From contig NZ_JAUMKB010000003.1 in the NCBI RefSeq assembly GCF_030519375.1, positions 186,001 through 250,000 of the forward strand: a stretch of 64,000 bases of DNA, in the 5' to 3' direction. The notes below the pieces were generated by a model. It was given only the letters and a program-made list of their open reading frames with translations. It did no database searches and was not told where the DNA came from. Of this stretch, positions 1 through 64,000 are shown piece by piece. Both the position numbers and the translations under genes were made by a program. How positions within the stretch are numbered: position 1 is the stretch's first letter; each line of letters starts with the position of its first letter. The DNA comes from Mucilaginibacter tolerans. Its GTDB lineage: Bacteria; Bacteroidota; Bacteroidia; Sphingobacteriales; Sphingobacteriaceae.

Positions 1-1880
1 CGCGCCGTTGCCGCGATTGTAAAATAGTTTTTATAAGAAATGTCCGCTGATCCGTAAACACTGGTCGTTATCAGGTCTGAATCAAAATTATAGGCTCTTA
101 GCGGATTAATTGTGTTTTGGAAAGTGTAAACATCATGGATCAATAACTCATCTGTCGATACAAAGCTTGATGTATATTTCAGAGTGCGCAAAGTACCGCC
201 GGCAAGGGCGTTAATAGTAACCCCACTGTTCACTATGTTATTAAAATTATACTTTAACAACAGGTCGGTATTATTTTCAAACAGGTCCCTTCTGTCTTCA
301 CGATAATTACCATGGTTGTGTTCGTCGCCATAAGGGTGCGCTGAGAATGGCTCTTTTTCCGTCCTTAAAACATCATAAGTAGTAATGTTTGAGCGCAATG
401 TAATATCAAAGTCTTTATTAGGGCTGTAGGTAAATGCACCCCAACCATAAATATCATTTTTGTAGTGGCCATGTAACCATTCATAGCTCTGGAACCAAGG
501 GTTATGATAACGTTTGTATTCCACAAATAATGATTGGATACCTTCTTTTCCTGGCTGCCAGTAATTGCGCACCTGGTTTATATTCCAGTCAGCACCTGTC
601 CAAATGTCAACGTTGTAGATTATACTGTTGGGCCCATAAGTTACGTCAGGAATATTGTCAGTGAATTGGCGGTTATAGTTAAGGTTACCCTCAACTTTAA
701 ACTTTTTACTAAAATTATATCCTGCCAGAATATTAAAGTTAACAGTATTTACCCCTGTATTAGGCGTAATACCGCGCTGATAACCGTGTGTAACCGACAT
801 ACGAACATTTGACTTTTCTGATGTAGACGAAATGGCTATGTTATTGCTGGTTAATACACCTGTTTGTAAAAAGCCTTCCAGGTTATTTACACCACGCGCA
901 ACCCATGGCGTAGGTTTTATATGTCCTGTAAATGTTGATCCATCCAAAAATGTAGTGGTATAGGTTTTAGTAGGATCATTCACGCCGTCATATTGCGGAA
1001 GTAACAAACCTGCGTTTAAACGTGGGCCCCAAACATCATAGTCGCCATCATTTACGCCACCACCTGCTCCGTCCCCAAAAGCGTATTTGTCATTATCACC
1101 ACCGCCATAATTATTTTGTACTTTAGGTATGGCAATAAACCCTTTGTTGAACTGTGTGCTGGAGTTTAATTCAACGGTAAATCCCCTTTTTTCGGCTTTA
1201 CCTCTTTTTGTTGTAATCAATATAGCTCCATTAATACCTCTACTGCCATATAGGGCTGCTGCTGTAGGCCCCTTTAGTATGGTATAGCTATCGATATCAT
1301 CGGGATTAATATTGTGCGTATCAGAATTAATAGGAATACCATCAACGACATAAAAGTTAATTGGAGAACCGCGCAATAGCACAACCGGAGACGCGAGCAA
1401 TTCCTGGTTTATGCCTACGTTTAAGCCGGCAATTTTACCGGTTAGACCGTTAATCGGATCTGCTTCACGCGCCTTGATGAGTTCTGCACCTTTGATCTCC
1501 TGTACAGAATATCCAAGCCGTTTAGTTTCTTTTTTGATACCAAGCGCGGTTACAACAACCTCGTTAAGCACTTTGCTTTCGGCTTTGAAGTTGACATTGT
1601 ATGTGGTTTCATCACCTACAGTTACTACCTGTTGTGAATAACCTACATATTTAAAAATAAGGACTTGCCCTTTACTGGCATTAATAGAATAATGCCCATT
1701 GACATCTGTAACGGCGCCGACTGCGGTACCTTTGACAAGGACACTGACTCCCATCATAGGCTGCTGGTTTTCATCGGTTACCACACCGGCGATTTTGGTT
1801 TGCCCGAATGAGAGTACCGGGGCAAGGAATAATAACGTCATCGTTATCATTGTCCTTAAGTGAATGTAAAGCTGCTTCAT
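1..1880 (-). CDS. SusC/RagA-type TonB-dependent receptor, N-terminal part
   Basis: Outer-membrane TonB-dependent importer; about 626 N-terminal residues are present and the rest runs off the left edge. The ATG at 1880 opens a signal peptide ending near SFGQ. A carboxypeptidase-regulatory-like domain follows (roughly residues 25-110), then the plug with the SusC hallmarks VVDGIPI and YGSRGINGAILITTK (about 165-225). No SusD partner can be judged because downstream lies outside the window. Its promoter region shares an exact 24-base block with that of the phosphonatase-like gene at 3563, so uptake of a phosphonate or phospholipid-derived ligand is a reasonable inference. The family is clear; the substrate is inferred only from context. 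Confidence 0.93.
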   Translation of the reverse strand, partial: MKQLYIHLRTMITMTLLFLAPVLSFGQTKIAGVVTDENQQPMMGVSVLVKGTAVGAVTDVNGHYSINASKGQVLIFKYVGYSQQVVTVGDETTYNVNFKAESKVLNEVVVTALGIKKETKRLGYSVQEIKGAELIKAREADPINGLTGKIAGLNVGINQELLASPVVLLRGSPINFYVVDGIPINSDTHNINPDDIDSYTILKGPTAAALYGSRGINGAILITTKRGKAEKRGFTVELNSSTQFNKGFIAIPKVQNNYGGGDNDKYAFGDGAGGGVNDGDYDVWGPRLNAGLLLPQYDGVNDPTKTYTTTFLDGSTFTGHIKPTPWVARGVNNLEGFLQTGVLTSNNIAISSTSEKSNVRMSVTHGYQRGITPNTGVNTVNFNILAGYNFSKKFKVEGNLNYNRQFTDNIPDVTYGPNSIIYNVDIWTGADWNINQVRNYWQPGKEGIQSLFVEYKRYHNPWFQSYEWLHGHYKNDIYGWGAFTYSPNKDFDITLRSNITTYDVLRTEKEPFSAHPYGDEHNHGNYREDRRDLFENNTDLLLKYNFNNIVNSGVTINALAGGTLRTLKYTSSFVSTDELLIHDVYTFQNTINPLRAYNFDSDLITTSVYGSADISYKNYFTIAATA

Positions 1881-1916
1881 CTGTGAATTAATTAGGTGAG
1901 AAGGATATTTTTCATG

Positions 1917-1957
1917 CAGCAATACTAAACTTAGTTTATTATTTGTAAACTAAGTTA
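1917..1957 (-). promoter_or_regulatory. Promoter with twin palindromic operator before the SusC gene
   Basis: On the minus strand this holds TAGTATTG (1927-1920), one base off the Bacteroidota -7 element TAnnTTTG. A perfect 13-base palindrome TAAACTAAGTTTA (1926-1938) abuts it, and a second copy with one arm imperfect lies about 20 bases upstream (1946-1957). Bases 1917-1940 are identical, in reverse complement, to 3520-3543 before the phosphonatase-like gene. Overlap with the core promoter suggests repression. The XRE-cupin protein at 2815 is the natural candidate ligand-sensing regulator, by inference. Confidence 0.75.
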
Positions 1958-2068
1958 ATATTAAGGAAAGCTTAAGATTATGTCTTAAACACGTTAAGGA
2001 GGGTAGTTTATGTAACAGCTGAGTTACAATCGACTTACAATTATTTAATATTCGGCAGAGGCACCGAA

Positions 2069-2656
2069 TTAGTTATTATCATAAAGATGGTTTAACGCCA
2101 ACGATTTCAGATGTTCCAGATCCTGAACTGGAACATTCATTTCTTTAGCCTGATCGTCCCAATAACGTAGCTTGATAAACAACTCAGCATCAGGGTGATT
2201 TTCAAATTCGATCGCTTCCTCATCAGTCATGCGTCCTCCCTGGAATTCAAGGGTAGCCTTACTGGCATCGGACAATTTATTATAATATTCAGGGTATTTA
2301 TAAGTAAGGTATCTTTTGGCGATAACATGGCTTTCGACCAAAGTGGCAAGCCGTTCAGAGAAGCCTCGCTCCCGCAAATAGTCAGCGCCTAATTTCTCAT
2401 GGTCAACATTTCCAAAACCATCCATGCTCTCGGCTTCGGCCTGTTCGGCACATAAATGGCCGATGTCATGAAAAAATGCGGCTAAAATAACTTCGTCATC
2501 AAAACCTTCTTCCTCAGCCAATACAGCCGCTTGCGACATGTGCTCTAATTGGGACACCGGTTCGCCTATATAATCTTCGTCGCCATGCTTTTCATACAGA
2601 GCGAACACTTCTTCAACAATATCTTCAGGTGTAGTTGCGGCGCGGTTCATAGACAT
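2069..2656 (-). CDS. PhnZ-like HD-domain protein of phosphonate degradation operons
   Basis: 195-residue HD-domain protein of the type found in phosphonate operons. PhnZ, the characterised relative, is a mixed-valent di-iron oxygenase that cleaves the C-P bond of 1-hydroxy-2-aminoethylphosphonate to glycine and phosphate. Visible are the substrate/metal segment YIGEPVSQLEH (about residues 29-39), the HD motif FFHDIGH (about 61-67), a later EKLGADYL and ESHVIAKRYL histidine segment, and the C-terminal YWDDQAK. Two ATG codons lie at the start (M1 and M3). It is transcribed away from the regulator at 2815. No PhnY hydroxylase, which would make its usual substrate, is present in the window, so the exact substrate is open. 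Confidence 0.85.
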   Translation of the reverse strand: MSMNRAATTPEDIVEEVFALYEKHGDEDYIGEPVSQLEHMSQAAVLAEEEGFDDEVILAAFFHDIGHLCAEQAEAESMDGFGNVDHEKLGADYLRERGFSERLATLVESHVIAKRYLTYKYPEYYNKLSDASKATLEFQGGRMTDEEAIEFENHPDAELFIKLRYWDDQAKEMNVPVQDLEHLKSLALNHLYDNN

Positions 2657-2814
2657 ATAGGTTATGACACAAATAAAAGTATCAGATATTATTAAATTAT
2701 TAAATTTTCATGATTGATTCACCTATCCCGATTAAATTGCCTTTTATTGCAAACCAATTTTTAAAGTTCTATTTTGGAATACCATTATAAATATACCAAC
2801 GTTTACTTGTTTCT

Positions 2815-3390
2815 ATGGAAGATGATATACTGATCCAAATTAGTAACCGGATAAAGGAGCGCAGGCGCGAACAAAATATTACTGTACAAGAGCTGGCCAG
2901 CCAGGCAAATGTAAGTAAGGGCCTAATTTCCCAGATTGAAAATAGCCGCACCATACCATCTTTGATGGTGCTGATCGATATAATCAGGGCGCTGAATATT
3001 GACCTGAATGAGTTCTTTAAAGATATGCGGACAAAAACCAATGCATCGCCTGTGTTGATAAAACGGAAGGACGAGTATGACCATTTTGAAAAAGAGTATG
3101 CCATTGGATTTCATTACAAACGGATATTCACCAGGTTCATTGATCATTCTACTGTAGATATTGTGATCCTTGAGCTGGCGCCAAACGCAACACGGCCGCT
3201 GGTTGAAACTGATGCTTTCGAATACAAGTACATCATATCCGGCCAGATAGAATACCAGATAAACGGAGATAGAATACTTTTAGGCCCAGGTGATTCTTTA
3301 CTGTTCGACGGGCGCATACCCCATACCCCAGTCAACATGAGCGATGAAACAGCCAGTATGCTGGTTGTCTATTTTTTTGAGGAGAAGTAG
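2815..3390 (+). CDS. XRE-family regulator with C-terminal cupin
   Basis: 191-residue transcription factor. The N-terminal helix-turn-helix (about residues 8-63) has the typical pattern VQELASQANVSKGLISQIEN. The C-terminal cupin_2 barrel (about 115-185) ends with GPGDSLLFDGRIPHTP. Such two-domain regulators sense a small metabolite in the cupin and usually repress a nearby catabolic operon. It sits between the divergent PhnZ-like gene and the phosphonatase-like operon, and is the best candidate to bind the palindrome at 1926-1938 and 3522-3534. I see no copy of that palindrome in its own upstream gap, so autoregulation by the same site is not indicated. Confidence 0.9.
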   Translation: MEDDILIQISNRIKERRREQNITVQELASQANVSKGLISQIENSRTIPSLMVLIDIIRALNIDLNEFFKDMRTKTNASPVLIKRKDEYDHFEKEYAIGFHYKRIFTRFIDHSTVDIVILELAPNATRPLVETDAFEYKYIISGQIEYQINGDRILLGPGDSLLFDGRIPHTPVNMSDETASMLVVYFFEEK

Positions 3391-3476
3391 GTTAGAGATT
3401 AGAGGTTAAAGATTAGAGATCAGTAACCACGCGGCGATTTTTCCCAATCTCTAGTCAACTAATCTTTAATCTTTAA
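3391..3476. repeat. Intergenic imperfect inverted repeat (GATTAGAG words)
   Basis: The left arm (3391-3420) is built of repeated GATTAGAG/GGTTAAAGATTAG words. The right arm (3444-3476) is the same vocabulary in reverse complement (AATCTCTAG, CTAATCTTTAATC). A non-repetitive centre of about 24 bases separates them. It lies between the regulator stop and the operator of the next gene and could form a long hairpin. It belongs to a family of such elements in this window. Confidence 0.6.
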
Positions 3477-3502
3477 AAAGACAATTAATCAAACCTTAAC
3501 AC

Positions 3503-3543
3503 TAAATTAGTTCGATATTAATAAACTAAGTTTAGTATTGCTG
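3503..3543 (+). promoter_or_regulatory. Promoter with palindromic operator before the phosphonatase-like operon
   Basis: TAAACTAAGTTTA (3522-3534) is a 13-base palindrome overlapping the -7-like TAGTATTG (3533-3540). Upstream, TAAATTAGTT at 3503-3512 is a degenerate second site at about the same 20-base spacing as before the SusC gene. The whole block 3520-3543 is identical to the SusC promoter block. Transcription would begin about 16 bases before the ATG at 3563. Confidence 0.75.
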
Positions 3544-3562
3544 AACTTTTATATCCTACTAT

Positions 3563-4249
3563 ATGTCCATTAAATTAGTTGTTTTTGATATAGCCGGCAC
3601 TACTGTTAAGGATGATCACAATGTAAGCAAGGCCTTTAAAGCTGCGCTGGCAAAATATAACTATGATGTTCCGCTGGAATTGATCAACCCGCTAATGGGG
3701 TATGAGAAAAATCTGGCTATTACCCAAATGCTTCATTTGCATGAGCCGGACACATCAAAGATCACTCCCGAATTGGTCAATGAAATACACCGCGAGTTTG
3801 TAAAGCAAATGATCCACTTTTACAAATTTGAGCCGGGTATTGAGCCACTCCCAAATGTTGAAGAAACCTTTGCTGCTTTGCATGACGCCGGTGTTCTGGT
3901 AGGTATAAATACGGGCTTCTCAAAAGACATTGCCGAAACGGTAGTGAATCGCCTGCAATGGCGCGAGAAAGGCCTGATCGATTACCTAATCGGTTCTGAT
4001 GAAGTAGCGCTTGGCCGCCCTCATCCGTTCATGATACAGAAAATAATGCAAGAAAGTGCCATTACTGATCCGCTTGAAGTGGCAAAGGTCGGCGATACCG
4101 AAGTTGATGTTCGTGAAGGCCAAAGTGTGGGTTGCAAATATGTTATCGGCGTTACAACCGGTATATTTACAAGAGAAGAACTGGCAGGATACCACCCAAC
4201 TCATATTATCGACAACATCGCTGAAGTACTGGATATCATCAAACAATAA
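3563..4249 (+). CDS. Phosphonatase-like HAD hydrolase (PhnX-like)
   Basis: 228-residue HAD-superfamily enzyme of the phosphonatase-like group that is syntenic with phosphonate genes. True PhnX hydrolyses phosphonoacetaldehyde to acetaldehyde and phosphate. Motif I is VFDIAGTTV (Asp nucleophile near residue 9). Motif II is the GINTGFS segment (about 113-119). The C-terminal acidic motif is KVGDTEVDVREG (about 175-186) with a GVTTG tail. The cap between motifs I and II is alpha-helical. The gene starts the operon behind the palindromic operator and is 2 bases from the membrane protein gene. The substrate may be phosphonoacetaldehyde or a related aldehyde; the sequence does not settle it. Confidence 0.87.
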   Translation: MSIKLVVFDIAGTTVKDDHNVSKAFKAALAKYNYDVPLELINPLMGYEKNLAITQMLHLHEPDTSKITPELVNEIHREFVKQMIHFYKFEPGIEPLPNVEETFAALHDAGVLVGINTGFSKDIAETVVNRLQWREKGLIDYLIGSDEVALGRPHPFMIQKIMQESAITDPLEVAKVGDTEVDVREGQSVGCKYVIGVTTGIFTREELAGYHPTHIIDNIAEVLDIIKQ

Positions 4250-4251
4250 GC

Positions 4252-5565
4252 ATGAAATTGATTGATCAGTGCAGACAAAAAGTAGCCAAATGGCCTTATG
4301 GGCTGTTGTCGGTAATGGCTGCTATCTCGTCTTTCGGAGCATATACTTGTATGTATGCTTTCCGTAAGGCATTTGCCGCCGGCACGTTCAGCGGTCTTCA
4401 ATATCTTCATATCGATTATAAAGTATGGCTGGTGATCACTCAGGTTATTGGCTACACCTTAAGTAAATTCTACGGCGTCAAATTCATTTCCGAATTAAAA
4501 CCGGGACAAAGAGCAAAATACATTTTGATGCTGATCGGCATAGCCTGGGCAGCCTTATTGTTTTTCTCTATAGTTCCAGCACCATATAATATAATTTGTC
4601 TATTTATTAATGGGTTTCCGCTTGGATTGATATGGGGATTGGTATTCGGCTACCTGGAAGGGCGTAAATCAACTGAGTTTATGGCAGCAGTTTTATCTAT
4701 CAGTTTAATATTTGCCTCAGGTTTTGTGAAGACCGTTGCCCGGATGCTGATAAGTTCATTTCACATCAGCGAATACAGCATGCCCTTCATTACAGGAGCT
4801 TTATTCGTAATCCCCTTGCTGCTGTTTGTTTTCATGCTTGAATTGATGCCCCCTCCAACGCCAGAGGATATCCGCCTGCGCACCAAACGCTTGCCGATGG
4901 ATGCAGCCGAACGTAAAAGCTTTTTGCAGAGATTTTTGCCGGGCATTATCCTTACGCTTATCATTTATGTGCTGCTCACTATCATGCGCGATGTTCGCGA
5001 CAGTTTTGAAGTCGAAATATGGAACAGCATGGGCATAAAGGACAACACGATCTATACCAAAATTGATACCATCATATCAGTAATTGTACTGATCGCGATG
5101 AGCTTACTCATTTTGATTAAGAGAAACCTGAAAGCATTCAGTTTGATCCACATCATGATCATTTCCGGCTGTGTGCTTATTGGTATAGGGACCGTCTTGT
5201 TTACTTTTAACCTGATCAGTCCTATGGTTTGGATGACTCTTGCAGGGCTGGGGCTTTACATGGGATATGTGCCCTATAACGCCGTCTTCTTCGAACGCTT
5301 ATTGGCATCCTTCCATTACAAAGGCAATGTGGGCTTTTTAATTTATGTAGCTGATTCCATGGGATATTTGGGCAGCGTGAGCGTGCTTTTAGTAAAAGAG
5401 CTGGGGCAACCAAGTGTAAGCTGGGGCGTATTTTTTAAAGACAGCGTGCTGGCGGTAGCGGTTATAGGCGGTATATGCGCAACATTATCGTTATTATACT
5501 TTATGCGAAGCGCCCGGAAAGATAAACTGGATCAGCAAGGACAACTGAATATTTTACCTGTATGA
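4252..5565 (+). CDS. DUF5690-type multipass membrane protein, MFS-like
   Basis: 437-residue integral membrane protein with about 12 hydrophobic segments and the N-terminal signature AYTCMYAFRKAF (about residues 29-40) of the DUF5690 family, which resembles major-facilitator transporters. It starts 2 bases after the phosphonatase-like gene, so translation is probably coupled, and it precedes the FAD oxidase gene. Placement suggests inner-membrane uptake of a phosphonate or organophosphate, or export of its product. No substrate-binding residues can be read out. Confidence 0.8.
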   Translation: MKLIDQCRQKVAKWPYGLLSVMAAISSFGAYTCMYAFRKAFAAGTFSGLQYLHIDYKVWLVITQVIGYTLSKFYGVKFISELKPGQRAKYILMLIGIAWAALLFFSIVPAPYNIICLFINGFPLGLIWGLVFGYLEGRKSTEFMAAVLSISLIFASGFVKTVARMLISSFHISEYSMPFITGALFVIPLLLFVFMLELMPPPTPEDIRLRTKRLPMDAAERKSFLQRFLPGIILTLIIYVLLTIMRDVRDSFEVEIWNSMGIKDNTIYTKIDTIISVIVLIAMSLLILIKRNLKAFSLIHIMIISGCVLIGIGTVLFTFNLISPMVWMTLAGLGLYMGYVPYNAVFFERLLASFHYKGNVGFLIYVADSMGYLGSVSVLLVKELGQPSVSWGVFFKDSVLAVAVIGGICATLSLLYFMRSARKDKLDQQGQLNILPV

Positions 5566-5651
5566 GGACCATCATGAGCCGCCCCGCACGAAGTGAACAA
5601 CAAAACGGCTCCTGATCGCTTTCATCACCATTAAAAAAACAAATCATTCCG

Positions 5652-6776
5652 ATGAAAAACTCTTCGGCCATAGTTATTGGCGCCGGAATCGTGGGCCTCG
5701 CTACTGCCCGCGCATTAGCTATAAGAGGCTACCGTGTCACCGTTTTTGAACGCAACGAACGTGCTGTTGGCGCATCTATCCGCAACTTTGGGATGGTGTG
5801 GCCCATCGGTCAGCAAACAGGTCCGATGTTTGAGCGAGCTATGCTGACGCGAAGCATTTATAAAGCAATATGTACTGAAGCTAACATCTGGCACAATGAG
5901 GTAGGTTCGTTACACTTGGCTTATCACAACGACGAGCTACAGGTAATAGCCGAATATGTTGAGGCGAATAAGCAATACCGCGATTGCGCTTTACTCACAC
6001 CCAAGCAGGCTTTGGACAAATCGCCTGCCGTTAACCCTGATGGTTTAAAAGGCGCTTTATGGAGCGGCGAAGAAATGATCATCGAGTCGAGGGTTGCGGT
6101 TGGACAAATTGCAGCTTATTTGGCCGAAAAACATGGCGTAGATTTTCACTGGAACACAGCTATCAATAAAATAGAATACCCTTCAGTATTTTCGGGCGAA
6201 CGCAGCTGGCGGGCAGATGAAATATTCGTTTGCAGCGGCGCGGATTTTGAGTCTTTATACCCGGCCTTGTTTTTGGAGACAAAGATTACCAAATGCAAAC
6301 TGCAAATGATGCGTTTGGTAGCTCAACCCGACGGCTGGCGTATTGGCCCGTCGTTATGTGGTGGTTTATCCATGATCCACTATCCTGGTTTCCAGATCGC
6401 ACCGTCACTGCCGGCGCTACGCAAAAGATACGAAGAGCAATATGGCGAATATCTGAAATGGGGCATCCACGTAATGGTTTCTCAAAATGGCGGTGGCGAA
6501 CTTACTATCGGCGATTCGCATGAATATGGCCTGGTGCACGATCCATTCGATAAAACATTTATTAATAACCTGATAACCGATTACTTACATACATTCGCCA
6601 ATTTTAAGGACTGGCAACTGATGCAGTCGTGGCATGGCATTTATCCCAAAATGATGAATGGCCAAACCGAGCTGATCGTTGAAACAGAACCGGGGGTGAC
6701 CGTGATCAACGGGCTAGGGGGTAACGGCATGACCTTATCCTTCGGGCTTTGCGAGCAGTTTTTTGCTTCTCGTTAG
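5652..6776 (+). CDS. FAD-dependent oxidoreductase of phosphonate clusters (DAO fold)
   Basis: 374-residue flavoprotein of the D-amino-acid-oxidase fold. The N-terminal dinucleotide motif is VIGAGIVGLATARAL (about residues 8-22), with the second strand ending in VFERN. The C-terminal FAD contact is INGLGGNGMTLS near residue 355. Members of this group (TIGR03364) co-occur with phosphonatase-like hydrolases and are proposed, in some cases shown, to deaminate aminoethylphosphonate or N-methylated forms oxidatively. Here it would replace the missing PhnW transaminase and deliver an aldehyde to the hydrolase at 3563. It lies 86 bases after the membrane protein in the same orientation. The exact substrate is inferred. 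Confidence 0.85.
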   Translation: MKNSSAIVIGAGIVGLATARALAIRGYRVTVFERNERAVGASIRNFGMVWPIGQQTGPMFERAMLTRSIYKAICTEANIWHNEVGSLHLAYHNDELQVIAEYVEANKQYRDCALLTPKQALDKSPAVNPDGLKGALWSGEEMIIESRVAVGQIAAYLAEKHGVDFHWNTAINKIEYPSVFSGERSWRADEIFVCSGADFESLYPALFLETKITKCKLQMMRLVAQPDGWRIGPSLCGGLSMIHYPGFQIAPSLPALRKRYEEQYGEYLKWGIHVMVSQNGGGELTIGDSHEYGLVHDPFDKTFINNLITDYLHTFANFKDWQLMQSWHGIYPKMMNGQTELIVETEPGVTVINGLGGNGMTLSFGLCEQFFASR

Positions 6777-6780
6777 TTGC

Positions 6781-6894
6781 AAAAGTTGTAAGAGTTAAAA
6801 AGGTTGTAAATGTAAAGCATTTGAAATAATCTTGTAAATTATAACCTCGTTTCTACAACGTTTATAACCAATACAGCATCTACAACCTTTAAAA
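6781..6894. repeat. Intergenic imperfect inverted repeat (GGTTGTA words)
   Basis: AAAGGTTGTAAATG around 6800-6813 pairs, with one mismatch, with the reverse complement of CATCTACAACCTTT around 6878-6891. Further GTTGTA, TTATAACC and CTACAACG words lie between them. It fills the gap between the oxidase and the phospholipase C gene. There is no T-tract after it, so I do not call it a terminator. Confidence 0.6.
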
Positions 6895-6906
6895 CAAACA
6901 TAGGAA

Positions 6907-9468
6907 ATGAGCGACTCAAGAAGAGATTTTCTAAAAAAAGCAGCTTTACTAGCTGGGGCAACCGGATTGGCTAATATCATCCCCGTTTCCATTCAAAAAG
7001 CAATGGCCATCAATGCTCCCGAAGGAAGCACTTATATGGACGCCGAACATATCGTGATACTGATGCAGGAAAACCGCTCTTTCGATCATACTTATGGTAC
7101 ACTGCAGGGTGTCCGTGGCTATAATGACCCACGTGCTATTGATTTGCCTAACAAAAACAAAGTATGGTTACAATCGAACGCCGAAGGTGAAACCTATGCA
7201 CCTTTTCACCTGGATATAAAAAATACAAAAGCTACCTGGATGAGCTCGCTGCCGCACTCTTGGGCCAACCAGGTAAACGCCCGCAATGATGGCAGATATG
7301 ACCAATGGCTGAATGTGAAAAAGAACGGCATTAAGGAATACAGTCACATACCACTCACAATGGGCTTCCACAACCGTGAAGATATCCCATTTTATTATGC
7401 ACTGGCCGATGCGTTTACTGTTTGCGACCAGAATTTTTGTTCATCACTAACAGGTACAAACCCCAACAGGCTTTATTTTTGGACCGGTACCATACGCCCT
7501 GAACAGCACGAAAACTCAAGGGCGCATGTATGGAACGATGATATGGATTACGGCACTTTAAGATGGAAGACTTTTCCTGAACGCCTGGAAGAGAATGGCA
7601 TCTCGTGGAAATGCTACCAGAATGAAGTAGCCATCGATACCGGTTTTGAAGGCGATGAAGACCCGTGGTTATCGAATTTTCAGGATAACCCACTAGAGTT
7701 TTTCGGACAATATAATATCCATCTGCATCGGAAGCACATTGAAGCGCTGGAAAAAAGATCGGCCCGGTTACCGCAAAAAATCGACGAGCTTCAGAAAAAG
7801 ATCGCTTCGCTGCCTGCAGGTGATGCCCACATCGATCACCTGAAACATGAGCTGAAAGATCTGCAGAACTATCTGACCAGCGTAACCAGAGAAAAAGAAT
7901 TATACAAAGCGGGTCAGTTTGAGGCTTTATCAGATCATAAAAAAGCTTTACATAAAAAAGCCTTTGCTACTAACGCTAATGATCCTGATCATCGCGAGCT
8001 GATCACTTTAAAATATAACGACAACGGCACCGAACGTGAAATGCAGGTTCCAAAAGGCGACGTGTTGTACCAATTCAGGGATGATGTCAAAAATGGCAAA
8101 TTGCCAACGGTGGCATGGGTTACTGCGCCTGAACGTTTCAGCGACCACCCTAGCTCGGCATGGTATGGTGCCTGGTACGTATCGGAAGTATTGGACATCC
8201 TGACACAAAACCCCGAAGTATGGAAGAAGACCATCTTCATCCTGGCCTACGATGAAAATGATGGTTATTTCGATCATGTGCCGCCGTTTACTGCTCCGCA
8301 CTCCCGAAGACCTGAAACGGGCAAGGTTTCAAAAGGTTTGGATACCAGAGTTGAATATGTAACACTTGAACAGGAAAAAGAGCGCAAGGGGTTTCCTGAG
8401 CCATTTGACCGCGAATGCTCTATCGGTCTTGGGTTCCGCGTGCCGCTGGTAATTGCATCCCCTTGGAGCAAAGGTGGGTATGTGAACTCGGAGGTGTTCG
8501 ATCATACTTCTACTCTGCAATTTTTGGAGCATTTCTTATCCAAAAAAACAGGCAAGAAAATAACGGAAACCAACATCAGCGATTGGCGCAGAACTGTTTG
8601 CGGCGACCTAACCTCTGTTTTCCGGCCTTATCATAGTGATGTGATTAAAAACCCCGAATTTGTAAAGCGAGACCCATTTGTTGAAGGCATTCACAAAGCA
8701 CAATTCAAAAAACTGCCAAACGATTACAAGCTTTTAACCAAAGAGGAAATTGCACAGGCTAACCATGCACCGCATAATTCGCCTTATTTGCCGAAACAGG
8801 AAAAAGGCACACGTCCGGCATGTGCCATCCCGTATGAGTTGCATGTGGATGGCAAGTTAAGTGCTGACAAAAAATCATTTGATATTGAATTTACTGCTGC
8901 CAACAAAATCTGGGGCGAGAAAGCCGTGGGTGCCCCTTTTAATGTATACGCTCCCGGAAGCTACAAACAAACTAATGGTAAATTCGAAAACCTGCGCACC
9001 TGGGCTTATGGCTTAACCGCAGGCGATACTTTAGCCGACAGCTGGCCAATAGAAGATTTTGAGGACAAGAATTATCATTTAAGAGTATACGGTCCAAATG
9101 GCTTCTACCGCGAGTTTAAAGGTAATGCCGGAGATCCATCTGTACACATCGGTTTTAGTTATCAACATGCACAACTCGATGGTAAAAAATTGACCGGCAA
9201 TGTGATTGTTGAGATCAGCAATCAAACTGACAAACCACAAACTATTGAGGTTAAGGATAACGCTTATAATCTAAACAATCATCAGCGCGTAGTGGTACCT
9301 GTATCAGGCAAGGCTTTGATCATTTTAAACCTGGATAAAAGCCATCACTGGTATGATTTCAGCGTGAAAATAAACGGTCACAACGGATTCGAAAAACGTT
9401 ATGCCGGCCATGTGGAAACAGGGCAAAGCAGTTATACCGATCCGCTAATGGGTGGCATGTTCGTCTGA
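6907..9468 (+). CDS. Phosphocholine-type phospholipase C, Tat-exported
   Basis: 853-residue member of the phosphoesterase family of non-haemolytic phospholipases C, which cleave phospholipid head groups outside the cytoplasm. The N-terminus has a twin-arginine signal (SRRDFLKK, residues 4-11) followed by a hydrophobic stretch. The catalytic domain has VILMQENRSFDHTYG near residue 50 and FILAYDENDGYFDHV near 443. A charged helical insert sits at about 277-355. Two copies of the PLC C-terminal beta-sandwich domain follow (about 635-740 and 750-840). It ends the phosphonate block and faces the same way. It could release phosphocholine or an aminophosphonate head group from lipids for the upstream genes, an inference from position. 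Confidence 0.9.
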   Translation: MSDSRRDFLKKAALLAGATGLANIIPVSIQKAMAINAPEGSTYMDAEHIVILMQENRSFDHTYGTLQGVRGYNDPRAIDLPNKNKVWLQSNAEGETYAPFHLDIKNTKATWMSSLPHSWANQVNARNDGRYDQWLNVKKNGIKEYSHIPLTMGFHNREDIPFYYALADAFTVCDQNFCSSLTGTNPNRLYFWTGTIRPEQHENSRAHVWNDDMDYGTLRWKTFPERLEENGISWKCYQNEVAIDTGFEGDEDPWLSNFQDNPLEFFGQYNIHLHRKHIEALEKRSARLPQKIDELQKKIASLPAGDAHIDHLKHELKDLQNYLTSVTREKELYKAGQFEALSDHKKALHKKAFATNANDPDHRELITLKYNDNGTEREMQVPKGDVLYQFRDDVKNGKLPTVAWVTAPERFSDHPSSAWYGAWYVSEVLDILTQNPEVWKKTIFILAYDENDGYFDHVPPFTAPHSRRPETGKVSKGLDTRVEYVTLEQEKERKGFPEPFDRECSIGLGFRVPLVIASPWSKGGYVNSEVFDHTSTLQFLEHFLSKKTGKKITETNISDWRRTVCGDLTSVFRPYHSDVIKNPEFVKRDPFVEGIHKAQFKKLPNDYKLLTKEEIAQANHAPHNSPYLPKQEKGTRPACAIPYELHVDGKLSADKKSFDIEFTAANKIWGEKAVGAPFNVYAPGSYKQTNGKFENLRTWAYGLTAGDTLADSWPIEDFEDKNYHLRVYGPNGFYREFKGNAGDPSVHIGFSYQHAQLDGKKLTGNVIVEISNQTDKPQTIEVKDNAYNLNNHQRVVVPVSGKALIILNLDKSHHWYDFSVKINGHNGFEKRYAGHVETGQSSYTDPLMGGMFV

Positions 9469-9484
9469 GAAAGAAAAGAGTTCT

Positions 9485-9516
9485 AAGCTGCCCATGAAAA
9501 ATGAGCAGCTTTTTTT
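9485..9516 (+). terminator. Intrinsic terminator after phospholipase C
   Basis: An 11-base stem (AAGCTGCCCAT with ATGAGCAGCTT, one mismatch) around a GAAAA loop is followed by a run of seven T. It lies 17 bases after the phospholipase C stop codon and closes that transcription unit. Confidence 0.85.
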
Positions 9517-9562
9517 GTGCCTAACTTATTGGTGTGATTGATGCATCCTGCAATAAATAAAT

Positions 9563-9570
9563 TAGATTTG
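9563..9570 (+). promoter_or_regulatory. Candidate -7 element for the alpha-galactosidase
   Basis: TAGATTTG matches the Bacteroidota -7 consensus TAnnTTTG, 30 bases before the ATG. A TTG at 9538-9540 is 22 bases upstream instead of the ideal 19, so the -33 part is weak. Confidence 0.4.
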
Positions 9571-9600
9571 AATTGAGCATTTCTCTCTTTCAACCCGTCT

Positions 9601-11166
9601 ATGTCAACATTTCGCCCAATAAAACCTTTTGTACTCATGCTATGCATGATTCTTACCCATACGCTCACCATTGCCCAGCAAAAACCGCAGATTAACAGCC
9701 CGGAGTTTTTTGGTGTGCGGACAGGGAAGCATTTCTTCTATGCCATCCCCATAAACGGATCGAGACCAATGGCGATAGAAGCAAAAAACCTACCTAAGGG
9801 TGTAAACTATGATAAAAAGAAAGGAATTATTTCAGGTAGCATTGCAGAGAAAGGCAAATACAGGATTGAAATAACCGCTTCAAATAAAAACGGTTTAGCA
9901 AAGAAATATTTTACAATCGCGGCAGGCGACCAATTGGCCCTGACACCACCTATGGGTTGGAGCAGTTGGTACAGCTATGGCCGAAAGGCAAAAGAAGCCG
10001 ATATTTTAAAGACTGCTCAATTAATGAAGAAGTATGGGCTTGATCAATACGGTTGGAGCATACTGGAAATTGATGATCCATGGACTAACCAGCCTGACGA
10101 TAAAGACCCGGTTTGGAAGCAGTTGAATAACAAATTAAACAAGGATGTTTATCAATATCACGAAGGACCAAATAATCTACCTGACCGGAAAGGAATTTTG
10201 CGTGATGGCAATGGGGAATTGCTGCCCAATCAGCATTATAAAAACATTGAGCAGACCGTAAAACAAATACATGAGCTCGGTTTTAAGGTGGGTATTTACA
10301 GTTCGCCGGGGCCGCTTACCTGTGGTGGAGTTGCCGGAAGCTATGGCCATGAATTGCAGGATGCTCAATATTTTGCCAAAGTGGGCTTTGATTACCTGAA
10401 ATACGACTGGTGCAGCTACGGTGTATATGCCAAAGATAATTCTGAAGAAGAGCTAATGAAGCCCTACCTGCTCATGGGCAATGCATTAAAGGAACAGCCG
10501 AGAGATATCATCTTTTCGCTTTGCCAATATGGCATGGGTGATGTTTGGAAATGGGGTCATAAAACCGGCGGTCAGCTATGGCGCACGGGTGATGACGTAC
10601 GGGATAACTGGGCATCAGTATACGCAGCATTTAAGAAACTGGCTGACAAATCAGAATATGTGCAGCCGGGCAGATGGAACGACCCCGATATCTTACAAAT
10701 AGGCGCTGTAGGCGCTGAAAGCCGGGAAGGCAACAGCAATCACCTCACCAAAGAGGAGCAACGTACAGTAATGAGCATGTGGTGCCTGCTGAGTGCACCA
10801 TTATTTATTGGAGCTAATGTGGAGCATATTGATCCGTTTACTTTATCGCTCCTAACCAATAACGAGGTCATCGCCGTTGACCAGGATGCCTTAGGCAAGG
10901 CGGCTAATCTTAAGCTTACGCTGGATAATAAAGTGGAAGTCTGGACCAAAGAGTTATATGATGGGCGGATAGCTATAGGGCTGCTCAACGCAACCGACAC
11001 AGCACAAAACTTCGATTTCCAATTTTCGTCTATCGGTGCAGATTCCAGTTACTATGCACGCGATCTTTGGTATAAAAAGAATTTAGGCAAACAATTGAAA
11101 AGCCTGCCCTGTAAAATTCCACCGCACGGGATATTGCTGATCACCTTAAAAAAATTGCAAAAATGA
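9601..11166 (+). CDS. Secreted GH27 alpha-galactosidase
   Basis: 521-residue glycoside hydrolase family 27 enzyme that removes terminal alpha-galactose. It has a signal peptide (residues 1 to about 26, ending IAQQ), a short Ig-like putative substrate-spacing domain (about 40-105) and a TIM barrel starting at LTPPMGWSSW. The nucleophile lies in YLKYDWCSYG (Asp near 266) and the acid/base in RTGDDVRDNW (Asp near 329). A C-terminal beta-sandwich follows. The stop overlaps the start of the next gene by 4 bases, so the two are co-translated. No polysaccharide-utilisation SusCD pair adjoins it. Confidence 0.93.
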   Translation: MSTFRPIKPFVLMLCMILTHTLTIAQQKPQINSPEFFGVRTGKHFFYAIPINGSRPMAIEAKNLPKGVNYDKKKGIISGSIAEKGKYRIEITASNKNGLAKKYFTIAAGDQLALTPPMGWSSWYSYGRKAKEADILKTAQLMKKYGLDQYGWSILEIDDPWTNQPDDKDPVWKQLNNKLNKDVYQYHEGPNNLPDRKGILRDGNGELLPNQHYKNIEQTVKQIHELGFKVGIYSSPGPLTCGGVAGSYGHELQDAQYFAKVGFDYLKYDWCSYGVYAKDNSEEELMKPYLLMGNALKEQPRDIIFSLCQYGMGDVWKWGHKTGGQLWRTGDDVRDNWASVYAAFKKLADKSEYVQPGRWNDPDILQIGAVGAESREGNSNHLTKEEQRTVMSMWCLLSAPLFIGANVEHIDPFTLSLLTNNEVIAVDQDALGKAANLKLTLDNKVEVWTKELYDGRIAIGLLNATDTAQNFDFQFSSIGADSSYYARDLWYKKNLGKQLKSLPCKIPPHGILLITLKKLQK

Positions 11167-12149
11167 AAGCGCTCGTATTAGAAAGCTTCAATACTCCTTA
11201 TCAAATAAGAGAAATTGATAAACCAGTAGCAGGAAGAGGCCAGGTGTTGGTAAAAATTAAAGCCAGCGGCGTCAATCCGCTCGATATGAAGATCAAAAAG
11301 GGTCAGGCAGCACACGCAAAAGTCACATTGCCCGCTATACTAGGAATCGATATGGCCGGAGTAGTGGAAGGCGTTGGCGAGGATCTAACCACATTTAAAC
11401 CCGGAGACGAAGTATATGGCATGACTGGTGGTGTGGGGGGAGTGGCTGGTTCATTAGCTGAATATGCCGCTGTTGACGCCAATTTGCTTGCTATTAAACC
11501 CAAAAATCTAAGTATGCGTGAAGCCGCGGCAATTCCTTTAATATTTATCACTGCCTGGGAGGGCTTGGTTGACCGGGCAAATGTTTCGGCAGGGAAAACA
11601 GTGCTGGTACATGGAGGCGCCGGAGGTGTGGGGCATATCGCTATTCAAATAGCCAAAGCCAAAGGAGCGACGGTTTTTAGCACAGTTGATCCGGCTAAAA
11701 ATAAACTTATGGAAAGTTACGGCGCAACACCAATTGACTATACCAGTTTGACAGCTGAAGAATACGTTTTGAAATATACTAATGGCGAAGGCTTTGATAT
11801 CGTATTGGATACCTTAGGCGGAACTACGCTGGATGGCTCATTTAAATCCGTTAAACAATATACGGGCCATGTGATCAGCATATTGGGTTGGGGCGCTCAC
11901 AGCCTTGCAACATTATCTTTCAAAGGAGCAACTTATTCAGGGGTTTTTACTTTGTATCCGTTGATTTCAGGAAAAGGGCGGAAGCATCATGGCGAAATCA
12001 TGCGGGAGGCCACAATACTTTCAGAAACGGGCAAGCTTGTTCCATTCCTCAATTCGGAACATTACACGCCCGCTACTATTGAAGATGCTTATAACGATAT
12101 CGAAAACAATAAAGTCAAAGGAAAAACTGTGATTGATATCGCTTTTTGA
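11163..12149 (+). CDS. Quinone-oxidoreductase-type zinc-independent alcohol dehydrogenase
   Basis: 328-residue medium-chain dehydrogenase/reductase. The GroES-like N-terminal domain contains GVNPLDMKIKKG and GIDMAGVV. The Rossmann domain begins at VLVHGGAGGVGHIAIQIAK (about residue 147). The zinc-ligand cysteines of classical alcohol dehydrogenases are absent, as in NADPH:quinone reductases. Its ATG overlaps the alpha-galactosidase stop, giving a two-gene operon. Substrate unknown. It ends exactly where the convergent isochorismatase-fold gene ends. Confidence 0.87.
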   Translation: MKALVLESFNTPYQIREIDKPVAGRGQVLVKIKASGVNPLDMKIKKGQAAHAKVTLPAILGIDMAGVVEGVGEDLTTFKPGDEVYGMTGGVGGVAGSLAEYAAVDANLLAIKPKNLSMREAAAIPLIFITAWEGLVDRANVSAGKTVLVHGGAGGVGHIAIQIAKAKGATVFSTVDPAKNKLMESYGATPIDYTSLTAEEYVLKYTNGEGFDIVLDTLGGTTLDGSFKSVKQYTGHVISILGWGAHSLATLSFKGATYSGVFTLYPLISGKGRKHHGEIMREATILSETGKLVPFLNSEHYTPATIEDAYNDIENNKVKGKTVIDIAF

Positions 12150-12707
12150 TTAGTCTTTATCCTTCCACTCATCAACTGTCAGCACATCAGCCTGACGCGG
12201 GAAAACTTTGGTAGTCAGCACGCGGTGCACTTCTTCATCGGCATCGCCACAGGCATCGGCTAAAACTGTCAATTGATAATCTTTATCTGCCGCTTCACGC
12301 AAGGTTGATAACACTACCCCGCTGGTGGCTATGCCAGTTAATACCATGTGACTGATGCCTAACGATCGCAACAACACTTCCAGGTCACTACCAGCAAAGG
12401 CGCTTATGCGACGTTTGACAACTATTATCTCTCCGGCTTGTGGTGCAAGATCAGGATGAATGGCCATATATTCCTGCATATTAACAGTGGAGAACCGATT
12501 TTTTGCTTCTGCGAAGATCTTGTTATTAAGATTGATCTCTGGCGCTCCCTTTCTGAAACCGACAACAACGTATATGATCGGAATCTCCTTCTGCCGTGCC
12601 ACAGCAATAGCCTTAGTTGCCTTACTCAGCACAGTGGTTGCATCCGGCAGGTGCGACAAAATTCCGGACTGCATGTCCATTACTAAAAGAGCTGTTTTTT
12701 GTTCCAT
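12150..12707 (-). CDS. Isochorismatase-fold hydrolase lacking the usual cysteine
   Basis: About 185 residues from the ATG at 12707; a TTG at 12776 in the same frame would add 23 residues but has no better support. The isochorismatase fold shows in ALLVMDMQ (catalytic Asp region) and VVKRRISAFAGSDL (Lys region). At the position where nicotinamidase-type enzymes have the nucleophilic Cys, this protein reads TGIATSGVVLST, with no Cys. It is therefore either an isochorismatase-like enzyme working without Cys or a non-canonical member. It is tail to tail with the dehydrogenase gene, with no gap. Confidence 0.83.
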   Translation of the reverse strand: MEQKTALLVMDMQSGILSHLPDATTVLSKATKAIAVARQKEIPIIYVVVGFRKGAPEINLNNKIFAEAKNRFSTVNMQEYMAIHPDLAPQAGEIIVVKRRISAFAGSDLEVLLRSLGISHMVLTGIATSGVVLSTLREAADKDYQLTVLADACGDADEEVHRVLTTKVFPRQADVLTVDEWKDKD

Positions 12708-12850
12708 TTTGGCAGTGCGTTCTTCCGGGCTAAGTTCCAAAACATTTTGACCAAAAATTGTATCAAGCCGGAACAATTACGATAAAGTTACACTAATCGA
12801 GACTATGATCTTCATCGGTGCAGAAGTGCCTGTTCCTTTTTATCCTGATC

Positions 12851-14368
12851 TTAGTTGGATATTTGCAAAGGATGAGCCGGATGCAGAGGCAAACTGAACC
12901 AAAAGGTACTTCCCTTGCCCAGTTCGCTTTCTACCCATATCTTGCCCCCATGCCGGCTAATGATCTCATGCGAGAGATAAAGACCGATCCCCAAACCGGA
13001 AGTAACCGGGTTGACATCGTCTATCCTGTAAAAACGCGAGAAAATGTCTTTGAGCTTATCTGCTGCAATGCCCACGCCAAAGTCTTTTATGCCAATGGTC
13101 ATATTTTCTGCGTCGTGGGCCAGGAATAGCTCAACGCGGTCGGTCCCTGGTGCGTAACGAATCGCATTACTCAGTAAGTTAATTATCACCTGTTCGATAC
13201 GGTGGGAGTCGCCGCTGATGATCAGTTCGCTGATCGTTGTATGAAGCGTAAACTTAAATTGCGTATTCGAATAACTCAGCAATTCAAGGGTATCATCAAC
13301 CACCTTTCGGATATCGAAAGCTTCCGTTGATAGCGGCAGCTTACCCGCTTCAATCTTGGAAACATCCAGCAGGTCGTCAACAAGTGCACCAAGCTTTTTG
13401 ACCTGCAGTCTCGTCTTCGCCAGGAATTGTTGCCCCTTTTCGTTGCTGATCATCCGGCCGAGTATCTGCAGGTAACCGCTTATACTGGTAAGCGGCGTTC
13501 TTAGTTCATGACTGGCCAGCCCTATGAATTCATCTTTTTTATCATTTAATATCCTCACCTGTTCATAAAGGCGTGCCTTTTCTGCCTGCAACAATTGTTG
13601 TTCACTAATATCCCGAGCGATCTTGGAAGCACCTACGACCTTACCCTCGGTGTCTATTATAGGGGATATAGATAAAGAGAGCGGGACAAGGTGGCCGTCC
13701 TTAGCCTGGCGAAATGTATGAAAATGGTTAATCTTGTTGCCTTTGACAATCGCACTGATAATATGGTCTTCTTCAGGCAAACGGTCATGCGGTATGATCA
13801 GGGAAATATGCCGACCCAAAGCCTCTGCTTCGGTATAACCGAACATTTGCGTTGCCGCTTTATTCCAACTGGTGATAATCCCTTTCAGTGTTTTACTGAT
13901 AATGGCATCGTCAGAGGTGGCGACAATAGCCGCCAGTACAGCCTGTTTCTCGTCTGCACGTTTCCGTTCGCTGATATCCCGGGCGATCTTAGAGGCACCG
14001 ACGATAATCCCATCACGGTTGGTAATCGGCGATACCGAAAGTGATATCGGAACCAGCCTCCCGTCTTTGGCTTTCCGCACCGTTTCAAAATGATCAACCT
14101 TTTTGCCCTGCCTGATCTGGCTAATGATAAAAACTTCTTCGTCCAGCCGTTCCTCGGGGATGATCAGGGAAATATGCCGACCCAAAGCTTCGGCTTCGCA
14201 GTAACCAAACATCCTTTCCGCAGCCGGGTTCCAGCTCGTGATGATCCCATTTAGTGTTTTGCTGATGATCGTATCATCTGAGTTCGCGATGATCGACGCC
14301 AGAATCGCATTCTTTTGTGCGATAAGCAAGTTGGCAGTTGCCACAGGGTAGTTCTCGGTTTTATTCAT
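12851..14368 (-). CDS. Double-PAS sensor histidine kinase
   Basis: 505 residues, no transmembrane segment, so probably a cytoplasmic sensor. Two PAS domains (about 17-135 and 145-260) are near copies of one another; both contain SKTLxGIITSWN and RHISLIIP and end in GASKIARDIS. The HisKA domain has LASHELRTPLTS (His near 287) and the ATPase domain has the N-box IEQVIINLLSNAIRYA, DFGVGI and GLGIGLYLS. The PAS duplication is recent enough that about 27 consecutive bases are identical near 13796 and 14159. No response regulator gene adjoins it. Confidence 0.93.
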   Translation of the reverse strand: MNKTENYPVATANLLIAQKNAILASIIANSDDTIISKTLNGIITSWNPAAERMFGYCEAEALGRHISLIIPEERLDEEVFIISQIRQGKKVDHFETVRKAKDGRLVPISLSVSPITNRDGIIVGASKIARDISERKRADEKQAVLAAIVATSDDAIISKTLKGIITSWNKAATQMFGYTEAEALGRHISLIIPHDRLPEEDHIISAIVKGNKINHFHTFRQAKDGHLVPLSLSISPIIDTEGKVVGASKIARDISEQQLLQAEKARLYEQVRILNDKKDEFIGLASHELRTPLTSISGYLQILGRMISNEKGQQFLAKTRLQVKKLGALVDDLLDVSKIEAGKLPLSTEAFDIRKVVDDTLELLSYSNTQFKFTLHTTISELIISGDSHRIEQVIINLLSNAIRYAPGTDRVELFLAHDAENMTIGIKDFGVGIAADKLKDIFSRFYRIDDVNPVTSGLGIGLYLSHEIISRHGGKIWVESELGKGSTFWFSLPLHPAHPLQISN

Positions 14369-14594
14369 CGATAATCAGTTAACAGGTAACGTTCGGTATT
14401 GTTGTAAAAAATATGAGTTCTGCCGGAAGGTAGGATACTTCCTGGTCACACCCATTAATTCCATGGATATCAAGAGGTTTTGATCGTGATAAAGTTTCAA
14501 AGGATATTCTCTATCATGCGAGAATGGGTCCCCGCAAGGGACTCCGCCGGAATGGGGGCAATGGCACCAAAGTTACACTCCGGGCTCTAAACTA

Positions 14595-17432
14595 TTATTT
14601 CAATGTGACATTTACGCCCAATGAAAGTGTTCTGACTCTGGGGTAGTAAGCCTGGCCCCCATAATTATTATCAATATATGCCTGGTTAGTTGAACCATTC
14701 AGGTTGCCGCCAAACAATATATTTCCGCCAGATGCATTTTCTGTTTTCACTTCAGGGTCAAGACCTTTATACCCGGTTATTACAAATAAGTTATTCCCCG
14801 AAACAAATACACGCAACGCATTAGCAAAACTGACATTCCTGAATGAGTACGCCAAAGTTATATTATCCATACGTAAGAAAGACGCTCCTTCAAGCCACCT
14901 ATCAGACGCTACTGGAAAATCTTTAACTCCATCTGTCAAAGCCTCCTTAGTTACATTATTTCCTGGCAAGCGGGTAACTGTTTGTAGATCTAGTAATGTA
15001 TTATTAAAGACTTTTTGTCCATCGACACCTCTTAAAGTAAAGTTCAGGTTCCAGTTGCCATAATCGAAGCTATTGGAGAAACCATAGTTAAATTTCGGAG
15101 CCGGATCAATATAGTGTCCAGCAGGGTTTGGATTTTGAGCGATGGTTTGACCATCAAAAGTTTGGTTACCACTAGCATCAACACCTGTATAATGTGGCAG
15201 GTAAAATACATAAGGGCTGAAACCTTCTTTCACAAACTCAATTGGGTTAGAGCTTAAACCACGTCCTTGTGCATAGCCTAGCGGAACTTGTGGTGGGTGC
15301 AATGTGTAAGTTTGCCCGTTGGCAGTAAATTGAGCGGTCAGATCATTAATTCTTGTTGTTATAAATGTGATTTGACCATTAGCTGTCCAATTTAATTTAT
15401 GACCTGAAATGATCTTCCCGGACAGGTGCACTTCAAATCCTTTATTCGTCATCGTGCCTGAGTTAATCAGCATATCTGGCGTGATAAACGGTGGCGTGGG
15501 TACCGGATAATTAAATAATAGATTTTTCGTCTCGTCGTTGAAGTAGTTCAAATCACCTGATAAACGGCCGTTGAATAATGCAAAATCCAGCCCTACATTA
15601 CGTCCTTGCTTCTCTCCAGATTCGATAAATGGAAGAACAAATTGACTAGTAGCGGTCGCTGTAATACCGTATCCTCCTTTTAGCTTCATGTCGGATATCC
15701 AATCAACATTTGCCAGCAGGTCTTCCTTAAATCTATAGGCTAAGCTAAATGCAGGAAAATACTCATTGGGATTGTTGTTCCCCACGATTATAATCTGGTT
15801 TTCTTTGCGCAAAGAAGCTGTTGCATAAAAACGTTCGTCATAACTGTAAGCCGCGCGTGCAATAAATGATTTTAATTTATACTTTTCTTTAGAAGAGTAA
15901 TTGGAAGATGTGCTTGTATAGCCAATATTGTTAGAATAGTCGTAATATTCATAAGCACCCAGTAAATCCAATACACTCTTTCCGAAAATTTTATGGTACG
16001 CAATGTGAATATTCCCTCTGTAAGAATGCGTATTTCCTTCTCCATTTGCCGTCTGGTTTGTATTTCCTTCAAGCGGGAAAGTGGGAATAAATCCGGAAGA
16101 TTCTATTTTATTCCGATCAAATGAACCTAGTATACCGATCTTTAAGTCCTTAATGATTGAATAATCGGCCGAAGCGTTGATCAGCGTAAGGTATTCTTTA
16201 TCGCCAAGAACCTCCTGGGTAAAATGTTCAACGGGATTGGCCTCATCAAAATCGGTGTAGGTAAAGTATGACCCATCAGAGTTTTTAACAGGGTATGTTG
16301 GAGGAGAATTAGGGATAAAACTAAAGACAGAATAATCTGTAAACTTTCGTGTAGTGGTTATATTGTGTATACCAGCCTTTATATCCAGCTTATTAGCTAA
16401 TGTTTTCAGCTCAGCATTTAAATGCAATCCCATTTGTTCCTTACCGCTATTCAGAATAATACCCTGTTGATTTTGATAATCTGCCGAGGCGAGGTAGTTA
16501 AACGTACTGGTACCCTGAGAAATCGAAACATAGTGCCTTTGTTGATATGCAGTCCGGCTGACTGCCTTTTGCCAGTCAGTATTACCACCCTTGTCGTAGG
16601 TAGCTGGATTTAAAGAGGCGATTGCTGCACGGTATTCATTTGGCGTCAGCAGGTCATAATATTTGCTCTGAACACTTGCGCCTAGCAAACCATTATAAGA
16701 TATTGCAGTACGCCCAGCCACTCCTTTTTTCGTGGTGACAATAATTACGCCGTTTGCGCCACGCACACCATAAATAGCTGTTGCCGAAGCATCTTTTAAA
16801 ACTTCATAAGAATCAATATCATCCGGCGGAATACTTTGAAATTGAGCCGCGTCGTCTAAGATTACCCCGTCCACTACAAAAAGGGGGGATAAACTGCCCA
16901 TAAGAACTGACTGACCGCGTAAGTGTACCTCTGCGGTTTGGTTAGGGTCGCCACCAGGTTCAGTTATTGTTAAACCCGAAATTTTACCAGCCAATTGATC
17001 TACAGGGTTAAAAATAGCACCCTGGTTAAAGTTTTCGGTTGTTAAAGCAGCCGTTGCACTTGAAACATCCCTTTTACGCTGTAACCCGTAACCAAAACTT
17101 ATGCCTGCTGCCCTGGTGGGCCAGGCGCTCGAAGACTCAAGCGAAACGCTTAGTGGTGAACCGGTGATTGCTATTTCTTTTTGAATGTAATCAATATTGC
17201 CGATTACAAGGGTGGTTACCGAAGACGGCACCGATAATTTAAAGGCCCCGTTATTGTCGGTAACAGTATTTGCCGATGTGCCTTTGGCTAAGACGCAAAC
17301 GCCCCGAAGTGGTGTGCCGTCATGTGAGTCTGCTACTCTACCTGTAACAATTACATTTTGTGCCATGGCCGGCATAACGAATAAACATAAGGTGATCAGA
17401 CAGCTTAGTTTGAGGAGATTTTTGAAATGCAT
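14595..17432 (-). CDS. SusC/RagA-type TonB-dependent receptor without SusD neighbour
   Basis: 945-residue outer-membrane receptor. Signal peptide 1-24 (ending AMAQN), carboxypeptidase-regulatory-like domain (about 28-100), plug with GKISGLTITEPGGDPNQTAEV and VVDGVILDD (about 148-195) and YGVRGANGVIIVTTKKG, then the 22-strand barrel ending in an aromatic-rich LSLGVNVTLK tail. SusC genes normally precede a susD gene; here the downstream gene is the histidine kinase and the upstream one a small lipoprotein. The importer may work alone or with a distant SusD. Ligand unknown. Confidence 0.95.
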   Translation of the reverse strand: MHFKNLLKLSCLITLCLFVMPAMAQNVIVTGRVADSHDGTPLRGVCVLAKGTSANTVTDNNGAFKLSVPSSVTTLVIGNIDYIQKEIAITGSPLSVSLESSSAWPTRAAGISFGYGLQRKRDVSSATAALTTENFNQGAIFNPVDQLAGKISGLTITEPGGDPNQTAEVHLRGQSVLMGSLSPLFVVDGVILDDAAQFQSIPPDDIDSYEVLKDASATAIYGVRGANGVIIVTTKKGVAGRTAISYNGLLGASVQSKYYDLLTPNEYRAAIASLNPATYDKGGNTDWQKAVSRTAYQQRHYVSISQGTSTFNYLASADYQNQQGIILNSGKEQMGLHLNAELKTLANKLDIKAGIHNITTTRKFTDYSVFSFIPNSPPTYPVKNSDGSYFTYTDFDEANPVEHFTQEVLGDKEYLTLINASADYSIIKDLKIGILGSFDRNKIESSGFIPTFPLEGNTNQTANGEGNTHSYRGNIHIAYHKIFGKSVLDLLGAYEYYDYSNNIGYTSTSSNYSSKEKYKLKSFIARAAYSYDERFYATASLRKENQIIIVGNNNPNEYFPAFSLAYRFKEDLLANVDWISDMKLKGGYGITATATSQFVLPFIESGEKQGRNVGLDFALFNGRLSGDLNYFNDETKNLLFNYPVPTPPFITPDMLINSGTMTNKGFEVHLSGKIISGHKLNWTANGQITFITTRINDLTAQFTANGQTYTLHPPQVPLGYAQGRGLSSNPIEFVKEGFSPYVFYLPHYTGVDASGNQTFDGQTIAQNPNPAGHYIDPAPKFNYGFSNSFDYGNWNLNFTLRGVDGQKVFNNTLLDLQTVTRLPGNNVTKEALTDGVKDFPVASDRWLEGASFLRMDNITLAYSFRNVSFANALRVFVSGNNLFVITGYKGLDPEVKTENASGGNILFGGNLNGSTNQAYIDNNYGGQAYYPRVRTLSLGVNVTLK

Positions 17433-17628
17433 AACTGTGAAAAAAGGTTAATTGGTAGGATAAAGAAACAAATTTTAATTTGATTCTCATAACGGCCGAT
17501 GAAAGGCGGTTTGTTGCATCTATAAGGCCATCTTAAGATAGTTACATAATCCAAATATATCCAGACACCATTAACAAGTCCGACATGGATTGTCTTTAGA
17601 CATCAGCGGGAAAAGCAGAAGACCAGGT

Positions 17629-18174
17629 TCACTTGCAATCGTCAGTCCGGAAATTGTCAAGATAAGCGGTCAGCTGGCCCTGGGAGTTGATAGTTACATG
17701 AACATCTATCTTTACCATCAAATTGTTTTTGCCGCCAGCCGTCGTCAACAGGATCGATTGGGTTTCTTTTGTTACAAATTTTCCGTCGGTAGATGAAACG
17801 TTGAAGGATTGTTTATAAGTAACCGAGCCTGTATAAGTTGTACCTGTCGCCATGCCAACGAGCTTAAAAGCTTGCGCATTTACATGCTCTATTGCTGTCA
17901 AATTATTGCCGTTGATCACGCCATGCAGGTCGAGATGATAAATTCCGCTTACTGCCTGCAGTGGCTCGCCGCTACAGCTGGTAGCCTGTATGCCCAGCGT
18001 AGAAACATCAAAGTCCTGTTGGACGTTATAAGGCGCAGCCGTATTAAAAGAGGCTAAACTCCTCGATGTTAATACAGGAGTCGGTTTTTCTGATACCGGG
18101 TTGACAGCTGATTTCTGACAAGATATAAGGAAAAGGAAAGCAATTATACAGTAGGTGATAATGGTCGTTTTCAT
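17629..18174 (-). CDS. Predicted lipoprotein of unknown function
   Basis: 181 residues. The signal ends in a lipobox LISC (Cys near residue 19), so the mature protein is a lipid-anchored envelope protein. The body (about 60-178) is rich in beta-strand-forming Thr, Val and Ser and has a Cys near 67 and one at the penultimate position that could form a disulphide. I recognise no named family. It is in the same direction as the SusC gene, 196 bases upstream. Confidence 0.75.
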   Translation of the reverse strand: MKTTIITYCIIAFLFLISCQKSAVNPVSEKPTPVLTSRSLASFNTAAPYNVQQDFDVSTLGIQATSCSGEPLQAVSGIYHLDLHGVINGNNLTAIEHVNAQAFKLVGMATGTTYTGSVTYKQSFNVSSTDGKFVTKETQSILLTTAGGKNNLMVKIDVHVTINSQGQLTAYLDNFRTDDCK

Positions 18175-18483
18175 AAATAAAAATTTTATAAAAGTTATAA
18201 ATAAAATGGATAAAACAAAGCCCTTTTATACAGAAGGTTATGCTTTCCAAAAATCTGTTAACTAATTAGAAAAGGTCCTGCGCAGAAGGCCTGTAATACG
18301 GAAGAGAATGTGCTGCAATAACACAATGCACGCCATTTTTGTTTGGGAAAAATATTTCATTTCTCCGGCAGGCGTCTTTCAACAGTAAATAAAATAGCCC
18401 GTTTGAATTCTTTTATTATCGTAATAACACCTGCGATTTTGTATATTTATAAAGCTGATCTCTTATCACACAGCTTATAACAT
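18175..18483. other. Intergenic gap, AT-rich, no gene seen
   Basis: 309 bases between the divergently transcribed lipoprotein gene and the hypothetical gene at 18484. It must hold both promoters, but I find no clean TTG-N19-TAnnTTTG pair. No hairpin with a T-tract and no credible small ORF was seen. Confidence 0.5.
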
Positions 18484-18864
18484 ATGAACCTTACAGAACT
18501 TTTTTCAGATTGGATAAAAAAGGTTGAAAAAGAAAACCCTCCCGCTCAGGATATTGTCGCCATTAATTTCGGTATGCTCCAGTCGGGTAAAAATTATATG
18601 GTTTATATAACCGGCGCTGAAATTTATGATGCGGATGACGATGACTGGGCCGGCGAAATAGATTATCAACCCATCAGGGCAAACAAATACCTGACCCTCC
18701 CGCCTGACGCAACCACTGGATTAAAACGTGCGAAAGTGCTGGAGCTGGTAATTGACACACTCAAGCAATTAGCCAAAGACGAGCCGGGGCGCTTACTTTT
18801 TGCCGGCCGCGTGGTAACTGCCAATTTTGATGACGGCGATCTGACTGTTATAAAAACAGCGTAA
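18484..18864 (+). CDS. Hypothetical acidic cytoplasmic protein
   Basis: 126 residues, no signal peptide or membrane segment. It starts MNLTELFSDWIKKVEKE and has a run of acidic residues (DADDDDW, about 43-49). The pattern of alternating beta-strands and one long helix (about 78-98) suggests a small alpha/beta fold of the kind seen in immunity-like or SMI1-like proteins, but I cannot assign a family. It stands alone between divergent and convergent neighbours. Confidence 0.6.
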   Translation: MNLTELFSDWIKKVEKENPPAQDIVAINFGMLQSGKNYMVYITGAEIYDADDDDWAGEIDYQPIRANKYLTLPPDATTGLKRAKVLELVIDTLKQLAKDEPGRLLFAGRVVTANFDDGDLTVIKTA

Positions 18865-18890
18865 TAGTTTACGGTTCTATTTATCTGTTG

Positions 18891-18917
18891 AAACAAAAAT
18901 ACCCCGCGACAGCGAGG
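18891..18917 (-). terminator. Terminator for tRNA-Ser
   Basis: On the minus strand CCTCGC-TGTC-GCGGGG (one G-U pair) is followed by TATTTTTGTTT. It lies 13 bases beyond the CCA end of the tRNA. Confidence 0.7.
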
Positions 18918-18929
18918 CATTGACTTTTT

Positions 18930-19020
18930 TGGCGGAGAGAGAGGGATTCGAACCCTCGATACCCTTTTGAGGTATACACACTTTCCAGGCGTGCTCTTTC
19001 GACCACTCAGACATCTCTCC
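18930..19020 (-). tRNA. tRNA-Ser (GGA)
   Basis: Minus-strand cloverleaf with acceptor stem GGAGAGA/TCTCTCC, discriminator G and an encoded CCA (18930-18932). The anticodon loop CTGGAAA gives anticodon GGA (serine). A long variable arm (ATACCTCAAAAGGGTAT) is typical of tRNA-Ser, and the T loop reads GGTTCGAATCC. Length is 88 bases plus CCA. Confidence 0.97.
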
Positions 19021-19033
19021 GGGAAATGGATTG

Positions 19034-19041
19034 CAAAGGTA
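19034..19041 (-). promoter_or_regulatory. -7 element of tRNA-Ser promoter
   Basis: TACCTTTG on the minus strand matches TAnnTTTG, 13 bases before the tRNA 5' end. No exact TTG at 19-base spacing upstream. Confidence 0.5.
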
Positions 19042-19217
19042 AATAATTGATTGAATATCGAATCATCAATTCTGAATTAGCACATCGAACTCATCTGTAC
19101 CCTATCAATTCTGTCGCATTCAGCCCTTCGTTTTGCCGTATTCACAATACCCAACGGTATCAAATTGTTCACGAGATTTGTATTATAACAAAAACCAATT
19201 AAGGAGGACAAATCATC

Positions 19218-19826
19218 ATGAGAAAAATAATTGTTCTATCATTCATTACACTAGACGGAGTAATGCAGGCACCGGGCGGACCGGAAGAGGACCCTTCGGA
19301 GGATTTCAAATATGGTGGCTGGAGTGCCCCTTTTGATGACGAAGCTGCCGGTAAGGTGATGCAAAAGCAAATGGAACCAGCCGATCTTCTGCTGGGCAGG
19401 AAAACATTTGAGATCTTTGCCAATTACTGGCCCGAGCATGCAGACTATTGGCCGGGTGTTATCGATGTCGCCAAATATGCCTTGTCCAATACGTTAACAG
19501 ATTCTGACCCGATAGTTACCAGGTGGAAAAACTCCGTTATTATCAAAAGCGTGGAAGAAATCAAAAAGCTCAAAAACTCCGAAGGCCCTGATCTTAAAAT
19601 TTGGGGTAGCAGCAAGCTTGTTCAACTGTTACTGAAGCATGACCTGGTGGACGAGTTTTGGCTTAACATTCATCCGGTGATTCTGGGCAAAGGCAAAAAA
19701 CTATTCGGCGATGACGCGATGCCAAGATCATTTACATTAGTGGAAAGTACTACTACGCCAAAAGGAGTTATTTTGGCCAATTACAAACGGGCCGGAGAAG
19801 TCGAGACAGGTGTTATGGGAGCTTAA
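19218..19826 (+). CDS. DHFR-fold (RibD C-terminal-like) reductase family protein
   Basis: 202 residues, dihydrofolate-reductase fold of the RibD C-terminal/YyaP group. It has IIVLSFITLDGVMQAPGGP at the N-terminus, LLLGRKTFEIFANYW (about 56-70), IWGSSKLVQLLL (about 131-142) and HPVILGKGKKLF (about 156-167). An unusually strong AAGGAGG Shine-Dalgarno lies at 19201-19207, 10 bases before the ATG, which is rare in this phylum. It is followed 29 bases later by a VOC-fold gene. True substrate unknown. Confidence 0.88.
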   Translation: MRKIIVLSFITLDGVMQAPGGPEEDPSEDFKYGGWSAPFDDEAAGKVMQKQMEPADLLLGRKTFEIFANYWPEHADYWPGVIDVAKYALSNTLTDSDPIVTRWKNSVIIKSVEEIKKLKNSEGPDLKIWGSSKLVQLLLKHDLVDEFWLNIHPVILGKGKKLFGDDAMPRSFTLVESTTTPKGVILANYKRAGEVETGVMGA

Positions 19827-19855
19827 AACTTGGTTGCACACAAATTGAAGAACTT

Positions 19856-20326
19856 ATGAAAGCAAAAATCACTCCTTTCCTGCTGTTCAATACTGAAGCT
19901 GAAGCAGCAGCCCGTTTTTATGCATCCGTATTTAACGGAAAGCTATTGCATGTACAACGTTACCCGGAGAACAGTCCGATGCCAGGTGCTGTGCTGACAG
20001 CCACCTTTGAAATTCTAGGGATGACGATGACCGCCTTAAACTGGGGTCAGGAAGCCAAATATACTGAATCTATCTCCTTTGCGATTGAACCGGAAACCCA
20101 GGAGGAGGTCGACCATTTTTGGAACTCCCTGACTGCCGGTGGTGAGGAAGGTCCATGCGGTTGGCTGAAAGATAAATACGGCGTATCATGGCAGGTGGCA
20201 CCCGAAGTATTGATACGGTATATTAATGATCCTGATCCTAAAAAATCGTCGGCAGTGATGCAGACTATGATGAAAATGAAAAAGATCATTATTAAGGATA
20301 TCGAGGCAGCTTATCAGCAGGCGTAG
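19856..20326 (+). CDS. VOC/PhnB-like (glyoxalase-fold) protein
   Basis: 156-residue protein of the PhnB / 3-demethylubiquinone-methyltransferase-like VOC family. It begins KITPFLLFNTEAEAAARFYASVFNG, and has MTMTALNWG, SISFAIEPETQEEVDHFWN and GPCGWLKDKYGVSWQV. The tail MMKMKKIIIKDIEAAY is typical of the family. It is probably co-transcribed with the DHFR-fold gene. Despite the PhnB name there is no reason to link it to the phosphonate block. Activity unknown. Confidence 0.88.
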   Translation: MKAKITPFLLFNTEAEAAARFYASVFNGKLLHVQRYPENSPMPGAVLTATFEILGMTMTALNWGQEAKYTESISFAIEPETQEEVDHFWNSLTAGGEEGPCGWLKDKYGVSWQVAPEVLIRYINDPDPKKSSAVMQTMMKMKKIIIKDIEAAYQQA

Positions 20327-20385
20327 AAAAAATTGCAAGATGTGCTGCCGAGACAGAACTTTTTCCAGGGCGGGACAACGAGTCA

Positions 20386-20412
20386 GGGTGTTACATGTAA
20401 CAGGTAACACCC
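20386..20412. repeat. Nested palindromes between VOC gene and hybrid kinase
   Basis: GGGTGTTAC (20386-20394) and GTAACACCC (20404-20412) form perfect 9-base arms. Inside, TGTTACATGTAACA (20389-20402) is itself a perfect 14-base palindrome. No T-tract follows on either strand, so an operator or RNA structure fits better than a terminator. Confidence 0.6.
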
Positions 20413-20585
20413 ATAATAGTTAACAAAATTAACCTTTAATAAACTACACTACTCGATAATGATCATGCACATAAGCGGTTGTACCACCGCCGTACATTCG
20501 TACAAAAGTTATCGCTTTATACTGTCGGTGGGTTAACCGAGCGTTCTTCGAGAGGCCTGCACAAACACGTATAAATTAACTCATA

Positions 20586-23500
20586 TTAATTTAAAAATTC
20601 AGAAACAACAGGATGTTCCGCTTCAATTTTCAGATAGACCTTAAATGTAGTTCCTTTACCCAACTCGCTCTCTACAACAATATTTCCACCGGCCGCATTC
20701 ACTATTTTTTTTGCCAGGTACAAACCTATACCATGCCCTTCAACGTCCTGGTGTAACCTGCCATACATGTTAAAAATAAGGTCTATGCCCTCTTCAGGTA
20801 TGCCCTTTCCGTTATCCTGAACTGATAAGACTACATTTTCCCCTTCTTTGCGGGTATGAATAATAATGACAGGACTTTCATCCCGTTTAAATTTTATTGC
20901 ATTTGAGATCAGGTTATATACAATACTCCTGAGATTCTTTTTTGAAAAGAGTACCTGTTTTACTTCAAGTTTCCTTTTAATAATTGCACCTGAATCCTGA
21001 ATCTTATTTTCCAGGCTCCATTCTACATTGTTAATGATCTCATCTATTGCAACCATTTCCATTGTAACCATATCATTTTCTATTTTGGCTATTGTTGAAA
21101 TGTCGGTAATAAGTACACGAAATTTTTTTATTGAAGAGTTGATAATATTCAGAAAATCATTCAATTTTTCCTGCGACAATGCTATCTTGTTCATTATATC
21201 AATACTCGTCTCAATATTAGCGAGCGGTGCTAACAGGTCGTGTGATGCTGCATGAACAAAATGGTCAAGGTCTGCATTGATACGCTGCAGCGTTTTATTC
21301 TTTTTTTCGATCTCGAACTGTGATCTTTTCAATTCGGTAATATCATTAAAAGTGATGATTGCGCCATTGTTTTGGTTATCTATCTGCTGAACGTAGGGCA
21401 TGATCATCATCTGGTACCATTTCCCGTTGTTTGTTTCGATTTCTCTGCTGATAACGCCCCCCTCCAGGAGCACCCGTTTGGCATCCTCGGTGATGGTTTC
21501 AAATTTGATATTGGTGGAGATGTTACTGAGTGGCCTGCCGATATCGGTTTCCAAAAGGTTTATCTGGTTGACGGCAGCGGGCGAAAACTTCATTAATTTC
21601 AAATCGTTATCAATAAAAAGCTGCCCGTTAACATTGCTTCTGAAATAATTATTCAGGTCATCATTGATTTCCAGTAGCTCTTTGTTTTTCAACTGGTAGT
21701 CAGCATTAATGGTATGCAACTCTTCGTTTACAGATTGCATTTCCTCGTTGGTACTTTGCATTTCTTCATTGGCCGAGATCAGCTCCTCATTAAACGATTG
21801 CATATTTTCATTGGAAGCATCAAGTCTTTCATAAGAGGAATGAAGCTTCTCCTTTAATTCTCTTATATCATCTTCCAGGTTTTTTGTATACTGGTTCAGA
21901 TATACACTTTCATCGAATATGATATCCTGGGATACGGGGGTAATAGTATTGTCCTGACTAAAAGTCACCATCAATAGATTTTGTTCCCCCTTAACTTTCA
22001 ATGGGCTAACCGATAAATTAACTTTGACAATATCTTGCCCCCACTTGACTTTTACACCGCGCACTATAACTTTTTGATTGTTTTTCAAAGCACTCTTACT
22101 TAGCGTATTTAATGCTATGGCAAGCGGCTTGGGTAATAGCTCAGCAAGATCTGAGGTAAAGTGTTTTTGGAGTAAATACTTTGTAGTATCTCCGTAAGAT
22201 TTTATAACCCGGTTATTTTCATTAATGCAAACAATCAGATAATCCATTTCATTGGCCAAACTTAAACTCATCGCTTCGGCCAAAGCAGAACTGGCGCTTT
22301 TGGAGGTATCGTCTGCAGCAAACCGTGAAGTAGTATGTTTTATATCCAATAGGTCTGGCAATGAGAATGCATCAAAGTTTACCCCCCGTTTGGTCTCAAG
22401 GTTTTTATAGATCTTCCATTTTTTATTGACCACTTCCAGGCTCTTAATGATGGGCATGGGGTTTTCACTGGATCCTAAAAACAAATACCCATCCTTTTTA
22501 AGCCCGAAGAGCAGCATGCTAAATATTTTCTTTTGCAGAACAGATGTCATGTAAATCAACAGGTTACGACAGCTGATAAAATGCATATTGCAGTAGGGCG
22601 GGTTCTTAACAAGGTCGTGCTGCGCAAAAATGACCATCTTGCGGATAACAGCGTTAACACGGTAACCATCATTCTCTTTTAAAAAATATTTCTCTAACCT
22701 TTCAGGAGAAACATCTTTTGTGATCCGTTCATTATAAAAGCCCTTACCCGCATGAGCTAAAGCAGCATTGTCAATATCAGTAGCGAAAATTTTAACTACA
22801 GTATCTTCAAAGTCACCCGTCAGTTGTTCAGCTATCAGTATAGCCATTGAATAAACTTCTTCTCCTGTTGCGCAACCGGCCACCCATAACTTTAGTTCCT
22901 CACCCGGGGCTAGGCTTTTAAAAATTTCGGGCAATACCCGGTACCGTATAAATTCAAAAGCTTCATTGTCCCTGAAAAAAGAAGTCACACTAATAAGGAA
23001 TTCCTTTGCAAGGGCATCAACCTCTTCCGGGGTCACTCTGAGAAAGTTTAAATAATTGGTTAACGAAGTGAAGTTTCCATAGGACGCCCTTCTTTTGGTT
23101 CTTCTTAATATGGTAGTTTGTTTATAATCTGAAAAATCGAGGGGCGAGTTTTCTTTGATCAGATCAATGATCATCGTAAGGTTCTTTTCGTCATTCTGGT
23201 CATCAGTTACCAACGCACCCTCGTTTTTTACATAATCTTCAATGGTGCCAGGCATCAATGCGGGTTCTAAAATAAAGTCCACAAGGCCTGTAGCAACAGC
23301 GCTTAAAGGCATACCCGGAAATGCTGTTGTTGCGGGATCCCTTACGATCACCATACCACCGGCTTTTTTGATGGCCCTGATCCCTTCAGTACCGTCGCTG
23401 CCTAAACCGGAAAGGATGATCCCAATTGCCTTCCTCCCATAGTCTGCCGCAAGTGAATTAAAAAATGTGTTGATCGTTAAATGAGGCGCTTTGACATTTT

Positions 23501-23792
23501 CCTTATCAGCTAAATACAGGGTACCGTCAGCTATGCTCATGAATTTATCGTGGGGGATAAGGTACACCTCATTGCATTTAACAACCATCTCATTTTCAGC
23601 TTCTTTAACCGTAAGCTTACTATGTCTGGCCAGCAACTCAACCATCCGGCTTTTAAAATCAGAGGATAAGTGCTGAATGATAATGTAAGAAACACCGTCT
23701 AATGGTGTATGGTCAAAAAACGAATTGATCTCTTCCATTCCGCCAGCAGATGCGCCAATGGCAATAATATGATGGGGTTCTATTGTAAGCAT
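20586..23792 (-). CDS. CheB-CheR-PAS hybrid sensor histidine kinase
   Basis: 1068 residues. An N-terminal CheB methylesterase domain (about 8-190) carries the catalytic IGASAGG Ser, QHLSSDF His and GLGSDGTEG Asp. A CheR methyltransferase domain (about 205-465) has VAGCATGEEVYSMAIL. A long coiled coil (about 640-710) repeats EELxSANEEMQSTNEEMQ. Two PAS-like regions follow, then HisKA with HAASHDLLAPLAN (His near 853) and a HATPase domain with NLISNAIKFK and GHGIGLYLAKK. No chemotaxis genes lie nearby; such fusions usually act in sensory signalling unrelated to flagella. No receiver domain is present, so its phospho-partner is elsewhere. Confidence 0.93.
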   Translation of the reverse strand: MLTIEPHHIIAIGASAGGMEEINSFFDHTPLDGVSYIIIQHLSSDFKSRMVELLARHSKLTVKEAENEMVVKCNEVYLIPHDKFMSIADGTLYLADKENVKAPHLTINTFFNSLAADYGRKAIGIILSGLGSDGTEGIRAIKKAGGMVIVRDPATTAFPGMPLSAVATGLVDFILEPALMPGTIEDYVKNEGALVTDDQNDEKNLTMIIDLIKENSPLDFSDYKQTTILRRTKRRASYGNFTSLTNYLNFLRVTPEEVDALAKEFLISVTSFFRDNEAFEFIRYRVLPEIFKSLAPGEELKLWVAGCATGEEVYSMAILIAEQLTGDFEDTVVKIFATDIDNAALAHAGKGFYNERITKDVSPERLEKYFLKENDGYRVNAVIRKMVIFAQHDLVKNPPYCNMHFISCRNLLIYMTSVLQKKIFSMLLFGLKKDGYLFLGSSENPMPIIKSLEVVNKKWKIYKNLETKRGVNFDAFSLPDLLDIKHTTSRFAADDTSKSASSALAEAMSLSLANEMDYLIVCINENNRVIKSYGDTTKYLLQKHFTSDLAELLPKPLAIALNTLSKSALKNNQKVIVRGVKVKWGQDIVKVNLSVSPLKVKGEQNLLMVTFSQDNTITPVSQDIIFDESVYLNQYTKNLEDDIRELKEKLHSSYERLDASNENMQSFNEELISANEEMQSTNEEMQSVNEELHTINADYQLKNKELLEINDDLNNYFRSNVNGQLFIDNDLKLMKFSPAAVNQINLLETDIGRPLSNISTNIKFETITEDAKRVLLEGGVISREIETNNGKWYQMMIMPYVQQIDNQNNGAIITFNDITELKRSQFEIEKKNKTLQRINADLDHFVHAASHDLLAPLANIETSIDIMNKIALSQEKLNDFLNIINSSIKKFRVLITDISTIAKIENDMVTMEMVAIDEIINNVEWSLENKIQDSGAIIKRKLEVKQVLFSKKNLRSIVYNLISNAIKFKRDESPVIIIHTRKEGENVVLSVQDNGKGIPEEGIDLIFNMYGRLHQDVEGHGIGLYLAKKIVNAAGGNIVVESELGKGTTFKVYLKIEAEHPVVSEFLN

Positions 23793-24198
23793 GATATAGA
23801 ATAAAGATCTGAGGTAGGATGTAAATTCTTTAGAAAAAGAATAGCGTTAAAAGGAAAGTATAAACAGAATGATTAAATATACTAACAAATTTCTTATAAT
23901 CAGTAAATTATTATTTTACGGCATTATAGTAACTAGTAAAGTTTATTTGAGAAGGTTTTGTTTTGATTTTCTTCGCTATCTGGCACCAGCCTGTTCAAGC
24001 GTGCTCAATGTTAATCAAAACAGGTCGATTGTGTCTAGCCGTTGAACGGTTGATTATGTTGAATGAATGAGTATCAAATAGTCTGTTCAACTACCTAACC
24101 ACTTAACTATTCTCTATTCTCTGTTAACCGTGTAACTAATGGATGTAAAGTCGGTCTAACTGATTGATAGCCGGCCGCTTGCAAAATTAAACCTGGTT
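23793..24198. other. Intergenic gap with low-complexity inverted repeat
   Basis: 406 bases between divergent genes. The left part is AT-rich. From about 24041 to 24140 there is a weak inverted repeat of GTTGAAC/GTTCAAC, GGTTGATTA and TTAACTATTCTCT words, like the other intergenic elements here. No ORF with coding character and no clear promoter pair was seen. Confidence 0.5.
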
Positions 24199-24936
24199 AT
24201 GATTGAAACCATGGAAAATCAGATCTATTCAGTGTCTCTATCCAAAGCTGCAAGACTTGCAGGTCTGCTGTTCCTGGTTGCCATGGCAACAGGGCTTTTC
24301 GCTGAATTTTATGTGCACTTTCCATCGGGCCTTATCGTAAGAGGTGAGGCAGCAAAAACAGCAAGCAATATTTTGGCTAATGAGCGGCTGTATCGTATCG
24401 GCATAGCCAATAATATTATCACGTTTGCTATCGATGTAGTATTGATTTGGGCGCTCTATGTATTGTTGCGGACAGTAAATCGTAGTCTGGCCTTGCTTGC
24501 GGTGTTCTTCCGGCTGGTAGAAACGACGATGGCTTGTGTGGCCATTGTTAATTACTATGTTGCCATGCAGTTTGTTACTGACGCCGATCATCTACAGGTA
24601 TTCAATCAGGGACAGTTACAGGCCTTGTCGGTTATGCACTATAACTATGCTTTAACCTTTAATGTTGTAGCCATATTTTTAGGGTCGGGATCAACAATCT
24701 TTAACTACCTGTTTTTCAAATCAGGATATATTCCGCGGTGGCTGGCCTTGTGGGGTATATTTGCTTCATTGGTATTGCTTCTAAGCCAATTCGCTATCAT
24801 CATTTATCCCGATGTCGAGAAAACAATCATACCTGCCTGTTTTGGGCCTATAGTTATTGATGAGATCGCGCTCGGCTTTTGGTTACTTTTTAAAGGAGCA
24901 AATATCCCTAAAATGGCCGCTGCGTCGAATATTTAA
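24199..24936 (+). CDS. DUF4386 membrane protein
   Basis: 245 residues with about six transmembrane segments. The family signature is KAARLAGLLFLVAMATGLFAEFYV followed by GEAAKTASNILANERLYRIGIANN (about 14-75). An internal start at M5 (MENQIY) is possible. Family members are multipass proteins of unknown function. It stands alone, with long gaps on both sides. Confidence 0.85.
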   Translation: MIETMENQIYSVSLSKAARLAGLLFLVAMATGLFAEFYVHFPSGLIVRGEAAKTASNILANERLYRIGIANNIITFAIDVVLIWALYVLLRTVNRSLALLAVFFRLVETTMACVAIVNYYVAMQFVTDADHLQVFNQGQLQALSVMHYNYALTFNVVAIFLGSGSTIFNYLFFKSGYIPRWLALWGIFASLVLLLSQFAIIIYPDVEKTIIPACFGPIVIDEIALGFWLLFKGANIPKMAAASNI

Positions 24937-25015
24937 GATCTTCAGGCTCTCGCAGAAAAACCATTACCTCGAACTTTATCATGCTTCATTCGATATTCGG
25001 TGTTCAATATTAACA

Positions 25016-25047
25016 CAAAAAAGCGCCCCGGTCACACTCCGGGACGC
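25016..25047 (-). terminator. Orphan minus-strand intrinsic terminator
   Basis: Read on the minus strand, GCGTCCCGG (25047-25039) pairs with CCGGGGCGC (25031-25023) through one U-G pair and is followed by TTTTTTGTG. On the plus strand the stem has a C-A mismatch and no T-tract. No minus-strand gene lies upstream of it. Confidence 0.7.
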
Positions 25048-25136
25048 CACAATCAATCACTACTTATCAAATTTATCCACTCACACGATCATTCGCTGTT
25101 TTAATAATAGATTGTATTTCCGTGAATAGGTTTAAT

Positions 25137-25245
25137 TGGTTTGTGAAATAGTTGATTGAGTTTGACAGCCGCAGAAATTTTTCCTGTATAGCTCAATCAA
25201 TCACTTACTTAACCCAACTTGATCAACTATCCACTTAATCAACTA
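25137..25245. repeat. Intergenic imperfect inverted repeat (AGTTGATTGAG words)
   Basis: The left arm (25137-25167) has TTGTGAAATAGTTGATTGAG. The right arm (25191-25245) has CTCAATCAATCACTTAC and CTTGATCAACTATCC, the reverse complements of the same words, partly repeated. The centre is about 24 bases. Confidence 0.6.
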
Positions 25246-25307
25246 AAAAATCTTATGTTTGCTGCATATTGCAAAACCCGCAGTAACAGAAATAAACGCT
25301 TGTGTAA

Positions 25308-26285
25308 TTGCCCATGTTGAGCATCGACGAGATCAAAAAACCTATTGCCGCCGATATAGATGCTTTTGAGGAAAGGTTTAAGTCCTCGATGCAAAGCTCC
25401 GTTCCCCTGCTCGACCGTATTACCCATTACATCGTTAAGCGAAAAGGTAAACAGATCAGGCCGATGTTCGTATTCTTTTCGGCCAGCATTTGCGGCGGTA
25501 TTACCGATGCCACTCATCGCGGGGCGGCTTTGGTGGAGCTGCTGCATACTGCTACCCTTGTTCACGACGATGTTGTCGATAACTCTTACCAGCGCCGTGG
25601 CTTCTTCTCGATCAATGCTCTCTGGAAAAATAAAATTGCTGTTTTAGTGGGCGATTTCCTTTTATCTAAAGGGTTGCTGCTATCGATAGAAAACCATGAT
25701 TTTAAATTATTGCAGATCGTATCCGAAGCAGTAAAGCAAATGAGCGAGGGCGAGCTTTTACAGGTCGAAAAAGTGCGCCGCATGGATGTGGATGAGCCTA
25801 TTTATTACGAGGTGATCCGCCAGAAAACAGCTTCCCTTATTGCGTCGTGCTGTGCCTGCGGGGCGGCCTCTGCGGGAGCCGATGAGGCGACGATTGAAAA
25901 AATGCGGTTATTTGGCGAGAAGATCGGCATAGCGTTCCAGATCAAAGACGATATGTTCGATTTCGGGACCGACGATGTAGGCAAGCCATTGGGCATCGAC
26001 ATTAAAGAAAAAAAAGTGACGTTGCCGCTGATCTACTCATTAAATAATACCGCTTCATCCGAAAGGAAGCGGATCATCAACCTGGTCAAAAATCACAACG
26101 ACGATCCGAAGAAGATCGAACAGATCATCCGTTTTGTTAAAGAAACCGGGGGCTTACAATACGCCGAAACACAAATGAAAAAATACCAGGAAGAGGCATT
26201 TGAAATATTAAATACATTCCCGAAGAGCGACTCGCGGGAGAGTTTGGAACAATTAGTGCGGTTTACCACCGAAAGGAATAAATAA
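25308..26285 (+). CDS. Polyprenyl diphosphate synthase
   Basis: 325-residue trans-isoprenyl diphosphate synthase that builds the side chain of respiratory quinones or a similar polyprenyl chain. The first aspartate-rich motif is LVHDDVVDNSYQRRG (about 84-98) and the second is QIKDDMFDFG (about 211-220); KGKQIRPMF binds pyrophosphate. The residues before the first motif are small, which favours a long-chain product. The stop TAA overlaps the ATG of the next gene by one base, so the two are coupled. Confidence 0.92.
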   Translation: MPMLSIDEIKKPIAADIDAFEERFKSSMQSSVPLLDRITHYIVKRKGKQIRPMFVFFSASICGGITDATHRGAALVELLHTATLVHDDVVDNSYQRRGFFSINALWKNKIAVLVGDFLLSKGLLLSIENHDFKLLQIVSEAVKQMSEGELLQVEKVRRMDVDEPIYYEVIRQKTASLIASCCACGAASAGADEATIEKMRLFGEKIGIAFQIKDDMFDFGTDDVGKPLGIDIKEKKVTLPLIYSLNNTASSERKRIINLVKNHNDDPKKIEQIIRFVKETGGLQYAETQMKKYQEEAFEILNTFPKSDSRESLEQLVRFTTERNK

Positions 26286-27334
26286 TGCCGAGCGAACTGA
26301 TATTTATAGGTGGCTTCATCCTATTCATTTTCCTGATGATGTCCATCGACCTGGGATTGTTTGGAAAAAGCGACAAGCCCGTAAGTCTGAAACAAGCCGG
26401 CATTATGAGTGGCGTTTGGGTATCGCTGGCGCTGATCTTTTATGTGCTGATCGCCCGTTACGGTGACTTGCTGCATCATATCGACAACTTTGCAGCACTG
26501 CAGAATATCAATATCAAAAATTTTCACAATCTTAAACTGAACCCGAATGATTTCCAGGAGAGTTTGAGTTTATACCGGAAGAACCTGTCGCTTGAGTTTA
26601 TCACAGGTTACGTGGTGGAATATGCACTGTCGGTGGATAACATCTTTGTGATGGTGCTCATCTTTACTGCGTTCTCCGTCAACCCGAAGTATTATCATAA
26701 GGTATTGCTATGGGGTATTATCGGTGCTATTGTAATGCGGTTCCTGTTCATTTTTGTGGGTGCAACCCTGATCAGCCAGTTTCACTGGATATTATACCTG
26801 TTCGGTGCATTCCTGGTGTATACAGGGGTAATGATGTTCATCAACCGTAATCAGGAAGATGAAATTGACCCGGAGAATCATAGGGTGGTAAAATTCGCAT
26901 CCAAATACTTTGCCGTTCATCCCAAATTTGAAGGCGGAAAATTCTTTATAAGGATCGACCGCAAAAAGCTGATCACCCCGCTGTTCCTGGTGCTGATGAT
27001 TATTGAGGTGACAGACCTGATCTTTGCGGTCGATTCTATCCCTGCCATATTTTCCATTACCAAAGACCCGTATATCGTATTTTTCTCGAACATTTTTGCC
27101 ATCATGGGCTTACGGTCGATGTTTTTCCTGCTGGTGAACATTATCGAGAAGTTCCATTATCTGAAAGTTGGCTTATCCATATTACTTTCATTCATCGGTC
27201 TGAAAATGCTGGCTGCCAATTATGCAGACGAGATTGGTTTAACAACTGGTAATTCGCTGCTTATTATCCTCGGCATACTGACAATAAGTATCGTGGCTTC
27301 GCTTATATTCCCTAAAAAAGAAGCGGCACACTAA
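26285..27334 (+). CDS. TerC/Alx-family integral membrane protein
   Basis: 349 residues with about nine transmembrane segments. The TerC signatures are EFITGYVVEYALSVDNIFVM (about 99-118) and LFLVLMIIEVTDLIFAVDSIPA (about 234-255), each with conserved acidic residues within the membrane. Members such as Alx export manganese or act in metal/tellurite resistance. It shares a one-base overlap with the polyprenyl synthase gene, so is expressed with it. Confidence 0.92.
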   Translation: MPSELIFIGGFILFIFLMMSIDLGLFGKSDKPVSLKQAGIMSGVWVSLALIFYVLIARYGDLLHHIDNFAALQNINIKNFHNLKLNPNDFQESLSLYRKNLSLEFITGYVVEYALSVDNIFVMVLIFTAFSVNPKYYHKVLLWGIIGAIVMRFLFIFVGATLISQFHWILYLFGAFLVYTGVMMFINRNQEDEIDPENHRVVKFASKYFAVHPKFEGGKFFIRIDRKKLITPLFLVLMIIEVTDLIFAVDSIPAIFSITKDPYIVFFSNIFAIMGLRSMFFLLVNIIEKFHYLKVGLSILLSFIGLKMLAANYADEIGLTTGNSLLIILGILTISIVASLIFPKKEAAH

Positions 27335-27375
27335 TTGACCGGTCCTGATCGTATTTATCTTACCACGATCATCTT

Positions 27376-27855
27376 ATGGAAAACAACGGCAAACCCGTAC
27401 CGACGCTTTATGAATGGGCTGGCGGCATGTCTGCATTCGAAGCTCTTTTTCAAAAATTCTACGATAAGGTTTTAACTGATGAGCTTTTGCTCCCGATTTT
27501 TAATCATATGTCGCCCGAACACCGCCTGCTTGTAGCGCATTTTGTTGCTGAAGTATTTGGCGGACCAAACCTTTACAGTGAATCAGAAGGCAGTCATTTT
27601 AAGATGATCCAAAAACATTTGTCGAAGCACCTCACTAACGAACAACGCAAACGTTGGATCGATCTCCTGCTTCAGACTGCCGATGAATTAAAGCTACCAG
27701 ATGATCCTGAATTCCGTTCTGCATTTATGGCTTACCTCGAGTGGGGTACCCGCATAGCCGTAATTAATTCTAATGCTGACGAAATTACCGAAAGCCCTGA
27801 TGTACCTATGCCCGTTTGGGGTTGGGGCGTTCCCGGAGGGCCATATTCAGGATAG
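27376..27855 (+). CDS. Group II truncated haemoglobin
   Basis: 159 residues, 2-on-2 globin fold. It begins TLYEWAGGMSAFEALFQKFY, has the CE region GGPNLYSE with Tyr, the proximal His in HFKMIQKHL (about 73-81) and the group II Trp at YLEWGTRIA (about 120). A Pro- and Trp-rich tail (VPMPVWGWGVPGGPY) is seen in the Bacteroidota branch. It binds O2 or NO at haem and probably serves NO or oxygen chemistry in the cytoplasm. It lies 41 bases after the TerC gene. Confidence 0.9.
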   Translation: MENNGKPVPTLYEWAGGMSAFEALFQKFYDKVLTDELLLPIFNHMSPEHRLLVAHFVAEVFGGPNLYSESEGSHFKMIQKHLSKHLTNEQRKRWIDLLLQTADELKLPDDPEFRSAFMAYLEWGTRIAVINSNADEITESPDVPMPVWGWGVPGGPYSG

Positions 27856-27970
27856 ATTTGAAAAGTGAAATATGCGATGCGAAGCAGGTGAATATTTCGC
27901 TATTTAAAGTCATTTGATTCTACCACTTTGAACATTTATCTCAAATCTCATATCTCACTTCTCACATCTA
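27854..27970. repeat. Intergenic imperfect inverted repeat (GATTTGAGA words)
   Basis: The left arm begins AGATTTGAAAAGTGAAATATG right at the globin stop. The right arm (27937-27970) reads TATCTCAAATCTCATATCTC, its approximate reverse complement with repeated words. It fills the gap before cdaA. Confidence 0.6.
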
Positions 27971-27996
27971 ATAAGGGAAAATACTAACTTAGCCAT

Positions 27997-28788
27997 ATGC
28001 ATTTATTTGATCTGAGCCATCTGAAGGTAACCTTTTTTGATATACTGGATATTTTGCTGGTGGCTTTTATCATTTATCAGCTCTACAGCCTGATCAGGGG
28101 TACTATAGCAGCAAATATTTTTATCGGGCTCGCACTTATCTATGTGCTGTTCTTCGTGGTGCGGGCCTTGCATATGAGTTTGCTTACAGCCATACTGCAA
28201 AACTTTGTCAATGTCGGTATTATAGCAGTCATTGTCGTCTTTCAGCAGGAGATACGGCGATTTCTGCTGCTGGTAGGCAAAAACGCCTCCTTGCAGCGAA
28301 ACAAAGCCTGGTGGGCCTATTTCTTTGGCAAACGTGAAGACGAAAAGAACAACTACGCCCGTATTAAACCAATCGTAGACGCCTGCAAAAGCATGAAGCA
28401 AAGCCGCACTGGCGCGCTTATTGTATTCGCCAAATTCTATGACGAACAGTTCTATCAGAACAGCTGCGAGGTGCTTGACTCAAAAATTTCCAAACGCTTA
28501 CTGGAGAGTATATTTCAAAAAAGCAGCCCCCTGCATGACGGTGCCGTGGTGATATCGGAGAATAAGATCAAAGCCGCCAGCTGTATCCTTCCCTTGACCG
28601 ACAAAACCGACCTGCCTTTACAATTTGGCTTGCGTCACCGGGCAGGTATCGGGGTAACTGAAACCAACGAGGCAACAGCAATCATCGTATCCGAAGAGAC
28701 CGGCGAAATATCTTATGCCAAACAGGGTCGGGTAAAAATGAACATCAGCTTTGCTGAACTGGAAAAATTGCTAAACAAGGATTTTTGA
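27997..28788 (+). CDS. cdaA: Diadenylate cyclase CdaA
   Basis: 263 residues. Membrane-anchored cyclase that makes cyclic di-AMP from two ATP. Three N-terminal transmembrane segments lie at about 10-80, then a coiled linker (QEIRRFLLLVGK) and the DAC domain with LHDGAVVI (DGA near 182) and GLRHRAGIG (RHR near 213). Length and order match CdaA. The gene stands alone; the usual cdaR and glmM neighbours of Firmicutes are absent, as is usual in Bacteroidota. Confidence 0.94.
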   Translation: MHLFDLSHLKVTFFDILDILLVAFIIYQLYSLIRGTIAANIFIGLALIYVLFFVVRALHMSLLTAILQNFVNVGIIAVIVVFQQEIRRFLLLVGKNASLQRNKAWWAYFFGKREDEKNNYARIKPIVDACKSMKQSRTGALIVFAKFYDEQFYQNSCEVLDSKISKRLLESIFQKSSPLHDGAVVISENKIKAASCILPLTDKTDLPLQFGLRHRAGIGVTETNEATAIIVSEETGEISYAKQGRVKMNISFAELEKLLNKDF

Positions 28789-28846
28789 TCAATAAATTAA
28801 TTATCAACATATTAAAATGTTTTAAGGGTTTGATCGTCATACCAAT

Positions 28847-29668
28847 ATGATCGCCGAAATAACATTGGCCAAAGCAGGTGAAATAGCACGTGTGCTGTTC
28901 AGTATAGTAGTGCGGTATTTTTTGCTCGCCGGTGTATTTTACTTCATCTTTTATATCTGGAAGAACCACAAATTCTGGTACGCCAAAATTCAGCAGCGGT
29001 ATCCTGAAAATAAACATATTCTAAGAGAGATCGGCTATTCCATGCTGAGTGTATTGATCTTCGGGGTAATCATTATTCTTACCATCGTTGCAGGACAAAA
29101 GGGTTATACAAGGGTTTATAAGGACATCGGACTGTACGGCTATTTCTATTTCTTTTTTAGCATTATTGTGATGATCTTTCTGCACGATACCTATTTCTAC
29201 TGGACGCACCGTTTAATGCACTGGAAGCCCTTGTTCAGAATAGCGCACAAAACACACCATCTTTCCATCAACCCCACTCCTTTTGCGGCTTATGCTTTTC
29301 ACCCGATAGAGGCCGTTATCGAAGTCGGGATTATTCCGCTTATTGCGTTGGTGATGCCATATCATCCTATTGCGCTGATGATATTTACCATATATTCTCT
29401 TTTGCTAAACGTAATTGGGCATCTTGGTTTTGAGATCTTCCCGAAAGGATTTGCCAGTCATCGGCTGTTTAAGTGGCACAATACTTCTACCCACCATAAC
29501 ATGCATCACAGACTGACCAGATGCAATTATGGGCTTTACTTTAATATCTGGGACAGGCTGATGAAAACCAATCACCCTGAATATGAAAAGTCGTTTGATG
29601 AGGTGATTGAAAAACGGGAGCAAGGTAAATTATTCCATGATACTGCGTTAGAAAAGATCAAGGGGTAA
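28847..29668 (+). CDS. Sterol-desaturase/fatty-acid-hydroxylase-family membrane protein
   Basis: 273 residues with four or more membrane segments and the di-iron histidine clusters HDTYFYWTHRLMH (about 106-118), HKTHH (about 129-133) and HNTSTHHNMHH (about 211-221). Such enzymes hydroxylate or desaturate lipid chains at the inner membrane. The C-terminal EKSFDEVIEKREQGK segment is helical. Its 3' end overlaps the convergent gene at 29658 by 11 bases. The lipid substrate cannot be told from sequence. Confidence 0.9.
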   Translation: MIAEITLAKAGEIARVLFSIVVRYFLLAGVFYFIFYIWKNHKFWYAKIQQRYPENKHILREIGYSMLSVLIFGVIIILTIVAGQKGYTRVYKDIGLYGYFYFFFSIIVMIFLHDTYFYWTHRLMHWKPLFRIAHKTHHLSINPTPFAAYAFHPIEAVIEVGIIPLIALVMPYHPIALMIFTIYSLLLNVIGHLGFEIFPKGFASHRLFKWHNTSTHHNMHHRLTRCNYGLYFNIWDRLMKTNHPEYEKSFDEVIEKREQGKLFHDTALEKIKG

Positions 29669-30038
29669 CCGGTTTCGGCAAACCCAACGGCGCTACCTTC
29701 GTCACCGGCATCTTTTCCATATTACCGCTTGGTTTTGCAATCGGCATATGGTCGATATTGCCGTTCATTTTTGCTATCGGCATACGGTCAATATTCACAG
29801 ACGGATTTTGCAAGGATAGATTTTCCGACAATTTATTTGGTGATAACGCCAATAATTGCTTGTTAGGTATAGTCGAAAAATTCTTAAACAGTGTACTATC
29901 GTCCGGCTTAAACTGAAGCAGGTTCTGATCCTTAGGTGTCTTAAACAAATTTTGATCAAAAGGTTTTGTGGCAGACTGCTGCGCCTTTAATTGGGTGGCG
30001 CCTGCAATAACAATCAGTATTAACAATAATTTTTTCAT
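29658..30038 (-). CDS. Small secreted protein with three 12-residue repeats
   Basis: 126 residues. Signal peptide 1-19 ending LKAQQ. The C-terminal half has three tandem repeats, NIDRMPIAKMNG, NIDHMPIAKPSG and NMEKMPVTK (about 82-115). The spacing and Pro content suggest an extended, low-complexity secreted or periplasmic peptide. Family unknown. Tail-to-tail with the desaturase gene. Confidence 0.7.
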   Translation of the reverse strand: MKKLLLILIVIAGATQLKAQQSATKPFDQNLFKTPKDQNLLQFKPDDSTLFKNFSTIPNKQLLALSPNKLSENLSLQNPSVNIDRMPIAKMNGNIDHMPIAKPSGNMEKMPVTKVAPLGLPKPVTP

Positions 30039-30150
30039 GGCTGGCTTATGTCCTTCTAATATAAATAAACGAACTGTTAAATAGTGTTATTTTTTGAAAC
30101 GTAACTGTTAAAGTCTCCATTCAGCCTTCACCCCACCCGTAATTAATTGA

Positions 30151-30172
30151 AAATGTGATGAATATCACATTT
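30151..30172. promoter_or_regulatory. CRP/FNR-type palindromic site
   Basis: AAATGTGAT-GAAT-ATCACATTT is a perfect 22-base palindrome containing TGTGA-N6-TCACA, the classic recognition sequence of the CRP/FNR superfamily. It lies 65 bases before the cytochrome c gene at 30237, about where an activator of that operon would bind. A role for the divergent gene at 30038 is also possible. Confidence 0.75.
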
Positions 30173-30236
30173 GGCCGATACCACAATCACTTATCCTGGG
30201 CTTAATTAGCCATAGCTTTATACTACAAATTAAACC

Positions 30237-30698
30237 ATGAATAAGATGAAAAGTGTAATAAACCCCGGTTGCTCTTTCCCTAAATGGAATAGGACCATCA
30301 TTTTAACCGCTGTATTCGTGATAATATTCAATGCGGTTTTTACAAAGACATTTGCCCAACAAAAACCATGGGCCACCCCAAAAGAAGCACAGATAATAAA
30401 AAACCCTCTTGCAGGCAATGCCGCTGCTTTGGCCGAAGGTAAAAAATTGTATGTAACCAATTGTGCCCCATGCCATGGCGATAAAGGCCGTGGTGATGGG
30501 CCGGCAGCACAGGCTCTAAATCCAAAACCGGCAGATCATTCTTCTGCAGCTATTCAAAACGAAACAGACGGTGCGTTATTCTGGAAGCTTTCAGAAGGGA
30601 GAAACCCAATGCCTGCTTATGGAAAAATACTGACAGAACAACAAAGGTGGGAGTTGATCAACTATATCCGCACGCTTTCAAAAACATCTAAAAAATAG
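30237..30698 (+). CDS. Class I cytochrome c, exported
   Basis: 153 residues. Signal anchor at about 20-39 ending FAQQ. A single haem motif CAPCH (about 79-83) is followed by GDKGRGDGPAA, and a Met ligand in NPMPAYGKIL (about 123-132); the LINYIRTLSK C-terminal helix is typical. First gene of a three-gene operon with a porin-like protein and a small haem lipoprotein, behind the CRP/FNR-type palindrome. Acts as a periplasmic electron carrier; its oxidase or reductase partner is not in the window. Confidence 0.92.
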   Translation: MNKMKSVINPGCSFPKWNRTIILTAVFVIIFNAVFTKTFAQQKPWATPKEAQIIKNPLAGNAAALAEGKKLYVTNCAPCHGDKGRGDGPAAQALNPKPADHSSAAIQNETDGALFWKLSEGRNPMPAYGKILTEQQRWELINYIRTLSKTSKK

Positions 30699-30724
30699 TA
30701 TCACTTGATTTAAAACTTAATCTT

Positions 30725-31948
30725 ATGACAATCACAAATAAAATTTTAAAGGTACTGGTACTCGCATTGGTAGTGCCGTTAACTATAAATGTTGCATGGG
30801 CGCAGAAAACTACGGTTGACTCCGCCCTGCTGGACAGGATAAGCGCCCTAGAGCAACAAGTGGCAGATCAAAAACCTGGCGAAAGTCATTTTATGGTGGC
30901 TGGTTTAGCCACATTTGGCTTTGTTAAAAGCAAAACAACTTTTCTGTCCCCAGGCGGGCCGGGCGTTTCTGTAAAGACTAATAGTTTTGGCGATGCCGAT
31001 CATTATGAGTTGAGTCCGATGCTGATCTGGAGGCATAGCAACAATTTCCTGGTTGAATTTGAGCCATCTTTTGATGGGAGCTCTATAGGCGTAAACTGGG
31101 CAAATATATCTTACTTCGCCGCTCCGGGGCTGATTATCCATGCAGGTTATTTTGTAGTGCCGTTTGGTATTTATAACAAGAAGCTTGCAGCAGGGTGGAT
31201 AGACAAACTCGCCGGCGACCCTAACGGACTTGACATGCCAGGAACCGATTTTGGCATAGGGCTTAGCGGGGGCTTTCCATTAGGCGACATGAAATGGGGT
31301 TATGACGTGAGTCTCACTAATGGACTGCAACTTTTACCCGACGGGGAATTACAAAACGCCGGAATTGTAGACAACAATAAAGGAAAAATGGTAAGCGGCA
31401 GGTTCTCACTGCTTCCACTCTCAAACTCTTGCCTTGAAATCGGCGTATCCGGGCTATATAGCAGCGCTGGTGATGTCGGATCTAACTTCACCACCGCCAA
31501 TGTTAAAATGTATGGTGCCGATATCAACTTTGTAAAAACTTTCAATCCATTTTTGATCAATATTAAAGGCCAGTATAACCGCATTGTGGTTAACAAACAG
31601 AATTATGTCAGTCAGGCTGATACCACATTAACTTATTCATTCGATAATAAAACATCAGCCTCATTTGCGCAATTTTCAATAAGGCCGGTTGGTGTCGACA
31701 ACAAAATTCTTAAGAATTTTGAACTGGCATACCGGTACTCAAATTATACAACTCCCAACAGTTCCACCTGGGGACAGAATTCTTATGAACACGATTTCGG
31801 GCTTGATTACTGGATCACCTGGAGAACTGTTCTGAAATTCACCTATGCACACTCTCATGCTTTGAGCACCGCAAACATTCCAGCAGGAGGTGTAGGCGGC
31901 ACTACCAATGTAAACAGTATTTATTTGCAATTTTCAATTGAATTTTAA
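30725..31948 (+). CDS. Outer-membrane porin-like beta-barrel protein
   Basis: 407 residues. Signal peptide ends near VAWAQ (residue 26). A short coiled segment LLDRISALEQQVADQ (about 34-48) resembles the periplasmic coiled coil of phosphate/oligomeric porins. The rest alternates amphipathic strands and ends with the aromatic SIYLQFSIEF, a beta-barrel C-terminal signature. Sandwiched between two cytochrome c genes (gaps of 26 and 11 bases), so it may carry a substrate for, or form a complex with, the electron carriers. Confidence 0.8.
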   Translation: MTITNKILKVLVLALVVPLTINVAWAQKTTVDSALLDRISALEQQVADQKPGESHFMVAGLATFGFVKSKTTFLSPGGPGVSVKTNSFGDADHYELSPMLIWRHSNNFLVEFEPSFDGSSIGVNWANISYFAAPGLIIHAGYFVVPFGIYNKKLAAGWIDKLAGDPNGLDMPGTDFGIGLSGGFPLGDMKWGYDVSLTNGLQLLPDGELQNAGIVDNNKGKMVSGRFSLLPLSNSCLEIGVSGLYSSAGDVGSNFTTANVKMYGADINFVKTFNPFLINIKGQYNRIVVNKQNYVSQADTTLTYSFDNKTSASFAQFSIRPVGVDNKILKNFELAYRYSNYTTPNSSTWGQNSYEHDFGLDYWITWRTVLKFTYAHSHALSTANIPAGGVGGTTNVNSIYLQFSIEF

Positions 31949-31959
31949 AAAAGATAGCC

Positions 31960-32235
31960 ATGAAAAAGATCAAAATACATAACAAAACCTGGGCTATCAT
32001 AGCCATATTCAGCACATTTATTGCAATTGTAATAACTGGTTGTGTTGAAAGTCAGAAAGTTGCCTCTAAAGGTGGAGCGCAACTTTGGGCCGAGAACTGT
32101 CAACGTTGTCATAACACACCTTCTCCGGCATCATTCTCTCATGAACAATGGGTGACCATCGGCTTGCATATGCAGACAAGGGCTCAGCTTACCGCTAAGG
32201 AAAGAGATAAAATCATTGCATTTTTGTCCCAATGA
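31960..32235 (+). CDS. Small cytochrome c-type lipoprotein
   Basis: 91 residues. Lipobox VITGC gives a lipid-anchored Cys (about residue 27). One haem motif CQRCH (about 46-50) and a C-terminal helix KERDKIIAFLSQ. The candidate sixth ligand is the Met in GLHMQTR. At this size it is a minimal haem domain on a lipid anchor. Last gene of the cytochrome/porin operon, closed by the 27-base inverted repeat at 32256. Confidence 0.85.
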   Translation: MKKIKIHNKTWAIIAIFSTFIAIVITGCVESQKVASKGGAQLWAENCQRCHNTPSPASFSHEQWVTIGLHMQTRAQLTAKERDKIIAFLSQ

Positions 32236-32255
32236 AAAAATGATAGTCAAAAAAT

Positions 32256-32282
32256 AAGAAAGGCTGCCAGGCAGCCTTTCTT
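32256..32282. terminator. Bidirectional terminator
   Basis: AAGAAAGGCTGCC and GGCAGCCTTTCTT are perfect 13-base arms around one A; the practical loop is a few bases. It ends the cytochrome operon (plus) and lies just downstream of the aminopeptidase stop (minus). Confidence 0.85.
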
Positions 32283-32299
32283 ATATCAAATTGTTGGAT

Positions 32300-34813
32300 T
32301 TACTCTTTCCCTTTTGCGTCATTAACCGCTTTCGCAGCCTCTTCAGCTGCTTTTGCAGAAGCATCATCCTTCAGTTTGGTACGTTGATCCTTGATGTTAT
32401 TCAGCAAACCTGCAATAAATGGAGCTACACCATTATATATCTTGTATTTAATCCCCATTTCTTTTATGGCGGTTATCCCTTGTTGCGCATCAGCCGGGCT
32501 GTCAACACTTCCCGTCATCTGTGCAAATTTTCGTACAAGCATAAACTTGCCATTTATATCGCCATCAGTAAATTGCTTATAAACAAAAGGCCATTGAGCT
32601 GATTTACCGCTTTCAGCATAAACACCTACGATAGCCTGGGTTAAGGCGCCACGGTTATCTTTCTCGAAGCTCTTAGCCAGCTCTAACGCCTGCGCCGGAT
32701 CGAGCTGATCAATACCATTTAAAGCAGCTCCTTGTACAGCATACGATTCGCTTTTTAGTCCCTGTTTAAACATGGCCATGTTATCCTTTAATTTCAGTTT
32801 AGCCAGTACATTCATAGCTGCTGCGCGAACCAGTGTATTTTCATCGCTTTGTGCTAATGACGTCAATACCGGCAAAGCAGTATTATGAATATCATCGTTC
32901 TTCATATTCAAAGCGCGAATGGCTTTTATACGCAAACCATAATATTTATCCTTCAAAGCCGCAATGATGATCTTCTGGGCATCTTTTTCTGTCTGTTTGT
33001 TTTGGGCAGCCTCAATAGCCTCGTAACGGTCAAGGTATAAAGGGGCATTGAAATACTGGAAGGCATATTCGCCCAAAGTTTTATTATCGGTTTTCAAGGC
33101 CAGCAATATCTTGTCACCGTCCACATTTACCAGTTCGGGTTTTACGTCTGAGTGGAAAGTCAGTGTATCCATTTTGTCGTTCATCCAAACCTTGTGACGC
33201 GCTTTTTTACCGCCTGCATAAATATCTACAGCAAACGGCAGTTTGAAAGTCTGTCCGTCCTGTTTTTGTGCAAGGTAAACGGTCTCAGTTTTTGTGGCAT
33301 CATCCCATTTATAACTGATATCTAATACCGGGTGACCCGCACCATAATACCATTGATTAAAATACCAGTTCAGGTCGCGGCCGCTTGCTTCTTCCAAAGC
33401 CAGGCGTAGTTGCTGTGCTTCACCATTTTTAAAGGCGTTTGTTTTCAGATAGATGCCAAGCCCTTTAAAGAAAGCCGCATCACCCAGGTAATTGCGGAGC
33501 ATATTTAAAATACGACCACCTTTTTGATAAGTCACCACATCAAATACATCTTCCTTGTCATCGTAATGGAAACGTACCAGGTTTTTAGCAGAAGCCTCCG
33601 GATTTTCCAGGTAGTTTTGCATTGCCTCATAATTGTGCTCATCTGCTGCATCCTTACCATATTTATGTTCGGCCCAAATGGTTTCGCTAAAATCAGCGAA
33701 AGATTCGTTCACGGTCAGGTTGCTCCAGCTTTCGCAGGTTACATAATCGCCAAACCACTGGTGGAACAATTCGTGAGCGATGGTGCTGCGTCCTGCATCA
33801 TAATAACGGTCGATCAGCTCACGATGTGTACCCTGAACATATTCACCATGCAAGGTAGCCGTAGTATTCTCCATTGCACCGCTCACATAATCGCGTACTA
33901 CTATTTGTGAGTATTTGTTCCATGGATAGTCTACCCCTAAAGTCTTAGAGTAAAACTCAATCAATTCAGGTGTCATGCCGAAAATCTCTTTAGCATATGG
34001 CGCATACTTTGGCTCCAGGTAATAGTTTACCTCTTTGTTGCGCCATTTATCGTGATAAATCTTAAAATCGCCAACAGCCATCATAAACAGGTATGGTGAG
34101 TGCGGCAGTTCCATTTTCCATGTGTCGGTGCGGGTACCGTCACCATTATTTTTTTGTGAAGCCAGACGACCATTCGACAGTGTGACGTATTTGGCAGGGA
34201 CCGTCATACTGATCTCGTCCGTAGTCTTCTGTTCAGACTTGTCTATTGTCGGAAACCAGGCTGATGAACTTTCGGTTTCTCCCTGTGTCCATATCTGCGT
34301 TGGCTTATCTTTTTCAGTACCATCCGGATTGATGAAGTACAAGCCTTTTGCGTCATTAATAGCAGCGCTGCCTTTTGCCTTTAGTTGGTTTGGTTTTGAT
34401 GTATAATCAATATAAATGGTATATGATTCGTTGTTGTGATACACCTTGTCCAGATTGATGGCAAGACTCAGGCTGTCGTCATATTTATATTTCAGCGGGA
34501 TATTTTTACCATTTTTAACGATAGAGATATTTTTGATGTCCATTCCCTTAGCATCCAGTCTCAAAGTATCGGTTGGATAGAAATGCGGGTGGAGCGTTAC
34601 CCATTCTTTGCCATACATATAGCGTTTTTTATAATCGAACCGCACATCCAGCTTGGTGTGTATCAGGTCGTTTATTTTTGGCGGGGTTTCCCGGTAGATT
34701 TTCATCGCCGGGTCATCGGCTTTTGCAGTAGCTTGCTGCGCAAAGGAGTTGTTCAGGCTTGCAGCCAAAACTCCGGAAAGAGCTATAGCAGAAAGCGTCT
34801 TCAGATTCATCAT
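32300..34813 (-). CDS. M1-family aminopeptidase, secreted
   Basis: 837 residues. Signal peptide 1-25 (ending SFAQQ). Zinc aminopeptidase of the M1 family: exopeptidase motif SGAMEN (about 311) and the zinc site HELFHQWFGD (about 346) with the downstream Glu in NESFADF. The C-terminal half (about 590-800) consists of HEAT-like helical repeats, as usual for this family. A Lys/Ala-rich tail (AAEEAAKAVNDAKGKE) ends it. Transcribed 12 bases after a secreted amidohydrolase, suggesting joint periplasmic peptide/metabolite breakdown. Confidence 0.94.
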   Translation of the reverse strand: MMNLKTLSAIALSGVLAASLNNSFAQQATAKADDPAMKIYRETPPKINDLIHTKLDVRFDYKKRYMYGKEWVTLHPHFYPTDTLRLDAKGMDIKNISIVKNGKNIPLKYKYDDSLSLAINLDKVYHNNESYTIYIDYTSKPNQLKAKGSAAINDAKGLYFINPDGTEKDKPTQIWTQGETESSSAWFPTIDKSEQKTTDEISMTVPAKYVTLSNGRLASQKNNGDGTRTDTWKMELPHSPYLFMMAVGDFKIYHDKWRNKEVNYYLEPKYAPYAKEIFGMTPELIEFYSKTLGVDYPWNKYSQIVVRDYVSGAMENTTATLHGEYVQGTHRELIDRYYDAGRSTIAHELFHQWFGDYVTCESWSNLTVNESFADFSETIWAEHKYGKDAADEHNYEAMQNYLENPEASAKNLVRFHYDDKEDVFDVVTYQKGGRILNMLRNYLGDAAFFKGLGIYLKTNAFKNGEAQQLRLALEEASGRDLNWYFNQWYYGAGHPVLDISYKWDDATKTETVYLAQKQDGQTFKLPFAVDIYAGGKKARHKVWMNDKMDTLTFHSDVKPELVNVDGDKILLALKTDNKTLGEYAFQYFNAPLYLDRYEAIEAAQNKQTEKDAQKIIIAALKDKYYGLRIKAIRALNMKNDDIHNTALPVLTSLAQSDENTLVRAAAMNVLAKLKLKDNMAMFKQGLKSESYAVQGAALNGIDQLDPAQALELAKSFEKDNRGALTQAIVGVYAESGKSAQWPFVYKQFTDGDINGKFMLVRKFAQMTGSVDSPADAQQGITAIKEMGIKYKIYNGVAPFIAGLLNNIKDQRTKLKDDASAKAAEEAAKAVNDAKGKE

Positions 34814-34825
34814 ATTCAGTTTTAA

Positions 34826-36106
34826 TTATTGATTTGTATAAATTTTACCTTCTTTCATCACGAAGGCCATATTTTTCATTGTTTTAATATCGGCCAGCGG
34901 ATCACCGTCAACGGCCACAATATCGGCGAATTTTCCTTTAACTATACTACCTGTTTTATCGCTAATGCCCAGCAGGTCCGCAGCATTTACTGTCGCTGCT
35001 TTAATGGCTTCCATCGGTGGCATGCCCACCTCAACCATATATTGAAACTCCATATAGTTTTTACCATGCGGGTAAACACCGGCGTCGGTACCAAAAGCTA
35101 TTTTTACACCTGCTTTGTAGGATTTGCCGAAGTTATCCTGTATCTGGGTACCCACCTCAACTGCTTTGCGCGCAATTACAGGAGGGAAATATCCCGGAAC
35201 TTTTGCCGAGTCTGATACCGATTTCCCTGCTATGATCGTTGGCACCAGGTAAGTGCCGTATTTTTTTGCCAGTTCCCTGTCCTGATCATTCATAAAAGTA
35301 CCATGCTCAATTGAGTTAACCCCGCCTAATATGGCTCGTTTGATACCCTCTGCCCCATGTGCATGGCAAGCAACACGCAAACCGTAATCTTTCGCTGTCT
35401 CAACAACAGCTTTTATCTCATCTATGCTGAATTCGGCCCCTGAAGAATTTTCACTCAGATCAAGCACACCGCCGGTTGAGGCTATTTTAATTACATCCGA
35501 GCCTCTTTTTATTTGCAAACGGACGGCTTTTATCAATTCCTCCCTCCCATCGGCTACACCGTCATCCGGCCCCATTTTATGGTCAAACACATCATCCCTG
35601 AAACCAACCGAGTTATCCATATGGCCACCGCTTGCTGAAATTGACCTGCCGGCAGTAATAATCCGCGGGCCATCAACCAGGCCCTGAGCAACAGCTTTAC
35701 GCAAACTGATATTTACCCCCGAACCTCCTAAATCGCGAACAGTGGTAAAGCCCGCCATTAAAGTACGTTTAGCGTATACCTGCGCGTGGTATGCTATATC
35801 AGCATCGGTAAGCGTAAATGCGTTGAGCATGCTGGTTTTGCTATGCTGTTCCTCTAAATGAACATGGCAATCAATCAGCCCGGGCATTACGGTTTTGTTT
35901 TTCAGGTCAATGACTTTATCCCCTGCTCCACCCGTCATGTAGCCTTTTTGAATATCAGTTATCGTTTTCCCATTAACTACGATCGTCATTTCTGATTGTG
36001 CCTTGCCAGATATCCCGTCGATTAGTTTGCCACATTGTATATAGGTTTTTTGAGCAAAGGCAGATGAAGCCACAAGCAAAAGAACAAGAAGGGAAAAGTT
36101 ACGCAT
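34826..36106 (-). CDS. Secreted amidohydrolase (imidazolonepropionase/prolidase-like)
   Basis: 426 residues. Signal peptide 1-18 (SSAFAQ). Metal-dependent hydrolase of the amidohydrolase superfamily: DCHVHLEE (about 79-86) binds metals, with later CHAHGAEG (about 247-254), NSIEHG (about 265-270) and FGTDAG (about 339-344). Xaa-Pro dipeptidase/aryldialkylphosphatase-like members of this subgroup have the same layout. First gene of an operon with the M1 aminopeptidase; a dipeptidase role is thus plausible but inferred. Confidence 0.9.
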   Translation of the reverse strand: MRNFSLLVLLLVASSAFAQKTYIQCGKLIDGISGKAQSEMTIVVNGKTITDIQKGYMTGGAGDKVIDLKNKTVMPGLIDCHVHLEEQHSKTSMLNAFTLTDADIAYHAQVYAKRTLMAGFTTVRDLGGSGVNISLRKAVAQGLVDGPRIITAGRSISASGGHMDNSVGFRDDVFDHKMGPDDGVADGREELIKAVRLQIKRGSDVIKIASTGGVLDLSENSSGAEFSIDEIKAVVETAKDYGLRVACHAHGAEGIKRAILGGVNSIEHGTFMNDQDRELAKKYGTYLVPTIIAGKSVSDSAKVPGYFPPVIARKAVEVGTQIQDNFGKSYKAGVKIAFGTDAGVYPHGKNYMEFQYMVEVGMPPMEAIKAATVNAADLLGISDKTGSIVKGKFADIVAVDGDPLADIKTMKNMAFVMKEGKIYTNQ

Positions 36107-36229
36107 GAGTTAACCAGTTAACGTTTATGCTAAATTATAAAGTTTTTATTTAAAAGACCATGACGCCGTTCGGGCAAAATATGTTACAATCACCTTTTTT
36201 ATACGCGGTAAATTTTGATTAAAAAAGTG

Positions 36230-36274
36230 GACTGTCCGCTTAAAAACGAACACATCGTTCATATTCGAACAGTC
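36230..36274. promoter_or_regulatory. Multiple inverted half-sites before the FtsX-type permease
   Basis: TGTCCG-N8-CGAACA (36233-36252) is an inverted pair with one mismatch. GACTGTCCG (36230-36238) and CGAACAGTC (36266-36274) form a longer, outer imperfect pair, and CGTTC (36256-36260) sits between. The cluster lies about 120 bases before the permease ATG and probably binds a dimeric regulator; which one is unknown. Confidence 0.5.
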
Positions 36275-36396
36275 GCCACCCTTGTTATTTGTTTTAAAGT
36301 ACTGATAATAAGTTAATTGAATTTATGGCACGTGATTTATTTGCTAATTAAAGCCTTGTAATGCTATTTGAATGAAACATCTAGACCATTGAGAAC

Positions 36397-39072
36397 ATGA
36401 ACATTGAAGATCATATTTTAGCCCTGGTAACAAAAAAGCTTGCAAATGCTGCCTCAGAGCAAGAGTTATATGAGTTAGATGAGTTATTACGGCAACACCC
36501 GGATATTCATGATAAGATAAAGTTGATGACGGAGTGGTGGCAAAGCGATAATGCGCAAAATATTGAAGCTAATGGCTATTTCCGTTTTCAAAAGATTATG
36601 GAACGGATTAATGCTAATCATGTATCTGTAGAAAACAATAAAGAATTACGCTCTGAGTCTGAAAAAAAGCAAAAAGGCAGCCTGGTCACTTATTTAACTA
36701 ACCGCAGCAGTATGGTAATAACATTCTTGAAAATTGCCTGGAGAAATGCACTGAATAATTTGGTTTATAGTGGCATTAACGTTTTTGGCCTTGCAGCCGG
36801 AATGGCTGTTGCCCTGCTAATAGGGCTGTGGGTAAGCTATCAATATTCGTTTGACAGGTTTTTGCCCGATTATCAGCAGGTGTATCAAGTAAGATTAAAC
36901 TATAATACCGGGACGGAAATTCTTACCGATAATGACGCCTCACTAAAACTGGCACAGGTGTTACGGGACCGTATACCTGAGATCAAGCAAGTAGGTGTGG
37001 CACACTTTGATAAGCATGGATTGAGGAACGGCGACAGAAAAGTATTCATGCAGGGTGCAATTGTTGATAACGATTTTTTAAAAACACTGAATTATCAGCT
37101 GGTAAAGGGTGATGTAAATACCATTTTTAAGGATCCGTATTCCGTCGTATTAGACCAATCAACTGCAAAGGCCTTATTTGGTAATGATGATCCAATAGGT
37201 AAAGTGGTAAACCTGGATAACCGGAATAATGTAAAAGTTACGGGGATAGTAAAGGATGTGCCTGAAAACTCGTCATTGAAATTTAACTTCCTGATTCCCA
37301 CCAGTTATACCGACATTACCGAAGGCTGGATCCTGGAAGGCAGAAAGGCGGGTTTTGACGGCAATAATTTTTTGTTGGTGGTTAAGCTTAGTCCGGGTGT
37401 TACCTATGAGCAGGTTGAACCCAAGATCAGAGATATTCAAAAGGAGAATCCGAATAAAAAATATGCGCAGGTACTTATGCAGCCCATATCACGCGCGCAT
37501 CTGTATTCAGATTATAAGAACGGAAAGGAAGCAGGGGGCTTTATAGAGTATGTGCGATTGTTTAGTATTATTGGCGTATTGGTACTGGTAATTGCCTGCA
37601 TCAATTTCGTAAACCTTTCTACAGCCCGCTCGCAAAAACGCGCCCGCGAGGTTGGTGTACGAAAAGCTATCGGTTCGCAAAGGCATCAACTGGTTCTGCA
37701 ATTTTTAACGGAATCTTTTCTATTTACAGTGATCGCTTTTGCATTATGTCTTTGTTTTGTACAGTTGGCCCTGTCGCCTTTTAATGCGCTTACGGGTACT
37801 ACTATTGCCATACCTTTTTTCAGCGTTAAATTCTGGCTGATTGCAATTGGTTGTGTCTTCTTTACCGCAATACTTGCAGGCAGCAGACCGGCATTTTATC
37901 TTTCGTCTTTCAACCCGGTTGAGGTTTTGAAAGGCAAAGTGTCAGTTAATCGTTCGTCGGAATGGTCGCGGAAGATATTGGTGGTAACGCAGTTTGGATG
38001 CTCTATCGCACTTATCATCAGTACGGTAGTAATTTACAAACAGATACAATTCGCCAAAAACAGGCCGAAAGGGTATGACATCGATCGTTTGTTGCTTACT
38101 GATTTTAATACCGACCTGCATACCAACTATGTAGCCCTAAGAAACGAATTGCTGCAAAGCGGACTTGTTCAAAGTGTTACCACCTCAAATAGCCGGGCAA
38201 CCGAACACTATGGAACGGGCACGCTCGACAACTGGCCCGGTAAACAACCCGGCGAAACGGCCCAGGTAGCCTATATTGGCATTTCTGAAAATTATTTCCA
38301 TACACTTGGCATTGGAATTAATGAAGGAATGGAGTTTGACAAGGCGGCTGATTCTGCAGCCATGATATTGAATGAAGCTGCCGTTAAACGCCTGCATTTG
38401 AAGGGCCCCTTGAATCAGGTTTTCACTTTTGATAAGCAGCGCATCCGTGTTAAGGCAGTCGTAAAGAATTCGTTAATGGGTTCAGCTTTTTCCTCAGTCA
38501 ATCCAACCCTGTATTATTATGAGCCACGGTGGTGGACCTACCTCATCTATCGCCTGTCACCTAATGTGGAGACGCATACGGCTATAGAAAAGCTCACCAA
38601 AATATTTAATAAATATGCGCCTTCGTTCCCTTACTCTTACCGGTTTGCGGATGAGGATTACAACAAAAAATTTCAACTGGAAGAGCTGGTCGGAAAACTA
38701 TCGGGCATTTTTGCAACGCTGGCCATTTTTATTTCGTGCTTAGGTTTGTTTGGTTTAGCCGCATACGTTGCAGAACAACGCACAAAGGAGATAGGTGTGC
38801 GTAAGGTATTGGGTGCATCGGTATTCAGCCTTTGGCAATTAATGTCGAAAGATTTTGTGGCTTTGGTATTCGTCTCGTTACTGGTAGCTATTCCGGCGGC
38901 ATATTATTTCATGCACCACTGGCTGCAGGGGTATGAATATCATACGCAACTATCCTGGTGGGTTTTTGCAGCAACAGCAGTAGCAGCCATTCTGATCACG
39001 CTAATAACGGTGAGCTTCCAAAGTATTAAAGCAGCAATGATGAACCCGGTAAAGAGCCTGCGTTCCGAGTGA
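36397..39072 (+). CDS. MacB/FtsX-type permease with N-terminal FecR-like extension
   Basis: 891 residues. After an N-terminal helical segment (about 1-90; ALVTKKLANAASEQELYELDELLRQ) resembling the cytoplasmic N-terminus of FecR-type anti-sigma factors, a standard FtsX-type permease begins at LKIAWRNALNNLVYSG. It has one membrane segment, a MacB-like periplasmic domain, three segments (about 380-480), a second periplasmic domain and three final segments ending NPVKSLRSE. No ATPase gene adjoins it. Its neighbour at 39142 is a paralogue. Such permeases export peptides or antibiotics or serve in envelope stress; the actual role is unknown. Confidence 0.88.
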   Translation: MNIEDHILALVTKKLANAASEQELYELDELLRQHPDIHDKIKLMTEWWQSDNAQNIEANGYFRFQKIMERINANHVSVENNKELRSESEKKQKGSLVTYLTNRSSMVITFLKIAWRNALNNLVYSGINVFGLAAGMAVALLIGLWVSYQYSFDRFLPDYQQVYQVRLNYNTGTEILTDNDASLKLAQVLRDRIPEIKQVGVAHFDKHGLRNGDRKVFMQGAIVDNDFLKTLNYQLVKGDVNTIFKDPYSVVLDQSTAKALFGNDDPIGKVVNLDNRNNVKVTGIVKDVPENSSLKFNFLIPTSYTDITEGWILEGRKAGFDGNNFLLVVKLSPGVTYEQVEPKIRDIQKENPNKKYAQVLMQPISRAHLYSDYKNGKEAGGFIEYVRLFSIIGVLVLVIACINFVNLSTARSQKRAREVGVRKAIGSQRHQLVLQFLTESFLFTVIAFALCLCFVQLALSPFNALTGTTIAIPFFSVKFWLIAIGCVFFTAILAGSRPAFYLSSFNPVEVLKGKVSVNRSSEWSRKILVVTQFGCSIALIISTVVIYKQIQFAKNRPKGYDIDRLLLTDFNTDLHTNYVALRNELLQSGLVQSVTTSNSRATEHYGTGTLDNWPGKQPGETAQVAYIGISENYFHTLGIGINEGMEFDKAADSAAMILNEAAVKRLHLKGPLNQVFTFDKQRIRVKAVVKNSLMGSAFSSVNPTLYYYEPRWWTYLIYRLSPNVETHTAIEKLTKIFNKYAPSFPYSYRFADEDYNKKFQLEELVGKLSGIFATLAIFISCLGLFGLAAYVAEQRTKEIGVRKVLGASVFSLWQLMSKDFVALVFVSLLVAIPAAYYFMHHWLQGYEYHTQLSWWVFAATAVAAILITLITVSFQSIKAAMMNPVKSLRSE

Positions 39073-39141
39073 GCAGTCACTAGTCATTGGTCATTAGTGA
39101 ATTATTAGAATTTAGAAATAAGGATTTAGAATTTTACAATC

Positions 39142-41514
39142 ATGATAAAGAACTATTTAAAAGTTGCCTGGCGCAACCTGGTAAAGAACAGGACTCATAC
39201 ATTCATCAATATGGCCGGGCTATCCGTTGGGCTGGCTTGCAGTCTGCTGATCCTGTTATGGGTACAGAATGAGGCCGATATGGATGCTTTTCATAAGAAC
39301 GGGAAGTATTTGTACCAGGTTTATGAGCAGCAACATTATGACAATAAGGTAAACGGGCAATATTATACACCCGGCGTTCTCGCTGCCGAATTGAAGCGCG
39401 TAATTCCTGAAGTGCAATATGCTGCAAATGCAGTTTTTTATGATGAGCACAATTTCAAGGTTGGTGATAAGATCATCAAACTAACGGGCGGTTCGGCTGA
39501 TGCTGATTTCTTTCAGATGTTCAGCTACCCGCTATTACAGGGTAACGTTAAGAATTCTTTACTTACAGTATCTGACATCTCCATATCCCAAAAAATGGCT
39601 GAGGAATTCTTTGGAAGTGCTAAGGCGGCAATGGGTAAAACCGTACGCATCGATAACCGCAAGAGTTTTCTTGTTACCTCGGTATTTGAAAACGTCGGCG
39701 CAAATTCATCTTTAAAATTTGATTATCTGATTAATTGGACATCATTTTTGGAAGATAATCCGTGGGCCAAAGAATGGGGTAATAATACACCTTACACTTA
39801 TATTCAATTACGCCCGGATGCTAACCCCAGTTTGGTGGATCAAAAGATCAGGCATATTTTAGAAAAATTGGATAAGGATGAAAAACCAGGCACCTTTACC
39901 CAGGAACTTGCATTGCAGCGGTTTGACCAGGTTTATCTGCACAGCAATTTCAAGGAAGGGAAAATTGATGGCGGCCGGATAGAATATGTGCATCTGTTCG
40001 GCATTGTGGCAATATTTATTTTGCTGATAGCCTGTATTAATTTTATGAACCTGACCACAGCACGTTCAGTAAAACGGGCTAAAGAAATTGGCGTAAGAAA
40101 AGCCGTTGGTGCTATAAGAAGTGTTCTGATTAAACAATTTATCAGCGAATCATTGCTGCTTACTGCTATCGCAGTATGGTTTTCTCTGGTTATTGTAGCT
40201 GCTGGTCTGCCATTGTTCAACCAGATTACCCAGAAACAAATTGAGCTGCCTTTTCAGGATGTGAAGTTCTGGGCCGAATTATTATTAATCACATTTGTTA
40301 CAGGCGTAGTTTCGGGCAGTTACCCTGCTTTATTCCTTTCCTCATTTAACCCTGTTAAAGTACTAAAAGGGACTTTAAAACTTGATTCTGGTACCACATT
40401 ATTCCGCAAGGGGCTGGTCGTATTTCAATTTGTTCTTTCCGTTGTATTGATCATCGGAACCCTCATTATTTCACGGCAGGTATCCTACATCCAGTCTATC
40501 AATCTTGGGTTCGATAGGGAAAACATGATTTATGTACCACTTGAAGGTAATCTGATTAAGAAATATGAAGTATTAAAAGATGAAGCTTTAAGGATGCCGG
40601 GCATACAGTCTGTGACGCAAAGCACCAGTCAGCCTACGCAAATAGCATCTTCAACAATAGGTGTCGACTGGGACGGCAAAACCCCTAATACGAGCATATC
40701 ATTTACCAATATCGCTGTCGGGTATGATTTTATTAAAACAATAAAGCTAAAAATGAAAGAAGGGCGCGATTTTGAAAAGGGCTTTGCTACAGATACCAGC
40801 GCCTATATTGTTAACGAGACTGCGGTGAAAAGATTTGGTTATGCTGATCCAATCGGAAAATCAATAACCATGTGGGGCGTAAAGGGCAAAATCATCGGTG
40901 TAGTAAAGGATTTTCATTTCAGCTCGCTGCATGACCAGATCAAACCGCTGATCATTCGTTATGGCGAAAATGCAGATTACGGTTTTGCGGTGATAAGGAC
41001 CATGCCTGGCAAAACAAAAGAAGCAATAGCCAGCCTGGAGACTATAACTAAACAATTGAACCCCGATTTCCAGTTCACCTATACCTTTTCAGATGATGCC
41101 TACAGAAAGTTGTATAACAATGAACAGATCGTAAGCAAGCTATCCGACGGCTTTGCCTTCCTGGCGATATTTATTTCCTGCCTTGGGTTGTTGGGGTTGG
41201 CGATGTTTACTGCTGAACAACGTCTCAAGGAAATTGGGATCCGCAAGGTATTGGGTGCAAGCGTAGGTTCACTGTTTGCTTTACTGTCATCAGAGTTTCT
41301 GGTATTAGTTATTATTGCCTTAGTAATTGCAACACCAGTGGCATGGTATGCGATGGATATTTGGCTGCGAAACTTTGCTTATCACGAACCGATGCACTGG
41401 TGGACATTTGCCCTGGCTGGCAGTATTATCATATTGATCGCCCTGGCAACAGTCAGTATCCAATCGGCGAAAGCAGCATTGGTTAACCCGATAAAAAGTT
41501 TGAGGAGTGAGTGA
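39142..41514 (+). CDS. MacB/FtsX-type permease
   Basis: 790 residues. Starts directly at MIKNYLKVAWRNLVKNRTHTFINM, with membrane segment 1 (about 21-41), a MacB periplasmic core domain (about 60-270), three segments near 285-400, and a repeat of the same layout ending VNPIKSLRSE. It lacks the N-terminal extension of its upstream paralogue; the two are 70 bases apart and probably one transcript. No ABC ATPase gene is nearby, so the partner ATPase must come from elsewhere. Confidence 0.9.
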   Translation: MIKNYLKVAWRNLVKNRTHTFINMAGLSVGLACSLLILLWVQNEADMDAFHKNGKYLYQVYEQQHYDNKVNGQYYTPGVLAAELKRVIPEVQYAANAVFYDEHNFKVGDKIIKLTGGSADADFFQMFSYPLLQGNVKNSLLTVSDISISQKMAEEFFGSAKAAMGKTVRIDNRKSFLVTSVFENVGANSSLKFDYLINWTSFLEDNPWAKEWGNNTPYTYIQLRPDANPSLVDQKIRHILEKLDKDEKPGTFTQELALQRFDQVYLHSNFKEGKIDGGRIEYVHLFGIVAIFILLIACINFMNLTTARSVKRAKEIGVRKAVGAIRSVLIKQFISESLLLTAIAVWFSLVIVAAGLPLFNQITQKQIELPFQDVKFWAELLLITFVTGVVSGSYPALFLSSFNPVKVLKGTLKLDSGTTLFRKGLVVFQFVLSVVLIIGTLIISRQVSYIQSINLGFDRENMIYVPLEGNLIKKYEVLKDEALRMPGIQSVTQSTSQPTQIASSTIGVDWDGKTPNTSISFTNIAVGYDFIKTIKLKMKEGRDFEKGFATDTSAYIVNETAVKRFGYADPIGKSITMWGVKGKIIGVVKDFHFSSLHDQIKPLIIRYGENADYGFAVIRTMPGKTKEAIASLETITKQLNPDFQFTYTFSDDAYRKLYNNEQIVSKLSDGFAFLAIFISCLGLLGLAMFTAEQRLKEIGIRKVLGASVGSLFALLSSEFLVLVIIALVIATPVAWYAMDIWLRNFAYHEPMHWWTFALAGSIIILIALATVSIQSAKAALVNPIKSLRSE

Positions 41515-41590
41515 TTGGTTAACCGGTGACCTGCGGTTGACAGTTGAGCGGTAACTACTGAATAACAATACTTTTACTTTCCGTATACTA

Positions 41591-41598
41591 TACTTTTG
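41591..41598 (+). promoter_or_regulatory. -7 element before OsmC
   Basis: TACTTTTG fits TAnnTTTG. Transcription would start near 41605, leaving too little room for the upstream TTG start (41616) and so favouring the ATG at 41637. Confidence 0.45.
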
Positions 41599-41636
41599 AT
41601 TCAGGTAAGGTACATTTGAGATATAAATCCAATTGT

Positions 41637-42143
41637 ATGGACGCTACCGACTTAAAGAATTTGCAGAGCCCCCTAAAAGAAAAATATAAAGTGCAACCCG
41701 AAGCCGCGTTAATTACATTAAGGGCCGAGGGCCATCTGGGAGAAGGCATATCGTGTAAGATAGAAACCGGCAAGGCATTGGTTGAAGCCGGCCTCCACCC
41801 GGCCACTGGTGGCGATGGTATGCTGGCCTGCTCAGGTGATATGCTGCTGGAAGCGTTGGTGGCATGTGCCGGCGTTACATTAAGCGCTGTGGCTACTGCC
41901 ATAGGCGTCGACATAAAAAGCGGTACGGTAAAAGCAGAGGGCGACCTGGATTTTCGCGGAACACTGGGTGTATCAAAAGAAGCTTCGGTAGGCTTTAAGC
42001 AGATTCGGCTTGGGTTTTATCTGGACACAGATGCGAGCGAGGAGCAAATGGCGAGCCTGGCTAAACTTACAGAGAGATACTGCGTAGTATATCAAACTAT
42101 TACCGGAGGCACGCAGATTGATACAAGTTATAATCTGCAATAA
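41637..42143 (+). CDS. OsmC-family peroxiredoxin-like protein
   Basis: 168 residues from the ATG at 41637. OsmC/Ohr fold proteins reduce organic peroxides with two Cys. Here the first is in LLEALVACAGVTLS (about 83-96) and the second in ERYCVVYQT (about 147-155), at the family spacing. The N-terminus is slightly extended relative to Ohr. Monocistronic, followed tail to tail by the small coiled-coil gene at 42156. Confidence 0.87.
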   Translation: MDATDLKNLQSPLKEKYKVQPEAALITLRAEGHLGEGISCKIETGKALVEAGLHPATGGDGMLACSGDMLLEALVACAGVTLSAVATAIGVDIKSGTVKAEGDLDFRGTLGVSKEASVGFKQIRLGFYLDTDASEEQMASLAKLTERYCVVYQTITGGTQIDTSYNLQ

Positions 42144-42155
42144 TAAAAATCTATG

Positions 42156-42353
42156 TTAAACAAGCTTTCCTGCCCTTCTCTCCTTTATTTCGTGCATAAT
42201 ATGGTTTAATTTTTGGTGAAGCTGTGTAATTTGATTTAAGATCGAAAGGCGCAGTTCAAGTGCATTAGCAGGGTTGTTGGTTTCTGCTATCAGAATATTG
42301 ATCTCCAGTTTTGTGTCGGTCGACTCCTTGTAAAGCTCTATCAACGATTTCAT
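42156..42353 (-). CDS. Small coiled-coil protein A (paralogue of 42484 gene)
   Basis: 65 residues, almost entirely charged helix; it ends LHQKLNHIMHEIKERRAGKLV. It aligns with the protein at 42484 over the second half (LELRLSILNQITQLHQKLN... against LTTRLNIISKVSTLRAEL...). Function unknown. The two genes lie 130 bases apart in the same orientation, and may form a co-expressed pair. Confidence 0.6.
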   Translation of the reverse strand: MKSLIELYKESTDTKLEINILIAETNNPANALELRLSILNQITQLHQKLNHIMHEIKERRAGKLV

Positions 42354-42483
42354 ACAGCTTCAGCAATAAGTAGTTAAACTAATACAATAAAACGCAGGAA
42401 AAGTTTATAAAGTATATTAGCTATCTCCACCAGAGATGGGGAGAAATAGAAAAGAATAATAAGTATTTAACGGCTCATTTCGT

Positions 42484-42672
42484 TCAGGCCGCCTGTCTTT
42501 CTCTTATTTCACGCTGAACGGTTGCCAGTTCAGCACGCAGGGTGGAAACTTTTGATATAATATTCAGACGGGTGGTTAATTCCTCGTCGTAGCGATAATT
42601 GTCCATTAGTAAAGATTTTATATCTTCTTGAAGCCTGTTAGCCCGCTTCTGCAGCACAGTAATCGATCTCAT
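42484..42672 (-). CDS. Small coiled-coil protein B (paralogue of 42156 gene)
   Basis: 62 residues, predicted helical hairpin with the C-terminal pattern VSTLRAELATVQREIRERQAA, matching the end of the 42156 protein (QLHQKLNHIMHEIKERRAG). No signal peptide or Cys. Unassigned family. Similarity of the pair at both termini implies a local duplication. Confidence 0.6.
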   Translation of the reverse strand: MRSITVLQKRANRLQEDIKSLLMDNYRYDEELTTRLNIISKVSTLRAELATVQREIRERQAA

Positions 42673-42833
42673 GATATTCCATATAATATATACTTAAACG
42701 AATATATTACCCCAAAAGTTTAATGCCGTGTGTTGTTACATTGTAAAATATGTATTTAAACGCTGCGTGGGACGCTTATTTTAAACCAATCAGGCTCACA
42801 ATCAGCGCATTTTAAAAAAATGTAAATTATTTT

Positions 42834-42863
42834 TTGACTAATTGATCACACATCCTATATTTG
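42834..42863 (+). promoter_or_regulatory. Consensus promoter of tRNA-Val
   Basis: TTG (42834-42836), 19 bases, then TATATTTG (42856-42863): an exact fit to the Bacteroidota housekeeping-sigma consensus TTG-N19-TAnnTTTG. Its last base lies 16 bases before the tRNA 5' end. Confidence 0.85.
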
Positions 42864-42878
42864 CAGTCCCAAAACAAA

Positions 42879-42953
42879 GGGAGTTTAGCTCAGCTGGTTC
42901 AGAGCATCTGCCTTACAAGCAGAGGGTCACTGGTTCGAACCCAGTAACTCCCA
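42879..42953 (+). tRNA. tRNA-Val (TAC)
   Basis: Cloverleaf with acceptor stem GGGAGTT/AACTCCC, discriminator A, anticodon loop CTTACAA (anticodon TAC, valine) and T loop GGTTCGAACCC. CCA is not encoded. Its 3' end serves as the insertion site of the genomic island. Confidence 0.97.
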
Positions 42954-42957
42954 CAAA
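42946..42957 (+). repeat. Left attachment repeat (attL-like)
   Basis: AACTCCCACAAA, identical to 46415-46426. It is the 3' end of tRNA-Val plus four bases. Confidence 0.75.
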
Positions 42958-42982
42958 CCCGACAGGAATGTCGGGTTTTTTT
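42958..42982 (+). terminator. Terminator after tRNA-Val
   Basis: CCCGACA-GGAA-TGTCGGG stem-loop followed by seven T. It sits 4 bases after the tRNA, in the first bases of the island. Confidence 0.9.
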
Positions 42983-43080
42983 ATTGCCTAAAGCTTTCCG
43001 AAGGCTAGGTAAAGAGCCCTATTTCGTATCTATTGTTTGCACATAGTTTGCACAAACAGATGACCATAACAAACTTATTT

Positions 43081-43518
43081 ATGGTTACCTATAAGATTTT
43101 ACTAGATACTCGTCGTCCCAAATCAGACGGAACTTACGCAGTCACAATCCGAATCACTTATGACCGAAGATCAACTACCTTCAATTCAGGGGTTTTTGTA
43201 AAAGAAGAACTTTGGATTTCAGAAAGGAGTCTAGTCGGTACAAATCATCCAAATGCAGCATTGTTGAATAAAACTATAACGGAGTGCTACTTAAAGGTTC
43301 AGAAGGCTGTAATAGGACTAGAATCCGAGAATGATTTTCGTTTCGAAAACCTTAAAGAAATCCTTAACGGTCAGCGGTCTAAACCAACAACAATCAAATC
43401 ATATATTTTCAAATTATTCGCAGATCAGCTAGTTACAGATATGTTGTCGATAAACCAAGCAGGCAACGCCATAGTATATAGAACTACCATCAATCGATTT
43501 ATTAACTTCGGAAAATAA
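43081..43518 (+). pseudogene. Truncated tyrosine integrase (N-terminal arm domain only)
   Basis: 146 residues beginning VTYKILLDTRRPKSDGTY, the start of Bacteroidota tyrosine recombinases with an arm-DNA-binding domain. The ORF then enters the SAM-like core-binding domain (TINRFINFGK) and stops; the whole catalytic domain with the R-H-R-Y residues is missing, though relatives have about 400 residues. The ATG at 43081 is preferred over upstream TTG/ATG codons by homology of this N-terminus. A tandem GTTTGCACA repeat with an 11-base period lies just upstream (43035-43054) and is a likely integrase arm site. Confidence 0.85.
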
Positions 43519-43656
43519 TCCGTAATTATATAATATTTTGAAATAGTCTTTTTCTTCTAACATATTGTTTAGCTATGCCTGCTTAATCTTTTTGAATTGT
43601 GAACGCACTGCATTTACAATTCAAATTTACTTCCGTTAGCTACTGGCAAAAATACG

Positions 43657-44511
43657 CTACGTAATAATTTTCAATTTAGCCACAAGGTCGTGGAAATACT
43701 GGGGCGACCAAATATCCAGCGCTTTAGGGTCTTTAATAAAACGCCTGATGTCGTTTATTACATAGTCCATTTTTACAGTATCTATCTTCTGTTTCAATAA
43801 CTCTCGAAATTTCGATTCAGTAATTTCTTCTTTATTCCAGTCTCCGCTATCTTTTGCCCGGATAACAAAGTGCGCTAAATTTAGTGGTATGCCTTTTCTG
43901 ATGTACCATTCCATATCATACCAGTCTCTGCCCTTTACATTTGTACCCCACTTACGAAATAATAAAGCATGCATCTTACCTGCAAAAAGATTAGGAAGTG
44001 TAAGGCACTTGACATAAAAAGATACCGGTTTCAATAATAGTTTTTCTTCCGTATCAAATGCCAGGGGCGGTTCTCGGTCTACTTCAATTTTGATCGTGAT
44101 ATTGGCTACCTGATTCAGGCCGCTTTGGGGAATAATACTTTCCAATACCAGTTCCTTCCAAATCGTTTCTGACTTCAAAAAGGCAGAATCTATATTGCTA
44201 TGCTTCGATTTCTGTTTTTCTTTGACAACTACCTGCATTCCTAAAGAACTGAACTCATTTATAATCGCATCCTGATATTTGTTTAATGAAAATTCAGGCT
44301 CGACCGCTAAGAGCGAAAAATCGAGGTCTTCTGAGAACCGGTCAAGGCCGTAAAATATTCTTAATGCGGTGCCGCCATAAAATGCAGCCTTTTCAAAAAA
44401 GCCGGCACGGGATAGTCCCGCCAGTGCAATTTCCTGCATCACTTCTCTAAGAGCGTCTTTTGCTTCCTGCTGGTTGACCGGCTTATATTCTTCAATCCAT
44501 TCCTTTATCAT
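43657..44511 (-). CDS. abiEii: AbiEii-type nucleotidyltransferase toxin
   Basis: 284 residues, DNA polymerase beta-type nucleotidyltransferase. The motif FYGGTALRIFYGL (about 44-56) is followed by RFSEDLDFSLL (two catalytic Asp, about 58-68). The conserved Lys in NLFAGKMHALL and GRDWYDMEWYI follow near 190-215. Partner of AbiEi in a type IV toxin-antitoxin system with abortive-infection activity in the founding examples; some relatives transfer nucleotides to tRNA. The start overlaps the antitoxin stop by 4 bases. All key residues are present, so it may be active. Confidence 0.92.
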   Translation of the reverse strand: MIKEWIEEYKPVNQQEAKDALREVMQEIALAGLSRAGFFEKAAFYGGTALRIFYGLDRFSEDLDFSLLAVEPEFSLNKYQDAIINEFSSLGMQVVVKEKQKSKHSNIDSAFLKSETIWKELVLESIIPQSGLNQVANITIKIEVDREPPLAFDTEEKLLLKPVSFYVKCLTLPNLFAGKMHALLFRKWGTNVKGRDWYDMEWYIRKGIPLNLAHFVIRAKDSGDWNKEEITESKFRELLKQKIDTVKMDYVINDIRRFIKDPKALDIWSPQYFHDLVAKLKIIT

Positions 44512-45146
44512 AGGCTTTCGATGGTTTTGATTAGCGTTCCCAGGCTGTCCTTTTTCGGGGCATCAGTAAGCCAGCTTAGAATATTTTTAAGATCCAACTT
44601 TTTGAGAGACGATTCCTCGATCCTCAGGTTTTCCAATAAGAAGTCTTTTGCCTGGGTTGTACTTCTTAACAATATACCTGACGTACCGACGATCTTGTCA
44701 CATAATGCCTTTTCGGGTGATGCAATGATTGCGCACTGATCAGATGAAAGCTTTACCAGGTTTAATCCGAATGCATAATAGGGTAAGGGAAGATGCGTAT
44801 AAGTAAATAAACCGACAGGCGTATTAAATTCTTTACTGGCCTTCGTAGTCATCGAAGCTGTTTCATATACCCGCTCAGGAATCAGGCCATGGTAAGATAA
44901 CGCCGTTTCAAGCGACACATAGCTTGGGCCATATATCTGATTTGCCAATACAACGCTTTCCGGTTTTGATGAACTAATTTTGGGACCTGTGATATATAAT
45001 CCCTTTTTAATTGACTCAATTACGCCTTCAGCTTTAAGTGCTTTTAACTTATCGTTTGGACGTTTATAGTCCTTTAGAAAAGACATCAATAATTGATGCG
45101 TTAATGGCTGTGATGAATAAGTTTGGATCGTTTGATTTAAGTCCAT
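44508..45146 (-). CDS. abiEi: AbiEi-type antitoxin
   Basis: 212 residues from the ATG at 45146; a TTG two codons upstream is possible. N-terminal winged helix (about 1-75; NDKLKALKAEGVIESIKKGLYITG) and C-terminal AbiEi domain (GPSYVSLETALSYHGLIPERVYETASMTTK, about 90-120; IASPEKALCDKI). AbiEi represses its own operon by binding inverted repeats and neutralises the toxin. A perfect palindrome sits 24 bases upstream at 45170-45194. It overlaps abiEii by 4 bases. Confidence 0.92.
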   Translation of the reverse strand: MDLNQTIQTYSSQPLTHQLLMSFLKDYKRPNDKLKALKAEGVIESIKKGLYITGPKISSSKPESVVLANQIYGPSYVSLETALSYHGLIPERVYETASMTTKASKEFNTPVGLFTYTHLPLPYYAFGLNLVKLSSDQCAIIASPEKALCDKIVGTSGILLRSTTQAKDFLLENLRIEESSLKKLDLKNILSWLTDAPKKDSLGTLIKTIESL

Positions 45147-45169
45147 ATTCAAATGTAATATTTTAATGC

Positions 45170-45194
45170 GATAATCGGAAATATTCCGATTATC
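45170..45194. promoter_or_regulatory. AbiEi operator-like palindrome
   Basis: GATAATCGGAA-ATA-TTCCGATTATC: perfect 11-base arms around a 3-base spacer. An isolated half-site CGATTATC lies further upstream at 45258-45265. AbiEi of Streptococcus binds paired inverted repeats of about this size to autoregulate. Confidence 0.8.
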
Positions 45195-45354
45195 TATCCA
45201 TTAATTTACATACTAATTATAGAATGCAATATTTTAGATACATAAACGATTTTTTTTCGATTATCCATTGAAAATTTAACAGGTGCAAATTCCTAATTAA
45301 GCCTTCAGCGTCAAAATACTTTGCCATAAATACATCCTGCTTAATTTCGTACTT

Positions 45355-45649
45355 ATGAAGCATGGAAAAATCTGCTAATTGAATCGCCGGTAAGAATTCA
45401 AGGGGACCCGGAAAGAGATATTTTTCTGCGCCAGCTGTCTTATCGCTCTATTCAAGTCGGATTATCCTGGGTTGCAGTGAGCCACTATTTAAATGACTGG
45501 ATTATCGAAATAGTCGATGTAACTGATCATGCAAAAAAATTTCTCAGATGGTCGCCAACGATGAAGTAGACAAGGCAAGGGATTTATTGCCATGTGAAAA
45601 GCCTTATCCCCTGCCTGAAAAATTAGCCGCAAAAATTAGCGCTCGTTAG
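45355..45649 (+). pseudogene. Frameshifted small gene, function unknown
   Basis: No intact ORF. Adding one A to the A5 run at 45366-45370 and one A to the A7 run at 45533-45539 restores a single 98-residue frame from the ATG at 45355 to the TAG at 45649. It contains SPVRIQGDPERDIFLRQLSY, GLSWVAVSHYLNDW and PCEKPYPLPEKLAAKISAR. 295 bases plus two gives a whole number of codons. The segment after the second shift shares its reading frame with a plausible protein end (Pro- and charged-rich). It overlaps the convergent gene by 14 bases. Family unknown. Confidence 0.75.
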
Positions 45650-46156
45650 CTATATTCGATAGATGAAAAGCGGCATTTTCACTTATTATTTCATCATCGG
45701 AGTTCTTTAGCAAAATCAATTTTTCAATCGCTTCTGGAGTACCGATTGCGCTTAGTACCCACGTACATTTTTTGGCCAGAGCCCGCGTCTCGTCATCGTC
45801 GGGGACATTGATGGCTGTTTTGTATAGCTTATCAACATATTCAGGACGCGGAATCTCCTCTAACATACTTACAATATTTTCGTCCGAGATATGCCATTTT
45901 TCATCCAGCAACGGCAATAGTATATCAGCGTAGTCTTTATCTGCGCCATCTAGTGTTATAAGGGTTAGAGTACTCTGCAACCCTTTTTGTCCTTGTTCTT
46001 TATGTATTCTTCCAATTAATGAAGGATATTGGGCGTATATTTTTTGGGCACACCTTTCGGAAATTGTGCGATGTAAAGATTAAGATCTTTAAAATTTCTG
46101 GCATCGTCAATCGTTTCTAACAATCCCTTATAATATTTATCGATGTCAAACATCAT
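45636..46156 (-). pseudogene. Frameshifted HEAT-like immunity-type gene
   Basis: Adding one A on the minus strand in the six-base run at 46040-46045 joins the two visible frames into one 173-residue protein, starting MMFDIDKYYKGLLETIDD and ending FHLSNIANER. 521 bases plus one gives a whole number of codons. The second half (ALAKKCTWVLSAIGTPEAIEKLILLKNSDDEIISENAAFHL) has the helix-loop-helix rhythm of HEAT repeats. Its ATG overlaps the stop of the toxin-like gene at 46153 (ATGA), so it was translated right after it, the usual order of a toxin and its immunity gene. Read as it stands, only a 46-residue fragment and an internal ORF (45636-45980) remain. Confidence 0.75.
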
Positions 46157-46425
46157 GGTATTATTTTTACACTTTTTATCCAGGGATTAAACATATCGAC
46201 ATTTTGTTGGGTTCCCAAATTCCATGCCGGGTCTTCGTATTTCCACATAAATTTCCCGCGTGACGCCCAGCCTTTCGCGGCCTCGATTGTTCTATGATAA
46301 ACGGCGTTCTCTTCAATGGCTTCCAATGCACCTGGTTTCATTTCCATTTCAACAAGCACATCATACCCCTTTTTTAACAGATACTTCCGGGAATATGCTG
46401 CCTCTGACGACACAAACTCCCACAA
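46153..46425 (-). CDS. Truncated C-terminal toxin-like fragment, broken at island end
   Basis: About 90 residues, open from the left attachment-like repeat with no ATG; the first usable codon is a TTG at 46425, inside the repeat. Contains the segments SSEAAYSRKYLLKKGYDVLV, KGWASRGKFMWKYEDP and NPWIKSVKIIP. Aromatic-rich small C-terminal domains followed at once by an immunity gene are typical of polymorphic toxins, but I do not recognise the family. The frame stays open across the junction into host DNA, so the upstream part was lost when the island end formed. Probably not expressed. Confidence 0.55.
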   Translation of the reverse strand: MWEFVSSEAAYSRKYLLKKGYDVLVEMEMKPGALEAIEENAVYHRTIEAAKGWASRGKFMWKYEDPAWNLGTQQNVDMFNPWIKSVKIIP

Positions 46426-46426
46426 A
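46415..46426 (+). repeat. Right attachment repeat (attR-like)
   Basis: AACTCCCACAAA, identical to the 3' end of tRNA-Val (42946-42957), directly followed by the terminator at 46428. Confidence 0.75.
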
Positions 46427-46427
46427 A

Positions 46428-46451
46428 GCCACCATATCGGTGGCTTTTTTT
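46428..46451 (+). terminator. Terminator at right island end, probable ancestral tRNA-Val terminator
   Basis: GCCACC-ATATC-GGTGGC stem-loop, flanked by AAAA and seven T. No intact plus-strand gene lies before it, which fits an original position just downstream of tRNA-Val. Confidence 0.85.
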
Positions 46452-46496
46452 GTTTTATTCGCCTTACAACCTAAATCGCATAATTAACACGAGACC

Positions 46497-47870
46497 TCAT
46501 CGCCAATCGGCCCAACTACTTTGCGCTGCCCAATTGTCGCTCAGCGCGCCGCGGTAACTTACCTGAGTGAAAAATGCATCCGAAAAATATGTCCCAGAAA
46601 AATCAGCTCCTGTTAAAGCCGGCGAGTTGCTTGCAGGGCGCAGGTCGGGCGCTCCCATAGTGTTATACATCATCATCAGTTTCATATCAGCAGATGTTGC
46701 AATAACCACATTTTTATTGACAGCGTTGGTTTCAAATACCGTCAATACAGGGTCGGCAAATACACCTTTTATGTCCTGATCCCAGCAAAATGTCCGGGCA
46801 AGTGTGTCAGCCTCCACCAGGTTGCTTCTGAATTCGGCATTATCATCGTTCAGGATAAGAGGCCGGGTTCGTGGGCAAACCATAAATGCGCCTTCTGAGT
46901 ATTCAGCCACAATGGAATTCCTTACAGCCAACCGTGTCCCCTTGCGCATGTATACGCCCTGATTGATATTTGTTTTTGTGGCGTCGATCCCCTGCGGACC
47001 TATAATGGTCATATTTGAAACAACGGGCCGGGTGTAGGGTGTATTGCTGGTAGGAACAGAGTCGTTATAACTTTCGAACCCATTAGCCCTTAATGCCTGC
47101 GACGAAGCATGTGTCCGGTATCCGATCAAGAATTGCAGTTTGCCTTCATACCCCAGGTCAAAATCAAAGTCATCATCACCGCAATTATAACTGATCAGGT
47201 GGGCAGCATTTACTGTACCACCCACAAACTGAAAACTGTCGTCATTTGAATATTTCACCATCACATTATCAATATGAGTACCTGAGCCTACACCTGCTAA
47301 AACAAGGCCGCTTGCTTTATCTACTGCCCATTCATCTTCGGCCGGTGGATTAATCCCACCTGTATACTCGAGCCTGAGATAAGTAACTGTCCCGGAGTTG
47401 TCGTTCGCAGCCTGACCGCCATACTGGGTATCAGCGGTAACAGGTAAACCAGCCACATGCCCTACACCTACATTTGCCGGGGCATTGCCCAATAAAATGA
47501 TCGCTCCCCAGTCGCCCGGCGCTTTTGTTGTTGCCGCCGAGGTAAAGACAACGGGTTTATCGATTGTGCCATTAATATTTAATTTAGAATTCTGAGTGAT
47601 CACCAGCAGGCTCTTAGCCGATCGCTCTGCATTTGCCTGTGCATAAATTGTCACTCCTGCCGGAATGGTAAGCGTCGCATTATTCTTTACATACACCTGT
47701 CCCTTAAGCAAATAATTTTTAGAGGGGTCGAGCGTCATGTCTTTAGTGATTGAACCCTGCAGCGTATCAAGCTTACGATTTCCCGTTGGGTTGATGTTTA
47801 CTGAATGTTCTTTTTTACAGCTGGCAAACACACCTATCCCTGCCAGTATTAGTAAAATTATCTTTTTCAT
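46497..47870 (-). CDS. Predicted surface lipoprotein with beta-helix-like body
   Basis: 457 residues. Lipobox FASC gives an anchor Cys near residue 18, followed by KKEHS. The body contains motifs of a right-handed beta-helix type: VKNNATLTIPAGVTIYAQ, SKLNINGTIDKPVVFTS, YLRLEYTGGINPP and IDNVMVKYSNDDSFQFVGG, ending SWADWR. Bacteroidota have many such lipoproteins of unknown role, often regulated with a TonB-dependent receptor. It begins beyond the island's right end, in core DNA. No partner gene adjoins. Confidence 0.8.
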   Translation of the reverse strand: MKKIILLILAGIGVFASCKKEHSVNINPTGNRKLDTLQGSITKDMTLDPSKNYLLKGQVYVKNNATLTIPAGVTIYAQANAERSAKSLLVITQNSKLNINGTIDKPVVFTSAATTKAPGDWGAIILLGNAPANVGVGHVAGLPVTADTQYGGQAANDNSGTVTYLRLEYTGGINPPAEDEWAVDKASGLVLAGVGSGTHIDNVMVKYSNDDSFQFVGGTVNAAHLISYNCGDDDFDFDLGYEGKLQFLIGYRTHASSQALRANGFESYNDSVPTSNTPYTRPVVSNMTIIGPQGIDATKTNINQGVYMRKGTRLAVRNSIVAEYSEGAFMVCPRTRPLILNDDNAEFRSNLVEADTLARTFCWDQDIKGVFADPVLTVFETNAVNKNVVIATSADMKLMMMYNTMGAPDLRPASNSPALTGADFSGTYFSDAFFTQVSYRGALSDNWAAQSSWADWR

Positions 47871-48134
47871 AGTAACTAGAATTATTTAACTAATAACTAA
47901 TAGATATTAAGTAATGTTTCTGTTTCGCTGGAAAAAAAACTGTGCTGAAACAAGCGTAAAAGCTTATAAAATCATGTTTAGGTGTGGTGCGCTTGAACAG
48001 CGGTTATTGAAAGCAATTGGTAAGCGAGTTTTAAGAAATAGTTAAATATATTCCCGGCGAGAACATGGGTATAAGTCTCTGGGTCTAATGCAAAAATAGA
48101 CTATCGCGCACGAATCGGCGAAGCAAAAAGAGTA

Positions 48135-48542
48135 TCAGAAAGAAGCACTAACCAACAAACTGGTTACAGCCGGATCAAGTATTGACTTCACATGATTTAC
48201 GGATTCCTTGGCAGTGCTATACAATTCATTTTTGTAGATCACATGATTTACACCGAGAACCTTCAAAAATGAGTCTATTTTGCGGTTCGCGGTACTTTTA
48301 AAGCAACATATCTTGATCTTATTATAATAGGCGTTGGTGCGGATACGGCGCAATATTTTTTCCATATCCTTATCCATATAATCGTAATCAAATATGATTA
48401 AATGAGGGGCAAGCTCATAAATTGCTGGGAAAACACGATCAACTTCTGTGACATGCTTTATTTGCTTATTATTAGCTAAAAGCTGTACAGAAAAAATGTT
48501 AGGGGCGACTAGCAGGACTCTTTCAGTCCTAAAATGTATCAT
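48135..48542 (-). CDS. Receiver-like domain protein, degenerate
   Basis: 135 residues from the ATG at 48542. Response-regulator-like fold: RVLLVAP start, the presumed phospho-acceptor region LIIFDYDYMDKDM (about 50-62), and a C-terminal LGVNHVIYKNE with the switch Lys. The acidic pocket at the N-terminus (normally two Asp/Glu after the first strand) is missing, since the strand reads LLVAPNIFS, so phosphorylation is doubtful. No output domain and no adjacent kinase. May work as a pseudo-receiver. Confidence 0.65.
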   Translation of the reverse strand: MIHFRTERVLLVAPNIFSVQLLANNKQIKHVTEVDRVFPAIYELAPHLIIFDYDYMDKDMEKILRRIRTNAYYNKIKICCFKSTANRKIDSFLKVLGVNHVIYKNELYSTAKESVNHVKSILDPAVTSLLVSASF

Positions 48543-48637
48543 GCTCAATTTTTTACGGATATTTAAAGTTAATACCTAGTTTCTATATTGTCAAGTATCT
48601 GTCAATCAGTAAGAAGCAAATTGGCTGATGGGTCGTT

Positions 48638-48676
48638 AAAAAAGCAGGCCCTTCCGAATCTTTTTACGGAAGGGCC
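48638..48676 (-). terminator. Terminator after SIMPL gene
   Basis: Perfect 10-base stem GGCCCTTCCG/CGGAAGGGCC around a 10-base loop. On the minus strand it is followed by TGCTTTTTTAACG. It closes the gene at 48709. Confidence 0.88.
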
Positions 48677-48708
48677 ATGCAAATGTTACAATATTATTTT
48701 AGAATATT

Positions 48709-49398
48709 TTATTGTGCAATTTCGAATATTGCCTGCACCTGGAAGCTCAATTTTATAGGCTTAATATCAATGTCGGAGTCATCCGGAGCGGCGTTCAAAT
48801 TGACTGCTTTAGCCATATACATCGGACGAGGGGATGGGAAGCTGCTGTTGTCATTTTCAGTAATATCTATAGGTCTGCCAACCTTTTCATTGATACTGTT
48901 GAGCAGATAAGTTGCCTTCTCTTTTGCAGCGAGAAGTGCCTGTATTTTAAGCTCTTGCTTTAACTGAGGCATCTTAGAGTAGTCGTAACTTTCCACGTAT
49001 GTGGATTGTATCCCTTTAGGGTCAACCTGGCTAAGTATTGCATTAAATTTATTCAGATCATGGAACCGAATGCTGTATTGTTTGCTTGCCAGGAAGTCGG
49101 GATTCTTCTTTTTCTGCAGCGTATTATTCCATGCCGAAACATTGCTTATTGTGAAATCTTCTTTCGCTATACCTGCTGATTTTACAGCACTTTCAAGCTG
49201 ATTTTCCAGTTGGTTAATAGTGGTCTTCTTCTTCCCGTCAAGATATTCCTGTAACGAAATAGTTACATTTATAATGTCTGGAGTTACCTCTTTTTCTGCG
49301 ATTCCGGTTACTTCAATCTTTCTTCTCAGGTCCACATTCTGTGCAAAAGCACCATAGCTGCATAAGCCAAGCGCCACAATGATCAATAGTTTTTTCAT
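48709..49398 (-). CDS. SIMPL-domain (DUF541) periplasmic protein
   Basis: 229 residues. Signal peptide 1-19 ending GAFAQN. SIMPL domain over most of the rest, beginning IEVTGIAEKEVTPDIINVTISLQEY and containing KQYSIRFHDLNKFNAILSQVDPKG and AKEKATYLLNSINEKVGRPIDI. Proteins of this family are periplasmic or outer-surface proteins of the BP26/Irg-like group, with unclear biochemical activity. Single gene with its own terminator. Confidence 0.9.
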   Translation of the reverse strand: MKKLLIIVALGLCSYGAFAQNVDLRRKIEVTGIAEKEVTPDIINVTISLQEYLDGKKKTTINQLENQLESAVKSAGIAKEDFTISNVSAWNNTLQKKKNPDFLASKQYSIRFHDLNKFNAILSQVDPKGIQSTYVESYDYSKMPQLKQELKIQALLAAKEKATYLLNSINEKVGRPIDITENDNSSFPSPRPMYMAKAVNLNAAPDDSDIDIKPIKLSFQVQAIFEIAQ

Positions 49399-49514
49399 AG
49401 TTATTATAATATTTAAGATATTGACTATAGACGAAGTTAAAGGTTAATTCGCAACACTCAATTTTAAAAATGACGAATGGATGGTTTGTTTTGAGGCAAT
49501 ATGCATAAAAAATC

Positions 49515-49549
49515 AAAGGACAACCGCAATTTATACAGTTGTCCTTTTT
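49515..49549. terminator. Bidirectional hairpin with T-tract, no attached gene
   Basis: AAAGGACAAC and GTTGTCCTTT, 10-base arms, 13-base loop, five T on the plus side. No plus-strand gene ends near it. Confidence 0.6.
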
Positions 49550-49780
49550 AAGGGGTAGTAATAAGGACTAAGCATCACAAAGTACCGCATTAAACTCCTC
49601 AACCGCAACCCGTGTTTTCACGGTATTTTAAGATCCACGAAAAAAACCAAATAACGTTTTTGATGGCGTCAGAGCACTTTTTAATTTTCATTTTTAATCA
49701 ATAGTTAAAAATAATTTTCATAGCAGGTTTTTGAGGGTTCCCCGGGCAGCAATTAGGGGGGCCAAAAAAGTTAGTTCACA

Positions 49781-49805
49781 AAAAGAGCCGCTATCAAAGC
49801 GGCTC
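49781..49805 (-). terminator. Terminator of the ileS-dksA-lspA operon
   Basis: GAGCCGC/GCGGCTC stem, 7-base loop, five T on the minus strand. It lies 28 bases past the lspA stop. Confidence 0.9.
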
Positions 49806-49832
49806 CAAAATTATTTTGTATAAATTTAATTT

Positions 49833-50438
49833 TTATTCTTCAACAACTTCACTGTTGGGGGTGCTTATCTCGGGCGTTTGGTGCTTAAAGTAATGTTTCT
49901 GGTAAATAAGTATCAGAATGACACCAACCGAAATAGACGCATCGGCAAGGTTAAATACAGGGCGGAAAAATATAAAATCCTGCCCCCCCCACACCGGTAA
50001 CCATGATGGAAAATTGCCCGAGATCAGCGGGAAATAGAACATATCTACCACGCGACCGTGAAAAAGTGATGCATAATGGTAAATGATGCCATAAAATGTT
50101 GAGTCGATAATATTACCCAGCGCACCCGCAAATATCAATGCCACATTCAGGATCAGTCCGCGGTGGTATTTATGTTTGATCAAGTAGATCAGTCCCCAGC
50201 CGATACCTACTACAGCTCCGATACGAAATAAAGTTAACGCTAGCTTACCCATTTCGCCACCAAATTCCATCCCGAAAGCCATGCCATTATTTTCGGTATA
50301 GTGGAGCATGCCCCGGCTGCCGAGGAAGTGAATCTCTTCACCTAAATACATATGCTGCCGCACCCATATTTTGATAATCTGGTCGGCAATAATAATAAGA
50401 AAAGCAACAAGAAAGGGTTTTGTATAAGCAGCCTTCAT
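49833..50438 (-). CDS. lspA: Lipoprotein signal peptidase II
   Basis: 201 residues, four transmembrane segments. Cleaves the signal peptide of lipoproteins before the lipid-modified Cys. Aspartyl catalytic dyad: GNIIDSTFYG (about 111-120) and FNLADASISVG (about 170-180); also the family motif NGMAFGM near 51. The ATG overlaps the last base of the dksA-like stop (TAATG), so it is translated by coupling. The Bacteroidota order ileS, dksA-like, lspA is conserved. Confidence 0.96.
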   Translation of the reverse strand: MKAAYTKPFLVAFLIIIADQIIKIWVRQHMYLGEEIHFLGSRGMLHYTENNGMAFGMEFGGEMGKLALTLFRIGAVVGIGWGLIYLIKHKYHRGLILNVALIFAGALGNIIDSTFYGIIYHYASLFHGRVVDMFYFPLISGNFPSWLPVWGGQDFIFFRPVFNLADASISVGVILILIYQKHYFKHQTPEISTPNSEVVEE

Positions 50439-50824
50439 TAATATTGCTTCAGTTTGGCTTCCATGCTCAATGTAGTATGAGGCACAGCGCGCAAGCGTTC
50501 CTTTTGTATCAATTTACCTGTTTCGCGGCAAACGCCGTAGGTTTTGTTCTCAATACGTACCAGGGCAGCTTCCAATTGCTCTATAAACTTTTTCTGACGG
50601 GCAGCCAATTGGTTGATAGACTCTTTTTCAAGCGTAGCCGATCCGTCTTCCAGTGTTTTATAAGTACCGGCCGTGTCATCAGTACCATTTGCGTTTGGGG
50701 TACTTAGTGAAGACGCCAGTGAGTTTAATTCCTCTTTTGCAATTCTCAGCTTGTCCAATATCAATTCCTTAAATTCCTGCAGCTCTGCATCAGAGTACCT
50801 GGTTTTTTCTGTTTCTGGTTTCAT
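50438..50824 (-). CDS. TraR/DksA-family protein with degenerate zinc finger
   Basis: 128 residues: long N-terminal coiled coil (about 12-95), then the finger region YGVCRETGKLIQKERLRAVPHTTLS (about 97-122). Of the usual four Cys ligands only one (YGVC) is left, so it probably does not bind zinc in the standard way. DksA-type proteins bind RNA polymerase at its secondary channel; here the acidic tip residues cannot be assigned with certainty. It lies directly after ileS and overlaps lspA by one base. Widely conserved in this place in the phylum. Confidence 0.85.
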   Translation of the reverse strand: MKPETEKTRYSDAELQEFKELILDKLRIAKEELNSLASSLSTPNANGTDDTAGTYKTLEDGSATLEKESINQLAARQKKFIEQLEAALVRIENKTYGVCRETGKLIQKERLRAVPHTTLSMEAKLKQY

Positions 50825-53800
50825 TTATATTCTTGTTATAAAGATCAATACTTCGTTGTCGTCAATTAATACAGTATCGCCATCACTTAGCTGACTGTCG
50901 GGGTTCACAGCGTCTGCTAAAATTTCGGCGCAAATATAGGATAAATTATTTTGTACAGCTTCGCTAATTAAAAGTGAATCAGTATGGTAGCGAACGTTTA
51001 TCTTGTCGGTAACTTCAAATCCTTTCTCCTTTCGCAGGTTCTGTACACGATTGATGAATTCACGGGAAATTCCTTCCTGTTTTAACTCGTTGGTGATGTT
51101 AACATCTAAAGCGACGGTTAGTTTTCCCAAATTTGCAACCTGCCATCCCGGAACATCTTCCGCAATGATCTCCACATCGCTCAAGGCAATTTCGAATGTC
51201 GAATTTCCAATTTCGAATTTTGTGCTGCCCGACTCTTCAAACTTGTTTAACGCATCCTGGCTCATATTGGTTATAGCCTCTGCTACGGCTTTCATATCCT
51301 TGCCGACTTTCGGGCCTAATGCCTTAAAGTTTGGTTTTACTTTCTTCTTTATAAAACCGGATGCGTCGGTAATGTACTCAATATCCTTGATGTTGGTTTC
51401 AGAAAGGATTAGATCCCTTACCAATTCCACCTGGTGCCTGAAATTTTTATTCAGAATAGGCAATAACGTTCTGCCTAAAGGCTGACGTACGTTGATGCCT
51501 ACTTTTTTGCGCAGCGACAACGTCAACGAAGATATATCCTGGGCCAGTTGCATTCTTTCTTCAAGAGCCTTATTCACCAGTTCTTTATGATATACCGGAA
51601 AATCAGCTAAATGTACCGACTCAAACTTTTCTTTTTTGGTAACCTTATTCAGGTCGGTATATAATCTGTCTGCGAAAAATGGCGCAATAGGTGACATCAG
51701 TTTGGCGATCGTCGCCAAACAGGTATATAAAGTTTGATAAGCCGATAGTTTATCTTCTGAGTCGTCTGATTTCCAGAAACGGCGGCGGCTTAGGCGAACG
51801 TACCAGTTGCTCAGGTGTTCGTCCACAAAATCCTGGATGGCACGAGCGGATTTGGTAGGCTCAAAATCTGCATAAAATGCATCCACCTCTTTGCTTAGTG
51901 TATTCAGCAGCGAAATGATCCACTGGTCGATTTCAGGGCGTTTGCTTAGTTCAATCTCTGATTCGCTGTATTTGAAACCATCGATATTGGCATACAGCGC
52001 AAAGAAGTTATAAGTATTATAAAGTGTGCCGAAGAATTTCCTGCGAACTTCGTCCAGCCCTTCCATATTAAATTTCAGGTTATCCCATGGCGATGCATTG
52101 CTGATCATGTACCAGCGGGCAGTATCGGCGCCATATTGCTCGATAGTCGAGAACGGATCAACGGCGTTGCCCAAACGTTTGGACATCTTGTTACCGTTTT
52201 TGTCCAGCACCAATCCGTTGGATACGACATTTTTAAACGAGATGCCTTTATTACCAACCTCTTTGTTAACGGCTTTGATCTCGTCGCTGCATTCACTCAG
52301 CATGACAGCGATTGCATGCAAGGTAAAGAACCATCCGCGGGTTTGGTCAACACCTTCGGCGATAAAATCAGCCGGGTAAGCTTTTTTAAATTGGTCTTTA
52401 TTCTCGAACGGGAAATGCCATTGCGCATAAGGCATCGCGCCTGAGTCGAACCACACGTCGATCAGATCAGCCTCACGCACCATTCTTTTGCCTGCTGACG
52501 AAGTTAGTATCACGTCATCAACAAAAGGACGGTGCATATCAGTCAACTTAAAGCCTTTCGGCATAAACCCCGCTGCGATAGATTTTTCTATTTCCTGCTC
52601 CATCTCGGCGATAGAACCGATACACTTTTCTTCAGAACCATTCTCTTCGCGCCAAATGGGCAACGGAGTTCCCCAGTAACGTGAGCGCGACAGGTTCCAG
52701 TCTACCAGGTTCTCCAGCCAGTTGCCAAAGCGGCCCGTACCGGTCGATTCCGGTTTCCAGTTGATGGTCTTATTCAATTCAACCAATTTATCTTTTACCG
52801 CTGTGGTGCGGATGAACCAGCTATCCAATGGATAATATAAAATCGGCTCATCAGTACGCCACGAATGCGGGTAGCTGTGCTCATATTTGCGAACGTCAAA
52901 AGCTTTATTGTCTTCCTTCAGCTTGATGGCGATCATTACGTCGGTCGCCTTAAAGCCGGGTGCTTCGCGTTCTTCTTTGGTATAGTATTCTTCCTTAACG
53001 TACAGACCGGCATAATCGGTCACTTCCTTTACAAAGCGGCCCTGTTTGTCAACCAATGGTACTTCCTTGCCTGTTTCATCCAGCACCAATACCGATGGAA
53101 CGCCATTCTCTTTACAAGCCCGAAAGTCGTCCGCGCCAAACACAGAAGCGGTGTGTACGATACCGGTACCATCTTCAGTGGTCACAAAATCAGCAGGTAT
53201 TACACGGAAAGCATTTTTTTCTAAATCAGCATTGGTTACATAAGGCATTAGTTGATGATAACGGATATCAACCAGATCAGAACCTTTGAATTGAGTTTTG
53301 ATTTTCCATGGAATCACTTTATCGCCGTCCTTATAATCTTCGAACGAAGCGTTTTCGCCTTCAGATTTAAAATATTTGCTTACCAGGTCCTTCGCCAAAA
53401 CAACGCTTACCGGCTGATAAGTGTATGGATTGAATGTGCTAACTTTAACGTAATCGATATTCTCTCCAACCGCCAGGGCACAGTTTGATGGCAAGGTCCA
53501 TGGAGTAGTCGTCCAGGCCAGTATTACAGTATCCTCGTCAGCGCTTTCAAACAACGTTTTGATAAACGGATGCTTTTGATCTTTCTTTAAGTGGAACTGT
53601 GCAACAACGGTAGTGTCCTTCACCATTTTATAAGTACCTGGTTGGTTCAACTCATGCGAACTTAAACCGGTACCCGACTTTGGTGAATAAGGCTGTACGG
53701 TATAACCTTTATACAGCATACCTTTGCTATAAAGCTCCTTTAGTATCCACCAAAGGGTTTCGATGTACTCATTTTTATAAGTGATGTATGGATCATTCAG

Positions 53801-54226
53801 GTCAACCCAATAACCCATCTTCTCAGTCAGGTCGTTCCAAACATCAGTATATTTCATCACCTCTTTGCGGCAGGCGGCATTGTAAGCTTCAATAGAGATC
53901 TTTTTGCCGATGTCTTCTTTGGTAATGCCCAAAGTTTTTTCAACGCCCAATTCAATTGGAAGGCCGTGTGTATCCCAGCCGCCTTTACGTTTTACCTGGT
54001 AGCCTTTTAAAGTTTTATAGCGACAAAAAATATCTTTAATAGAACGGGCCATTACGTGGTGGATACCCGGCATACCATTTGCCGACGGCGGTCCCTCATA
54101 AAAGGTGTAGGGATTGTTTTCCGGCCGACTGGTAATGCTTTTTTCGAAGATGTTGTTCTGCTTCCAGAAGTCTAAAACATCTTTACCGATCAATGATAAA
54201 TTTAACTGCTTATATTCCTTGTACAT
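50825..54226 (-). CDS. ileS: Isoleucyl-tRNA synthetase
   Basis: 1133 residues from the ATG at 54226, preferred to the TTG at 54244 six codons earlier. Charges tRNA-Ile with isoleucine. The class I signature HIGH appears as NGMPGIHHVM (about 53-58), with editing (CP1) domain after it (about 200-400) and KMSKRLGN near 682. The C-terminal part contains the anticodon-binding helical domain (LLNTLSKEVDAFYADFE) and the extended domain typical of the long bacterial/eukaryotic-like IleS group. First gene of the ileS-dksA-lspA operon. A TAnnTTTG-like TATTTTTG lies 29 bases upstream of the ATG. Confidence 0.96.
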   Translation of the reverse strand: MYKEYKQLNLSLIGKDVLDFWKQNNIFEKSITSRPENNPYTFYEGPPSANGMPGIHHVMARSIKDIFCRYKTLKGYQVKRKGGWDTHGLPIELGVEKTLGITKEDIGKKISIEAYNAACRKEVMKYTDVWNDLTEKMGYWVDLNDPYITYKNEYIETLWWILKELYSKGMLYKGYTVQPYSPKSGTGLSSHELNQPGTYKMVKDTTVVAQFHLKKDQKHPFIKTLFESADEDTVILAWTTTPWTLPSNCALAVGENIDYVKVSTFNPYTYQPVSVVLAKDLVSKYFKSEGENASFEDYKDGDKVIPWKIKTQFKGSDLVDIRYHQLMPYVTNADLEKNAFRVIPADFVTTEDGTGIVHTASVFGADDFRACKENGVPSVLVLDETGKEVPLVDKQGRFVKEVTDYAGLYVKEEYYTKEEREAPGFKATDVMIAIKLKEDNKAFDVRKYEHSYPHSWRTDEPILYYPLDSWFIRTTAVKDKLVELNKTINWKPESTGTGRFGNWLENLVDWNLSRSRYWGTPLPIWREENGSEEKCIGSIAEMEQEIEKSIAAGFMPKGFKLTDMHRPFVDDVILTSSAGKRMVREADLIDVWFDSGAMPYAQWHFPFENKDQFKKAYPADFIAEGVDQTRGWFFTLHAIAVMLSECSDEIKAVNKEVGNKGISFKNVVSNGLVLDKNGNKMSKRLGNAVDPFSTIEQYGADTARWYMISNASPWDNLKFNMEGLDEVRRKFFGTLYNTYNFFALYANIDGFKYSESEIELSKRPEIDQWIISLLNTLSKEVDAFYADFEPTKSARAIQDFVDEHLSNWYVRLSRRRFWKSDDSEDKLSAYQTLYTCLATIAKLMSPIAPFFADRLYTDLNKVTKKEKFESVHLADFPVYHKELVNKALEERMQLAQDISSLTLSLRKKVGINVRQPLGRTLLPILNKNFRHQVELVRDLILSETNIKDIEYITDASGFIKKKVKPNFKALGPKVGKDMKAVAEAITNMSQDALNKFEESGSTKFEIGNSTFEIALSDVEIIAEDVPGWQVANLGKLTVALDVNITNELKQEGISREFINRVQNLRKEKGFEVTDKINVRYHTDSLLISEAVQNNLSYICAEILADAVNPDSQLSDGDTVLIDDNEVLIFITRI

Positions 54227-54299
54227 CAATATGTTCCACGTCAATTTTTAGAGGTTGCAAAAATACGGAATTTTACTATTAAAAAGTTAAATTGCCGTC

Positions 54300-54509
54300 A
54301 TGAAAATAAAGTTTATACGTGCATTATTAGCAACTTTACTGGCTTTGGTCGTGTTTTTAGCCACCACTTTTATCCCATGGTTAAGAGAATATAAATTCGG
54401 CAATTTTCTTCAGGGCTTCTCAGGCGGTGTAGGCACCGGTACATTGATTGCTACTATACATTTCTATAACCTCTACAAAAAGGAGCAGAAAGAAACAGCC
54501 AGGACTTAG
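54300..54509 (+). CDS. Small two-segment membrane protein, hypothetical
   Basis: 69 residues with two membrane segments (about 7-26 and 37-56): LLATLLALVVFLATTF and LQGFSGGVGTGTLIATIHFYNLY, then a charged tail KKEQKETART. Found in pairs with other tiny membrane proteins in this phylum; function unknown. The next gene starts 2 bases later. Confidence 0.75.
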   Translation: MKIKFIRALLATLLALVVFLATTFIPWLREYKFGNFLQGFSGGVGTGTLIATIHFYNLYKKEQKETART

Positions 54510-54511
54510 TT

Positions 54512-54697
54512 ATGGCCAATTTTTGTTACCCGGTTGTATTGCTTTTGACAAGCTTTGCGGTGCTGGCTATTGGTCTGATGTTTAAAGTTTTGCATTGGCC
54601 CGGCGGTTGGCTCATCACCGGGAGTATGTTTATGGTGCAGGCTATTTCAATAGTTTGGCTGATCATACTACTGGTTCGGCCAAGCAAGAAACCATAA
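54512..54697 (+). CDS. Small membrane protein with GldL-like motif
   Basis: 61 residues, two transmembrane helices. The motif MFKVLHWPGGW (about 23-33) and the layout match the N-terminal part of the gliding/T9SS motor protein GldL (FKxxHWPG), but the protein ends after the second helix and lacks the cytoplasmic C-terminal domain of GldL. Many short stand-alone proteins with this motif exist in Bacteroidota. It stops one base before the convergent SDR gene. Role unknown. Confidence 0.75.
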   Translation: MANFCYPVVLLLTSFAVLAIGLMFKVLHWPGGWLITGSMFMVQAISIVWLIILLVRPSKKP

Positions 54698-55474
54698 TTA
54701 AAATATCCCCCGATTCCCCCCGCCATCAATCTGAATCGTCGTTCCGCTGATATATGCCGCCTGTTCTGACGCGAGGAAAGCTACTAATGCGCCCAATTCT
54801 TCTGGCTTACCGATACGACCTGCGGGGATAGTTTTTGTTTTTTCTAGTTGCGCCTGTTCGGTATCCATGCCTTTAGGGAATGTTTCTTTAATGCGTTCGG
54901 TGAGGATTAGTCCCGGAGCAATGTTGTTAACGGTGATATGATAAGGCCCAAACTCATCGGCCATCAGTTTTGCCATACCCACTACGCCCATGCGCATGGA
55001 GGTGGACAGTACAGCATTGTTCAGTACCGATTTTACCGATCCGCTGATGATATTGATGATACGGCCGCTGCCGGCTTTCTTCATATAAGGGAGCACTTCG
55101 CGACTGTTACGTGCAAAGGAAAGGATAGTTAGTTCGAACGCTTTTTGCCAGGTTTCATCATCAAAGGTTTCGAACTTATCGAATGGGGGGCCACCGCCGT
55201 TGTTCACTAAAATATCTATACTGCCAAAAGCATCGCCTGTTTTTTTTATTAGCGCTTTCATTTGCCCTGCGTCAGATACATCTGCAGCAATGGCAATCAC
55301 CTCGTTCCCTGTCTGTTGACGGATTTCTTCGGCAGTTCTATTCAGTTCATCCGCATTGCGTGAGCTGATTACCAACTTTGCGCCTTCGGCAGATAAGGCT
55401 AAAGCTGATGCCTTTCCCAGCCCCTTGCTTGCAGCTAAAACAATAGCTATTTTATCTTTTATTTTGAGATCCAT
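54698..55474 (-). CDS. Short-chain dehydrogenase/reductase, atypical active site
   Basis: 258 residues, Rossmann fold with cofactor motif VLAASKGLGKASA (about 12-24), NNGGGP (about 90-95) and a C-terminal SGTTIQIDGG. Where classical SDRs have Tyr-x-x-x-Lys, this one reads VLSTSMRMGVVGMAK (about 153-167), so the catalytic Tyr is replaced. The conserved Ser is present in ISGSV (about 140). Similar proteins are annotated as 3-oxoacyl-ACP reductases or SDR of unknown substrate. Tail to tail with the GldL-like gene. Confidence 0.87.
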   Translation of the reverse strand: MDLKIKDKIAIVLAASKGLGKASALALSAEGAKLVISSRNADELNRTAEEIRQQTGNEVIAIAADVSDAGQMKALIKKTGDAFGSIDILVNNGGGPPFDKFETFDDETWQKAFELTILSFARNSREVLPYMKKAGSGRIINIISGSVKSVLNNAVLSTSMRMGVVGMAKLMADEFGPYHITVNNIAPGLILTERIKETFPKGMDTEQAQLEKTKTIPAGRIGKPEELGALVAFLASEQAAYISGTTIQIDGGGNRGIF

Positions 55475-55492
55475 GATGGGTAGAACTATGCT

Positions 55493-56413
55493 TTAATGAT
55501 CCTTTAGCGGAACCATGTCAAATATTACTGATGAGTTAAAATTACCGTTTTTATCCCTGTAATAATTGTTGTAACAAAAAGATTGCCCCAACGGGTTTAA
55601 CTCTTTGTCCTCCGATTTGCGTTCATTCCACTCAAACCGGAATATTTTTGAGGAGCCTTGCATGTTAAAGAAATGATAAGGATCAGCATAGAGTTTGACG
55701 ATTACTAAGTAACCCTTGTATCTGAAGTAACCAAGACTGGTCTTCTGCGAAAATACATTCATGTTCAGTGTGTTGGTATCAGTTCGCAGTCCGTTAAGAG
55801 ATATAGAATATTCCTTGTTTACCAGGTACGAGCTGATCAAAAAGCATGATTTTCCCGGATGGTTCAAACCTATGTATTTATCCAGCAGCGAGTCGATCTT
55901 TTTATCTTCCGTAATGAGGATCGCCCTTATTGTTGCCGCGGGGATTGGGTCGCTGAAAGGCATCTTATCAAACTGCCCGATAGGATAGTTATAATCAGCC
56001 GAACAGAAGTATTTATCGCCTCCTATAGCATTCAGCCTGTACTTGAATGTTTTGCTATGAGTTGTTGGCTCAAAAAAGTTGAACAGGTCATAAGTGTTCA
56101 CTACAAAAACCAAAAATTTCCTGTACTTGAAATATCCGAAAGGTGCTTTATATTTAAAGACATTGACGTTCAATACCGAGGTATCTGTTTTTATCCCCTT
56201 TACAGTCAAGCCATAGAGCCCGCCGATCGGATCGGCATACAACACAAAGCAAGATCTTGCCGGATCACCTAGTTTTACATATTTATCCAGCAGGGCGTCG
56301 ATCTTCGCATTTTCCTTCACCAGTGGAATGCTTACCCGGTTTATTCCCTGTGCATAGGAATATGCCGCGGAAATAAATAAAAACGGAATAAACAGGATCA
56401 ATTTTTTGATCAT
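55493..56413 (-). CDS. Secreted protein with two tandem copies of a domain
   Basis: About 306 residues from M17 of the longest frame, where a signal peptide begins (IKKLILFIPFLFISAA, ending YAQ). Two copies of a domain of about 130 residues follow. Copy 1 begins NAKIDALLDKYVKLGDPARSCFVLYAD and copy 2 DKKIDSLLDKYIGLNHPGKSCFLISS. Each then has a GIKTDTSVLNVNVF or GLRTDTNTLNMNVF strand, GYFKYRKFLVFV/GYFRYKGYLVIV and an F-rich end. No named family recognised. Possibly secreted, envelope-related; function unknown. Confidence 0.8.
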   Translation of the reverse strand: MIKKLILFIPFLFISAAYSYAQGINRVSIPLVKENAKIDALLDKYVKLGDPARSCFVLYADPIGGLYGLTVKGIKTDTSVLNVNVFKYKAPFGYFKYRKFLVFVVNTYDLFNFFEPTTHSKTFKYRLNAIGGDKYFCSADYNYPIGQFDKMPFSDPIPAATIRAILITEDKKIDSLLDKYIGLNHPGKSCFLISSYLVNKEYSISLNGLRTDTNTLNMNVFSQKTSLGYFRYKGYLVIVKLYADPYHFFNMQGSSKIFRFEWNERKSEDKELNPLGQSFCYNNYYRDKNGNFNSSVIFDMVPLKDH

Positions 56414-56484
56414 AAAGGTCATGTGCAGCCTAAACTTACGGCAAGCAATATAACTATGCAAGTATTTAAACTATTTTTGAATCG

Positions 56485-56853
56485 ATGAACAAATTTTTCC
56501 GCGGCTTTGGTTATGCAATCAATGGCATTTGGCACGCTGCCGTTACACAGCTGAATTTCAGGGTGCATTTGGTATCGACGTTACTTGCTGTATACGCAGG
56601 CTATGCTTTGCATATTTCAAGCGGCGAATGGCTGTGGATCATCTTTTGTATCGGCATGGTATTGGTTGCCGAGTTGTTCAATACGGCCATCGAGTTTCTC
56701 ACCGACCTGGTTTCACCTGAGTATAATAAAAAAGCCGGATTGGTTAAAGATATGGCTGCCGGAGCCGTATTGATCACTGCAATAGCTGCATTAACCATCG
56801 GCCTGGTGATCTTTATACCTAAAGTATTAGTGCTTATCCATCATGCTGCATAA
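56485..56853 (+). CDS. dgkA: Diacylglycerol/undecaprenol kinase
   Basis: 122 residues, three membrane helices. The family signature is ELFNTAIEFLTDLVSPEYNKKAGLVKDMAAGAVL (about 59-92), including the conserved Glu and Asn-Thr-Ala-Ile-Glu. Phosphorylates diacylglycerol or undecaprenol at the membrane for lipid recycling. It overlaps the start of recO by 11 bases, a common arrangement with recO in this phylum. Confidence 0.93.
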   Translation: MNKFFRGFGYAINGIWHAAVTQLNFRVHLVSTLLAVYAGYALHISSGEWLWIIFCIGMVLVAELFNTAIEFLTDLVSPEYNKKAGLVKDMAAGAVLITAIAALTIGLVIFIPKVLVLIHHAA

Positions 56854-57562
56854 AACCCGGGGCATCGTTTTCAAGACTACCGACTATGGCGAGAGCAGCG
56901 TTATTGTGCAAATATTTACAGAGAAATTCGGCTTGCAATCTTACATCATTAATGGCGTAAAAAAGCCGCGAGCGAAGCTCAGCCGGAACATGCTGCAGCC
57001 ATTGCATCTGCTCGATTTAGTGGTTTATCACAAAAATACCGGACAGGTTCAGCGTATTTCAGAGTTGCGGAACTCACCTGTTTTGCAAAGCATTCCCTAT
57101 GATGTCATAAAAAGCAGTATTGTTTTATTTCTGAATGAGGTTTTGTATAAGGCAGTAAGGCAACAGTCGGCGGATGAAAACCTGTTTGATTTTGTTTTTA
57201 ATGCGATAGAATGGCTGGATAACCAAACCGAAGGCGTAACCAATTTTCATCTCCTTTTTTTGTCAAGATTGACCCGTTATCTCGGTTTTCACCCCGATCA
57301 GGCCATTAACGCAGATTATTTCGATATGAAAAATGGTGTGTTCAGCAAATACAAACCTGAAGGATTTTCTTATTTGTCGCCACCACATACACAGAATTTT
57401 TACAGCCTGCTGCAATGCAGTTTTGAGCATATCGATCAGCTGAAGTTTAGCAATGATGAACGCCGCTACCTGGTGCAAAAGTTACTGGAATATTATGCCC
57501 TGCATATCGAGGGTTTTGGCAATATACATTCGCATGAAATATTGGAAGAGGTGTTGAGTTGA
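56843..57562 (+). CDS. recO: DNA repair protein RecO
   Basis: 239 residues. N-terminal OB-fold (about 1-78, starting TRGIVFKTTDYGESSVIVQIFTEKFG) and a helical C-terminal domain (about 85-239). Family signature IVLFLNEVLYKAVRQQ and LLEYYALHIEG. Loads RecA with RecR in recombinational repair. It has no zinc-binding Cys quartet. It overlaps dgkA by 11 bases; translation is coupled. Confidence 0.93.
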   Translation: MLHKTRGIVFKTTDYGESSVIVQIFTEKFGLQSYIINGVKKPRAKLSRNMLQPLHLLDLVVYHKNTGQVQRISELRNSPVLQSIPYDVIKSSIVLFLNEVLYKAVRQQSADENLFDFVFNAIEWLDNQTEGVTNFHLLFLSRLTRYLGFHPDQAINADYFDMKNGVFSKYKPEGFSYLSPPHTQNFYSLLQCSFEHIDQLKFSNDERRYLVQKLLEYYALHIEGFGNIHSHEILEEVLS

Positions 57563-57639
57563 TTTATTGCAGTATTTTCCAAAAAACCTTTAATTTCACC
57601 ACTAAAAATTAGCACATTTAAACTATACAATACCCGTTA

Positions 57640-58350
57640 ATGCCCGGTAAAGTTCTAATTGTAATCCCATGCTATAATGAAGAGGCCTCGCTGCCCTCAG
57701 TTCTGGACGAGCTTCATCAAACAACCTTACCCGGCGGCTACCAGATGGAGGTAGTGGTGATCAACGATTGCTCCAAAGACAATACTGTTGCTGTGGCCCG
57801 GAAACATAAAGCCACCGTGCTCGATCTGCCCGTAAATTTAGGCATTGGCGGTGCAGTGCAAACCGGTATCCGATATGCCCGCGATAATGATTTCGACATC
57901 GCTATACAGCTGGACGGCGACGGTCAGCACCCGCCAAAAGAATTGGATAAGCTGGTTGGTCATCATATAGAGTCGGGCGCTAATGTTGTCATCGGTTCAC
58001 GTTTTTTGGAGAAAGAAGGTTTTCAGTCCTCATTTCTCCGCCGCTTAGGAATCAGTTATTTCCATTGGGTAAACCGGGTAATGACCGGCAAGCATATTTA
58101 TGACAGCACCTCTGGCTTCAGACTGTTTGACAGGGCGGCAATTGAGATCGCGGCAGCAAATTACCCTGATGAATATCCTGAGCCCGAATCGCTGGTACTA
58201 TTCTCCAAAGCAGGCTTAAAAATCGCAGAGGTGCCGGTGATTATGAGCGCGCGGCGCGGCGGACAATCGTCTATTCGTAGCTTCGGATCGCTATACTATT
58301 GTATCAAAGTAAGCCTGGCCATGTTTTTTTCATTCATTCGTAAACCCTGA
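57640..58350 (+). CDS. Glycosyltransferase family 2 (polyprenyl-phosphate sugar synthase-like)
   Basis: 236 residues. GT-A fold: VIPCYNEEASLPSVLDEL (about 6-23), NDCSKDNTV (about 48-56), DGDGQHPP (about 93-100, the metal-binding Asp-x-Asp) and RFLEKEGFQSSFLRRL after it. Resembles dolichol/polyprenyl-phosphate mannose or glucose synthases. It precedes a DUF2304 membrane protein by 5 bases, a recurrent pair in which the small membrane protein probably anchors the enzyme or flips the product. Confidence 0.92.
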   Translation: MPGKVLIVIPCYNEEASLPSVLDELHQTTLPGGYQMEVVVINDCSKDNTVAVARKHKATVLDLPVNLGIGGAVQTGIRYARDNDFDIAIQLDGDGQHPPKELDKLVGHHIESGANVVIGSRFLEKEGFQSSFLRRLGISYFHWVNRVMTGKHIYDSTSGFRLFDRAAIEIAAANYPDEYPEPESLVLFSKAGLKIAEVPVIMSARRGGQSSIRSFGSLYYCIKVSLAMFFSFIRKP

Positions 58351-58355
58351 TCATT

Positions 58356-58709
58356 ATGCAAAGGATACAGATCATTGCCATTATCGTGAACATTTTGTTC
58401 CTCCTGTACATTGCGCGGCTTATTATAAAAGGCAAACTGCGCGAGGAGTATGCTATTGTGTGGGTTATTTGTACGGTATTTCTGGTGATATTTTCATTCT
58501 GGACCGAAGGCCTCGAACTTTTAAGCCGTCTAACAGGTGTTGTACTCGCCTCCAACATGGTTTTCACTGGCTTTATCTTCGCTATATTGATTTACCTGCT
58601 GCATTTAAGTGTGGTCGCGTCAAAACTCCACAATAACAATAAAAAGTTGGCGCAAGAAATCTCCTTACTGAAGGAGCAATTTGATAAATACGTGAGCGAG
58701 CATAAATAA
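58356..58709 (+). CDS. DUF2304 membrane protein
   Basis: 117 residues with three transmembrane segments (about 5-22, 34-52, 66-86) and a charged C-terminal coiled coil (SKLHNNNKKLAQEISLLKEQ). DUF2304 proteins occur beside GT2 polyprenyl-phosphate sugar transferases. The 5-base gap to the upstream gene fits a fixed operon. Probably membrane scaffold or flippase-like partner. Confidence 0.9.
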   Translation: MQRIQIIAIIVNILFLLYIARLIIKGKLREEYAIVWVICTVFLVIFSFWTEGLELLSRLTGVVLASNMVFTGFIFAILIYLLHLSVVASKLHNNNKKLAQEISLLKEQFDKYVSEHK

Positions 58710-58725
58710 ACTGCCCAGCTTTTAC

Positions 58726-59997
58726 TTAATCAATCCACTCAAATTTGGTGTATGGCACCAGCACCTCTGGAATTTTGATACCTCTTTCAGTCTGATTATT
58801 TTCCAGCAAAGTTGCTACAATACGTGGTAAAGCTAATGCACTTCCGTTTAGTGTATGCGCCAATTGCGTTTTCCCTTCAGCATTACGGAAACGGAGTTTT
58901 AAACGGTTGCTTTGGAAAGTTTCAAAGTTAGATACTGAAGAAACTTCCAGCCAGCGTTGCTGGGCAGCGCTCCAGGTTTCCATATCATAAGTTAAAGCAG
59001 AGCCAAAACCCATGTCGCCGCCACACAAACGTAATACGCGATAAGGCAAACCTAATTTTTGCAACAAGCCTTGCACGTGTGCACTCATCTTTTCAAGTAT
59101 ATCGTAAGATTCATCGGGGTGAGCTATGGTTACGATCTCTACCTTATCAAACTGGTGGAGACGGTTAAGCCCGCGCACGTGCGCCCCGTAAGAACCAGCT
59201 TCACGACGAAAACAAGGTGTATGGCCGCAATTTCTTATTGGCAGTTCATCCGCTTTCAGAATTACATCGCGGTATAAGTTGGTAATGGGCACTTCCGCAG
59301 TAGGAATAAGATATAAATTATCCAATCCTACGAAATACATCTGGCCTTCCTTGTCTGGCAATTGTGATGTACCAAAACCAGATGCCTCATTCACCATTAG
59401 TGGTACGCTCACTTCTTTGTACCCTGCTTTCTCCGCTTCATCAATAAAGTAATTGATCAGCGCCCGTTGCAGTTTGGCTCCTTTATTTTTATAAACGGGG
59501 AAACCTGCACCAGTTATTTTTACACCCAGTTCAAAATCGATCAGATTATATTTTGCGGCCAGTTCCCAATGCGGAATAGCATCAGCAGGCAGATTGGGCT
59601 TTACTCCATTTTCTAATACTACTTCATTGTCCTCTGGTGTTAACCCTTTTGGCACAGATGCGTGTGGTAAATTAGGCAGCAATACCACCTTTTGGTTCAA
59701 ATTATTTTCCAAAGTATTGAGCGCATCTCCCAAAGTTTTTATTTCTTCTTTCCAGGCACCTGTTTTTGCTTTAATGGCTTCGGCTTCATCTTTTTTGCCT
59801 TTGCGCATCAGCTCACCGATTTGCTTTGCTGCCGAATTAGCTTCGGCCGAGATATTGTCCAAACGGTTCTGGGTCTGACGGCGATCATTATCCATCTGAA
59901 TAATCTCATCAACCAGTTCGGGCTGTTTGAAATTTTTCACAGCCAAACGTTCCAAAACTTTTTCTCTGTTATCGCGGATATAACTAACTTGCAGCAT
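58726..59997 (-). CDS. serS: Seryl-tRNA synthetase
   Basis: 423 residues from the ATG at 59997 (the frame extends to TTG 60015). Charges tRNA-Ser and tRNA-Sec with serine. N-terminal coiled-coil arm (about 25-105: LDNISAEANSAAKQIGELM), class II core with motif 2 (FRREAGSYGAHVRGLNRLHQF, about 262-282), a serine pocket TAEVPITNLYRD, and motif 3 (LNGSALALPRIVATLLEN, about 383-400). Divergent from rsmI across an inverted-repeat element. Confidence 0.95.
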   Translation of the reverse strand: MLQVSYIRDNREKVLERLAVKNFKQPELVDEIIQMDNDRRQTQNRLDNISAEANSAAKQIGELMRKGKKDEAEAIKAKTGAWKEEIKTLGDALNTLENNLNQKVVLLPNLPHASVPKGLTPEDNEVVLENGVKPNLPADAIPHWELAAKYNLIDFELGVKITGAGFPVYKNKGAKLQRALINYFIDEAEKAGYKEVSVPLMVNEASGFGTSQLPDKEGQMYFVGLDNLYLIPTAEVPITNLYRDVILKADELPIRNCGHTPCFRREAGSYGAHVRGLNRLHQFDKVEIVTIAHPDESYDILEKMSAHVQGLLQKLGLPYRVLRLCGGDMGFGSALTYDMETWSAAQQRWLEVSSVSNFETFQSNRLKLRFRNAEGKTQLAHTLNGSALALPRIVATLLENNQTERGIKIPEVLVPYTKFEWID

Positions 59998-60022
59998 TAT
60001 TTTATTTTTTGGCAAATATAAT

Positions 60023-60118
60023 CAGTTGGCAGTTTGCAGTGTGCAGTTTGTAGGTTTTTGTTTGCATAATAATCAAAATACAGTTTCATGCCCACTGCCA
60101 ACTATTAACTGCAAACTG
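60023..60118. repeat. Intergenic imperfect inverted repeat (CAGTTTGCAGT words)
   Basis: Left arm 60023-60053 (CAGTTGGCAGTTTGCAGT...) and right arm 60081-60118 (...ACTGCCAACTATTAACTGCAAACTG) are approximate reverse complements built from AGTTGGCAG and CAGTTTGCAG. It occupies most of the divergent serS-rsmI spacer. Confidence 0.65.
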
Positions 60119-60122
60119 AAAA

Positions 60123-60797
60123 ATGCCCGGTAAACTCTACTTAGTCCCCACCCCGATAGGAAACCTGGAAGATATGACCTTCAGGGCCATACGCATTTTA
60201 AAAGAGGTTGACCTGATTTTGGCTGAGGACACCCGCACATCGGCACCGTTGTTAAAACATTTTGATATTCAGAAGAAGGTTTATGCACATCATCAGCATA
60301 ATGAACACCAGTCTTCCGGCGAGATCGTAAAGTTTTTGAAGGAGGGAAAAAACATCGCCCTAATATCCGATGCCGGCACACCTGCCATATCGGATCCCGG
60401 TTTTTACCTGGTTCGAGAAGCATTAAAAAACGATATCGAGGTAGAGTGCCTTCCGGGAGCAACAGCTTTTGTGCCCGCTTTGGTTAACTCCGGATTCCCA
60501 ACCGACCGCTTTTGTTATGAAGGGTTTTTGCCCTTGAAAAAAGGGCGTCAAACGCGGTATAAGCAATTAGCTGAAGAGGAGCGTACCATTATTCTGTATG
60601 AATCACCCCACCGTTTTTTAAAGACTTTGGATGAGATGGCAACTTATTTTGGTGGTGATAGGCAGATATCGGTATCCCGCGAGCTGACTAAAATGTTCGA
60701 GGAGACTGTTCGTGGAGCTATTAGTGAAGTGAAGGAATATTTTGAGACACATCCGGCAAAGGGAGAATTTGTAATATGTGTGGCGGGAAAGGGTTAA
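60123..60797 (+). CDS. rsmI: 16S rRNA (cytidine-2'-O)-methyltransferase
   Basis: 224 residues. SAM-dependent MTase of the tetrapyrrole-methylase fold that methylates C1402 of 16S rRNA. PTPIGNLEDMTFRA (about 8-21), LAEDTRTSAPLLKHF (about 33-47), ISDAGTPAISDPGF (about 82-95), PGATAFVPALVNSG (about 115-128) and FVICVAGKG end are typical. Slightly shorter than E. coli RsmI because the C-terminal domain is reduced. Lone gene with MITE-like repeat after it. Confidence 0.93.
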   Translation: MPGKLYLVPTPIGNLEDMTFRAIRILKEVDLILAEDTRTSAPLLKHFDIQKKVYAHHQHNEHQSSGEIVKFLKEGKNIALISDAGTPAISDPGFYLVREALKNDIEVECLPGATAFVPALVNSGFPTDRFCYEGFLPLKKGRQTRYKQLAEEERTIILYESPHRFLKTLDEMATYFGGDRQISVSRELTKMFEETVRGAISEVKEYFETHPAKGEFVICVAGKG

Positions 60798-60814
60798 AAA
60801 AGAAAATATAAACT

Positions 60815-60946
60815 CGTCATTGAGGAACGAAGCAATCTCTATACTATGCAAATCAAGGAGGAAGAGTTTGTCAAAGAACGTTAACTAAAAAAATCACGTT
60901 CCATTGAATGTCCTATGTAGAGATTGCTTCGTTCCTCGCAATGACG
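60815..60946. repeat. MITE-like inverted repeat with 28-base arms
   Basis: Left arm (60815-60842) CGTCATTGAGGAACGAAGCA... and right arm (60917-60946) are reverse complements apart from a 2-base indel. The core ATTG-(CG)AGGAACGAAGCAATCTC is one of the most common intergenic repeats I know of from several bacterial phyla. The internal 75 bases hold no ORF. It sits between rsmI and lnt and may form a large hairpin. Confidence 0.75.
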
Positions 60947-60970
60947 GGTGATAATGTATTATTAGCTTAA

Positions 60971-62614
60971 ATGAAAAAAAACATCCTCCTATCCGTTCTT
61001 TCAGGCTTATTGCTTTGGATCGCCTGGCCGCCTACGCCGTACACCTCTTTCTTTCTTTTCATCGGTTTTGTGCCGGTGCTCATCGCTATCGAAAATATCA
61101 TTAACAGCAACTTCACCAAAAAGGGCAAAAAGATATTCTGGGCAAGCTTTCTCGGCTTCTTTATCTGGAACACCCTATCCATTTACTGGGTATATAACTC
61201 GATCAAAACTATCGGGGCGGTTATTGCCGTGCCAATTTCGCTTATTCCCTATTCGCTTGGACCATTATTAATGGCTTCTGCATGCTGGCTTTATTATCGT
61301 CTAAGGCGTGTAACCAAACAAGAGATAGGCCTGATCGGATTGATTTTTTTCTGGATAGCTTACGAATACCTGCACCAAACCTGGGAGCTTAATTTCCCCT
61401 GGATGACCCTGGGAAACGGTTTTGCAGTAAGCCAAAAATGGATTCAATGGTACGAATATACAGGTGTTTATGGTGGCACGATATGGATTTGGCTAGCCAA
61501 TATATTGAGTTTTCTCGTTTATCAAATTCTTAAGCAATCAGATCGTATTAAAAAGAAGACTACTTTGATCCTTGCGTTTGGTCTGGTGATCTCATTGCCG
61601 ATCGCGTGGTCATTGTATCGGTACAATAATTATCATGAACAAACCAATCCATCAAATATTGTAGTTGCCCAGCCAAATATTGATCCATACGAAAAGATAG
61701 AAAGTATACCGGCAACTCAGCAGATTACTATTTTGACTCATCTTTCTGATTCGATCGCTCAAAAAAATACAGAGTTTTTTATTTGGCCCGAAACTGCCAT
61801 CTATGATCCGCGTGGACTAAATGAGGACCTTGTTCGCAGTAGCCCATACTTTGAGCAAATACAGCATTTTCTGCATAAATATGGAAATGGCAACGTGCTT
61901 ACCGGTTCAGAAGATATCAAATTCTACAACTCAAGAAAAACAGCAACGGCCACTCCATTCGATCCCCAGGGCAACGAGTTTTATGATGAGTTTAATGCTG
62001 CTTTGAATATTGAGAACTCACCCGAGGTGCAGTTTTATCATAAATCTAAACTAGTACCTGGTGTAGAGTCACTACCTTTTGGAAATACCCTGTCATTCCT
62101 GAAGCCTGTATTTGAGCACTTAGGCGGCGCAACGGGTAGTGTAGCCGGACAGGAAGAACCGGGTGTATTTTATTCACAAAGCGGGATAGGTGTTACTCCT
62201 GCAATCTGTTACGAATCCATCTATGGCGAATGGATAGCGCAATCCGTTCATAAGGGTGCACAATTTATAGCTATCATCACTAACGATGGCTGGTGGGAAA
62301 ACACATCGGGAAAAGACCAGCACCTGGATTATGCCAAACTACGTGCTATCGAGACCCGTCGCTGGGTATGCAGGTCGGCCAATACGGGTATTTCAGCCTT
62401 TATTAATCAGCGTGGTGATGTTGTTCAGCAAACCAAATGGTGGACACGCACGGCCATTAAACAGGATATCAACCTCAATTCCGATCTGACCTTTTATACT
62501 TTATATGGCGATTACATCCCAAAAACAGGAAGTATGATTGCAATCGCTGGAATTATATGGATTCTCGTCGGAACGGTAAAAGATAGGAGAAAGAAACGAG
62601 CGCTGTCAATCTGA
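60971..62614 (+). CDS. lnt: Apolipoprotein N-acyltransferase
   Basis: 547 residues. Transfers an acyl chain to the N-terminus of lipoproteins after LspA cleavage. Five to seven N-terminal membrane segments, then a nitrilase-like domain with the catalytic triad: Glu in FIWPETAIYD (about 272), Lys in YHKSKLVPGVE (about 357) and Cys in TPAICYESIYG (about 413). Final membrane segment IAIAGIIWILVG, then a Lys/Arg tail. Longer than E. coli Lnt. Located far from lspA, as is usual. Confidence 0.94.
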   Translation: MKKNILLSVLSGLLLWIAWPPTPYTSFFLFIGFVPVLIAIENIINSNFTKKGKKIFWASFLGFFIWNTLSIYWVYNSIKTIGAVIAVPISLIPYSLGPLLMASACWLYYRLRRVTKQEIGLIGLIFFWIAYEYLHQTWELNFPWMTLGNGFAVSQKWIQWYEYTGVYGGTIWIWLANILSFLVYQILKQSDRIKKKTTLILAFGLVISLPIAWSLYRYNNYHEQTNPSNIVVAQPNIDPYEKIESIPATQQITILTHLSDSIAQKNTEFFIWPETAIYDPRGLNEDLVRSSPYFEQIQHFLHKYGNGNVLTGSEDIKFYNSRKTATATPFDPQGNEFYDEFNAALNIENSPEVQFYHKSKLVPGVESLPFGNTLSFLKPVFEHLGGATGSVAGQEEPGVFYSQSGIGVTPAICYESIYGEWIAQSVHKGAQFIAIITNDGWWENTSGKDQHLDYAKLRAIETRRWVCRSANTGISAFINQRGDVVQQTKWWTRTAIKQDINLNSDLTFYTLYGDYIPKTGSMIAIAGIIWILVGTVKDRRKKRALSI

Positions 62615-62676
62615 GTCCGTCAAAGACTATGCGGGCAGGCCTTTACGCACCCTAATTCGAGCGCCTCAGCATGACA
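62604..62676. repeat. Short inverted repeat after lnt
   Basis: TGTCAATCTGAG (62604-62615, including the lnt stop) and CTCAGCATGACA (62665-62676) are inverse with two mismatches. The same kind of TGTCATGCTGAG element is frequent in intergenic space of this phylum. Confidence 0.45.
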
Positions 62677-62688
62677 CCCTCATCGGAA

Positions 62689-63540
62689 CTACCCCTCCCG
62701 GCTTACAATAAACTGCATCAGGTCGAAAATAGGTTGGCGGATAACCTTACCCAGATGAATCTCGTTCTTCTCGCAAAGAGCCTTAAGTTCGTCAGCAAAA
62801 ACAAAAGCGATTGATCCAACAAAATGGCATTTATAACGATGATATTGTGGGAACGATTTAATATCGGAATCGATAAACTCCTGGAAACCTCTGGCAAGTA
62901 ACGCCTGGCAATAATCAGTTTGGCGGATGGTGTTTAAAAATCTTGAGAATGAAGCCAGAAAAGTATTAGCTGCCGGTTTCTGATACACATCCCGTATCAC
63001 ACTTTCTTTGGTGAGGTGATATTGCTCATCAAACTGAGCGTGTATGTCCGCAGGCATATTCCCATATAAAAAATCGGTGATTAAAGCTTTACCAAACCAT
63101 GTGCCCGACCCCTCATCGCCCAAAGCATAACCTAAACCATGTTTTCCTGAGTGTACTTCTTCTCCATCAAAAAAAGAAATGTTAGACCCCGTTCCCAATA
63201 CACAGCAAAGCCCTTTCTCGTGACCGCAAGTGGCATAGGCACTACCTAACAGATCGCTATCTGCACTGATGTAAGCTTTGGGGAATAACTGACTTAATGC
63301 ATTGGTAACAATCTCGTGCCTGTCAGGGCTTGAGCAGCCTGCACCAAAAAAATAGATTTCTGTAACGTCGGCAGCATAAGCTACCATACCAGCACCCTGA
63401 TCCTGCAGTATCTTCACCATTTCTCTTTCGGTAAGAAAATATGGATTTAGTCCCCCGGTTTTAAACTCTAATGGTTCCTTTTCGGGTACAGCAAGCAACC
63501 AGTCTGTTTTTGATGAACCGCTATCAGCAACAAGGATCAT
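62689..63540 (-). CDS. N-acetylglucosamine-kinase-like (BadF/BadG ATPase) protein
   Basis: 283 residues, ASKHA fold. Phosphate-1 motif DSGSSKTDWLL (about 5-15), CVLGTGSNISFF (about 112-123), GLGYALGDEGSGTWFGKALI (about 135-154) and HFVGSIAFVFADEL. Relatives phosphorylate N-acetylglucosamine in cell-wall recycling. The response-regulator gene ends within its start (overlap of 4 bases), so both are on one transcript. Confidence 0.87.
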   Translation of the reverse strand: MILVADSGSSKTDWLLAVPEKEPLEFKTGGLNPYFLTEREMVKILQDQGAGMVAYAADVTEIYFFGAGCSSPDRHEIVTNALSQLFPKAYISADSDLLGSAYATCGHEKGLCCVLGTGSNISFFDGEEVHSGKHGLGYALGDEGSGTWFGKALITDFLYGNMPADIHAQFDEQYHLTKESVIRDVYQKPAANTFLASFSRFLNTIRQTDYCQALLARGFQEFIDSDIKSFPQYHRYKCHFVGSIAFVFADELKALCEKNEIHLGKVIRQPIFDLMQFIVSREG

Positions 63541-63917
63541 TTACAAATATCGTCGAGTGATTTTTGGGTGAGTGGTTTATGAATAAATGATGTGATATAT
63601 TTATTGTTAGTCGATTTTTTCAAATCGGTTGGATCGAGCGAGGAAGATAACATGAATATCTTTATCGTCTGCTTGTTTGCAATATCCAGCTTATCATACT
63701 CCTGCAAAAACTCAAAGCCACCCATCATCGGCATACGGATATCCAAAAAAATCACATCGGGTTTTATTGCCCCGGAGCGCAAAGAATCAATCGCATCGCT
63801 GGCCGATTGGCTGACGATCACCTTCTCGGCAAACTCGCCGCTTTCTAATATTTTGCGCGTGACAAAATTATCAATGTAATTGTCGTCTATCAGTAAACAG
63901 GTTTTATAATTTGACAT
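63537..63917 (-). CDS. Single-domain response regulator
   Basis: 126 residues from the ATG at 63917 (the frame reaches TTG 63926). Receiver domain: acidic pocket LLIDDNYIDN (about 8-17), phospho-Asp in DVIFLDIRMPMMGG (about 53-66), Thr/Ser switch in MLSSSLDPTD (about 90-99) and Lys in SFIHKPLT (about 112-119). No output domain. It overlaps the kinase-like gene by 4 bases. Which histidine kinase drives it is not apparent. Confidence 0.92.
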   Translation of the reverse strand: MSNYKTCLLIDDNYIDNFVTRKILESGEFAEKVIVSQSASDAIDSLRSGAIKPDVIFLDIRMPMMGGFEFLQEYDKLDIANKQTIKIFMLSSSLDPTDLKKSTNNKYITSFIHKPLTQKSLDDICK

Positions 63918-64000
63918 CCACTCCAAAAATAGCTTTTATAAAAATAAAAAAGAATGTGTTTGATTTTTTATTTTCCCAAACATCCGTCCTGTTTATCAAC

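Follow-up and report, generated by a model that had tools for sequence, protein, structure and literature searches.

A 13-base palindrome that overlaps the predicted promoter boxes of a predicted SusC-type import operon and of a predicted phosphonate operon in Mucilaginibacter tolerans is, with good probability, an operator at which the XRE-cupin protein encoded between the two would bind and keep both shut until a phosphonate metabolite binds its cupin domain. The features of the window (the whole stretch of DNA analysed, 64,000 bases) are collected in Table 1. Bases 1917-1940 (minus strand) and 3520-3543 (plus strand) are identical over 24 bases, both reading AATAAACTAAGTTTAGTATTGCTG; direct reading of both places confirmed this identity as well as the palindrome and the overlapping -7-like box, as proposed in the initial annotation. 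With zero mismatches, the 13-mer TAAACTAAGTTTA occurs only at these two places, both in the window and in the 5,203,152-base genome; the block was also checked for being common before unrelated genes, and its exact form is absent elsewhere in this 5.2-Mb genome. With up to three mismatches, the window holds 32 matches versus 34.7 expected, which is chance level, and with up to one mismatch the genome holds 16 places versus 21 for the reversed control, which is no enrichment. Considering that loosened matches were at chance level, what carries the signal is the exact form together with its conservation, and only exact or extended forms of the motif were used. A chance repeat is ruled out by the exact genome count and by the relatives.

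Table 1. Genes and predicted regulatory elements around the two identical blocks (window coordinates)
Feature	Position	Strand	Basis
susC-type TonB-dependent receptor, 5' part	1-1880	-	TIGR04057 above cut-off, TIGR04056 partial, PF07715
Predicted -7-like promoter box TAGTATTG of susC	1920-1927	-	TAnnWTTG directly after palindrome in 31/34 susC promoters
Predicted operator palindrome TAAACTAAGTTTA before susC	1926-1938	-	Direct reading, genome count, conservation in relatives
Second palindrome TTAACTTAGTTTA, 20 bases upstream of susC operator	1946-1958	-	GTTTA right half at -20 in susC promoters
Upstream TTAA-n7-TTAA element	1961-1975	-	TTAA n5-8 TTAA within 48 bases upstream in 30/34 susC promoters
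HD-domain phosphonate oxygenase, PhnZ/TmpB relative	2069-2656	-	TIGR03276 223.5 bits (above cut-off 214.6); PhnZ 4mlm E 1.2e-47
XRE-cupin regulator, which probably represses the two operons	2815-3390	+	HTH_3 + Cupin_2; co-occurrence with motif
Upstream TTAA-n7-TTAA element	3485-3499	+	Present in 30/35 phosphonate-operon promoters
Weak second site, 20 bases upstream of phosphonate operator	3502-3514	+	GTTT at -20 in relatives
Predicted operator palindrome TAAACTAAGTTTA before phosphonate operon	3522-3534	+	Direct reading, genome count, conservation in relatives
Predicted -7-like promoter box TAGTATTG of phosphonate operon	3533-3540	+	TAnnWTTG in 35/35 relatives
Phosphonatase-like HAD hydrolase	3563-4249	+	TIGR03351 175.4 bits, below cut-off 218.9
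DUF5690 protein, candidate inner-membrane permease	4252-5565	+	PF18943; in most of these operons; putative transport role
FAD-dependent oxidoreductase, HpnW/PbfD type	5652-6776	+	TIGR03364 435.4 bits (above cut-off 285.1)
Phosphocholine-specific phospholipase C, Tat signal	6907-9468	+	TIGR03396 825.6 bits (cut-off 580.25); same position in many relatives

The promoter alignment comprised 35 of 67 loci (L018-L049, L057, L061, and L062), two of them incomplete, and regions were scored in 34 loci because the contig of L029 stops short of the phosphonate genes and neither susC nor an HD gene is seen at L047. The exact motif TAAACNNNGTTTA was detected before susC, in the susC-HD intergenic region, in all 34 loci (dinucleotide-shuffle mean 0.095) and between the regulator gene and the phosphonate operon in 31/34 loci (shuffle mean 0.075), i.e., the block is present at both promoters in the orthologous loci of relatives, and it had 91 matches in the 67 loci (1.26 Mb) versus 8 for the reversed control. 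In each of the two promoters, the end of the motif falls within the -7-like box; the promoter consensus of Bacteroidota is given as TAnnTTTG/TTTG in the accessible parts of PMC7366714 and PMC2483708. It is very unlikely that the block is a mere strong core promoter common to the two genes, with an incidental palindrome and nothing specific bound to it: the block contains the -7-like box and extends towards the -33 region, but both palindrome arms are exact in 34/34 and 31/34 regions although the promoter is the right end only, the three central bases vary, and the motif depends on the presence of one regulator gene. A recent local duplication in which one promoter replaced the other, devoid of regulatory meaning, might account for the 24-base identity of the two blocks in this genome, but it is contradicted by the relatives and appears extremely improbable, since both sites are present even in relatives whose regulator is only about 57% identical, sites often differ within one genome (in L025, TAAACAAAGTTTA before susC and TAAACTTAGTTTA before phnX), and the sequence outside the 24-base block differs between the two promoters.

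In seven loci phnX is absent and the predicted operator is retained before DUF5690, and 10 of the 32 loci outside the promoter alignment have at least one TAAACNNNGTTTA, namely before a phosphodiesterase-PhnX-regulator operon (L050, L051, and L054), before SusC and HpnW (L059), before DUF5690 (L052 and L078), in the region that separates the regulator from an HpnZ operon (L060), or inside SusC or other coding sequence (L053, L055, and L075). Algoriphagus, Flavobacterium, and Taibaiella have homologues 52-58% identical to the regulator, and no intergenic site was found within 10 kb of these. Exact TAAACNNNGTTTA between the HD gene and the regulator was found in only 2/34 loci (shuffle mean 0.04); because the site is missing from this region in the other 32, there is no sign of autoregulation, nor does the HD gene carry a separate operator. 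Autoregulation is said to be common among XRE proteins in the accessible text of PMC12565409.

A second, weaker site about 20 bases upstream of each block had also been proposed, and it is clear before susC, where 9/10 half-site positions were matched by count, and weak before the phosphonate operon, where only 5/10 were matched. In relatives, a GTTTA right half lies at -20 in 34/34 susC promoters, three of them in another register (for L046, L061, and L062, the upstream palindrome served as reference, the proximal one being degenerate), and GTTT lies at -20 in 29/35 phosphonate promoters. The 3' half of the second palindrome before susC falls roughly at the position expected for a -33 box. 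The idea that the site is generally doubled was rejected, as at least 7/10 half-site positions were matched at -20 in only 5/40 related-gene sites (39 far sites plus the G144 site; see below) and in 0/22 unrelated sites. Thus, a single palindrome appears to form the core, and pairing is peculiar to loci of this type.

Class-wide, the regulator was detected at E <= 1e-30 in 17/345 genomes, 6 of them from its own family, and the motif question was therefore kept to the family. Among 251 family genomes, the extended motif had 143 sites versus 20 for the reversed control (counted from our table of sites) and was present in 77/94 genomes with the XRE-cupin gene and 11/157 without it; among the 91 genomes encoding HpnW, it was present in 74/82 with the regulator and 2/9 without it, both associations ignoring phylogeny. 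One of the two motif-bearing HpnW genomes without the regulator has its site at an unrelated place. Regulator and site have both been lost in G180, which belongs to the same genus. The strict pattern is missing from 17 of the 94 regulator-bearing genomes, three of which (G212, G248, and G058) have exact TAAACNNNGTTTA near the regulator; in G174 the regulator and the locus are present with only mismatched sites there. By examining the 51 sites lying over 3 kb away from the regulator, sorted into related and unrelated by BLAST against the genes of these loci plus family hits (FecI/FecR sigma/anti-sigma, ComEC, RND efflux, and the PbfA of L187 were named by eye), we found 30 before phosphonate or organophosphorus genes (PbfA, HpnW, HpnZ, PhnX-like, and others), 9 with only SusC-type receptors or sigma/SusC clusters downstream, and 12 before unrelated genes or in coding sequence.

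These distributions also bear on which protein may bind the palindrome. Another regulator encoded elsewhere, such as a phosphate-starvation or other global factor, might do so, with the XRE-cupin gene merely nearby; of the nine HpnW genomes that lack the regulator, G144 retains an exact site before phnX and G116 a one-mismatch site 42 bases before phnX, and according to the accessible text of PMC8115612, phosphate depletion induces Flavobacterium SusCD 'PUS' clusters that adjoin phosphonate-degrading enzymes. However, a Pho-type global site is not favoured and this alternative seems unlikely, given that the motif tracks the XRE-cupin gene among HpnW genomes, that only two strict copies of it are present in this genome, a rarity unlike that of a global factor's site, and that 30 of the 51 far sites have phosphonate or organophosphorus genes downstream. 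The initial annotation's view of the XRE-cupin protein as the likely repressor linking the receptor to phosphonate catabolism is supported by the co-occurrence, by the joint loss in G180, and by the distant sites at phosphonate genes. Weighing against it are the sites retained without the regulator in G144 and G116, the 12 far sites at unrelated genes or in coding sequence and the 9 with only SusC-type receptors or sigma/SusC clusters, the regulator-bearing genomes without the strict pattern, G174 with its mismatched sites, the more distant homologues with no intergenic site nearby, and the lack of a site between the HD gene and the regulator.

The regulator has PF01381 and PF07883 domains above their cut-offs, which places it among XRE-cupin proteins, and its AF2 model (pLDDT 88.9) consists of a helical domain followed by a beta-barrel. 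In relatives, palindromic sites lie at the -7-like boxes of the operons on either side, as expected of XRE-cupin operators, and the protein presumably binds them. It has the same architecture as PuuR but is not PuuR (equivalog NF007408, 45.6 bits versus a cut-off of 211). Its helix SKGLISQIEN does not distinguish homologues with a nearby site from those lacking one, as the latter carry it too. The best Foldseek match was 1y9q, an HTH_3 regulator of Vibrio cholerae, directly followed by HppE, MPnS, HEPD, and Psf4, which act on phosphonates, and HppE could be aligned to the regulator over both domains. These enzymes have the same HTH-cupin build, and hence any XRE-cupin protein might match them; by VIA-align, many other cupins ranked equal to or above the HppE-type enzymes, and a profile search of PDB sequences gave no HppE among the best 60 of 65 matches. 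The structural resemblance is drawn on solely for the broader proposal below.

The HAD hydrolase, which is also below the TIGR01422 cut-off (103.5 versus 220), is a relative of the phosphonatase-like family rather than a filed member, and it retains the MGxxK lysine when aligned to phosphonoacetaldehyde hydrolases. PbfD1 of Acinetobacter baumannii carries the same TIGR03364 annotation as the FAD-dependent oxidoreductase (accessible text of PMC10590968). The phospholipase C gene lies on the same strand and is possibly part of the phosphonate operon. On the other side, susC is followed by susD, phosphodiesterase, and GDPD genes, continuing left of the window as seen on locus L005, and taking L005 and the window together, SusCD adjoins phosphodiesterase and phosphonate genes, the gene order of PUS/PusCD. 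The susC-susD pair of this genome looks to have been exchanged beneath an unchanged operator and leader. The gene for the HD-domain relative of phosphonate oxygenases had gone unmentioned in the initial annotation.

We suggest that a regulator dimer may sit on each palindrome, where it would cover the -7 box and, via the second site, the -33 region, and would keep RNA polymerase off. A phosphonate metabolite, the presumed inducer, would bind the cupin domain, and release might then turn on outer-membrane import by SusC/SusD together with phosphodiesterases, alongside inner-membrane transport by DUF5690, as well as C-P cleavage by the FAD oxidase and the phosphonatase-like hydrolase, by analogy with PbfD/PhnX. 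The food is likely an aminophosphonate or its ester, for example a phosphonolipid or phosphonoglycan head group. Taken together, conservation, co-occurrence, and far sites at phosphonate genes point to a single predicted regulon that joins genes for import, transport, and C-P cleavage and whose likely repressor is the XRE-cupin protein.

The known kind to which this system belongs is that of XRE-cupin local repressors. According to the accessible text of PMC7901475, XRE-cupin proteins studied in Pseudomonas aeruginosa repress neighboring genes from core-promoter sites, which are palindromic where a motif was derived; the Pseudomonas repressors (ErfA, PsdR, PauR, and others) resemble the present case in combining HTH and cupin domains and in controlling neighboring metabolic genes. 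They act on genes for peptides, polyamines, arginine, and other small molecules, and 'phosphonate' does not occur in that text, whereas the promoter box here follows the Bacteroidota -7 pattern, the predicted targets include a SusC/D importer, and a second copy of the site can lie 20 bases away. Since palindromic operators of the Pseudomonas repressors are described there, the initial annotation's statement that operators of this regulator group are undescribed holds at most for this Bacteroidota phosphonate branch. The Flavobacterium PUS clusters, proposed for organic phosphorus, likewise have SusCD adjoining phosphodiesterases and phosphonate-degrading enzymes, but they are defined by phosphate-depletion induction and several carry ECF sigma or FecR-like regulators (accessible text of PMC8115612), whereas here an XRE-cupin regulator has its own predicted operator. 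Phosphonate regulators of Proteobacteria (PhoB, PhnF, LysR-type PhnR/PalR, and CbrAB/NtrBC) also switch pathways, some by substrate, but none of those named in the accessible text of PMC10574752 is an XRE-cupin protein, and the main text of this review has no match for XRE, Bacteroid, or TonB. In the PbfD/PhnX pathway, FAD enzymes encoded in clusters with phnX, often without phnW, form phosphonoacetaldehyde from N-methyl-AEP and some from AEP, and 'regulator' has no match in the main text (PMC10590968, accessible parts); here a regulator is predicted and the enzyme substrate is proposed by analogy. The accessible text of a 2025 survey of XRE palindromes (PMC12565409) has no match for 'phosphon' or 'Bacteroid'. 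No paper on this regulator or operator, or on its phosphonate/SusC setting, was found in searches of the open-access literature.

A broader proposal is more tentative, and we consider it rather less probable than not: one Sphingobacteriaceae XRE-cupin repressor would use one operator common to SusC/D import and to the HpnW/PhnX, PbfA, HpnZ, HD oxygenase, and PhnA routes, SusC/D would import a phosphonate-bearing lipid or glycan fragment and be exchangeable as a cassette under a fixed switch, and the sensor would be a phosphonate-binding cupin with the HTH-cupin build of HppE, HEPD, and MPnS. The DNA motif is concrete and testable, and throughout a bacterial family it connects genes without an assigned role (SusC/D pairs, DUF5690, phosphodiesterases, and phospholipase C) to phosphonate catabolism. 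If the proposed regulation is correct, a dedicated repressor would govern SusC/D complexes that import carbon-phosphorus compounds, DUF5690 would be a candidate phosphonate permease, phosphonate use in Bacteroidota would become predictable from sequence, and nutrient import would be tied to phosphonate use.

The XRE-cupin regulator lies at the left end of the window and is flanked by two operons, whose features are collected in the table below. The HD-domain protein could be aligned to PhnZ (E 1.2e-47), and the phosphonatase-like hydrolase, when aligned to phosphonoacetaldehyde hydrolase, retains the lysine of the MGxxK stretch, presumably the Schiff-base lysine. A melibiase-type alpha-galactosidase gene (PF16499; 9601-11166) follows the phospholipase C gene in both the window and locus L018, and may be connected with a substrate of glycolipid or phosphonoglycan type.

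Features around the XRE-cupin regulator (L005, fetched locus extending the window leftward)
Feature	Position	Direction	Remark
susC	1-1880, running on outside the window in L005	leftward	
susD, PF01663 phosphodiesterase, glycerophosphodiester phosphodiesterase	L005, after susC	leftward	
Exchanged susC-susD cassette (apparent)	window 1-1880 and L005 4946-9881		
HD-domain gene	2069-2656	minus	above cut-off of phosphonate-degradation HD oxygenase family
XRE-cupin regulator	2815-3390	divergent from HD gene	
Phosphonatase-like hydrolase (phnX-like)		rightward	score below its family cut-off
DUF5690, TIGR03364 FAD oxidoreductase (HpnW), phosphocholine-specific phospholipase C	beyond phosphonatase-like hydrolase	rightward	

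As the initial annotation had stated, the same 24-base block, AATAAACTAAGTTTAGTATTGCTG, is read at 1917-1940 (minus) and 3520-3543 (plus). The end of its palindrome is the TA of TAGTATTG, which differs by one mismatch from the Bacteroidota -7 consensus TAnnTTTG given in the available text of PMC7366714 and PMC2483708. The block is not common before unrelated genes here, the exact 13-mer having no further copy in the whole genome beyond the two sites. Allowing up to one mismatch, 16 places (14 extra) were found in the genome vs. 21 for the reversed control; one of the 14 is the second site at 1946-1958, two form a single inverted repeat in locus L006, and no link to phosphonate genes was seen for the remaining 11. 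The L006 repeat (6036-6074; G000:C2:90035-90073) is a perfect 16-base inverted repeat, GGTAAACTAAGTTGAC n7 GTCAACTTAGTTTACC, with each half one mismatch off the operator. It follows efflux-pump-like genes (named by eye), precedes a small unknown gene and one resembling TonB receptors, and is probably the site of a different regulator.

Of the 67 loci found by a regulator scan of named genome records, 35 with the gene order susC, HD gene, regulator, and phosphonate operon were chosen (34 per region, as L029 is truncated ahead of the phosphonate genes and neither susC nor an HD gene is seen in L047). The block proved to be present in orthologous loci before both operons: exact TAAACNNNGTTTA occurs in 34/34 susC-HD spaces (shuffles, 0.095) and 31/34 regulator-phosphonate spaces (0.075), and in just 2/34 HD-regulator spaces (0.04). 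The three loci without an exact site before the phosphonate genes (L023, L031, and L032) have one mismatch in the ten half-site bases. Aligned promoters share the order TTAA-n5-8-TTAA, second palindrome 20 bases upstream, TAA, palindrome, and nTATTGCT. TTAA-n5-8-TTAA was detected in 30/34 susC and 30/35 phosphonate promoters, and TAnnWTTG after the palindrome in 31/34 and 35/35, respectively. The right half of the second site is GTTTA in all 34 susC promoters (in another register in L046, L061, and L062, owing to their degenerate proximal palindromes) and GTTT in 29/35 phosphonate promoters. Since the palindromes cover the -7 box and the region at about -33, repression is suggested: a repressor bound there would keep RNA polymerase off the promoter, with a precedent in the available text of PMC7901475. 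Where the operon is without phnX, the operator precedes DUF5690. In these seven loci (L018, L021, L028, L041, L045, L046, and L047), phnX is gone from its operon place and DUF5690 and HpnW are kept; candidates for C-P cleavage there are the HD oxygenase and a hydrolase encoded elsewhere.

Across 251 Sphingobacteriaceae genomes, the strict pattern TAAACWWWGTTTANNWTTG had 143 sites vs. 20 for the reversed control, and was present in 77/94 genomes with the regulator (E <= 1e-30) vs. 11/157 without it (Fisher 2.5e-35, uncorrected for phylogeny). To tell a regulator effect from a pathway effect, these genomes were also searched for TIGR03364; among the 91 carriers, the motif occurs in 74/82 with the regulator vs. 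2/9 without it (Fisher 2.4e-5), which agrees with the proposed link between palindrome and regulator. G180, a genome of the same genus, has HD, phnX, DUF5690, and HpnW and is devoid of the regulator; it shows no strict match genome-wide and no intergenic site at up to one mismatch in the 13 kb fetched. Six regulator-less TIGR03364 genomes of other genera also have no strict match genome-wide; their fetched loci cover upstream promoters in part, and two (L229 and L230) contain, at a gene junction, a form with one mismatch. Of the other two regulator-less carriers, G144 retains the exact site ahead of phnX; G116 has its strict match before unrelated genes, and in its phosphonate locus a site with one mismatch lies 42 bases upstream of phnX. 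These two genomes either speak against a strict motif-regulator tie or reflect recent regulator loss. The strict pattern is missing in 17 of the 94 regulator genomes, and in 3 of these an exact site of looser form lies close to the regulator.

By location, 81 of the 143 sites lie no more than 3 kb from the regulator, 51 are farther away in regulator genomes, and 11 belong to regulator-less genomes; all 51 far sites and all 11 of the last group were fetched. Thirty far sites precede phosphonate or organophosphorus genes (one divergently), including phosphonatase-like, DUF5690, HpnW, HD oxygenase, PbfA (NF049939; 675 and 679 bits, cut-off 525), phosphodiesterase, and phosphonoacetate hydrolase genes, and HpnZ alcohol dehydrogenase with an MFS transporter. 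Nine are ahead of SusC-type receptors or sigma/anti-sigma/SusC clusters only, and 12 are before unrelated genes or in or at coding sequence (G055, G231, G174, one in G101, four copies at one place in G150, G233, G161, G088, one in G188, G143, G075, and G208). Among the 11 sites of regulator-less genomes, only that of G144 precedes phosphonate genes. Sigma/anti-sigma/SusC clusters behind the operator (named by eye) were seen in L153 (5003-5108), where the cluster is divergent from a phosphonoacetate-hydrolase-like gene, and in L155, L157, and L158, which suggests a cascade via an ECF sigma factor. In four related genomes (L196, L197, L199, and L202), the strict pattern lies at one orthologous place, the start of a ComEC-like gene (by eye), and probably reflects coding conservation, not an operator.

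Comparison with L018, the nearest locus by regulator (93%), showed 87-94% identity for the GDPD, phosphodiesterase, HD, and regulator proteins, vs. 49% for SusC and 48% for SusD. DNA identity is 93% across operator, leader, and signal peptide, roughly 55% (30-68% per 100 bases) over the remainder of susC and susD, and back up to 80-88% in the phosphodiesterase gene. From this pattern, susC-susD appear to have been swapped as a unit beneath an unchanged operator. The window pair is 56-88% similar per 100 bases to those of L025 and L186 (proteins, 73-78%); the susC of L186 (genome G101) has this operator too and lies 9 kb away from the regulator.

The regulator model (pLDDT 88.9) comprises a helical domain plus a beta-barrel. 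Cupin residues invariant in 39 homologues include R127, T132, E136, K138, and H170, which are candidate ligand contacts. In a Foldseek search with this model, the phosphonate enzymes HppE, MPnS, and HEPD come next behind 1y9q; this likeness may be taken as a lead only, because these enzymes share the HTH-cupin build.

The closest known regulators are the XRE-cupin repressors of Pseudomonas (PMC7901475) and the closest known import systems are the PUS clusters of Flavobacterium (PMC8115612), as far as the available portions of these papers describe them. In the accessible text of PMC10590968, phosphonoacetaldehyde is made by PbfD enzymes from N-methyl-AEP and, by some of them, from AEP. The available part of a 2023 review of phosphonate degradation (PMC10574752) names the regulators PhoB, PhnF, and LysR and contains no match for XRE, Bacteroid, or TonB, and the corresponding part of a Pedobacter genome paper (PMC4642753) states that its strains have no complete AEP pathway. 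Among the matches listed, no open-access paper on this operator was found. The interpretation of the palindrome as a regulator-linked operator of both operons is supported; the regulator would belong to the XRE-cupin repressor kind, acting by a predicted repression mechanism, and such an importer-plus-pathway regulon under an XRE-cupin repressor looks previously undescribed.
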